From IMG/VR virus record IMGVR_UViG_3300032050_000805, positions 1-24,068 of that record: DNA of 24,068 bases; one strand, given 5' to 3'. Made by a program: the position numbers and the translations under genes. The notes under the pieces were generated by a model. It did no database searches. It had not been told where the DNA came from and saw only the letters and a program-made list of their open reading frames with translations. Within the stretch, counting starts at the first letter, position 1. Each line of letters begins with the position of its first letter. Positions 1-24,068 of the stretch are shown here, one piece after another. This DNA comes from a virus.

Positions 1-146
1 AAAGGGCTAGGCTTGGCGTTCTTGTCCTTCTCAAACAAGGTGCGTTCCTTGATGTGCAGTACACATCCGTCCAGGAAGACCAAGTCTTCCCGATGTAGGC
101 AGATTTGACGGATGCCATTGCCGTAATTGAGGGTGGTGTTGTTCAT
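1..146 (-). CDS. Hypothetical protein, C-terminus beyond window
   Basis: An open frame runs from an ATG at 146-144 off the left edge, giving 48 complete codons with no stop. It begins MNNTTLNYGNGI and contains one short beta-like stretch around LVFLDGCVLHI. I do not recognise it. The start is supported by its position right after the stop of the upstream gene (175-177) and by an AAACCTCAAAACC leader resembling those of the other leftward genes. It is the most distal visible member of the leftward gene train, so its expression probably depends on upstream promoters. The protein is truncated by the window and not necessarily short. Confidence 0.6.
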   Translation of the reverse strand, partial: MNNTTLNYGNGIRQICLHREDLVFLDGCVLHIKERTLFEKDKNAKPSP

Positions 147-174
147 GGTTTTGAGGTTTAGAATCGGTTATTGG

Positions 175-402
175 TTAAATATGAATCATTTCGAGGGTTA
201 AACACATTTCAATGCTTTCGTTAGGGTAACGGCTCTTCAAGGCATCAATGAGTGCGTCGTTATCGTACCATTCTTCGTCATTTCGTTCAGACATAACAAT
301 TGGCTTTATGACTTCAACGACTTGATCGTGTGTTAGCGTGGTCACAATGATGAAGTTCTCTTCAGGGAAGGCTGTGGTGTTTACTACATAAATGTTTATC
401 AT
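175..402 (-). CDS. Small acidic hypothetical protein (75 aa)
   Basis: The 75-residue product has a hydrophobic beta-like N-terminus (MINIYVVNT, then FIIVTTL), an acidic centre (SERNDEEWYDND) and a predicted helix (ALIDALKSRY). This is a compact alpha/beta layout with no transmembrane segment or signal peptide. No family is recognised. The leader to the upstream gene is only 12 bases (403-414, AACCAAAAACCC on the coding strand), a variant of the AACCC-type start element of this arm. Its neighbours are similarly small acidic proteins, typical of phage early-region accessory genes that modulate host functions, but that role is inference from context only. Confidence 0.7.
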   Translation of the reverse strand: MINIYVVNTTAFPEENFIIVTTLTHDQVVEVIKPIVMSERNDEEWYDNDALIDALKSRYPNESIEMCLTLEMIHI

Positions 403-414
403 GGGTTTTTGGTT

Positions 415-624
415 TTAGATGTTTACTTCTTCTTCGGTTATATAATACTCTGATTCTACGTCGTATCCGTGTTCTTCATATTCTACGTTGAATGGCATAA
501 TCGGATCGTCCTGATTAATGCCTTCCTTGACTCTTTGTAATGCTTCGTCTTCGCTTTCTGCTTCGATATGGAAAAGTCGAATCATTATGATTGGCGTTTG
601 TTCAATGATGGTAAATCTTTTCAT
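415..624 (-). CDS. Small acidic hypothetical protein (69 aa)
   Basis: The 69-residue product starts MKRFTIIEQTPIIMIRLFHI, then has an acidic helical segment (EAESEDEALQRVKEG) and ends in an acidic tail (ITEEEVNI). The pattern of a beta strand followed by 'A-ES-EDEAL' is common in small ferredoxin-like or 'DpnD/PcfM-like' accessory proteins, where a strand is followed by a helix starting with an E-D-EA-L motif. I use that only as a structural hint. The leader is 11 bases (625-635, ACCTAAAACCT on the coding strand). The stop codon TAA is the start of the next downstream leader, in the context AACATCTAA, which is shared with two other genes of this arm. Confidence 0.7.
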   Translation of the reverse strand: MKRFTIIEQTPIIMIRLFHIEAESEDEALQRVKEGINQDDPIMPFNVEYEEHGYDVESEYYITEEEVNI

Positions 625-635
625 AGGTTTTAGGT

Positions 636-857
636 TTAGATGTTTGCTTCTACATAGGATGCGATTTCGTCTACCTGATCAGGCGTCAGTCCGTCAAGGC
701 AGTCTTCGTCGATGAATGCGTTAATCTCCAAGCTCCAATCGCTTGACTCAAAGGTGGCAGTGCCCGAGATTTCTCGTCCATCCCAATCGATGGACCATTC
801 GTAGTCCTTCCTTATTACTTCGGATGTCAAGTCTAGTTTTAAGTTCTGTGGTTTCAT
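636..857 (-). CDS. Small acidic hypothetical protein (73 aa)
   Basis: The 73-residue product has the segment YEWSIDWDGREISGTATFES, which reads as paired beta strands, followed by an acidic helical C-terminus (LTPDQVDEIASYVEANI). No catalytic motif, membrane segment or cysteine cluster is visible. The start has the full AACCC-type leader (858-878) and lies 18 bases after the stop of the gene upstream. It ends in AACATCTAA like the 415-624 and 2226-2618 genes. The 'WDG-E' segment is loosely reminiscent of a similar stretch (IEWDGEEL) in the DUF1281-like protein at 1640-2206. I could not decide whether that is homology or chance. Confidence 0.7.
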   Translation of the reverse strand: MKPQNLKLDLTSEVIRKDYEWSIDWDGREISGTATFESSDWSLEINAFIDEDCLDGLTPDQVDEIASYVEANI

Positions 858-860
858 TTG

Positions 861-878
861 ATAAGGGTTTAAGGGTTA
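861..878 (-). repeat. Start-associated element (copy at 636-857 gene)
   Basis: On the coding strand TAACCCTTAAACCCTTAT lies three bases before the ATG at 857 and begins with the TAA stop of the 876-1616 gene. It is the same element as at 2210-2228 with one T fewer. Confidence 0.8.
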
Positions 879-1616
879 GTGTACGTTGATGCTGACTGCT
901 TTCTTGCCCTTGCCCAGGATGCCCGAGCATAGGCCACACTTCTCGCAGGTGGACTTGTAGTTCGCCTCCTTGGAGGCAGGACACTGCACTCCCACGACGG
1001 GGTCATCTGACCCCTTGGCTAGGAACGATCGGAAACTTGACTGACCTGCAAGGTCGACCTCCGACTCGGTATGCACCGATGCCATGAACCAAGATGCAAA
1101 GGGCTTCGCCCAGTCTTTGGTCCACTGATGGGTGTAACCGGTCCACGTGGATGCCACACGGGCCATTTGGGAGACCAAGGTTGAATCCATTAGGCTCGGC
1201 TCACCATAGGTACCAAAGCGGACATATCGTCCCTCAGAGAGGCTGAGAATGCGTGTACGCTTGTCCTCGTTGAAGGGAGTGAGGTGTTCCCGCTTGATGC
1301 TACGCAGTTGGGATAGGAAGCCGGTGTACTGCTGATACTTGTGGGTGTAGCAGTCTCCCGTGCCGGAGTTAGCGGAGTAGGGGCAGTCCATGCAGTTGGA
1401 TGCATCGAGTGCGAAGAACTCCCGCATCTTTATCTTCCTCCCACAGTTGGCTATCTCCCACTGCTCGAGGGAGTAGGTGTTGGTTTGGATGATGGATGCG
1501 TTGGACTCGGTGATCTTCTCGTTGGAAGATGGAGCCAGGGCGATGACGAACAGGTTAGGTCCGTCGACGTAGACGACCTTCTCTTTGTGTCGTCGTGAGA
1601 TTTTGCGTGGTTTCAT
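876..1616 (-). CDS. Cysteine-rich phage/plasmid accessory protein (DUF7227-like)
   Basis: The 246-residue protein has eight cysteines that could form metal sites: C58; a CMDC cluster at 75-78 with C89; and a C-terminal group C212, C224, C227 and C230 in CPASKEAN...CEKCGLC. In the middle is a well-ordered segment RFGTYGEPSL (133-142), and WTGYTHQW at 158-165 is followed by a MASV stretch. I recall this combination from a family of uncharacterised phage and plasmid proteins (DUF7227-like). The family name is from memory and no function is known. A zinc- or Fe-S-binding role is inferred from cysteine spacing. The start is fixed by the AACCC leader at 1619-1636. It belongs to the leftward train between a DUF1281-like gene and small acidic genes. 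Confidence 0.75.
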   Translation of the reverse strand: MKPRKISRRHKEKVVYVDGPNLFVIALAPSSNEKITESNASIIQTNTYSLEQWEIANCGRKIKMREFFALDASNCMDCPYSANSGTGDCYTHKYQQYTGFLSQLRSIKREHLTPFNEDKRTRILSLSEGRYVRFGTYGEPSLMDSTLVSQMARVASTWTGYTHQWTKDWAKPFASWFMASVHTESEVDLAGQSSFRSFLAKGSDDPVVGVQCPASKEANYKSTCEKCGLCSGILGKGKKAVSINVH

Positions 1617-1618
1617 AC

Positions 1619-1636
1619 ATAAGGGTTTAAAGGGTT
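1619..1636 (-). repeat. Start-associated element (copy at 876-1616 gene)
   Basis: Coding strand AACCCTTTAAACCCTTAT ends two bases before the ATG at 1616. Here it lies three bases past the upstream stop codon (1640-1642) instead of including it. Confidence 0.8.
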
Positions 1637-1639
1637 GGT

Positions 1640-2206
1640 TTATTCGTTGTATATATCGATGATGTCTTGTCTATCTTCTTCGGATAGGAACGGGAATCGG
1701 TTCACGAAGTCTTCGGCGCTTAGCCCCTCCTCTTTAGCATTGTCCATCTGCCACTCCAATTCGCTCGTCATCCATTGGTCCGAGTCCATGGCATATACCC
1801 CTTCGTGGTAGTCCCACTCTTCTACATGCGTGGATAATTCCTCGCCATCCCATTCGATGGTGACCCTACCGGCGAAGTCGTTTCCGCATTCGCTATACTC
1901 CAACACTGCATTAACCTTGTACTTCTCGCACATATTCTTCACGAATGCTACGCAAGGGGACCAAGCGGTTTCGATGCTTAGGTTTAATTCGGTTTCTCCA
2001 TCCTCGTAAGATGTGTCTATCGGTCCGACATCCCACTTCGTCCCGTATTGGGAGCAGTTGTGGTTGTACCAGTCTTTCTCGTCAAAGGATGGATCTTTGC
2101 CGATGAGGGATTCGAATGAGTGTTCCTTTTGGAATCCTGCGTTGATTTGACGGATTGCATCCGCACTACCTGTAACGACGAGGTAGTTTGAGCACCAGTT
2201 TGGCAT
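1640..2206 (-). CDS. DUF1281/YubB ferredoxin-like protein
   Basis: The 188-residue product starts MPNWCSNYLVVTG, the characteristic opening of the DUF1281/YubB ferredoxin-like family found on plasmids and phages. It continues with YGTKWD (54-59), ETAWSPC (79-85) and a YSECGNDFAG stretch (104-113), also typical of that family. Function is unknown; the name refers to the fold, and no iron-sulfur cluster is implied. The reading frame stays open upstream to 2341, but the ATG at 2206-2204 is chosen because it begins the family motif and sits three bases after a perfect AACCC-type leader (2210-2228). The extra upstream codons translate that leader and the neighbouring gene and are not homologous. 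The C-terminus is acidic. Confidence 0.85.
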   Translation of the reverse strand: MPNWCSNYLVVTGSADAIRQINAGFQKEHSFESLIGKDPSFDEKDWYNHNCSQYGTKWDVGPIDTSYEDGETELNLSIETAWSPCVAFVKNMCEKYKVNAVLEYSECGNDFAGRVTIEWDGEELSTHVEEWDYHEGVYAMDSDQWMTSELEWQMDNAKEEGLSAEDFVNRFPFLSEEDRQDIIDIYNE

Positions 2207-2209
2207 GAG

Positions 2210-2228
2210 ATAAGGGTTTAAAGGGTTA
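2210..2228 (-). repeat. Start-associated element, perfect copy
   Basis: Coding strand TAACCCTTTAAACCCTTAT, three bases before the ATG of the DUF1281-like gene. Its first three bases are the stop codon of the 2226-2618 gene. It is identical to 2622-2640. Confidence 0.9.
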
Positions 2229-2618
2229 GATGTTGTTTTGTTGGCAGAAATTGTCGAAGTGGGCGTCCTCTTGGGCTTGGATGTGGTTGGACAGGTCTTT
2301 GTCCTCGATGTGGTCCTCGATGTCGTACTCGCCCTCCTCAATGAGTCTGAGGATGCTTAGTAGGGGCCTGATGGATATGTGCTTGAGTTCTCTAAATTCA
2401 GATTCTCCAAATGGTTCCATAACAAAGCACTGGCCGGTCATGTAGACCTCCTTGGTTTCCGAGTAGGTGTTTTCGTCTACGAAGTGGATGATTACATTGT
2501 GGTTGAGGACCACCCTATGGGCGTTATCCTTCTCGAGGATGTCTCGGATGGCATCAATGGCCTCCGTTTTCAGGACATCTAGCCTAAGGGCTAGTCGGTA
2601 TGCGAGGTCTCTGTTCAT
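2226..2618 (-). CDS. Hypothetical acidic protein (130 aa)
   Basis: The 130-residue product starts MNRDLAYRLALRLDVLKTEA, an amphipathic helix, continues with a beta-like section (RVVLNHNVIIHFVDE, then EVYMTGQCFVM) and ends in a very acidic helical tail (EEGEYDIEDHIEDKDLSNHI). No family is recognised. The frame is open further upstream to 2738, but the ATG at 2618-2616 directly follows the perfect leader element 2622-2640 and the upstream gene ends at 2638, so this start is preferred. The stop TAA (2228-2226) is the first three bases of the next leader element, in the AACATCTAA context shared with 415-624 and 636-857. Confidence 0.7.
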   Translation of the reverse strand: MNRDLAYRLALRLDVLKTEAIDAIRDILEKDNAHRVVLNHNVIIHFVDENTYSETKEVYMTGQCFVMEPFGESEFRELKHISIRPLLSILRLIEEGEYDIEDHIEDKDLSNHIQAQEDAHFDNFCQQNNI

Positions 2619-2621
2619 GAT

Positions 2622-2640
2622 ATAAGGGTTTAAAGGGTTA
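2622..2640 (-). repeat. Start-associated element, perfect copy
   Basis: Coding strand TAACCCTTTAAACCCTTAT, three bases before the ATG at 2618. Its first three bases are the stop codon of the GTG-start gene 2638-2856. Confidence 0.9.
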
Positions 2641-2856
2641 CATGCTGTTTTTTTGGCAGAATGCGCAACCGCGCACCTCATCGGGGTGTAGCATGACGGT
2701 AAATGTTTGTGTGCCATGGTCCATAGTAAATGTCTCAAAGGTTGCGAATACTACGCCTGAGTATTCATGGGCATAGAGGCCCTTAGAGCGATACCAAGCA
2801 ATGCAAAGGTTGATTTCTTCGGCGGTTGGGTTATGTGTTTTTACGGGTGTTTCCAC
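2638..2856 (-). CDS. Hypothetical protein with GTG start (72 aa)
   Basis: The open frame extends up to 3021, but that part overlaps the gene 2868-3293 on the same strand and reads as basic nonsense. The most upstream non-overlapping start is GTG at 2856-2854, 11 bases after that gene's stop and preceded by ACCCCAAACCC, a start-element variant. The resulting 72-residue product begins METPVKTHNPTAEEINLCIAWY, has a beta-like GVVFATFETFTM section and ends in CAFCQKNSM with a CxxC pair. No family is recognised. An annotation pipeline is likely to place this start too far upstream, so the GTG choice is worth noting. Confidence 0.65.
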   Translation of the reverse strand: METPVKTHNPTAEEINLCIAWYRSKGLYAHEYSGVVFATFETFTMDHGTQTFTVMLHPDEVRGCAFCQKNSM

Positions 2857-2867
2857 GGGTTTGGGGT

Positions 2868-3293
2868 TTATTGGTTGAGGTATTGGTTGTATTCTTCGAC
2901 TTCTGCTTCGAGGGTGCGGACCGCCTTGGCTACAAGGGATGCCGTTATACGCTTCACTCCGTACTCCTTGCGGAGTTTCTCCTTGGATACGAAGATGAAG
3001 CCTATTCGTCCGCTGTCCCATGGGCAGGAGAACGGCTTGGTTCTCAGGGCGATGACGCTATGCTCGAACATGTAGATAGGTAGGCAGACCGCTAGGTCGT
3101 GCACTTTCTCAAGGTATTTCTGCATTTCTCCCCATCCCGCGAAGTCTCTCTCATTGGGCTTGAAATGCCCCGGCAGATAGGGATTCTTGTCTCCTAGGTC
3201 GTACCTACGATGGTAGCAGACCATCGAGCCTAGGTTGTCGTCTTCCCTTGGGTTGCAAAGGACTTCTTCGGTTTCGTGCTGAATTTGATACAT
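2868..3293 (-). CDS. Conserved phage hypothetical protein with PFSCPWDSG motif
   Basis: The 141-residue protein contains MFEHSVIALRTKPFSCPWDSG (about 75-95) followed by IGFIFVSKEKLRKEYG. I recall this pattern, a histidine/serine stretch then PFSCPWDSG and GFI-V followed by a helix, from widespread uncharacterised phage proteins of tailed phages in many hosts. Function is unknown. The C-terminus (TASLVAKAVRTLEAEVEEYNQYL) is a likely amphipathic helix. The ATG at 3293-3291 follows leader element 3297-3312 by three bases. It lies in the leftward accessory train directly downstream of the RadC-like gene. Confidence 0.75.
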   Translation of the reverse strand: MYQIQHETEEVLCNPREDDNLGSMVCYHRRYDLGDKNPYLPGHFKPNERDFAGWGEMQKYLEKVHDLAVCLPIYMFEHSVIALRTKPFSCPWDSGRIGFIFVSKEKLRKEYGVKRITASLVAKAVRTLEAEVEEYNQYLNQ

Positions 3294-3296
3294 GAT

Positions 3297-3312
3297 ATAA
3301 GGGTTTAAAGGG
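3297..3312 (-). repeat. Start-associated element (copy at 2868-3293 gene)
   Basis: Coding strand CCCTTTAAACCCTTAT, three bases before the ATG at 3293. The flanking TAA of the perfect copies is changed to CCA, and the stop of the RadC-like gene lies 9 bases further on. Confidence 0.8.
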
Positions 3313-3321
3313 TGGATTTGG

Positions 3322-3771
3322 TTAGATTGTAGGCATGAGTCCTTCGTCCGCGAAGGACCTGTAATCGTTCTCCGTTAGGATGATGTGGTCGAGTACTCGA
3401 ATATCAAGGTAGCTTAGGGCGTACATTAGCTTTTTGGTCAGACCCCTGTCTACCTCAGACTCTTTGACGTTTCCGCTTGGATGGTTGTGTACCAAGATTA
3501 CGGCCGAGCAAAGGGAGTCCACTGCTAATTTACAAATGATTCGTGGGTCTACGACCGTTGCGGAGATTCCTCCCTGCGATATTTTAGCGTATTCGATGGT
3601 CCTGTTCGCCTGATTCATCATGATGATGAAAAAGGATTCATACAAGGTCAGGTCTTCGTGGTAGAATTGCCTGGCATAGGATTGAGCAATGTGCGAGGAT
3701 GTGATTTCGACCTGCTCAAAGGTAGATTCCTCGGCTACCGAGGTAATCTTGCGATGGGATGCGTACTTCAT
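3322..3771 (-). CDS. Free-standing RadC-like JAB/MPN domain protein
   Basis: The 149-residue protein carries the JAMM zinc motif H-x-H-x7-S-x2-D, seen as H95-N-H97 PSGNVKE S105 EV D108, with a candidate conserved glutamate at E45 (TLYESFFI). The VLVHNHPSG core is diagnostic of the RadC-like JAB family (PF04002). Host RadC is usually over 200 residues with an N-terminal helix-hairpin-helix region. That region is absent here, as in the short versions on Bacteroidota mobile elements and phages. The zinc-site residues look intact. The biochemical role of RadC-like proteins is unsettled (DNA repair and anti-restriction have both been proposed). The ATG at 3771-3769 has a partial leader (3774-3783). 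Two tiny membrane-peptide genes lie immediately upstream. Confidence 0.88.
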   Translation of the reverse strand: MKYASHRKITSVAEESTFEQVEITSSHIAQSYARQFYHEDLTLYESFFIIMMNQANRTIEYAKISQGGISATVVDPRIICKLAVDSLCSAVILVHNHPSGNVKESEVDRGLTKKLMYALSYLDIRVLDHIILTENDYRSFADEGLMPTI

Positions 3772-3773
3772 AC

Positions 3774-3783
3774 ATAAGGGTTT
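3774..3783 (-). repeat. Start-associated element, half copy (RadC-like gene)
   Basis: Coding strand AAACCCTTAT, two bases before the ATG at 3771. Only the start-proximal half of the element is kept; a separate TTAACCC occurs further upstream at 3802-3808. Confidence 0.65.
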
Positions 3784-3804
3784 CGTTGTTGAACATGTTG
3801 TGGG

Positions 3805-3909
3805 TTAAAATTTACGCTTGTCTTTTTTAGACGTGGTCAAGAATCGGACTATTGCCCTTGAACACAAGAGCGTACCGAGGAAGGTCAATAAAACGATGAG
3901 TGTTTCCAT
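3805..3909 (-). CDS. Small single-span membrane peptide (34 aa)
   Basis: This short gene runs from ATG 3909-3907 to TAA 3807-3805. The product METLIVLLTFLGTLL then CSRAIVRFLTT ends in a lysine-rich tail (KKDKRKF). That is one hydrophobic helix (about residues 4-24) with a cytoplasmic-type positive end. It lies 33 bases upstream of the RadC-like gene and 23 bases after the next small gene, on the same strand and in the same train, so it is likely real despite its length. Phage small membrane peptides include superinfection-exclusion, anti-holin and host-takeover factors, but nothing here selects among them. Confidence 0.5.
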   Translation of the reverse strand: METLIVLLTFLGTLLCSRAIVRFLTTSKKDKRKF

Positions 3910-3932
3910 GATGTGGTTTTTTTAGAGGGTTT

Positions 3933-4058
3933 TTAGGAAAAGATTAGAGCGAAGAGGAAACGTCCAAAGTAGCAGACGAACCAAAAGAAGGCAATGACTT
4001 TGACCCAAAGAGGGATAGATTGGTCATCACGAAGCGGAGTAGGGGAATTGTAACGCAT
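3933..4058 (-). CDS. Small membrane protein (41 aa)
   Basis: This short gene runs from ATG 4058-4056 to TAA 3935-3933. The product starts MRYNSPTPLRDDQSIPLW and then has an aromatic-rich hydrophobic helix (VKVIAFFWFVCYFGRFLFAL) reaching the C-terminus. A start-element fragment (4064-4072, CAACCCTTATAT on the coding strand) lies five bases upstream, which supports translation. It is the first gene of the leftward train after the terminator at 4164-4186, so it may head its own transcript. No family is recognised. The topology suggests one membrane span with a charged cytoplasmic N-terminus. Confidence 0.55.
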   Translation of the reverse strand: MRYNSPTPLRDDQSIPLWVKVIAFFWFVCYFGRFLFALIFS

Positions 4059-4067
4059 GAGATATAA

Positions 4068-4163
4068 GGGTTGAAGTGAAGGCACCCGTGCGGGGATGCC
4101 GAATGAATGAAGCCGTGCGGGGATGCCGCACGACAGATAGTGAACGATAGTGATAGTGAAGAC
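4068..4163 (-). promoter_or_regulatory. Repeat-rich leader between terminator and small membrane gene
   Basis: The stretch contains two exact copies of CCGTGCGGGGATGCCG (4086-4101 and 4113-4128, 27 bases apart). The second forms a perfect 7-bp hairpin, CGTGCGG/CCGCACG (4114-4132, 5-base loop). Three copies of GATAGTGA (TCACTATC in the transcribed direction) follow at 4136-4143, 4146-4153 and 4152-4159. No clear Bacteroidetes -7 box is visible. It probably controls the leftward train downstream, as a promoter/operator or a structured 5' leader. That is inference from position. Confidence 0.4.
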
Positions 4164-4186
4164 AAAAAAAAGGGCCGAAGCCCTTT
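4164..4186 (-). terminator. Intrinsic terminator after the 304-aa gene
   Basis: On the minus strand a 7-bp stem AAAGGGC/GCCCTTT (4186-4180 paired with 4175-4169) closes a TTCG tetraloop and is followed by five or more T residues (4168-4164). It starts four bases after the stop of the 4191-5105 gene, so transcription of that gene probably ends here and the small-gene train is transcribed at least partly from a separate start. Confidence 0.85.
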
Positions 4187-4190
4187 CTTG

Positions 4191-5105
4191 TTATCCCAAC
4201 ATCGCCTCCCGAATTTTATCTTCAAGTGCAATTCCCGAGGCTTGACTATCTTTTATCTTTTGTATTTTCTTATTCTTTACGGCCTTTTGTCCTGCTTCGA
4301 TTAATTCAGCGTCCGTCTTTAATATTGGAGCGGTTATTTTTTCGGCTGTTTCGTTCTCTACTTTGCGAACGCAATTTAAGATAATATTAAAGGCCTTTTC
4401 AAGGTCTGAATAACGGGCCGAACATAGAACGACGGGATTAATGTTGTCCGTACTAATTATCTTTAACTGAATATCCTCACTAATTAGGCCGTTCAAAGAT
4501 ACTTTGCTAATAGTAAAGGCCGAATTCCTCAAATTTGCTACGGCTTCGGCTTCGGCTTGTTCCCTTGCTTGTTCCTTTTCAGCTTCGGCTTCGGCCTTTT
4601 GCTGTTCCTTTTGTTTCTTTGCTTCGGCCTTTTCTTGTTCCTTTGCAAGGGATGAACGATAGATATCTAATCCGTTTAAATAGTCCGTAAAGGCTTGAAT
4701 CCCGTAAATAGGCCTTTTGCCGTTTGCAATAACCGAACGATTCAAGGCCTTAAATGTGTCAATATCCCGTCCGTCCTTTTCGGCCTTAGTGTAGGCTTTT
4801 TCAAGGTCTAAATATTTTCGAGTCATCCCGTACGAATAACCTACAAGGTCCGCAAACTTTTCTACATTCGGCCGTTTATCTTTGTCTAGTTTGTCGGTTA
4901 ATGTTTTGGCCTTCGCAATTAGTACGGCTTGTTTTAATGTGCCGTCTAAAATCGTTTCCGCTCCCGTTCGGGCCGTTTCCGATTCAGCGTTCCTCAAATT
5001 AGCCAATTCACTAACGATAACAGCAAATTGCTCGTTATCGGCGATGGTACAAAGTGTTAACGCGTTAACACTTTCTGCGGTGGTGGTGGTGGCGGTGGTG
5101 GTCAT
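4191..5105 (-). CDS. Helical coiled-coil protein beside the origin (304 aa)
   Basis: The product has a threonine-rich N-terminus (MTTTATTTTA) coded by an ACC trinucleotide run. It then has a mainly helical region with a possible helix-turn-helix (VEKFADLVGYSYGMTRKYLD, 81-100), a long charged coiled coil (about 152-190, KEQEKAEAKK repeats of K/E/A/Q) and a mixed C-terminal domain (198-304). The ATG at 5105 is preferred over the in-frame 5153 because a start element lies at 5109-5128 and the candidate promoter is at 5153-5160. As the first leftward gene next to an iteron region, it could be a partition, copy-control or repressor-type DNA-binding protein. No family is recognised, so this is inference. 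It has its own terminator. Confidence 0.7.
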   Translation of the reverse strand: MTTTATTTTAESVNALTLCTIADNEQFAVIVSELANLRNAESETARTGAETILDGTLKQAVLIAKAKTLTDKLDKDKRPNVEKFADLVGYSYGMTRKYLDLEKAYTKAEKDGRDIDTFKALNRSVIANGKRPIYGIQAFTDYLNGLDIYRSSLAKEQEKAEAKKQKEQQKAEAEAEKEQAREQAEAEAVANLRNSAFTISKVSLNGLISEDIQLKIISTDNINPVVLCSARYSDLEKAFNIILNCVRKVENETAEKITAPILKTDAELIEAGQKAVKNKKIQKIKDSQASGIALEDKIREAMLG

Positions 5106-5108
5106 GGT

Positions 5109-5128
5109 ATAAGGTATAAAAGGGTTAA
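5109..5128 (-). repeat. Start-associated element, divergent copy
   Basis: The coding strand reads TTAACCCTTTTATACCTTAT, three bases before the ATG of the 304-aa gene. The second AACCC is altered to ATACC, but length, flanks and distance to the start are kept. Confidence 0.65.
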
Positions 5129-5152
5129 ATTCGGGCTCATTCCCGAACAACA

Positions 5153-5160
5153 CAAAAGTA
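5153..5160 (-). promoter_or_regulatory. Candidate Bacteroidetes -7 box, leftward promoter
   Basis: On the minus strand the sequence reads TACTTTTG, matching the Bacteroidetes -7 consensus TAnnTTTG. It would start transcription about 5145-5150 and give a leader of roughly 40 bases before the ATG at 5105. A well-spaced -33 TTTG was not found, so this is moderate evidence. GGACA half-sites at 5206-5254 lie just upstream. Confidence 0.45.
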
Positions 5161-5202
5161 CAAAACGGCCTTCAAAGTTGTATCGTTTGCAGTGTCTTAT
5201 TA

Positions 5203-5254
5203 TTAGGACAAATGGTGTATTATTTTTAGGACACATTGTCCATTTTATTGGACA
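5203..5254. promoter_or_regulatory. Cluster of GGACA half-sites (candidate operator)
   Basis: GGACA occurs at 5206-5210, 5229-5233 and 5250-5254, and the complement TGTCC at 5237-5241, inside about 50 bases. The repeats are 21-23 bases apart (two helical turns). They form dyads GGACA-CAT-TGTCC (5229-5241) and TGTCCA-TTTTAT-TGGACA (5237-5254). The position, 45-100 bases upstream of the leftward candidate promoter, suits a regulator-binding region. The same TGTCCA/TGGACA pair recurs in the hairpin at 5743-5774. Confidence 0.5.
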
Positions 5255-5288
5255 CAATTAATTTTTAACCTAACGCCTCCCTTTGTAT

Positions 5289-5596
5289 AGTGTTATAACA
5301 CAAGATACATTTCGTCCCTAATTTTTCCCACAAAGAAAAAACAAGATAGGCTTTGCAATATGTTACAACATCAAATACATTTTCCCTTCATTCAATGTTA
5401 CCAACACAATATCCATCATTTTTGTATTTAGTGTTACCAACACTGAATACATTACTTGCAACATGTTTTGTTTGTTTTGTGTTACCGACACAATACGAAC
5501 AAAATAGACCTACCTATTCATCCTGTGTTACCATAACAACAGATACACTAACCAATTGTTGTACAATGTGTTATATAACACAATGTAAACAGGTAA
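5289..5596. repeat. Iteron-like array, seven GTGTTACC-type repeats
   Basis: Seven related repeats begin at 5289, 5360, 5395, 5430, 5478, 5524 and 5567. The consensus is RTGTTACCAACACAATACAT. Within each, GTGTT/AACAC forms a short dyad: exact GTGTTATAACAC at 5290-5301, GTGTTACCAACAC at 5431-5443 and GTGTTATATAACAC at 5568-5581. Starts are 35 to 70 bases apart. The region is non-coding and precedes a RepL-like gene, so iterons of a replication origin or repressor operators are the best readings. Confidence 0.65.
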
Positions 5597-5712
5597 TGGA
5601 TTGTTTACGGCCAGAACAGACGGGGGGGAGGTACTTTCGGGACGACCGGTCAGCACGGACGGATGGGGGGGTATGCCAAAATTTACGCCTATCCCTTTTT
5701 TCGGATTACCAC
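5597..5712. other. Non-coding spacer with two G7 tracts
   Basis: This stretch lies between the iterons and the hairpin array. It has two runs of seven G (5622-5628 and 5665-5671, 43 bases apart) in similar contexts (GACGGGGGGG and GGATGGGGGGG) and a small inverted repeat GTAAAC/GTTTAC (5585-5590 with 5603-5608). No credible gene is seen. Confidence 0.4.
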
Positions 5713-6158
5713 CGTCAGCTCCAGGCTGACGTAGCTGATACGATGTCCAGTAAATTAGCATAAAAACTGGACATTCAGGGTCGGATTAGCTTACAGTGTC
5801 AGTGACACTGCAACCAAACCTGTCACATTTTCAGCACTAATTCGGGATAATTCCGACCTAATGTGCCTTAAAAGGCACAAATGAGGGTCATTTTGGGTCG
5901 TAGGAGGGACATTAAGTGGTTACATGTGGTAACCAGTTGTACGATTTGGTCGTACAGGTGGGGGCATTAGGGGTTGCATCCCTACCGGGACACATCCCCA
6001 AAATGGGGGGATGATCCTATTGGCTACGCTTTGTAGTCAACTGGGTTTTACTACTTCATTTAGGGTCCTATTCTTCTATATACAAGACACTTTTTTGGGG
6101 TGTTTCAAAATAGTGCCTCTACGCTATTGAAAACAGCGTTTTTTAGGGGGTCTAAAAA
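5713..6158. repeat. Tandem array of short hairpins
   Basis: The following inverted repeats are visible: 5713-5731 (7-bp stem, 5-nt loop), 5743-5774 (9 bp, ATGTCCAGT/ACTGGACAT, 14-nt loop), 5794-5810 (CAGTGTCA/TGACACTG), 5862-5879 (TGTGCCTT/AAGGCACA), 5917-5935 (7+5), 5938-5956 (7+5), 5993-6013 (CATCCCC/GGGGATG), 6021-6039 (7+5 with one wobble), 6109-6128 (7+6 with one wobble) and 6140-6158 (7+5). Stem sequences differ but geometry recurs. No gene is present. It may be a single-strand origin, a packaging or resolution site, or a structured RNA. Confidence 0.6.
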
Positions 6159-6165
6159 GGGGTGT

Positions 6166-6205
6166 GTGGTGAATTTCTACCACTTTTGTGGTGAATTTCT
6201 ACCAC
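6166..6205. promoter_or_regulatory. Twin 18-bp dyads before the replication gene
   Basis: GTGGTGAATTTCTACCAC occurs exactly at 6166-6183 and 6188-6205, 22 bases apart (about two helical turns). Each is a dyad with GTGGT/ACCAC arms. They lie 43 bases before the initiator ATG and immediately upstream of its candidate promoter, the position of an autoregulatory operator or initiator-binding site. Confidence 0.7.
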
Positions 6206-6208
6206 ATT

Positions 6209-6243
6209 TTTGGAACCCAAGTGGGTCATTTGGGTTATCTTTG
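6209..6243 (+). promoter_or_regulatory. Candidate Bacteroidetes promoter for the replication gene
   Basis: TATCTTTG at 6236-6243 matches the -7 consensus TAnnTTTG, with a TTTG at 6209-6212 as a possible -33 element. The 23-base gap is slightly longer than usual. A start a few bases past 6243 would fall at or beside the ATG at 6248, predicting a leaderless or nearly leaderless mRNA. Confidence 0.5.
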
Positions 6244-6247
6244 TAGC

Positions 6248-6691
6248 ATGGCTAAATACGTACGGAAGCGTTCTCTGTTGGATGAGGAGACTGGGGAGAA
6301 GTTCATCTCTGATGAGCACGTAAGGGTTCATAGCGGGTCCACTTGGGACCGCGGTAGGTTCGTCAAGCTGTTCTTACCCGCTATAGACGTTTTAATGCGT
6401 TTTAAGCCCTCCGAGTTGCAGTTGGCTATGCACGTACTCCAGCGTCTTAAAAGTGGCTCCAGGGTCGTCGCATTGAGTTTTACGAGCTATCAGGACTTCT
6501 GCCAGGTACAGCTCGGGAAGACGGCCGATAGGTCGGCCTACCACAAGGCTGTGAAGGCATTGGTTCGGGAGGGGTTGTTGGTTCGTTCGGGGAATGAGTG
6601 GTTGGTGAACCATCGTTTGGTCTTTGTGGGGGATCGGGGGAAGTACTTATTTGGGGAAAAGTTGGGTGATTCGGAACTTGGGCGTAGTTGA
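6248..6691 (+). CDS. RepL-like winged-helix replication initiator
   Basis: The 147-residue protein starts MAKYVRKRSLLDEETGEKF. The LLDEETGE opening, a following FVKLFLPAIDVLMRFKPSEL segment (38-57) and a C-terminal winged-helix-like region (about 74-125, with KAVKALVREGLLVRSGNEW) match my memory of the RepL plasmid replication family (PF05732). That family initiates replication by binding the origin near its own gene. The ATG at 6248 is preferred over the in-frame 6188, which would read through the twin dyads and promoter. The neighbouring iterons, dyads and hairpins support an origin function. It could instead be a winged-helix regulator; the family assignment was not tested by search. Confidence 0.65.
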   Translation: MAKYVRKRSLLDEETGEKFISDEHVRVHSGSTWDRGRFVKLFLPAIDVLMRFKPSELQLAMHVLQRLKSGSRVVALSFTSYQDFCQVQLGKTADRSAYHKAVKALVREGLLVRSGNEWLVNHRLVFVGDRGKYLFGEKLGDSELGRS

Positions 6692-6705
6692 GGTGTTATG
6701 GTGGT

Positions 6706-6957
6706 ATGACAAAAGTGCATTTAAACTTCCACCCCGGCGTGGTGGTGGAGTTGATGGAGGACTACTACGAAAGGTTGGCCAAGGACCCGGACACGAAGTT
6801 TGACAGCGTCATGTGGGAGCATGCGTTGTTCGTGAAACCGAGGGACTACGGATTGTACGAGGAGATGGTTCATACGCCTTTTTCGGTATTTGAGAGCCGT
6901 TACAGGGCTTTATTGGAGAACAGCAACTACAAACGGAGGATCTTAGACCATGAGTGA
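6706..6957 (+). CDS. Hypothetical protein (83 aa)
   Basis: The product starts MTKVHLNFHPGVVVELMEDY and is mainly helical with mixed charge (YYERLAKDPDTKFDSVMWEH; later FESRYRALLENSNYKRRILD). No domain is recognised. The ATG at 6706 is 14 bases after the replication-gene stop; a TTG at 6688 in the same frame is less likely. Its end overlaps the next gene by eight bases, so it is probably co-transcribed and translationally coupled with it. Position suggests replication or early control, without direct evidence. Confidence 0.65.
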   Translation: MTKVHLNFHPGVVVELMEDYYERLAKDPDTKFDSVMWEHALFVKPRDYGLYEEMVHTPFSVFESRYRALLENSNYKRRILDHE

Positions 6958-7288
6958 GCACATCTTGGAGCATTATGGATTTGAGTTCCATCGCCGTTCC
7001 TGGCTTGATGAGGGGTCGGATGGACCTGGCTATTGGGAGAGCGCTACGCACAAGGTGGTTCCCCATGCGGACGACCGGTACAGCATTGTGCAGTACGCGG
7101 AGATTGTGTCTTTTGATGACGAGGCGAAGGTCTTTGAGACGGAGACGCTGGATGGACCTGTGGTTTGCTACTGGGGGATGATTGATTGGGAGGATGAGGA
7201 GTTCTGCGACAAGTTGCTCACGATGCTTGGGGCGATCATTGAGATCGACCATGGCTTTGACGACGTCTTCGGGGAAGACGAGGAGTGA
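6950..7288 (+). CDS. Acidic hypothetical protein (112 aa)
   Basis: The 112-residue protein is strongly acidic, especially toward the end (IDWEDEEFCDKLL and FDDVFGEDEE). It has beta-like sections (HKVVPH, YSIVQYAEIVSFDDEAKVFET) and a GPVVCYWGMIDW core. An eight-base overlap with the upstream gene suggests coupling. Very acidic small phage proteins can be DNA mimics that inhibit DNA-binding host proteins, and its composition would allow that, but no known mimic is recognised. A 46-base gap follows before the virion genes. Confidence 0.65.
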   Translation: MSEHILEHYGFEFHRRSWLDEGSDGPGYWESATHKVVPHADDRYSIVQYAEIVSFDDEAKVFETETLDGPVVCYWGMIDWEDEEFCDKLLTMLGAIIEIDHGFDDVFGEDEE

Positions 7289-7334
7289 ACCATCGCCAAG
7301 GCCGTATTGTTAATGTTTCAGAACTAACAAAACT

Positions 7335-8045
7335 ATGGCAAGTGCAATTCGCTTTCAAGAAGTAATTAATAACAACGGCACCGCTCTCACGGGTAATACG
7401 CTGAGAGTTACGGCTATATCTACCGATGACTTTAAGTGGGCCTACTCCGGGGGTGGTGACAACCGATACGTAGAGTTCTACGACGCCCAGATTGGGGCAG
7501 ATCGTGTGGCTACCATTACTACCGGGTCTTATGCGTCATTGGTGAACTCAACGGGAACATTAACGCAGGTTACAAGCACCGTAAGCGGTGTTGGCAGGCA
7601 AGACGCCCCTGTTACGGGCGTTTCAACAGCAACCGGGGTGTTTATCATTAACTTGGAAAACATTGCTGTAGCTTACTTGACGGCTACCGGTTCATCTAAT
7701 GTTCAGTATATCGTAAATGGAAAGATGTATGAGTTTGCCATTAACAGGACTCCAAACCAGCTTCAAACCTCTGCGACACTAGGTAACGATGTAAGATTTA
7801 TGTCTGCTCCATTTGCATTACGATTTATTGGGAATAACCGTGTACTTAACGCTTCGGCCACAGGGTCTGCTGGCTGTATCATTGGTTTTAAGAATCTTAA
7901 ATCAGCAGGGACCATTGCGGACGACCGCCGGTTTATTGACGCTGGTGTTACGGGAGTTGTTTCGGAGATCTATTTGGATACGCCTGACAACTTGGTCTTG
8001 GCATCTAATACGGCCTTGTCAAGCATTATCACATCCGGATTCTAA
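7335..8045 (+). CDS. Beta-rich protein, probable virion component (236 aa)
   Basis: The 236-residue product is rich in Thr, Ser, Gly, Ala and Val with alternating hydrophobic residues (for example LRVTAISTDDFKWAY and VFIINLENIAVAYLTATG). It has few charges, no signal peptide and no membrane segment, a composition typical of phage decoration, fibre or baseplate proteins. The leader is A-rich (AACTAACAAAACT before the ATG), as expected for strong translation in Bacteroidota. It lies just upstream of a second beta-rich gene and the terminase genes, an unusual place for a tail component, so a capsid-decoration or head-fibre role is a reasonable guess. No homologue is recognised. Confidence 0.6.
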   Translation: MASAIRFQEVINNNGTALTGNTLRVTAISTDDFKWAYSGGGDNRYVEFYDAQIGADRVATITTGSYASLVNSTGTLTQVTSTVSGVGRQDAPVTGVSTATGVFIINLENIAVAYLTATGSSNVQYIVNGKMYEFAINRTPNQLQTSATLGNDVRFMSAPFALRFIGNNRVLNASATGSAGCIIGFKNLKSAGTIADDRRFIDAGVTGVVSEIYLDTPDNLVLASNTALSSIITSGF

Positions 8046-8059
8046 ATCATTAACCAGGC

Positions 8060-8821
8060 ATGAGTCAACTATTTAACTTCTCCTTCCAGACATTGGCTGG
8101 TGCGCCAGACTCTCCAGGCGCCATTAACAAGAACCAGGTAGTCTATGCTTACACGCAGAACGCAAAGACCTTGTTGGTGCTAACCAATGGCGACTCACGT
8201 ATTGCTGGTAGCGCCTTAGCAGATGTTAAGTCCACATTTGGGCTGACATCGATTGGAACGCCAACAAGGGCCAATGGACAAGTCATTTCTTTGGGGGAGG
8301 TTTTGGTTAACAACGACTATGTCACACAAGTCTTTGATGACACGGCGTCACGTAGAGTGGAGATGAATCAGCCAGCTAGTGCTCCAGTGGTGTTTACCAC
8401 GCCAGTTACGCTGACTGGAGTTGTAGCCAACTCCTTTGCTGGGGAAAAGGGTTACAAGGAGTGGATTGGGTACGTCAATGTTGACAGCACCAACGCGCCA
8501 ACAGGAACTACGCTTTATAATACGATGGGCGTTGCCCCTACTATTGCAATCGTAACTGGAGGGACGATAAACGCCACTCCTGCGTCTTCATATTGGAAAA
8601 TGGGTTTTCCAGGCGTCGTCACTTCAGGCAATATATCGACAAGCATAATAGTAGAAATTGCAGCAGGGGCTCAGAGTGGCCAAAACAGTGGAACGATTCC
8701 GAGGGTCAATTTGGGGACAGCTGAAGAAATTTCGAGTATTGTAATATCAACATGGTCAGCTAGCTTAACAACTTTTGCAGTTGCTAACAAGTTTTTAGTT
8801 TCCATCAAGTTCTTTGGCTAG
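8060..8821 (+). CDS. Beta-rich protein, probable virion component (253 aa)
   Basis: The 253-residue product resembles its upstream neighbour in size and Thr/Gly/Ser/Val-rich composition (for example FTTPVTLTGVVANSFAGEKG and IAIVTGGTINATPASSYW). No family motif is recognised and I could not establish that the two genes are paralogues. The gap to the upstream gene is 14 bases, and it is followed by a 9-bp hairpin (8822-8844) directly after its stop. A structural role (head fibre, decoration or receptor-binding) is inferred from composition and location next to the packaging genes. Confidence 0.6.
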   Translation: MSQLFNFSFQTLAGAPDSPGAINKNQVVYAYTQNAKTLLVLTNGDSRIAGSALADVKSTFGLTSIGTPTRANGQVISLGEVLVNNDYVTQVFDDTASRRVEMNQPASAPVVFTTPVTLTGVVANSFAGEKGYKEWIGYVNVDSTNAPTGTTLYNTMGVAPTIAIVTGGTINATPASSYWKMGFPGVVTSGNISTSIIVEIAAGAQSGQNSGTIPRVNLGTAEEISSIVISTWSASLTTFAVANKFLVSIKFFG

Positions 8822-8844
8822 AACCAAGACGACTAGTCTTGGTT
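8822..8844 (+). other. 9-bp hairpin after the beta-rich gene
   Basis: AACCAAGAC and GTCTTGGTT pair perfectly around a 5-base loop, immediately after the TAG at 8819-8821 and 8 bases before the next ATG at 8853. There is no T tract, so it is not a clean intrinsic terminator. It could be an attenuator, an mRNA end-protection or processing site, or a block to translational coupling. Confidence 0.6.
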
Positions 8845-8852
8845 AATAGTGC

Positions 8853-9332
8853 ATGCTATTCAAGATAAGTCAAGAGGACGTCTTTGACGACAACCCTCAC
8901 CTTTCCATCCTTCCGCAGTTCAAGGGCATCACATCGGACGAGTTCAAGTTCGTATCCCTCTATGCCGACTGGAAGTCTCCCTACAAGAACCTTGGTCCAG
9001 ATGAACGCTACCAACGAGCCATTGGCTCTGTGGCGTCTATCCGCAAGGACAAGATGGACAAGTACATCCAAGCGTACTACGAGATGCAGGGCATTGGCTC
9101 CGAAAGGGAGTCCCTGGAAGCCTTGGAAGCGGCTCTCTCCGAGATTCGTAAACGACTCAAGGGTGCGGCCGGCTTAGAGGCTGACGAGATCAAGAAGCTT
9201 TCCGCTTCGCTCATAGACCTCACCAAGCAACGCAAAGCCATCGAGCTCCTCATCAACAACGAGATGAACATGGAGCAACCACAGGACAGCGAAGTGGGTG
9301 GCATGTCAGCAATTGACGACTTCCACGCATGA
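8853..9332 (+). CDS. Candidate terminase small subunit / packaging protein
   Basis: The 159-residue product begins MLFKISQEDVFDDNPHLSIL and has a central YADWKSPYKNLGPDERY section, then a long helical half (about 85-140, ALSEIRKRLKGAAGLEADEI and onward) that could form a coiled coil. Sequence motifs do not identify it. Its position immediately upstream of, and overlapping by four bases (ATGA), the large terminase gene is the classic place for the small subunit, which recognises DNA and stimulates the large subunit. In Bacteroidota phages a similarly placed FKIS-ED-F opening is familiar from memory. A virion or connector role cannot be excluded. Confidence 0.5.
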   Translation: MLFKISQEDVFDDNPHLSILPQFKGITSDEFKFVSLYADWKSPYKNLGPDERYQRAIGSVASIRKDKMDKYIQAYYEMQGIGSERESLEALEAALSEIRKRLKGAAGLEADEIKKLSASLIDLTKQRKAIELLINNEMNMEQPQDSEVGGMSAIDDFHA

Positions 9333-11212
9333 AGCAGAGCCTTATTGACTTTCTGTACAACCAGGCTTACGATGTCAACGATCGGGTCAAGCACTACCTT
9401 GACAAGATTGGTGCCTTGGAGATGTCTACGTACAAGCCTCAGCGTATGATCATCCCGAGCTTCTCCAACAAGACGGAGCAAGCCAAGTGGGAGCATGAGC
9501 AGATACGAAGGACCCGGTTTGGATACAACGGCATCTGTGGCATGATGTACATGTACACCTACTTTTGGAAGATGAAGTCGAAGAACGGAGGTCTTATCTC
9601 CCCGGAGTTTCGGCGTTGCAATGCCGAGTTCTTCAACTTGATTGAGTCGTGCCTCTACGGTGGTTCTGACTTGTACGAGGACAATACCGGCAAGGGAGTC
9701 ATCCTAGGCGGACGGAGACGTTGGGGCAAGTCGTACAGCCTGGCTAACGCCATGTACTGCACGGCAATCCACAACCCGTACTCGGAGATTGGCTTTACGT
9801 CTAAGACCGAGGAGGACATGAAGAAGTTCATGAACGACGTACTGAAGACCGGTTACAACAATTTACCAAACTTCCTCCGGGCTACGTCCCTGGCGGGTAA
9901 CTCAGCGTCCAGGCTGGACCTTTCCAAGAAAGTGAGGGACAAAGACGGCAACATTCGGAAGGTGGGGCTGAACTCAGTCATCTTCGGGCGTTCCCCCGAG
10001 CCGACGTCCTTTGAGGGTGCCGGTATGCGCATGGTGGTGTACGAAGAGCCTGGCAAGTGGTTGCCTGGGCAGTTGAAGCAGAACTGGTCCTACACGGAAC
10101 CAGCTTTGGCGGCCGATGATGGTATCACAAGGAAAGGTGTACCCATCCTTGCCGGTACGGCTGGAGATGCGGCGGAGAATGGGGATGACTTCAAGGACTT
10201 CTGGTACAACGCGGAGAGCTATGGCCTGAAGAGATACTTTGCTGCAGGGTGGAGTGGTTTCATGATCGAGGGGGACTTTGGTAATGAGAACGTGATTGAA
10301 GGGCTCAAGTACATCCTCAGCGAGCGTGAGAAGAAGAAGAAGCAGTCCATGAAGCGTTACTACGACTTCGTGGTGCAGTACCCATTGGAACCCGAGGAGA
10401 TGTTCATCCAGGTGGGGGAATCCCCATTTGATGTGGAGCTGCTCAATAACCGGATGGGATTCTTGGACACAAATCCACCACTGCTCAAGCGTGGTGTATT
10501 CCGCAAGTCCAACGACAAGGTCGTCTTCATTCCCAAGGAGGATGGGGACATCATCATGCGCGAGGAACCAGAGGACGACGTGCTGTATGCGGCAGGTTGT
10601 GACCCTACGGATGGCGCCAAGAAGGAAGGCTCCGGGTCGGACCTGTCGTTCTTTATCGCGAAGGGTTTGTCTTTGGATGAAGAAACGGCCAGCCAGGGGG
10701 CTGTCCTGCAGTACACGGCGAAGCCAAAGGACATGAACGAAGCGTACGAGCAGTGCGCATTGGCTCTGGAATACTACAGCAAGAAGAACCCCTGCACGGT
10801 GTTGATTGAAAGGAACAGGGCGCGAATGATTGCTTACTTCCAGGACCGGGAGCTGACTAGGTTTTTGGCGAAAAAACCACCCAAGATTGGCAAATTAGCC
10901 AGGCCCGGGAACAGCGTTGAGTACGGCGTTTACATGGACGAAATGATTCAAGACCAAATGATTGGCATCTTGGATGACGACATCTCGAACAACATCGAGC
11001 AGTACTTTTTTGGAGACTTGTTGGCGGATTTGGCGAATTACAACCCTGAGAACCGGAAGCGGAAGTATGACCGCGTTGACGCATGGGGTCTAACTTTGAT
11101 TAACTTACGAACCGCATCTAAAAGCCGTTTGTTAAGAAAAAAGACGGATGACAACCTTTTTGCTGGGTTGGGGTACGTCACCAACAAAGAGGGCAAATTA
11201 GAACGTAAATGA
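9329..11212 (+). CDS. terL: Terminase large subunit
   Basis: The 627-residue protein is the DNA-packaging motor ATPase and nuclease. An N-terminal ATPase has Walker A GGRRRWGKS (127-135), Walker B MVVYEE (235-240) and a coupling motif AGT (275-277). The C-terminal RNase H-like nuclease has candidate metal ligands D425 (GCDPTDG), E494 (VLIERN) and D581/D584 (YDRVDAW). The arginine-rich Walker A and hydrophobic-then-acidic Walker B fit the family, and length is typical. It would act at the portal during head filling, cutting the DNA after packaging. The start overlaps the upstream candidate small subunit by four bases and the stop overlaps the portal gene by four, indicating tight coupling. Confidence 0.93.
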   Translation: MKQSLIDFLYNQAYDVNDRVKHYLDKIGALEMSTYKPQRMIIPSFSNKTEQAKWEHEQIRRTRFGYNGICGMMYMYTYFWKMKSKNGGLISPEFRRCNAEFFNLIESCLYGGSDLYEDNTGKGVILGGRRRWGKSYSLANAMYCTAIHNPYSEIGFTSKTEEDMKKFMNDVLKTGYNNLPNFLRATSLAGNSASRLDLSKKVRDKDGNIRKVGLNSVIFGRSPEPTSFEGAGMRMVVYEEPGKWLPGQLKQNWSYTEPALAADDGITRKGVPILAGTAGDAAENGDDFKDFWYNAESYGLKRYFAAGWSGFMIEGDFGNENVIEGLKYILSEREKKKKQSMKRYYDFVVQYPLEPEEMFIQVGESPFDVELLNNRMGFLDTNPPLLKRGVFRKSNDKVVFIPKEDGDIIMREEPEDDVLYAAGCDPTDGAKKEGSGSDLSFFIAKGLSLDEETASQGAVLQYTAKPKDMNEAYEQCALALEYYSKKNPCTVLIERNRARMIAYFQDRELTRFLAKKPPKIGKLARPGNSVEYGVYMDEMIQDQMIGILDDDISNNIEQYFFGDLLADLANYNPENRKRKYDRVDAWGLTLINLRTASKSRLLRKKTDDNLFAGLGYVTNKEGKLERK

Positions 11213-13434
11213 GCGCAGAAGCGATCCAGACCACTTTCCCCAACATGTGGGTACCAGACTCCCAGAAAGGGGAGGATTACCACAAGAACGCCATCCTGGC
11301 GATTCTGGGACAAACGGTCGCCAACGGGTACATCCCGAACCTCTATACCGCTATGGACAAGAGCATGAACTTCTACAATGGAGATTATGACTTGTCCAAG
11401 AAGTTTGACTTCCTGCAGAAAGACTACAACGGCAAGAGCCTACCGGCCTTGTGGATCAACTACAACAAGATCCGCAACAAGATTAACTTGTTGGAGGGAG
11501 AGGTGGCGGTCCAGAAGTTGGACGTAAGCTGCAAGACCTTAAACCGCGACGCAGTGTCGCGGAAGATGAAGAAGAAGGCTCAGATTATGGCTGAGAAGAT
11601 TATGGCCATGGTGATGCCTCAGATTGACCCTACGGGGGAACTCATGGAGATGAAGGAACCGGCATTCATGCCCTACTCCGACGAAGAGTTGGAGTTGTAC
11701 ATGAAGTCCTCCTACAAGGAGCCGATTGAGCGGACCATGGACTCGATTCTCCGCTACGAGGTGGAGCGAGACAAGTACGTGCAGACGAGGCTCGCCTTTT
11801 GGCGAGACATCTTGATTGTCGGCCGGGCCATTGGGAAGCATGAGTTGAGGTACGGAAAGCCACACATCCGTCGGGTAGACCCGAGGTATGTGATTGCGGA
11901 CCCGTATGTCTTTGACGACAGCTTCAGCACATCGGCCTTTATTGGCGAGTGGCGCTACGCTCCGGTCACGGAGGTCTGCGACACCTATGGTTTGACGCTT
12001 GAAGAGCTGAACAGCATCCGCTACGACCAAGGCTCTTGGCTTTGGGGGGGTTATTCGCAGAACGGCACCAACTTCCTGCTGCCCTACATTACCGTGAACA
12101 ACCAGTTCATGTGCTTGGTGTTCTACGCCGAATGGCGAGACATCCGCCAGGTGAGAGCGAAGGTCACCGTGGACCAGTATGGCGGCGAGCACGTCAAGAT
12201 CCTTGGCAAAGGGGAGAAACCTAAGCTGAGCGACAAGGAAAAGGAAGCCGGCGGAAGGATTGAGGAGCGAAACGTCGAAACAATCCGGAAAGCCACCCTG
12301 GTGGGTTCCAGCATCGTGAAGGAGTGGGGCGAAGCCAACAACATCGTAAGGGACAGCGTGGACAACCCCGTCAGGGCGGAGTACAGCTACACGATTATCT
12401 CCCCGCAGTACGTGAACTTCCGCAGTGTTTCGAAGGTGGAAGAGATGGCTGCGTTGCAGGAGTTCAAGGACTTGATCATGTACACGGTGCAGCAGGAGAT
12501 GTCTTCTGCCGGCCGTAAGGGCTTTGTCTACGACTTGCGTTACAAGCCGGACAACTTGCAGTTGCAGGACATCATGTACTACTTGAAGACGGCCGGTATT
12601 GCCTTTACGAGTAGCGGCCAGGAGGGCGTTCCTGCTGCCGGGAATCCATTCCCGAGCATCGATACCGGTATCTCCAACTCCATCAACCTGTACCTAAACC
12701 TAGCGAGCTACATCGACATGGAGATTGACAAGATCTCCGGCATCAACGATGCACGTCAGGGCTTTCAGAAGGGCGACGCTTTGGTTGGTGTGAGCCAAAT
12801 GGCCGTAATGCAGAGCAGTTTGATTACACAGCCTTTGAACAAGGCTTTTGAGATTTTCGAGAACGAACTGCTGCAGAAGTACGCCAACTACATCAAGACC
12901 ATCTTCCCATTCCTCAAGGAGCAGTACGAGCCGATTGTTTCTCAGATCGGCATTGACATCATGGAGGTGGACGAGGAGGTCCCTCTGCAGGACTATGGCA
13001 TTTTCGTGAAAGTCAATTCTGACGACATCATGAACAATCGTCAGAAGTTCGAACAGCTCGTCAGTGCGGCCGTACAGGCGAACAGCTTGAGCATCGCTGA
13101 GGCGATGGTTCTGTTGTTCAATCCTGACACAAAGGAAAGTGTTAAGAAGTTCTTAGCGTTGACGGACCGGAAAGCAGCTCAAGGGCAACAAGCCCAAGAG
13201 CAGCAGATGGCTATGCAACAACAAGCCATCCAGCAACAGATTTTGGGAGATACGGAGAAGCAAATTCAAGTGGACAGAGCTCGTTCCGAGAACAAAGGTC
13301 AATTGCAGATGTTAAGAGAAGAGTTAAAGAACCGTACAATGGAACAACAAACTCAGCTCGACATGCTCAAGAAAGAGCAGGAACAGAACTTCAACCTCAT
13401 CATGGAGGCTTTGAAAGAACAAAAAAACCAATAA
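11209..13434 (+). CDS. Portal protein
   Basis: The 741-residue protein forms the ring at one capsid vertex through which DNA passes. It has the portal-like features KIRNKINLLEGEV (87-99), RRVDPRYVIADPYV (221-234), and a long C-terminal Gln/Glu-rich helical region (about 655-741) like the barrel or tail of P22-type portals. The large size fits podovirus-like and crAss-like portals rather than the about 500-residue lambda or HK97 types. It follows the terminase gene with an ATGA overlap and precedes a scaffold-like gene by six bases. The call comes from gene order plus these motifs. Confidence 0.85.
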   Translation: MSAEAIQTTFPNMWVPDSQKGEDYHKNAILAILGQTVANGYIPNLYTAMDKSMNFYNGDYDLSKKFDFLQKDYNGKSLPALWINYNKIRNKINLLEGEVAVQKLDVSCKTLNRDAVSRKMKKKAQIMAEKIMAMVMPQIDPTGELMEMKEPAFMPYSDEELELYMKSSYKEPIERTMDSILRYEVERDKYVQTRLAFWRDILIVGRAIGKHELRYGKPHIRRVDPRYVIADPYVFDDSFSTSAFIGEWRYAPVTEVCDTYGLTLEELNSIRYDQGSWLWGGYSQNGTNFLLPYITVNNQFMCLVFYAEWRDIRQVRAKVTVDQYGGEHVKILGKGEKPKLSDKEKEAGGRIEERNVETIRKATLVGSSIVKEWGEANNIVRDSVDNPVRAEYSYTIISPQYVNFRSVSKVEEMAALQEFKDLIMYTVQQEMSSAGRKGFVYDLRYKPDNLQLQDIMYYLKTAGIAFTSSGQEGVPAAGNPFPSIDTGISNSINLYLNLASYIDMEIDKISGINDARQGFQKGDALVGVSQMAVMQSSLITQPLNKAFEIFENELLQKYANYIKTIFPFLKEQYEPIVSQIGIDIMEVDEEVPLQDYGIFVKVNSDDIMNNRQKFEQLVSAAVQANSLSIAEAMVLLFNPDTKESVKKFLALTDRKAAQGQQAQEQQMAMQQQAIQQQILGDTEKQIQVDRARSENKGQLQMLREELKNRTMEQQTQLDMLKKEQEQNFNLIMEALKEQKNQ

Positions 13435-13440
13435 ACACTT

Positions 13441-14580
13441 ATGGAAAATTTAGAATTGTTGGCTCTCCAGAAGCTGGAGGGCGACGCATCTACGGCTATG
13501 CCCGGTGGTGACGAGAACGAACAGGCCGCTCTAAGAGCGCAAGGCATTGTGGACCAACCCGCTGCGCAAGTGGAACCACCTGCAGAGCCTGAGCCTCCGG
13601 CTCAAGTTGATGTCGATGTAGACCCGGACGATGAACCCGAAGCGCTAGAAACAAACGAAGACGGCAATCAAAATGTTAATGTTGACGAGAACCCTGAAAA
13701 GGACCTCAATTTCGACATTGACCTTGACGAAGGCAAGGAGGTACCGGTAACAGATGACTTTGTTACCAAGTATCAATCGGAGTTTGAGACGTTAGGGCTT
13801 AGCGACGTGAAAGACTCTTCGGAGTTTGTCGAGAAGTTCAAGCAGCTCAAGCAGGAGTTGGAGGAAACGAAAGAATCCACCAAGACCGTCTTCGCCAACG
13901 ATATGATCCGAGAGGCCAACGAGATCATGAAGCAGGGGGGAGACTGGCTCGGTTACCTGGGCTTGGCTTCCTTTGATTACGATGGAGTTCCCGATGTGGA
14001 TCTTTTGTCGTATGAGCTGAAGTCCGACTTCGATTCGAAGGAGGAACTCGATGATTACTTGGCCTCCCTTGACGAGACCCAAATTCGCCTTAACGCGAAG
14101 AGGATACGAAAGGACTTGAAGTTGCAGCAGGATGCTCAGAAGCAACAGATTGCTATTAAGGCGGAGCAGAGCCAAAGGGCTTACGACGAGAACCTAAAGC
14201 AAGCAATCAAGGGTGTTGAGCGTGTAGATCGCGTCAAGGTCAAAGACCAAGACCGGGCGAGCATCGAAAAGATGCTTACCACCTACAACGACAAGGCCAA
14301 AGCTACTGAGTTCCAGATTAAGCACTTCCTGAAGCCTAGTGGAGAACCGGATTTCCAGAAGATGGTGCAAAGCGCCTATAAGCTGGAGATGTTCGACAAG
14401 GTGCTTGAGTACGCTACGCGCAGTGCCAAGAACTCAGGAAAAGCCGCTGTAATTCAAAACTTGTCCAACGTGGACCGACCCAAGACGACCAACATCGCCG
14501 AGGTTACACCACGAAAGGCACTTTCTCTTGTTGAATCCGAAGTTGATAGGTTAAGGAAGGGTGAAAAACCTTTATTTTAA
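13441..14580 (+). CDS. Scaffolding-like protein
   Basis: The 379-residue protein lies between portal and capsid genes, the usual place for the assembly scaffold. Its first third is disordered and very acidic (Pro/Glu/Asp-rich, about 40-105). The middle is helical with likely coiled coils (KQLKQELEETKE near 135 and a Gln/Lys-rich stretch near 230-250), and the end is basic (about 340-379, RPKTTNIAEV...RLRKGEKPLF). That layout, acidic and helical with a small basic end that can contact capsid protein, matches phage scaffolds. No protease motif is seen. A minor head or ejected protein is the alternative. Confidence 0.7.
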   Translation: MENLELLALQKLEGDASTAMPGGDENEQAALRAQGIVDQPAAQVEPPAEPEPPAQVDVDVDPDDEPEALETNEDGNQNVNVDENPEKDLNFDIDLDEGKEVPVTDDFVTKYQSEFETLGLSDVKDSSEFVEKFKQLKQELEETKESTKTVFANDMIREANEIMKQGGDWLGYLGLASFDYDGVPDVDLLSYELKSDFDSKEELDDYLASLDETQIRLNAKRIRKDLKLQQDAQKQQIAIKAEQSQRAYDENLKQAIKGVERVDRVKVKDQDRASIEKMLTTYNDKAKATEFQIKHFLKPSGEPDFQKMVQSAYKLEMFDKVLEYATRSAKNSGKAAVIQNLSNVDRPKTTNIAEVTPRKALSLVESEVDRLRKGEKPLF

Positions 14581-14599
14581 ACTTTAAACAAAAAACAAA

Positions 14600-15970
14600 A
14601 TGGCTTACGTAAATACAGTCAACCCCAGCAATGCTGCTCCCAATACCATCAGAACTGGTAATGTAGACAGCACGTACGTTTTTGGTGGAATCCAAAAACC
14701 CGACTTCAGCGATTACATCACGTATCGCTTCCCTCAGTATACCATCACTACGCTCTTGAGCCGTATCGGCCGCAAGAACCCTGTAGTTGGTAACGACGTG
14801 TTCAACTGGTTTGAGAAAGGCAAGTTCCGCCAATCCGTGACCACCACTAGTGCCCCTACCGGAGCGTCTGGCGACACCACTGGTACCGTAACAGTGCCGT
14901 CTGGAACTCAAGCTTCCTTCTTGCCTGGCGACGTTATTCGCTTTGAAAACAACGCTTATGGTGTTGTCACTGCGGTAACTGGTGCTGGCGGAAACGGCGC
15001 TTCTGGAACGCTTTCGATCACTGCTCTTGGAGCTAGCTTCGGCGTTAGCATTGCGACATCAGGAATCAAGTTTGCTCACCTGTACAACTTGCAGCAGGAG
15101 TACTCTGACAGCCCATCCGGTCGTGTATGGAATGAAAACCAAGTGAGTGAGTACTTGGGCATCATGCGTCGTTCGGTCACTTGTTCTACCACTCAGTCTT
15201 CCAACATGAAGTACGTGAAGAAGTCTGACAGCGAGTGGTCCTACTACTACATCAACGAGATGGAAACCATGCAAGAGATGGCCATGGACCGCGAGATGTA
15301 CATCTTGGCTGCGAAGTCAAATGGATCTGCCACAACTGGCAACGTAATGTCTGGCCGCCTTGGTGGTAACGGTATCCTTCCACGCGTCATCGCTGACGGT
15401 GTCGTAGGAACCTACTCCTCTGCCATCGCTGAGACCGATCTTGCCGAGCAAGTTCGCTTGATGTGCTTGAACAGCCAGGGCTCTGAGTTCACCGTTCTTT
15501 GCGGTAGCTCTGCTTATGCTGACGCTCAGTTCGCCTTGCGTGACTATACCTTGAATGGCGGTATCAGCTTCGGAGTATTCGGCAACGAAGGCTTGATGAC
15601 TGGTATCAACATCACCAAGTACAAGTTCATGGACAAGATTCTGAACTTCGTTCTGTACTACCCATTCGCCAACGAGGCTCTTTTCCCTGCTCCTGCTACC
15701 TCTGGTATCAACTGGGACAAAGCCATGTTGTTCTTGAACATGGGTACCGACGACCGTGGCAACCCGCTGATCAACCTGCGCTACAAGCAGGACTTGCTTG
15801 GCCAGAGCCTCGAGTTCCGGCGCACCGTCCAGGAAGGTATCACCTCTCCTGAAGCTGGCGCCTCTGCATCCCGTTCCAATGGTAAGGACGGCTTCACAGT
15901 GGACTTCTACTCGTCCATCGGTGTGGAGCTCCGTGCTGCCAACAACCACGGTTTGCTGTACGCTGCCTAA
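14600..15970 (+). CDS. Major capsid protein
   Basis: The 456-residue product follows the scaffold-like gene and is preceded by a strongly A-rich leader (AAACAAAAAACAAA before the ATG) and followed by a strong terminator, both fitting a very highly expressed gene. It has an N-terminal arm, a Thr/Gly-rich beta insertion (about 80-155), a long helix region (about 215-235, INEMETMQEMAMDREMYILA) like the HK97-fold spine helix, and a C-terminal beta-rich part. Codons are strikingly biased to C- or T-ending forms (GCT, GGT, AAC, GAC). No clear propeptide cleavage site is apparent. Function is inferred from position, size and this layout. Confidence 0.85.
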   Translation: MAYVNTVNPSNAAPNTIRTGNVDSTYVFGGIQKPDFSDYITYRFPQYTITTLLSRIGRKNPVVGNDVFNWFEKGKFRQSVTTTSAPTGASGDTTGTVTVPSGTQASFLPGDVIRFENNAYGVVTAVTGAGGNGASGTLSITALGASFGVSIATSGIKFAHLYNLQQEYSDSPSGRVWNENQVSEYLGIMRRSVTCSTTQSSNMKYVKKSDSEWSYYYINEMETMQEMAMDREMYILAAKSNGSATTGNVMSGRLGGNGILPRVIADGVVGTYSSAIAETDLAEQVRLMCLNSQGSEFTVLCGSSAYADAQFALRDYTLNGGISFGVFGNEGLMTGINITKYKFMDKILNFVLYYPFANEALFPAPATSGINWDKAMLFLNMGTDDRGNPLINLRYKQDLLGQSLEFRRTVQEGITSPEAGASASRSNGKDGFTVDFYSSIGVELRAANNHGLLYAA

Positions 15971-15991
15971 ACACAGCGGTTCTACGTGGAG

Positions 15992-16024
15992 AACCCTCGC
16001 CGAAAGGCGGGGGTTTTCTTTTTT
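15992..16024 (+). terminator. Intrinsic terminator after capsid gene
   Basis: A 10-bp stem AACCCTCGCC/GGCGGGGGTT (one G-U pair) closes a GAAA tetraloop at 16002-16005, followed by TTTTCTTTTTT. It lies 21 bases after the capsid stop codon, so the capsid transcript probably ends here with some read-through. Confidence 0.9.
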
Positions 16025-16071
16025 AGAACCAATCCAAACATTCGGTGTTATAGTGTCATAAAATTAAAACA

Positions 16072-16866
16072 ATGCCAGTAAAACAAAGCGACTTTGAGTT
16101 CTTCCTCCTGCAGGCAGGAAACGGGAGTACTTTTCATTTTTCGGAATACAAGACCTTGGACGGACAAGTCCATCGTTTGACGGAAACCATCCTTCCGGAT
16201 GGTCGTACGCGCTACAAGCGCTTTCACTTCAACATGGACGAACCGATGTTGGTCCACAAGGCCAACAAGGACTTGATGGACTTCTTGACGAATCATCCGA
16301 ACAACCCGGAGTCTCCATGGTTTAATGGCACCGCGTTGTTTAAGAGGCTTCAGCCGGAGGTTGAATCCAAGCAGCGCATTGAAGACAAGCTGTTGAACGC
16401 TAAGGCGCTTACATTGGCTTCTGAGCTGAAGGGACGTAGGCTCTTGGAGGTTGCATCGCTCTGCGGCATGTTCTACGATGAGGAGGACGAAACCTTGGCG
16501 TTTGAGAACGTTTTGACTTACGCTGAGCGTAACCCAAAGCAGTTCTTGAAGGTGTACAACATTCCGAACAAGGAAGCTCGTATGCGTCACCTGGTGCGTA
16601 CAGCGGTAGGTCGTGGCGTTATCACAACGAACGATGGCGTGTATCGCTTTGGTAGCTACACCTTGGGAGTGGACGAGAACTCGACGATCGGCAAATTGGT
16701 CAACGAGAAAGAAGTCTTGGACATGATCGAGAGCCGCATTGGCTTCTTAGATTCAGAGAAGGAGGAGCCCAAGCAGGAGGTTAAAGAACCGGTTGAGGAG
16801 CAAGGCCCAGAGATCACCATGGCTGAGCTGAACAAGTACACAAAGCCTAAAAGGCCGCAGCAGTAA
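16072..16866 (+). CDS. Hypothetical head/tail-region protein (264 aa)
   Basis: The 264-residue protein starts [21 protein letters not shown] first half has beta-like elements ([20 protein letters not shown]). Then come helices (about 110-160), a segment [31 protein letters not shown] (about 163-193) that reads like a small winged-helix, and an acidic and proline-rich tail. No family is recognised. The ATG follows an A-rich leader (AAAATTAAAACA). A one-base overlap with the next gene suggests co-translation. Its place right after the capsid gene is common for head-completion, cargo or internal proteins, but the function remains open. Confidence 0.6.
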
Positions 16867-17444
16867 TGGCATCAACGCTTACGGATACAGAGCTACGCAT
16901 TCTGAGGTACCGGGAAAGGTACCCAGATGCGAGTCCTGTTGAAATAGCGGCAAATGTGGGCTCTTCTTCCGAGAGAGTGGCTCAGTTTTTAGCTACTCAA
17001 ACACCGCAGGTCATTGTGCCGCAGGTACAGCTTGACGAGATAGAGACGGCCTACATCCAGCAGAACGATTTGATTCTACGCTTTGTCAGTGGCCGATTGG
17101 TCAATGCCGGCAGAGTAGTTGGGGAGAATGGCACTACAGGCCCTGTGGGTCCTGCCGGTCCTACTGGAGCGTCTGGAAGTCCGGGAGCATCCGGAAGCAC
17201 GGGTCCTGCTGGTCCTCCTGGACCACAAGGCAACCAAGGAGTCCCTGGAGAGCTTGGTCCTCCTGGTGATGTCGGTCCTCCTGGCGCTACAGGAGCGCAA
17301 GGTCCTGCTGGTCCAGGCTTCAGTAATGGAGACGCAAAAGGCGACATCAAATACTGGGACGGAACTGGATGGAAGAACCTGGCTATAGGCACAAACGGAC
17401 AAGTATTGACTGTTGGTGAAGACAACGCCTTGATTTGGAATTGA
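16866..17444 (+). CDS. Collagen-like fibre protein with C-terminal fibre-tip motif
   Basis: The 192-residue product has three parts. Residues 1-85 are helical; about 10-46 resembles a small helix-turn-helix, which may instead be a docking domain. Residues 86-151 form 22 uninterrupted Gly-X-Y triplets rich in GPP, GPA and GAS. Residues 152-192 carry [17 protein letters not shown] then [15 protein letters not shown], a motif common at ends of phage and bacterial fibre-like proteins. Collagen-like triplets form trimeric rods of about 19 nm at this length. It is probably a trimeric fibre on the head or tail that aids host or surface binding. The start overlaps the previous stop by one base. Confidence 0.75.
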
Positions 17445-17474
17445 TGGGGGTATAAATTTTTCGAGTTATCACAG

Positions 17475-17500
17475 AGGGAGCTTCGGCTCCCTTTTCTTTT
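17475..17500 (+). terminator. Intrinsic terminator after collagen-like gene
   Basis: A 7-bp stem AGGGAGC/GCTCCCT closes a TTCG tetraloop and is followed by TTTTCTTTT. It starts 31 bases after the stop of the collagen-like gene and separates it from the connector genes. Confidence 0.9.
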
Positions 17501-17547
17501 GAACCCGTATGTTGGATTGATTGTTAAAAGAAAGATAGCAACGCCCA

Positions 17548-18288
17548 ATGACAGCAGCAGAACTAAGTGCGAGGTTTGACCTCATTTGCGACAAGGTTGG
17601 ATCGCCCTACTTTACGGACACGGAAAAAGACAATTTCTTCAATACGGCTCAGTTGAGCCTTGTTGACGAGATTCTTTTCCCTTCCAAGAAGCAGGACCGA
17701 AAGGATGTTGACGCTCTTGATTTCAGCCGTGAAGACGCATTTCAGCAGGGTATTGGGACATTGCTTAGAACCGCGACGGTTACCGGTATTGCTAGCGGAG
17801 TAAGCGCTATAACCTTTGCGACAATCAATACATCACTTGGAACTGGTAGTACGTCTCTCTACAAGGTTGTCGACTTCCTGGTACAAGCCGCTACAGGCTC
17901 TACAACGGATTATGTCAGCGCTAAGAGGGTAAGGTCTATCAGGGCAGCAACGAATGTCTACAAAGGGCTGAGAACATTTAATACGGCCGTTGCCGGTAAT
18001 AGGGGCGCCATCTACACCGTGTCTTCGTATGCTTCTGGCACATCGGGGACAACGAGCCTTGGGCAAATCGAGTTTTACCCTGCTGCCCCAGTGACCGGAT
18101 CATCTTACCTCGTAGAGGTCATCGTATTCCCAAGAGCTATCAAGACGACTGCGACAATTGTCAATCCAGAGATTGACCCGATGTTCCACAACGAACTTTT
18201 GTTTAGATCTCTGCAATTGGCTGGCATATCCATCCGAGAGACAGAGCTTTACCAATCCACCAACTTAGAACAGGCTAAAGAGCAATGA
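17548..18288 (+). CDS. Candidate head-tail connector / ring protein
   Basis: The 246-residue protein begins with helices (MTAAELSARFDLICDKVGSP, then TEKDNFFNTAQLSLVDEIL), then a beta-rich middle (about 75-185), and ends with a helical part (FHNELLFRSLQLAGISIRETELY). It precedes, and overlaps by four bases (ATGA), a second protein of similar size, then the giant tail protein. The arrangement recalls the ring proteins that stack below the portal in podovirus and crAss-like virions. I saw no motif specific enough to be sure, so a virion connector is an inference from order and layout. Confidence 0.5.
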   Translation: MTAAELSARFDLICDKVGSPYFTDTEKDNFFNTAQLSLVDEILFPSKKQDRKDVDALDFSREDAFQQGIGTLLRTATVTGIASGVSAITFATINTSLGTGSTSLYKVVDFLVQAATGSTTDYVSAKRVRSIRAATNVYKGLRTFNTAVAGNRGAIYTVSSYASGTSGTTSLGQIEFYPAAPVTGSSYLVEVIVFPRAIKTTATIVNPEIDPMFHNELLFRSLQLAGISIRETELYQSTNLEQAKEQ

Positions 18289-18977
18289 ACAACACCGTAA
18301 GCATCGACGAGATCGTCAGTAGCGCAGCGATTGCCTTGGGCATGGAGAACGACCGTTACCGGGTTCTCTTCTATGAATGGGCGTTCCAGGGTACCAGGGA
18401 CATTGGTTTAACGACCTTGAACTTGACCAATACCACAGGCGCCATCTCTGGTGGGGTCTATTCGATTCCTAGCAATTGCGTGTACATCGACTCTATTGCG
18501 ATACAGGTAGGGGCTAGTGGTCACGTCACCTATCCGTTCTTTGATTCCAACTACTGGGCGAATGTCCCGGATGACGACCAGACTCAGTACGACAAGGACT
18601 ACATCGTGAGCCGTCAAGGCAGCAACCTAATATTTAGCAGTACCGTAACCAGCAATGGCTACGACAAGGTCATCCTACGCTATTACGCCATGCCTGTAGA
18701 CGCAAACAACACTCCGTTGGTACCGGAGTACTACCTGAGAGCGATCGTGGCTTACATCGAATACATGTTCGTCAAGCGTGAACGCTACAAGAAGCGCAAC
18801 GAAATTCCAATGAGTGAGGTACAGATGCTGTACCAGCAGTGGGTCACCTTGAAGGCTGATGCTATGTCGAAGCGTAACCAGCCTCAGAAGCCCGAGATTG
18901 AAGCGGCGATTGCCATGTGGCTTACCATGCTCCCCAACCAAAAACGATTGATTAGAACGCCTAAAACCCCCAATTAA
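18285..18977 (+). CDS. Candidate adaptor / tail-tube ring protein
   Basis: The 230-residue protein has an N-terminal helical part (SIDEIVSSAAIALGMENDRY...YEWAFQGTRDIG), a central beta part with GGVYSIPSNCVYIDSIAIQV (about 56-75), then LRYYAMPVD and a C-terminal helical part (YYLRAIVAYIEYMFVKRERYKKR). Helix - beta - helix with a 'YSIPSNCVYI' type strand is the layout of T7 gp11-like tail tubular A / adaptor proteins and crAss-like ring proteins. It sits immediately before the giant nozzle-like gene, as gp11 precedes gp12. Family assignment is inferential. Confidence 0.6.
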   Translation: MNNTVSIDEIVSSAAIALGMENDRYRVLFYEWAFQGTRDIGLTTLNLTNTTGAISGGVYSIPSNCVYIDSIAIQVGASGHVTYPFFDSNYWANVPDDDQTQYDKDYIVSRQGSNLIFSSTVTSNGYDKVILRYYAMPVDANNTPLVPEYYLRAIVAYIEYMFVKRERYKKRNEIPMSEVQMLYQQWVTLKADAMSKRNQPQKPEIEAAIAMWLTMLPNQKRLIRTPKTPN

Positions 18978-21900
18978 TGGAAATTAAGAAAGAGGGTCAG
19001 ACATTCTTCAAGGGCATGCATAGGGACTTCTCTCCGGCCTTTCAGCCGGAGGAAACCTATCGCGATGCAACCAACATTGAGTTGACTGGTGCTGGTGAGC
19101 AGATGATCGTTAACCAAATCAAAAGCTGCGTTAACCTAAAATCAAAAGACTTAAATACAGCTTATCCAATTGAAAGCGTCAACATTCTTGGATACACGAT
19201 TGCTAAAGCAAGTATTTCTGGGGTACCGAGGGATGGATTTGTTGTTTATGCGCACGTAAAGGAAGACTCTGGCCCTGGCTTTAACAATGGCATTTACTTT
19301 TTTGCTCAAAATGGGACCTATGCTGACGGAACCATTTACACTATTTGCAGTGGTTCGGATCTAAACTTCTCCCCTACAACCAGCATTGACTCCTTTTTTA
19401 CCGAAGACAGGGAGAACAAGACGGTTTATTTTACGGACTTTACGAACACAATCCGTAAAATCCAAATGGACACCAATGTTTGGCCATACGCTTCTGCGTC
19501 TGATCTTAACGTCATTTCGGACGCAAGTTCCGCAATGTCGATGACCATTACCGGGCTTGGAAACGTTGGGTCTTTATTGGCTGGAACGTATCAATTGGCT
19601 TATCGCCTAAAGAATAGCACGGTAACACCAAGCACCTACACGAAGTGGTCAACGTTTACGAACCCTGTGCCCATTATACCCCTGTCTTACAGCTCTGGAA
19701 CCACGGTTAATTACTATGGCGGAGCAGTAGGTCAGCAAACATCTAGGTCAATTAATTACAGCATAGCGCTATCAACTGGTGAAACTACATCGAAATACGA
19801 CAAGATTGAAGTAGCTGTCGTAAAGAACAACATTGGAACATATCTTCAGCAATTAGTTGCTTATGTAAATGATGTTTCAAACACAAATACGGGCACTACG
19901 ACAATTACTGGGACGTACACTGGCAATGAAGCAGAGTTTGAGTTGGACATTGACGAAATTACGGCGCCTGATGCGCCGGTAGAGACCGTCAAGACGATTG
20001 TAGAGAAAGACAACCGACTTCTTGCTGGGAACATCAAATACTTTGACCGCAGAATTGCGGACGACGATGTCAATATTATTGAGGCGAAGACCATTCGCAG
20101 AACGGTTGACTATGAAGATCCGTTGAATACCACTCGTTACCGCGGTCACTTCCGGGACGAAGTCTATCGCTTTGGCATCACGTATCATGACGAATACGGC
20201 AACTGGTCCCCAGTGAAGCCGTTGGATTTTTCCGACTTTTCTGCTAGTAAGCCAAAAAGTTTTAGCAGAACAACCGGAACGATTGCTACTGGAGACATTA
20301 ATTACAATGCAAACCTTATCACGATAACCAGAGGTACAGCATGGCCCGTTGGAGCATCTGGATATGTTGAAGGAGAATCTGTCAGTTGCACATTAACAGT
20401 CAGTGGCACAAGTTTGTCTTTTGAGACAGAAATAGTCTCAGTTGTGTCAGCGACGCTCATCATTGCCCTACCTGGGGAAGTCTTTGCCCCATATCCCAAC
20501 TTTGCTACGGCTAGTGGTACTGCGGACTTGTTGCCATTAAAGGGCAACGCCTATAGCCATTCTTCAGACCAATTCTCCTGGAAGTTCCCAAAAAGGGAAC
20601 ATATTGGTGTTGCAAGCACTGGCACGGCGGGAACATTTGGGACATTGGAGTACGGCACATATTCGTTGTTGGCGTCTACTGGAGGGTCTTCCTTGCCTCA
20701 AGCATTAGGGTTAGGGCTACAGGTTTCCGGACACCCAGATTGGGCCAAAGGCATGGCCGTAGTTCGAATGGACCGAGACAGGGACATTCTTTACCAAAGT
20801 CCAATCATTCCATCGAGCCTTTATCTTGGTACGCCGACACCGGGCAAGAATCTGGCGACAAACAATGACTACACGATTACGAACGGCATTGGGGAGTTGG
20901 ATTATTTGGGGCCGAAATGCCTAAAAATGGGCGCATCCAGGAATATGGAGGCGCTAAGCGTGTTTGCTGCGTCTTATAACGGAGGTGGGCCTGGGATTGT
21001 GACCGAAGAGGCATACAAATTCCCCGCATATCAAGGAATTAATTCGATACCAGAAAACAGGATGCTTTGGAAGAAAGCTTTCGCTCCTGCGGTTGACTAT
21101 GTCTACAACAGCGCTGGATCTCCTCTCATAAATACGCCAGATCTTGTCACAATGAACGTCGACATCGTTGACGTTTGTGGGTTTACTTTGTCGTCTCCAT
21201 TAGGGACAGGAACTGTTGTTCTCACCCCAACAACGACGACGTCTACCGTTACGCCTACGGGAATGTCCATATCATATCCAACAGGGTATGTTGAAGCAAG
21301 GGTTTATTCCTGCACTGACCATAAGTTGCACTGGTATCCCAACGAGCTTATCAATATGAGGACTTATACGTCTCCAGGGGTTACAGGGTCTTTTGTTAAC
21401 ACATATAGGAGAAAAATTCAAGAGTCATTCCTTCAAGTTAACGGCATTCAAACCGCATCATTTGTTGGCTCTGAAAAAGCGGCCGACGTGTTGTCAAAGT
21501 TGGGCTCTACGGGAGATCCGCTTGCTTTTGCGTACTACACCCGTACAATGCTGAATTTGTCATCTTTGACAACAACCGAATTGCTAATACCAATCACAAA
21601 GGGCAATTCAAAGATTTTGTTGAATGCTCCTGAGTCTGCGTCATCCAATGGTGCCAGCCGTGGAGACGGAAGAAGCTCTGTCAACTACTTGATAGCCGGA
21701 ACAGACTTGACTGCTCAGCAAAAGAACTCGTCCATAGACATGAGCGACGTTGGAACGGCCAACTTGTATTCAACAAATATTGAGGCGCAAAGAACAACGG
21801 CGATTGGACTCAATCAATTCTTAGAAGACCCTTTGTATCTTATTACGGCAAACTATTGCCCACTTAGCGCCGGACAATTTGGATACATTCCTAGAACAGA

Positions 21901-23905
21901 AACAAGCACTGGAAGAGTTAATACTTTTGCAAGCGTAGCATTTGCTCAATACTTAAACCAGTACAATCCAACCGGCGGCACTAAGCAGTTGAGAAATGGA
22001 TTAATTTACGGCAATCCATTGATGAATGTTACTTGGCTCGGAAGCGTTGCTTCTAGCCCAAATCAGCCTGCGGTTCCATCGTATCCAGTGATTGCCCATA
22101 ACATCGGCGTGCATTATTTTAACATGCGACCTGCGCCAATAGAGAATGTTGATTGCGCGGTAGAGTTCGCTTACGTTAGCGAAAGCGGGACATTCGCGAA
22201 ATACTCAAGTCCAACAACCGACATTCATCAAGCCCTTTATGTAGCCAACCTTCGTGCTGGAAAGCCTGACTCAAGGTATGGCAATCCAAACCAAATACAA
22301 GAGTACATTCATACTGGGGCATATTCAGCCATTACGGGCGTTTCTCAAACAGTCACTCTTGAAGTATGGGGCGGAGATTGTTTTATTTCAAAATACAGGT
22401 ACAAAGTCAACGACGAATACAATGTTCCTGCATACTATTTGCCAACTGCTAGCGGAATTAGTGGCCTTGACTTTGATTTCCGAGGCTATTGCGAAAGCTT
22501 TCCTACAGGGACAACACAAAGAGTGTTTAAAACTGGAACAAAGACTAGCCCGGAGTACATCGAGATGTACACCGAGGGTGAAGCCAACGCTTTCTATAAC
22601 TCAGATAAAGATCGTTTCCCTTACTATAACTTGACTGGAGCCACTGCTGGCACCGTGGGTCATTACCAAGCAGACGCCTTCTACAGTTACAACTTTGGTT
22701 ACTCTATTGAGAACTTCCCCAAGAAGTTCTTCTCCGAGAACCGGTTGACATCTGTATCACAGAACTACCCTGCCAGGCTCATCTACTCAGATGTGCGTAG
22801 TGCAGACCTTAACCAAGATGGTTTCTCGAGGTTCAGAGCATTGAACTTCTTTGACATGGATGAGAAATACGGCAAGGTCACCAAGATCGCCCTGCTTAAC
22901 GATGGCGAACCCATCATCGGCCAGGACGACTCTATCTCTCTGCTGTACGTCAATAAGTCGCTCACAACGCTACAGGACAACTCTACGTTGGCCGTACAGG
23001 GTGGAACATACATCAGCGACAACACCCCTCCAAAGTATCTGACAACAAACTATGGCGTTGAGTTGCTTCGCTGCATGATTCCGACGGAGAACGGAGTTTA
23101 CGCTTTGGACACCAAGCGCGGTGTCCTCATAAATCTGCTGGATGGCGCCAAGATTGTGTCGTTGTCAAGGATGGAGCAATACTTCCGAGAGAAATTCTCG
23201 GAGACTTATGTGCCGTGGCTTGAGCATACTTTACAAATGTCTTACGACAAAGTGGACAAGGTCTTGTACATTGTTGGTGCACTGCCGGATGCTCCCAACC
23301 CCAATGACAATAAGGACACTTTTGTTTGGCTGTCCTACGGCATCAAGATAGACGCATTTATGTCCAATCTTGATTGGACGGTTGGCGGAAATGGTCATGG
23401 AGGCAAATTGGGCAATCGTCCTTTGTACATCTTTGATCTTAACGGAAGCACCTACATGCTTCAAACACACAGGAACAACCAAAACGATATAGCTGACATT
23501 CACATTAATCAATGGAAGGGCGCAACAAATGACTACTTAAAGCTGTTAAGCGGAACGCACATTGAAAGGGTAGACGCAAACATCGAGTACGTCTTCAACA
23601 AGAACTTGAATGAACCAAAAGTCCTTGACGTTGTTGGTATTAATAGTCAATCCGTGTTCAGTAAATACAACATAACGTCTTTTAACGACGGAACCACGGC
23701 CAATCCGTTGTTGTCTTTATCAACTGGAGACCAAGCTAGCACTGGCAGCACAAGGCTCGGAATGAACAGCACGAACTTTATCAGAGGCACAGGGGACAAA
23801 AGGCTTGTAGGCGCTTACCACACGATTAAGCTGTGGTTTAGCAACACGTCAACCGGCATCAACCTTCGCTCTGCCGTCAACCAATTCAGAAAAGTCTTTA
23901 GGTAA
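18977..23905 (+). CDS. Giant tail protein, candidate nozzle/muzzle
   Basis: The 1642-residue product starts MEIKKEGQTFFKGMHRDFSP and continues with QPEETYRDATNIELTG (about 29-44). This opening of 'F-GM-RD-SP...QPEETYRDA-N' recalls the large proteins that form the tail nozzle or muzzle of Bacteroidota podovirus-like and crAss-like phages, comparable in role to T7 gp12 or P22 gp10. The remainder is mostly beta-rich (Thr, Ser, Gly, Tyr), as expected for propeller and sandwich domains, with no transmembrane helix. It is about twice the length of T7 gp12, so it probably carries extra receptor or sheath-like domains. Start and stop each overlap neighbours by one base (TAATG). An alternative is a central tail-hub or spike protein. 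Confidence 0.6.
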   Translation: MEIKKEGQTFFKGMHRDFSPAFQPEETYRDATNIELTGAGEQMIVNQIKSCVNLKSKDLNTAYPIESVNILGYTIAKASISGVPRDGFVVYAHVKEDSGPGFNNGIYFFAQNGTYADGTIYTICSGSDLNFSPTTSIDSFFTEDRENKTVYFTDFTNTIRKIQMDTNVWPYASASDLNVISDASSAMSMTITGLGNVGSLLAGTYQLAYRLKNSTVTPSTYTKWSTFTNPVPIIPLSYSSGTTVNYYGGAVGQQTSRSINYSIALSTGETTSKYDKIEVAVVKNNIGTYLQQLVAYVNDVSNTNTGTTTITGTYTGNEAEFELDIDEITAPDAPVETVKTIVEKDNRLLAGNIKYFDRRIADDDVNIIEAKTIRRTVDYEDPLNTTRYRGHFRDEVYRFGITYHDEYGNWSPVKPLDFSDFSASKPKSFSRTTGTIATGDINYNANLITITRGTAWPVGASGYVEGESVSCTLTVSGTSLSFETEIVSVVSATLIIALPGEVFAPYPNFATASGTADLLPLKGNAYSHSSDQFSWKFPKREHIGVASTGTAGTFGTLEYGTYSLLASTGGSSLPQALGLGLQVSGHPDWAKGMAVVRMDRDRDILYQSPIIPSSLYLGTPTPGKNLATNNDYTITNGIGELDYLGPKCLKMGASRNMEALSVFAASYNGGGPGIVTEEAYKFPAYQGINSIPENRMLWKKAFAPAVDYVYNSAGSPLINTPDLVTMNVDIVDVCGFTLSSPLGTGTVVLTPTTTTSTVTPTGMSISYPTGYVEARVYSCTDHKLHWYPNELINMRTYTSPGVTGSFVNTYRRKIQESFLQVNGIQTASFVGSEKAADVLSKLGSTGDPLAFAYYTRTMLNLSSLTTTELLIPITKGNSKILLNAPESASSNGASRGDGRSSVNYLIAGTDLTAQQKNSSIDMSDVGTANLYSTNIEAQRTTAIGLNQFLEDPLYLITANYCPLSAGQFGYIPRTETSTGRVNTFASVAFAQYLNQYNPTGGTKQLRNGLIYGNPLMNVTWLGSVASSPNQPAVPSYPVIAHNIGVHYFNMRPAPIENVDCAVEFAYVSESGTFAKYSSPTTDIHQALYVANLRAGKPDSRYGNPNQIQEYIHTGAYSAITGVSQTVTLEVWGGDCFISKYRYKVNDEYNVPAYYLPTASGISGLDFDFRGYCESFPTGTTQRVFKTGTKTSPEYIEMYTEGEANAFYNSDKDRFPYYNLTGATAGTVGHYQADAFYSYNFGYSIENFPKKFFSENRLTSVSQNYPARLIYSDVRSADLNQDGFSRFRALNFFDMDEKYGKVTKIALLNDGEPIIGQDDSISLLYVNKSLTTLQDNSTLAVQGGTYISDNTPPKYLTTNYGVELLRCMIPTENGVYALDTKRGVLINLLDGAKIVSLSRMEQYFREKFSETYVPWLEHTLQMSYDKVDKVLYIVGALPDAPNPNDNKDTFVWLSYGIKIDAFMSNLDWTVGGNGHGGKLGNRPLYIFDLNGSTYMLQTHRNNQNDIADIHINQWKGATNDYLKLLSGTHIERVDANIEYVFNKNLNEPKVLDVVGINSQSVFSKYNITSFNDGTTANPLLSLSTGDQASTGSTRLGMNSTNFIRGTGDKRLVGAYHTIKLWFSNTSTGINLRSAVNQFRKVFR

Positions 23906-24068
23906 TGGATCCAAGTCTATACAACCCCGTTATGATGCCCAACAAGTTCTCCTACATTGAGGAGGCAGGGGCTAAAGCCAAGCAAGAGAAGCAGGCTAAG
24001 GCTACACCTTGGGCTACAGCTATTGGAAGCGCTTTGGGAGCCGTGGCCGGTAGCATCATCCCTGGAGC
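23905..24068 (+). CDS. Candidate internal virion/ejection protein, partial
   Basis: An ATG at 23905 overlaps the stop of the giant gene by one base (TAATG), and 54 complete codons are open to the right edge. The product starts MDPSLYNPVMMPNKFSYIEE, then has a basic helix (AGAKAKQEKQAKAT) and an Ala/Gly-rich hydrophobic helix (AIGSALGAVAGSIIPGA) with GxxxG-like spacing. That pattern (charged start, glycine-zipper membrane-active helix) is common in internal virion/ejection proteins of podoviruses, which build the channel through the cell envelope. The call depends on an N-terminal fragment only. Confidence 0.45.
   Translation, partial: MDPSLYNPVMMPNKFSYIEEAGAKAKQEKQAKATPWATAIGSALGAVAGSIIPG

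Follow-up and report, generated by a model that had tools for sequence, protein, structure and literature searches.

Nearly all early, non-virion-arm genes of this Bacteroidota phage directly follow a short, G-free TAAACCC leader. This element is probably a translation-initiation leader working without a Shine-Dalgarno (SD) sequence, whose copies also serve as recombination homologies; its effect on translation is one that we infer from sequence. We propose that the element would act as the 5' leader, or translation-initiation region, of these genes. The core (T)AAACCC, together with the A/C- or T/A-rich stretch between it and the start codon, could be an amplified, clade-specific form of the SD-independent signal of Bacteroidota. 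Such a G-free, unstructured leader would offer the ribosome a landing strip, with its A block at the presumed bS1-mRNA contact, and in compact operons, where the TAA of the previous gene opens the leader, a terminating ribosome would already stand on the next one. The long form, TAACCCTTTAAACCCTTAT, may be a local elaboration copied among unrelated neighbouring genes, and its copies would provide a putative recombinase with short homologies for the loss or gain of whole genes.

Leader copies at the starts of leftward genes

The window, that is, the whole stretch of 24,068 nucleotides analysed (IMG/VR record IMGVR_UViG_3300032050_000805), contains the following copies and leaders in its leftward arm.

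147-174, (-) strand: leader ending TCTAAACCTCAAAACC; precedes the gene starting at 146, which runs off the window
403-417, (-) strand: short leader TAAAACCAAAAACCC; precedes gene 175-402, its TAA being the stop of gene 415-624
625-638, (-) strand: short leader TAAACCTAAAACCT; precedes gene 415-624, its TAA being the stop of gene 636-857
861-878, (-) strand: near-full copy TAACCCTTAAACCCTTAT; precedes gene 636-857, its TAA being the stop of gene 876-1616
1619-1636, (-) strand: full copy AACCCTTTAAACCCTTAT; precedes gene 876-1616 (phrog_2554)
2210-2228, (-) strand: full copy TAACCCTTTAAACCCTTAT; precedes gene 1640-2206 (Api92-like, DUF1281_C); junction recombined in the relative G001
2622-2640, (-) strand: full copy TAACCCTTTAAACCCTTAT; precedes gene 2226-2618
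2860-2870, (-) strand: short leader TAAACCCCAAACCC, extending into the start-codon side; precedes the GTG start of gene 2638-2859
3297-3314, (-) strand: near-full copy CACCCTTTAAACCCTTAT; precedes gene 2868-3293
3774-3784, (-) strand: half copy GAAACCCTTAT; precedes the RadC-like gene 3322-3771; a fuller copy is found in G001
3910-3932, (-) strand: AACC-type leader; precedes a small leftward ORF starting at 3909
4064-4074, (-) strand: half copy CAACCCTTAT; precedes a small leftward ORF starting at 4059
5109-5128, (-) strand: diverged copy TTAACCCTTTTATACCTTAT; precedes gene 4191-5105, with which the leftward arm begins

The element at leftward-gene starts described in the earlier note was confirmed as a real observation, and the coordinates given there, including those of the half copies and the short AACC leaders, were correct to 1-2 bases. 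The epithet 'telomere-like' reflects a likeness of letters only. The genes form tightly spaced operons on one strand. At all nine compact junctions checked, the stop codon of the previous gene is TAA followed directly by (A)(A)ACC, so that the leader includes this stop or has it at its edge, as had been claimed for most copies. One gene with a GTG start (2638-2859) also has a leader.

Full and near-full copies of TAACCCTTTAAACCCTTAT stand 2-4 nt upstream of a start codon in 6/6 cases in the window and 5/5 in the near-identical 71-kb contig G001, always in the orientation of the gene. When up to 4 mismatches to this 19-mer were allowed, all six window copies lay 2-3 nt upstream of a start, with 0.05 expected, a figure that assumes independent copies, which related copies are not; the five 19-mer copies in G001 all adjoin starts as well. 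The shorter core TAAACC of G001 occurs within 15 nt of a start in 19 of 50 cases against 0.57 expected under the same assumption, and AAACCC mostly lies 6-8 nt upstream. Starts were called without upstream sequence in these tests. For AACCCTTTAAACC with up to 3 mismatches, 19 matches were found against 7.9 +/- 3.2 expected, a number that 0/100 shuffles attained, and matches with 0-1 mismatch were all on the leftward strand, directly upstream of a start. The reported absence of the element from rightward genes holds for the long form but not for weaker A-rich leaders, which are present at a few virion genes, e.g. upstream of 13441, 14600 and 18977.

The leader as a candidate translation-initiation region

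Across the non-virion arm of the clade, positions -13 to -11 are occupied by the A's of the (T)AAACCC core and positions -10 to -8 by its C's, and G is nearly absent. Among 55 early-arm leaders of G001, A at -12 was found in 73% against 37% in other genes (P 4e-4), and C at -9 in 67% against 29% (P 2e-4), while G made up 8% of these leaders as compared with 24% of coding sequence. The frequency of A in early-arm genes was 73% and 58% at -12 and -13, 56-58% at -4/-5, and 45% and 42% at -3 and -6, that at -3 not being significantly above other genes. Since the element contains no G, pairing with the anti-SD sequence is impossible.

The published determinants of initiation in Bacteroidota are A at -3, -6, -12 and -13 together with low structure (PMC6847099). 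The A block of the leader coincides with the A(-12/-13) signal that both Bacteroidota genes and isolated crAss-like phages have: an A peak at -13 to -11 was also found in the sampled Bacteroidota chromosomes and in crAss001, phi14:2 and cr10_1, these phages having no C tract there. Only this phage clade has the C tract, which does not belong to the known Bacteroidota signal and was not detected in 10 sampled Bacteroidota chromosomes. The frequency of TAAACCCN7ATG in most of 247 Bacteroidota genomes was about that of the reversed control. The DNA sampled from the five genomes with a large excess of this pattern did not have such a leader as a rule. Scanning GTDB genomes with TerL for a host gave no match; the RadC scan returned one relative, in Flavivirga, which provided no more than a way into Bacteroidota genomes.

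The leader is also predicted to be unstructured, the computed unpaired probability over -20 to -1 being 0.695, as compared with 0.528 in other genes and 0.491 for random leaders (P 2e-6 and 5e-12). In several genes, the leader follows a host-type -7 box (TAnnTTTG) and is therefore part of the mRNA there. The sigma-ABfr promoter, TTTG ... TAnnTTTG (-33/-7), does not occur within the leader; several genes have it farther upstream. It is very improbable that the leader is itself a promoter or operator, such as the site of a phage sigma factor giving (nearly) leaderless transcripts for each gene. G001 does encode a sigma factor, and a few genes, one of them in the window, have a host-type -7 box at exactly -12, which makes leaderless transcripts plausible in the clade. 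However, leaders follow host-type -7 boxes in several genes, no conserved partner element was found 35 to 12 nt upstream of the core, inverted symmetry is absent, and the tight one-strand operons also speak against a promoter at each gene. No RNA polymerase domain was found with Pfam in three searched pieces of the giant virion protein (~2,700 of 2,978 residues). Of the three functions that the earlier note had offered, the DNA regulator site went unsupported, given the missing symmetry, the invariable gene orientation and the lack of an upstream partner motif. A translation-initiation signal suited to Bacteroidota fared best, on account of the A(-12/-13) positions, transcription where a promoter is recognisable and the predicted lack of structure; a recombination seam gained support as a second consequence, as described below.

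A protein may bind these leaders on RNA. We speculated that the leader could be the site of a trans-acting regulator, e.g. a phage repressor or activator of translation which recognises AAACCC on mRNA over the start region and coordinates the early genes by a RegA-like logic. The long copies are conserved in sequence beyond composition, the element is concentrated in one gene class, and the direct repeat AACCCTTwA might seat two protomers. Yet the core differs widely among genes (CTAAACCCCAAAACC, TTAAACCCAAAACAACC etc.), relatives have different repeated variants in the same place, and no known family of translational regulators was found among the 55 early-arm proteins scanned, leaving such a regulator unlikely.

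In 85%-identical relatives TAAACC/CCAAAC are equally enriched, and relatives carry their own repeated leader variants at this position. A scan of 2.9 million viral contigs for the exact 19-mer found it in a single other contig, the near-identical G001, which makes the long form specific to this lineage. The 19-mer represents a local, elaborated variant of a shorter, clade-wide leader.

ACCCTTTAAACCC is perfectly complementary to an internal 16S segment, GGGUUUAAAGGGU (near nt 560-575 of Bacteroidota 16S), over 13 nt in G241 and over 12 nt in G060, where the segment ends GGGA; equally strong shuffles numbered 0/200 and 1/200, the test being made on the 16S gene alone, flanks excluded. The segment also has a 13-nt match in another leader, CTTTAAACCCAAT. 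If the long leader paired in trans with this conserved segment in Bacteroidota ribosomes or in the assembling 30S, it would be an SD-like contact beyond the 3' tail, giving the phage's early mRNAs an advantage on ribosomes with a sequestered anti-SD. We regard such pairing as extremely improbable. As a general rule it was rejected, since 59 non-redundant leaders gave 6 and 2 matches of 9 and 10 nt against 5-7 and 1-2 expected from a Markov model. Moreover, this stretch of 16S is long and free of C and therefore preferentially matches G-free leaders, and the repeated leaders of relatives, AACCCTTTTTAACCC and AAACCTTTAACACC, do not retain the match. In the mature 30S, the segment lies in the central domain, off the mRNA path.

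Recombination between leader copies

A loose initiation context would not need exact 19-mer copies, so that copying by recombination must be added to the translation-initiation reading. The 19-mer is common to non-homologous genes far above the expectation from column composition: non-homologous gene pairs with a common leader numbered 13 in the window and 20 in G001, against 0.1 and 0.3 after column shuffling. Gene duplication as the origin of the common leaders was ruled out by the complete lack of protein-homologous pairs in both.

One clear case of a recombinant junction through the repeat was observed at 52820-52838 of G001, where the flank of the window copy 2210-2228 is joined via the repeat to the gene that follows copy 1619-1636, and the intervening gene is absent. 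The gene is present in G002, so that it was probably lost in G001, where the two leader copies have become one chimeric copy. An assembly artefact is unlikely, as the string common to both sides is only ~18 nt, which is shorter than the k-mers usual in assemblers. Two further differences in gene content are flanked by leader copies. Among the proteins encoded by G001 are an annealing protein of the Erf/Rad52 type and exonuclease VIII. Leaders common to non-homologous genes and a gene missing exactly between two copies support, at the level of sequence comparison, that the leaders double as recombination seams.

The same observations, from the chimeric junction to the encoded recombination proteins, could be taken to mean that the element is primarily a boundary between gene cassettes, found near starts where joining does no damage. 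We hold this to be decidedly unlikely: the core is fixed relative to the start codon and carries the Bacteroidota A positions, leaders directly after promoters carry it too, and with a leader at every gene all gain or loss would seem leader-bounded. As an initiation leader with a second use, the element would illustrate that a translation signal can also be a homology for phage gene shuffling.

Comparison with known systems

For the study of how Bacteroidota ribosomes choose starts without SD pairing, the near-constant leader of this clade, with a C tract unused by the sampled hosts, provides natural strong variants on which A(-12/-13), the part played by C and contact with bS1 can be examined. 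Our literature searches on such leaders in Bacteroidota phages turned up nothing relevant.

The leader of T7 gene 10 contains the epsilon enhancer, a G-poor upstream sequence for which internal 16S complementarity has been proposed and which acts together with an SD sequence, whereas the leader described here has none. The T7 g10 ribosome-binding site is treated in PMC8748333. Closest in position are the start-associated sequences (SAS) of cluster K mycobacteriophages, placed at translation initiation with an unproven function (PMC3203893). Both systems have a short repeat in a single orientation a few nucleotides from starts (3-7 bp upstream in cluster K SAS/ESAS), in the non-structural arm only and at unrelated genes, sometimes with the previous stop codon inside. 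The earlier comparison thus holds for the manner of working, with sequences that are unrelated: the SAS is the 13-bp asymmetric GGGATAGGAGCCC with an AGGAG SD core, whereas our element is without G. ESAS-like 17-bp inverted repeats were not seen, nor was a conserved block upstream of the leader. Gene exchange or loss also runs through short, conserved junction sequences in the case of phage module boundaries (PMC3029335); here, however, the sequence would be the translation leader itself, at nearly all genes of one arm. With the SD-independent, Kozak-like region of Flavobacterium johnsoniae (PMC6847099), the phage leader shares A at -12/-13, low predicted structure, the lack of an SD sequence and perhaps the A-rich positions -6 to -3. 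It differs by a C tract at -10 to -8, by having almost no G and by its long copies of near-identical sequence, a form found only in this phage clade.

Leader family in the window phage and its relatives

The rightward arm of the window, a 24-kb virus record, encodes the large terminase, portal and virion proteins. The terminase shares about 25% identity with that of a crAss-like phage and 22% with those of Flavobacterium phages, and is identical at the protein level to that of a 71-kb contig (G001). Further relatives share about 90-94% identity in common proteins (G002 and G026) or 85% in the terminase (G003-G006). From these relatives and the promoter type we infer a Bacteroidota host. We call the non-virion genes, which run on the opposite strand to the virion genes, the early arm, a label that says nothing about expression timing. 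The early-arm products of G001 (L064-L067) include a Thoeris anti-defence 2-like (Tad2) protein, a sigma-70 family factor, a MazG and a RusA-like resolvase. Window 3322-3771 encodes a RadC-like JAB-domain protein with a 58%-identical relative in the Flavivirga aquimarina genome.

The earlier note had described a start-associated element at 147-5128, and re-reading the window bore out both motif and coordinates. When codon use was the only basis for calling genes, leaving upstream sequence out, every long copy in the window and G001 lay 2-4 nt 5' of a start, in gene orientation. The TAAACC core was enriched about 33-fold within 15 nt before G001 starts (19 vs 0.57 expected). Per-genome k-mer tests ranked TAAACC, CTAAAC and AAACCC top or nearly so in close relatives, and TAAACC/CCAAAC at or near the top in G003-G006; the distant G016, G017, G020 and G023 showed no such enrichment, their leaders being A/T-rich. 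The start-anchored leader family is real.

G001 leaders carry A at -13 (58%), -12 (73%) and -11 (69%), C at -9 (67%) and -8 (51%), A at -5/-4 and C at -2/-1, with 8% G overall; the remaining G001 genes retain the A peak at -13 and lack the C tract. At 9/9 compact junctions of the window cluster, the upstream stop is TAA, followed directly by (A)(A)ACC. The long form is a head-to-tail AACCCTTwA pair. Its start-proximal half, AAACCCTTAT, is likely the functional part, since orthologous leaders of the window and G001 conserve it while the distal half varies. The case most like a telomere repeat is L072 (upstream of G004 27763, minus strand), where head-to-tail TAAACCC units (TAAACCCTAAACCCTAAACCCTAAACCC) directly precede a gene.

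Probable role in translation initiation and possible 16S rRNA pairing

Shine-Dalgarno pairing plays no part in initiation by Bacteroidota ribosomes; in F. johnsoniae, A at -3, -6, -12 and -13 and low structure raise translation, and bS1 contact at -12 to -15 has been suggested (PMC6847099). The leader's A block coincides with these published positions, and weaker A blocks occupy them in sampled Bacteroidota chromosomes and in crAss001, phi14:2 and cr10_1. Predicted pairing of -20..-1 is far below that of other genes and random leaders. A host-type -7 box lies 26-35 nt 5' of the start, with the leader in between, at G001 649, 59963 and 67653 and G004 11225 and 20074. This order makes the leader of these genes the mRNA 5' end, not the promoter. 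No second conserved element was found 35-12 nt upstream of the leader core. The A positions, -7 boxes and low predicted pairing support a probable role in translation initiation.

Alternatively, the long leader might pair with an internal 16S rRNA segment: ACCCTTTAAACCC is the perfect complement of GGGUUUAAAGGGU in Bacteroidota 16S rRNA, one further leader has a 13-nt match to that segment, and shuffled leaders seldom attain such complementarity. However, G-free leaders will favour this segment, which is a long run without C, the bulk of leaders showed no excess of matching to it, and the relatives' repeated leaders do not retain the match. Such pairing has a low probability.

Other sequence elements

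An array of about 6-7 palindromes lies at window 5055-5541, within and beside the long region that separates the gene arms. In G001, G002, G004 and G006, the densest clusters are similar to this array. As a whole-window scan at three mismatches gave no excess, the palindrome claim rests on clustering and conservation; origin iterons or early-arm operators are possible. Host-type -7 boxes exactly 12 nt before the start (TATCTTTG/TATCTTTA/TACCTTTA/TATATTTG) predict leaderless mRNAs. Another repeated element, CTCCGGGATGGGAGATATACC..., precedes several genes, close to TATACTATAATATACTTT repeats.

Sequence features other than the leader
Window 5055, 5291, 5361, 5396, 5432, 5480, 5526: TGTTA(n)TAACA palindromes
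Window 6236-6250; G001 47862, 60306, 65880; G004 16292: host-type -7 boxes exactly 12 nt 5' of the start codon
L070 (in G026) about 2640-3990 and 5880-5906; G004 near 25549: CTCCGGGATGGGAGATATACC... element

Leader copying and recombination

Leader pairs matching at ≥16/22 positions numbered 13 in the window and 20 in G001, vs 0.1 and 0.3 when columns were shuffled among leaders, and no homology was found among the genes with matching leaders. Relatives show the same behaviour with different sequences: G006 repeats AACCCTTTTTAACCCAAACAAA 5' of several unrelated genes, and G017 has its own repeated leader, AAACCTTTAACACCAAAGAGAA.

One G001 junction is recombinant, reading GCCAACAAAACAACATC-TAACCCTTTAAACCCTTAT-GTATGAAACCACGC. 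Its left part, GCCAACAAAACAACATC, is the window flank before the Api92-like gene (1640-2206), which is absent from G001 there; its right part, GTATGAAACCACGC, is the window's start of gene 876-1616. Since G002 carries the Api92-like gene at the equivalent place, the simpler history is that G001 lost it between two direct repeats. Two further gene differences, a 91-residue gene in G001 and a 73-residue vs a 197-residue gene, are also leader-bounded. G001 encodes an Erf/Rad52-type annealing protein and exonuclease VIII, which could act on such short leader homologies.

The explanation that fits the leader best is an amplified form of the Bacteroidota initiation signal, with its copies doubling as recombination seams. 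The family is new in sequence and host group, and resembles the start-associated sequences of cluster K mycobacteriophages in place and distribution.

Follow-up and report, generated by a model that had tools for sequence, protein, structure and literature searches.

The window, that is, the whole stretch of 24,068 nucleotides that was analysed, is a source record consisting of a 24-kb virus fragment. Its terminase and portal proteins matched the PHROGs terminase and portal families, and the terminase also matched Crassvirales and Flavobacterium phages at 22-26% identity. No DNA similarity to the window was found among described phages, bacterial genomes scanned with the terminase yielded no host-linked copies, and ARAGORN detected no tRNA gene in the window. 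The leftward genes are divided from a rightward unit, which carries virion genes and reaches the end of the window, by a gap of 1.1 kb (about 5106-6247). Within this gap, between the two divergent transcription units, sits a 450-base non-coding stretch of this uncultured distant relative of Crassvirales which is packed with hairpins and is called the array below. The longest relative, G001 (71 kb), has units which diverge from the gap and which, with the contig ends joined, would meet again at about 18 kb; its leftward unit encodes a DnaB-type helicase, a primase-helicase, a primosomal/initiation-like protein, an Erf/Rad52-like annealing protein and a sigma-factor region-4 protein. The leftward unit of the window encodes a RadC-like JAB domain protein (3322-3771, - strand). 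In the rightward unit, the two adjacent ORFs at 7335-8821, between the conserved 6950 gene and terL, are highly variable among the phages, even where the terminases are >94% identical. From left to right the gap holds palindromes, the CAAAATTTACGCCTAT unit, the hairpin array, two 22-bp repeats and the TATNTTTG box, as listed here together with g6248.

5290-5582, no strand: about seven TGTTA-N-TAACA-type palindromes, probable regulator binding sites
5677-5692, no strand: CAAAATTTACGCCTAT unit, which may be an iteron or a promoter element; some relatives have two to three similar units
5701-5743, + strand: P1, imperfect outer stem (5701-5708 with 5736-5743) enclosing H1; repeat search and covariation
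5713-5731, + strand: H1, inner 7-bp hairpin CGTCAGC-TCCAG-GCTGACG; repeat search; stem nearly invariant
5743-5774, + strand: H2, 9-bp stem with 14-nt loop, only in the window and L032; repeat search and alignment
5794-5810, + strand: H3, 7-bp stem with 3-nt loop; the L042 stem differs and partly corresponds
5821-5831, + strand: TGTCACATTTT, conserved, mostly unpaired in this phage; alignments A6 and A8
5842-5856, + strand: H4, TCGGGA-TAA-TTCCGA, one pair being G-T, G-C or A-T depending on the relative
5862-5879, + strand: H5, TGTGCCT-TAAA-AGGCACA, basal T-A changed to C-G in L042
5914-5938, + strand: H6, stem around the 7-bp core 5917-5935, TGGTTAC-ATGTG-GTAACCA
5938-5956, + strand: H7, TGTACGA-TTTGG-TCGTACA, 7-bp stem and 5-nt loop; stems of L031 and of L032/L033 unrelated, paired
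5968-6013, + strand: H8 (5968-5984) and H9 (5993-6013), G-rich stems
6020-6040, + strand: H10, 8-bp stem with one G-T pair and 5-nt loop; core 6021-6039, TGGCTAC-GCTTT-GTAGTCA
6101-6145, + strand: conserved 3' block, GTGCC...ACGCTAT..AAAACAGCGTTTTTT, partly common to all three groups of relatives; blast and alignments
6140-6158, + strand: H11, TTTTTAG-GGGGT-CTAAAAA
6165-6208, no strand: pair of 22-bp palindromes in direct repeat (TGTGGTGAATTTCTACCAC), probable regulator binding sites outside the array proper
6236-6243, + strand: TATCTTTG, the conserved TATNTTTG box, a Bacteroidota-type -7 box, 12 bp before the g6248 ATG
6248-6691, + strand: g6248, which opens the rightward unit and encodes a 147-aa protein with a predicted winged helix

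The hairpin content of the gap was compared with that of shuffled DNA. Perfect stems of 7 bp or more enclosing a 5-nt loop were counted four times in 5680-6240, whereas 0.04 were expected from 500 dinucleotide shuffles (maximum 1). When loops of 3-12 nt were allowed, the count was eight against 0.40 expected (shuffle maximum 5). The array has the highest hairpin density anywhere in the whole 24-kb window, and its hairpins are present beyond chance; a density no greater than in shuffled sequence, the outcome by which the preliminary description would have dropped its proposal, is the opposite of what these counts gave. That description had spoken of about ten inverted repeats, which agrees with the 11-12 counted here, and had named five hairpins, all of which lie at the positions it gave. 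Besides the four perfect 7-bp/5-nt hairpins a fifth has one G·T pair, all lying within 5690-6165. Folding against dinucleotide-shuffled controls, which it had suggested as a check, was far better than shuffled on both strands (z about -6 to -9). The z value for 5680-6250 was -7.0 on the + strand and -8.8 on the - strand; it was about 0 for the coding DNA immediately to the right of the array and about -1.4 for the palindrome array on its left.

The region was followed in 28 related viral contigs, found via capsid, terminase and neighbouring proteins, about 13 of which span it; the genomes of these relatives are not proven complete. Three groups were distinguished, namely group 1 (the window, L031, L032, L033, L034 and L042), group 2 (L035-L041) and group 3 (L049 and L050). 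Hairpin arrays lie at the same place in groups 1 and 3, with + strand z values of -3.6 to -6.8 (window included). Group 2 is without most of the array (z about -1.7) and has mainly the 3' block in common, which is the most conserved part of the region among the relatives. H2 and H3 are gained or lost as units, and an extra hairpin is present in group 3. The search with a pattern from the 3' block and with a CM of H4-H5 recovered only phages already known, plus a weak match in L050 on the - strand. The equal geometry of 7-bp stem and 5-nt loop stressed by the preliminary description holds as an over-representation in this phage; it is not conserved, the matching sites in relatives being 7/3, 8/3, 6/3 and 10/5. 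On this comparison the equal geometry is a local tendency and only the pairing is conserved. The stretch 5678-5938 is 91% identical in DNA to L032:2405-2666, yet the g6248 proteins of the two phages are only 63% identical; L031, with an identical g6248, is without part of the same stretch. As judged from these two comparisons, the 5' half of the array is recombined among the phages.

The neighbouring elements were also traced in the relatives. Palindromes like those at 5290-5582 occur in all three groups, with a spacing of roughly 150 bp in group 2. The repeats at 6165-6208 have a counterpart in all three groups, where the repeat sequence differs and the layout of two dyads at 21-22 bp is kept. 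The -7 box stands at an identical distance from g6248 in groups 1 and 2 and at -35 in group 3. No convincing family match was obtained for g6248, and Foldseek gave weak matches only, mostly to winged-helix proteins and none below E 0.001. Its identity as a RepL initiator was rejected, as the g6248 homologues of four relatives left Pfam RepL PF05732 unmatched at E up to 10.

Base-pair covariation was analysed in alignment A5, a composite of six helices (P1 outer and inner, H4, H5, H6 and H7) from the six group 1 sequences, which are related and partly recombinant. The helices were aligned by hand around the centres of the hairpins, which biases the counts toward structure, and shuffled and slid controls are given for this reason. 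In A5, 90.4% of pair cells are paired and eight pairs are changed on both sides (five in H7, two in the P1 outer stem and one in H5). Since the inner stem, H1, hardly varies, it carries little information on covariation. The covariation score was 0.123 against 0.079 +/- 0.013 for shuffled alignments and was reached in none of 500 shuffles. When the partners were slid by 1-3 columns, pairing fell to 27-43%. Three of eight pairs of the P1 outer stem are broken in L031 and again in L032 in the A5 register, and most H5 pairs are broken in L034.

The clearest case is H7. The window and L031 have identical g6248 proteins and flanks that are 93% identical, yet L031 has an unrelated paired stem at this site. 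Pairing and place are therefore kept there, and the sequence is not. In L032 and L033 the H7 site reads GTCAGC-TNNAG-GCTGAC, a hairpin otherwise found at H1, where GTCAGC-TNNAR-GCTGAC is present in all group 1 phages whose sequence reaches the site. The pattern at H7 suggests that hairpins were exchanged as units rather than compensated step by step. Pairing has been kept with compensatory change across the array, and the covariation together with the replacement of H7 supports the earlier proposal of selection on structure and not on the base contacts of one protein. Pairing and not sequence is what is selected, the folded shape being under selection probably as RNA.

The strand and the nature of the molecule were then considered. 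On the + strand G-T pairs exceed A-C pairs by 14 to 4 cells in 7 and 4 columns, the cells of related sequences being not independent, and this excess points weakly to the + strand. Several pair changes go via G-U, which also speaks for RNA, as do the presence or absence of hairpins in the manner of peripheral RNA helices and the conservation of the 3' part. The stems of the array are almost pure Watson-Crick, the fold z is no better on + than on -, and the RNAalifold energy is the same for both strands. No conserved promoter into the array and no clear terminator were found; the array precedes the sole rightward promoter that is conserved. A long-range closing helix proposed by RNAalifold was supported in L034 and L042 and not in the window, L031 or L032, and is therefore not claimed for this phage. 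The sign of the GC skew changes to the left of the array, at about 6 kb in G002 and 12-13 kb in G001, and a skew origin at the array itself was rejected on this distance. No rolling-circle initiator and no Rep or relaxase was recognised among the early G001 proteins scanned, which are part of the gene set.

The reading that fits best, to which a probability of about 0.5 is given, is that 5700-6160 encodes a non-coding RNA which is large (about 450 nt), structured and most likely rightward (+). Of the options raised in the preliminary description, the structured phage RNA is the one that accounts best for the data; a packaging or resolution site found no positive evidence, and a single-strand origin keeps some probability, although the skew change lies elsewhere and no rolling-circle initiator was recognised among the proteins tested. 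The RNA would be transcribed rightward from a putative phage promoter, with the conserved 3' block as its core and P1 as its conserved 5' hairpin. The peripheral hairpins would serve as structural arms, which may be lost, gained or swapped between phages provided that pairing is kept. Production near the switch to late genes and a role late in infection would be a guess from the place between two units. We infer RNA as the working molecule, together with its strand, its ends and any function. The GTCAGC-type copies at H1 and H7 might further indicate a scaffold of RNA (or ssDNA) with interchangeable arm cassettes, copied between positions and swapped between phages, where only arm pairing and place are selected; this extension is considered rather unlikely.

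A tentative but serious alternative is a DNA element at an origin or a site of primer synthesis. Its hairpins would form while the DNA is single-stranded or supercoiled, and any suitably sized hairpin would serve. The nearly pure Watson-Crick stems and the equal fold energies of the strands suit this explanation, as do the position between divergent units and the neighbouring iteron-like palindrome array, direct repeats and winged-helix gene. A single-strand origin has moreover been reported to tolerate replacement of its sequence with the structure kept (PMC4595007). Against it, the GC skew flips 6-13 kb leftward of the array, neither a rolling-circle initiator nor the RepL family was recognised among the proteins tested, and the excess of G-T over A-C on the + strand speaks weakly for RNA.

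The same asymmetry is a weak argument against duplex operators, in which every hairpin would be a 19-bp palindromic site for a dimeric regulator. Dyads of 19 bp are a usual operator size, and the neighbouring repeats at 6165-6208 and 5290-5582 are operator-like; however, the array hairpins have no common sequence, unlike the separate 6165-6208 repeats, and H7 is unrelated in the window and L031 despite the identical neighbouring protein and closely similar flanks. Operators are considered very improbable. An improbable explanation, rated above operators, is that the rightward late unit has the array as a long, structured RNA for leader or antitermination function, which would act on RNA polymerase like HK022 put. 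The array does lie immediately upstream of the rightward unit, which continues to the window end, and putRNA is also built from RNA hairpins (PMC9378689). However, the array is followed by the conserved promoter box, 12 bp ahead of the g6248 start codon, and therefore at least part of the mRNA would be without the array, although a phage promoter may also lie upstream of the array; putRNA is also far smaller, with about 73 nt and two stem-loops (PMC9378689).

Phages have few large structured RNAs, and little is understood of what these do. If the array acts as RNA, it would add one in relatives of crAss-like phages, and the strong natural variation of its arms would make it easy to test structure against function. 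As a DNA element, the array would instead mark a site of replication or control in the phage group, for which we know of no mapped site of such kind. Another non-coding region was observed in G001, the nearest long relative, at 61921-62590 (L107:7921-8590), having 670 nt, a folding energy of -244 kcal/mol, a z of -5.8 and UUCG-type loops, with no Rfam match. It is present in G005 at 81% identity, three group 2 genomes have a core of it (about 130 nt), and its place in G001 is near the point at which the GC skew flips sign. In the RNAalifold structure of G001 and G005, nine pairs are changed on both sides and none is broken on the + strand (seven and none on the - strand), a count which is only a lead because the structure was derived from those two sequences. 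This region is a candidate second large structured RNA.

The array was compared with known systems. Rfam gave no match at the gathering threshold for the window and none at E up to 5 for the region, and the relatives were also without match. The N4 virion RNA polymerase uses promoters that are small DNA hairpins, several of which lie in an early control region and which have a common sequence and 3-nt loops; the array likewise has several small hairpins, but the shared sequence and 3-nt loops belong to N4. In the nearest relative, the giant virion protein had no RNA-polymerase family match in PHROGs, and a crAss-type RNA polymerase in this protein was rejected since the DxDGD motif is absent. 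HK022 putRNA would resemble the array, read as RNA, in having RNA hairpins in a phage control region, and is placed downstream of its promoter (PMC9378689), whereas the array has about 11 hairpins and lies upstream of the known promoter. In single-strand origins such as ICEBs1 sso1 and pBAA1 sso, which are described in rolling-circle elements, structure outweighs sequence (PMC4595007). The array is like them in its several stem-loops, intergenic place and structure over sequence, and unlike them in that no rolling-circle initiator was recognised and no skew switch occurs at the site.

GOLLD and ROOL share with the array that they are phage-encoded, several hundred nt long and densely paired with covariation support, and GOLLD has a conserved 3' part and a variable 5' part (PMC12286853), the conserved 3' end being the feature in common. 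The array differs from GOLLD, ROOL and OLE in matching no Rfam covariance model; GOLLD and ROOL are often near tRNA islands, whereas the window is without tRNA genes, and the array has about 450 nt whereas many GOLLD members exceed 800. The Rfam models and the tRNA neighbourhood place the array outside these families, but GOLLD and ROOL come closest to it in kind through their phage context, their dense pairing and, for GOLLD, the conserved 3' end.
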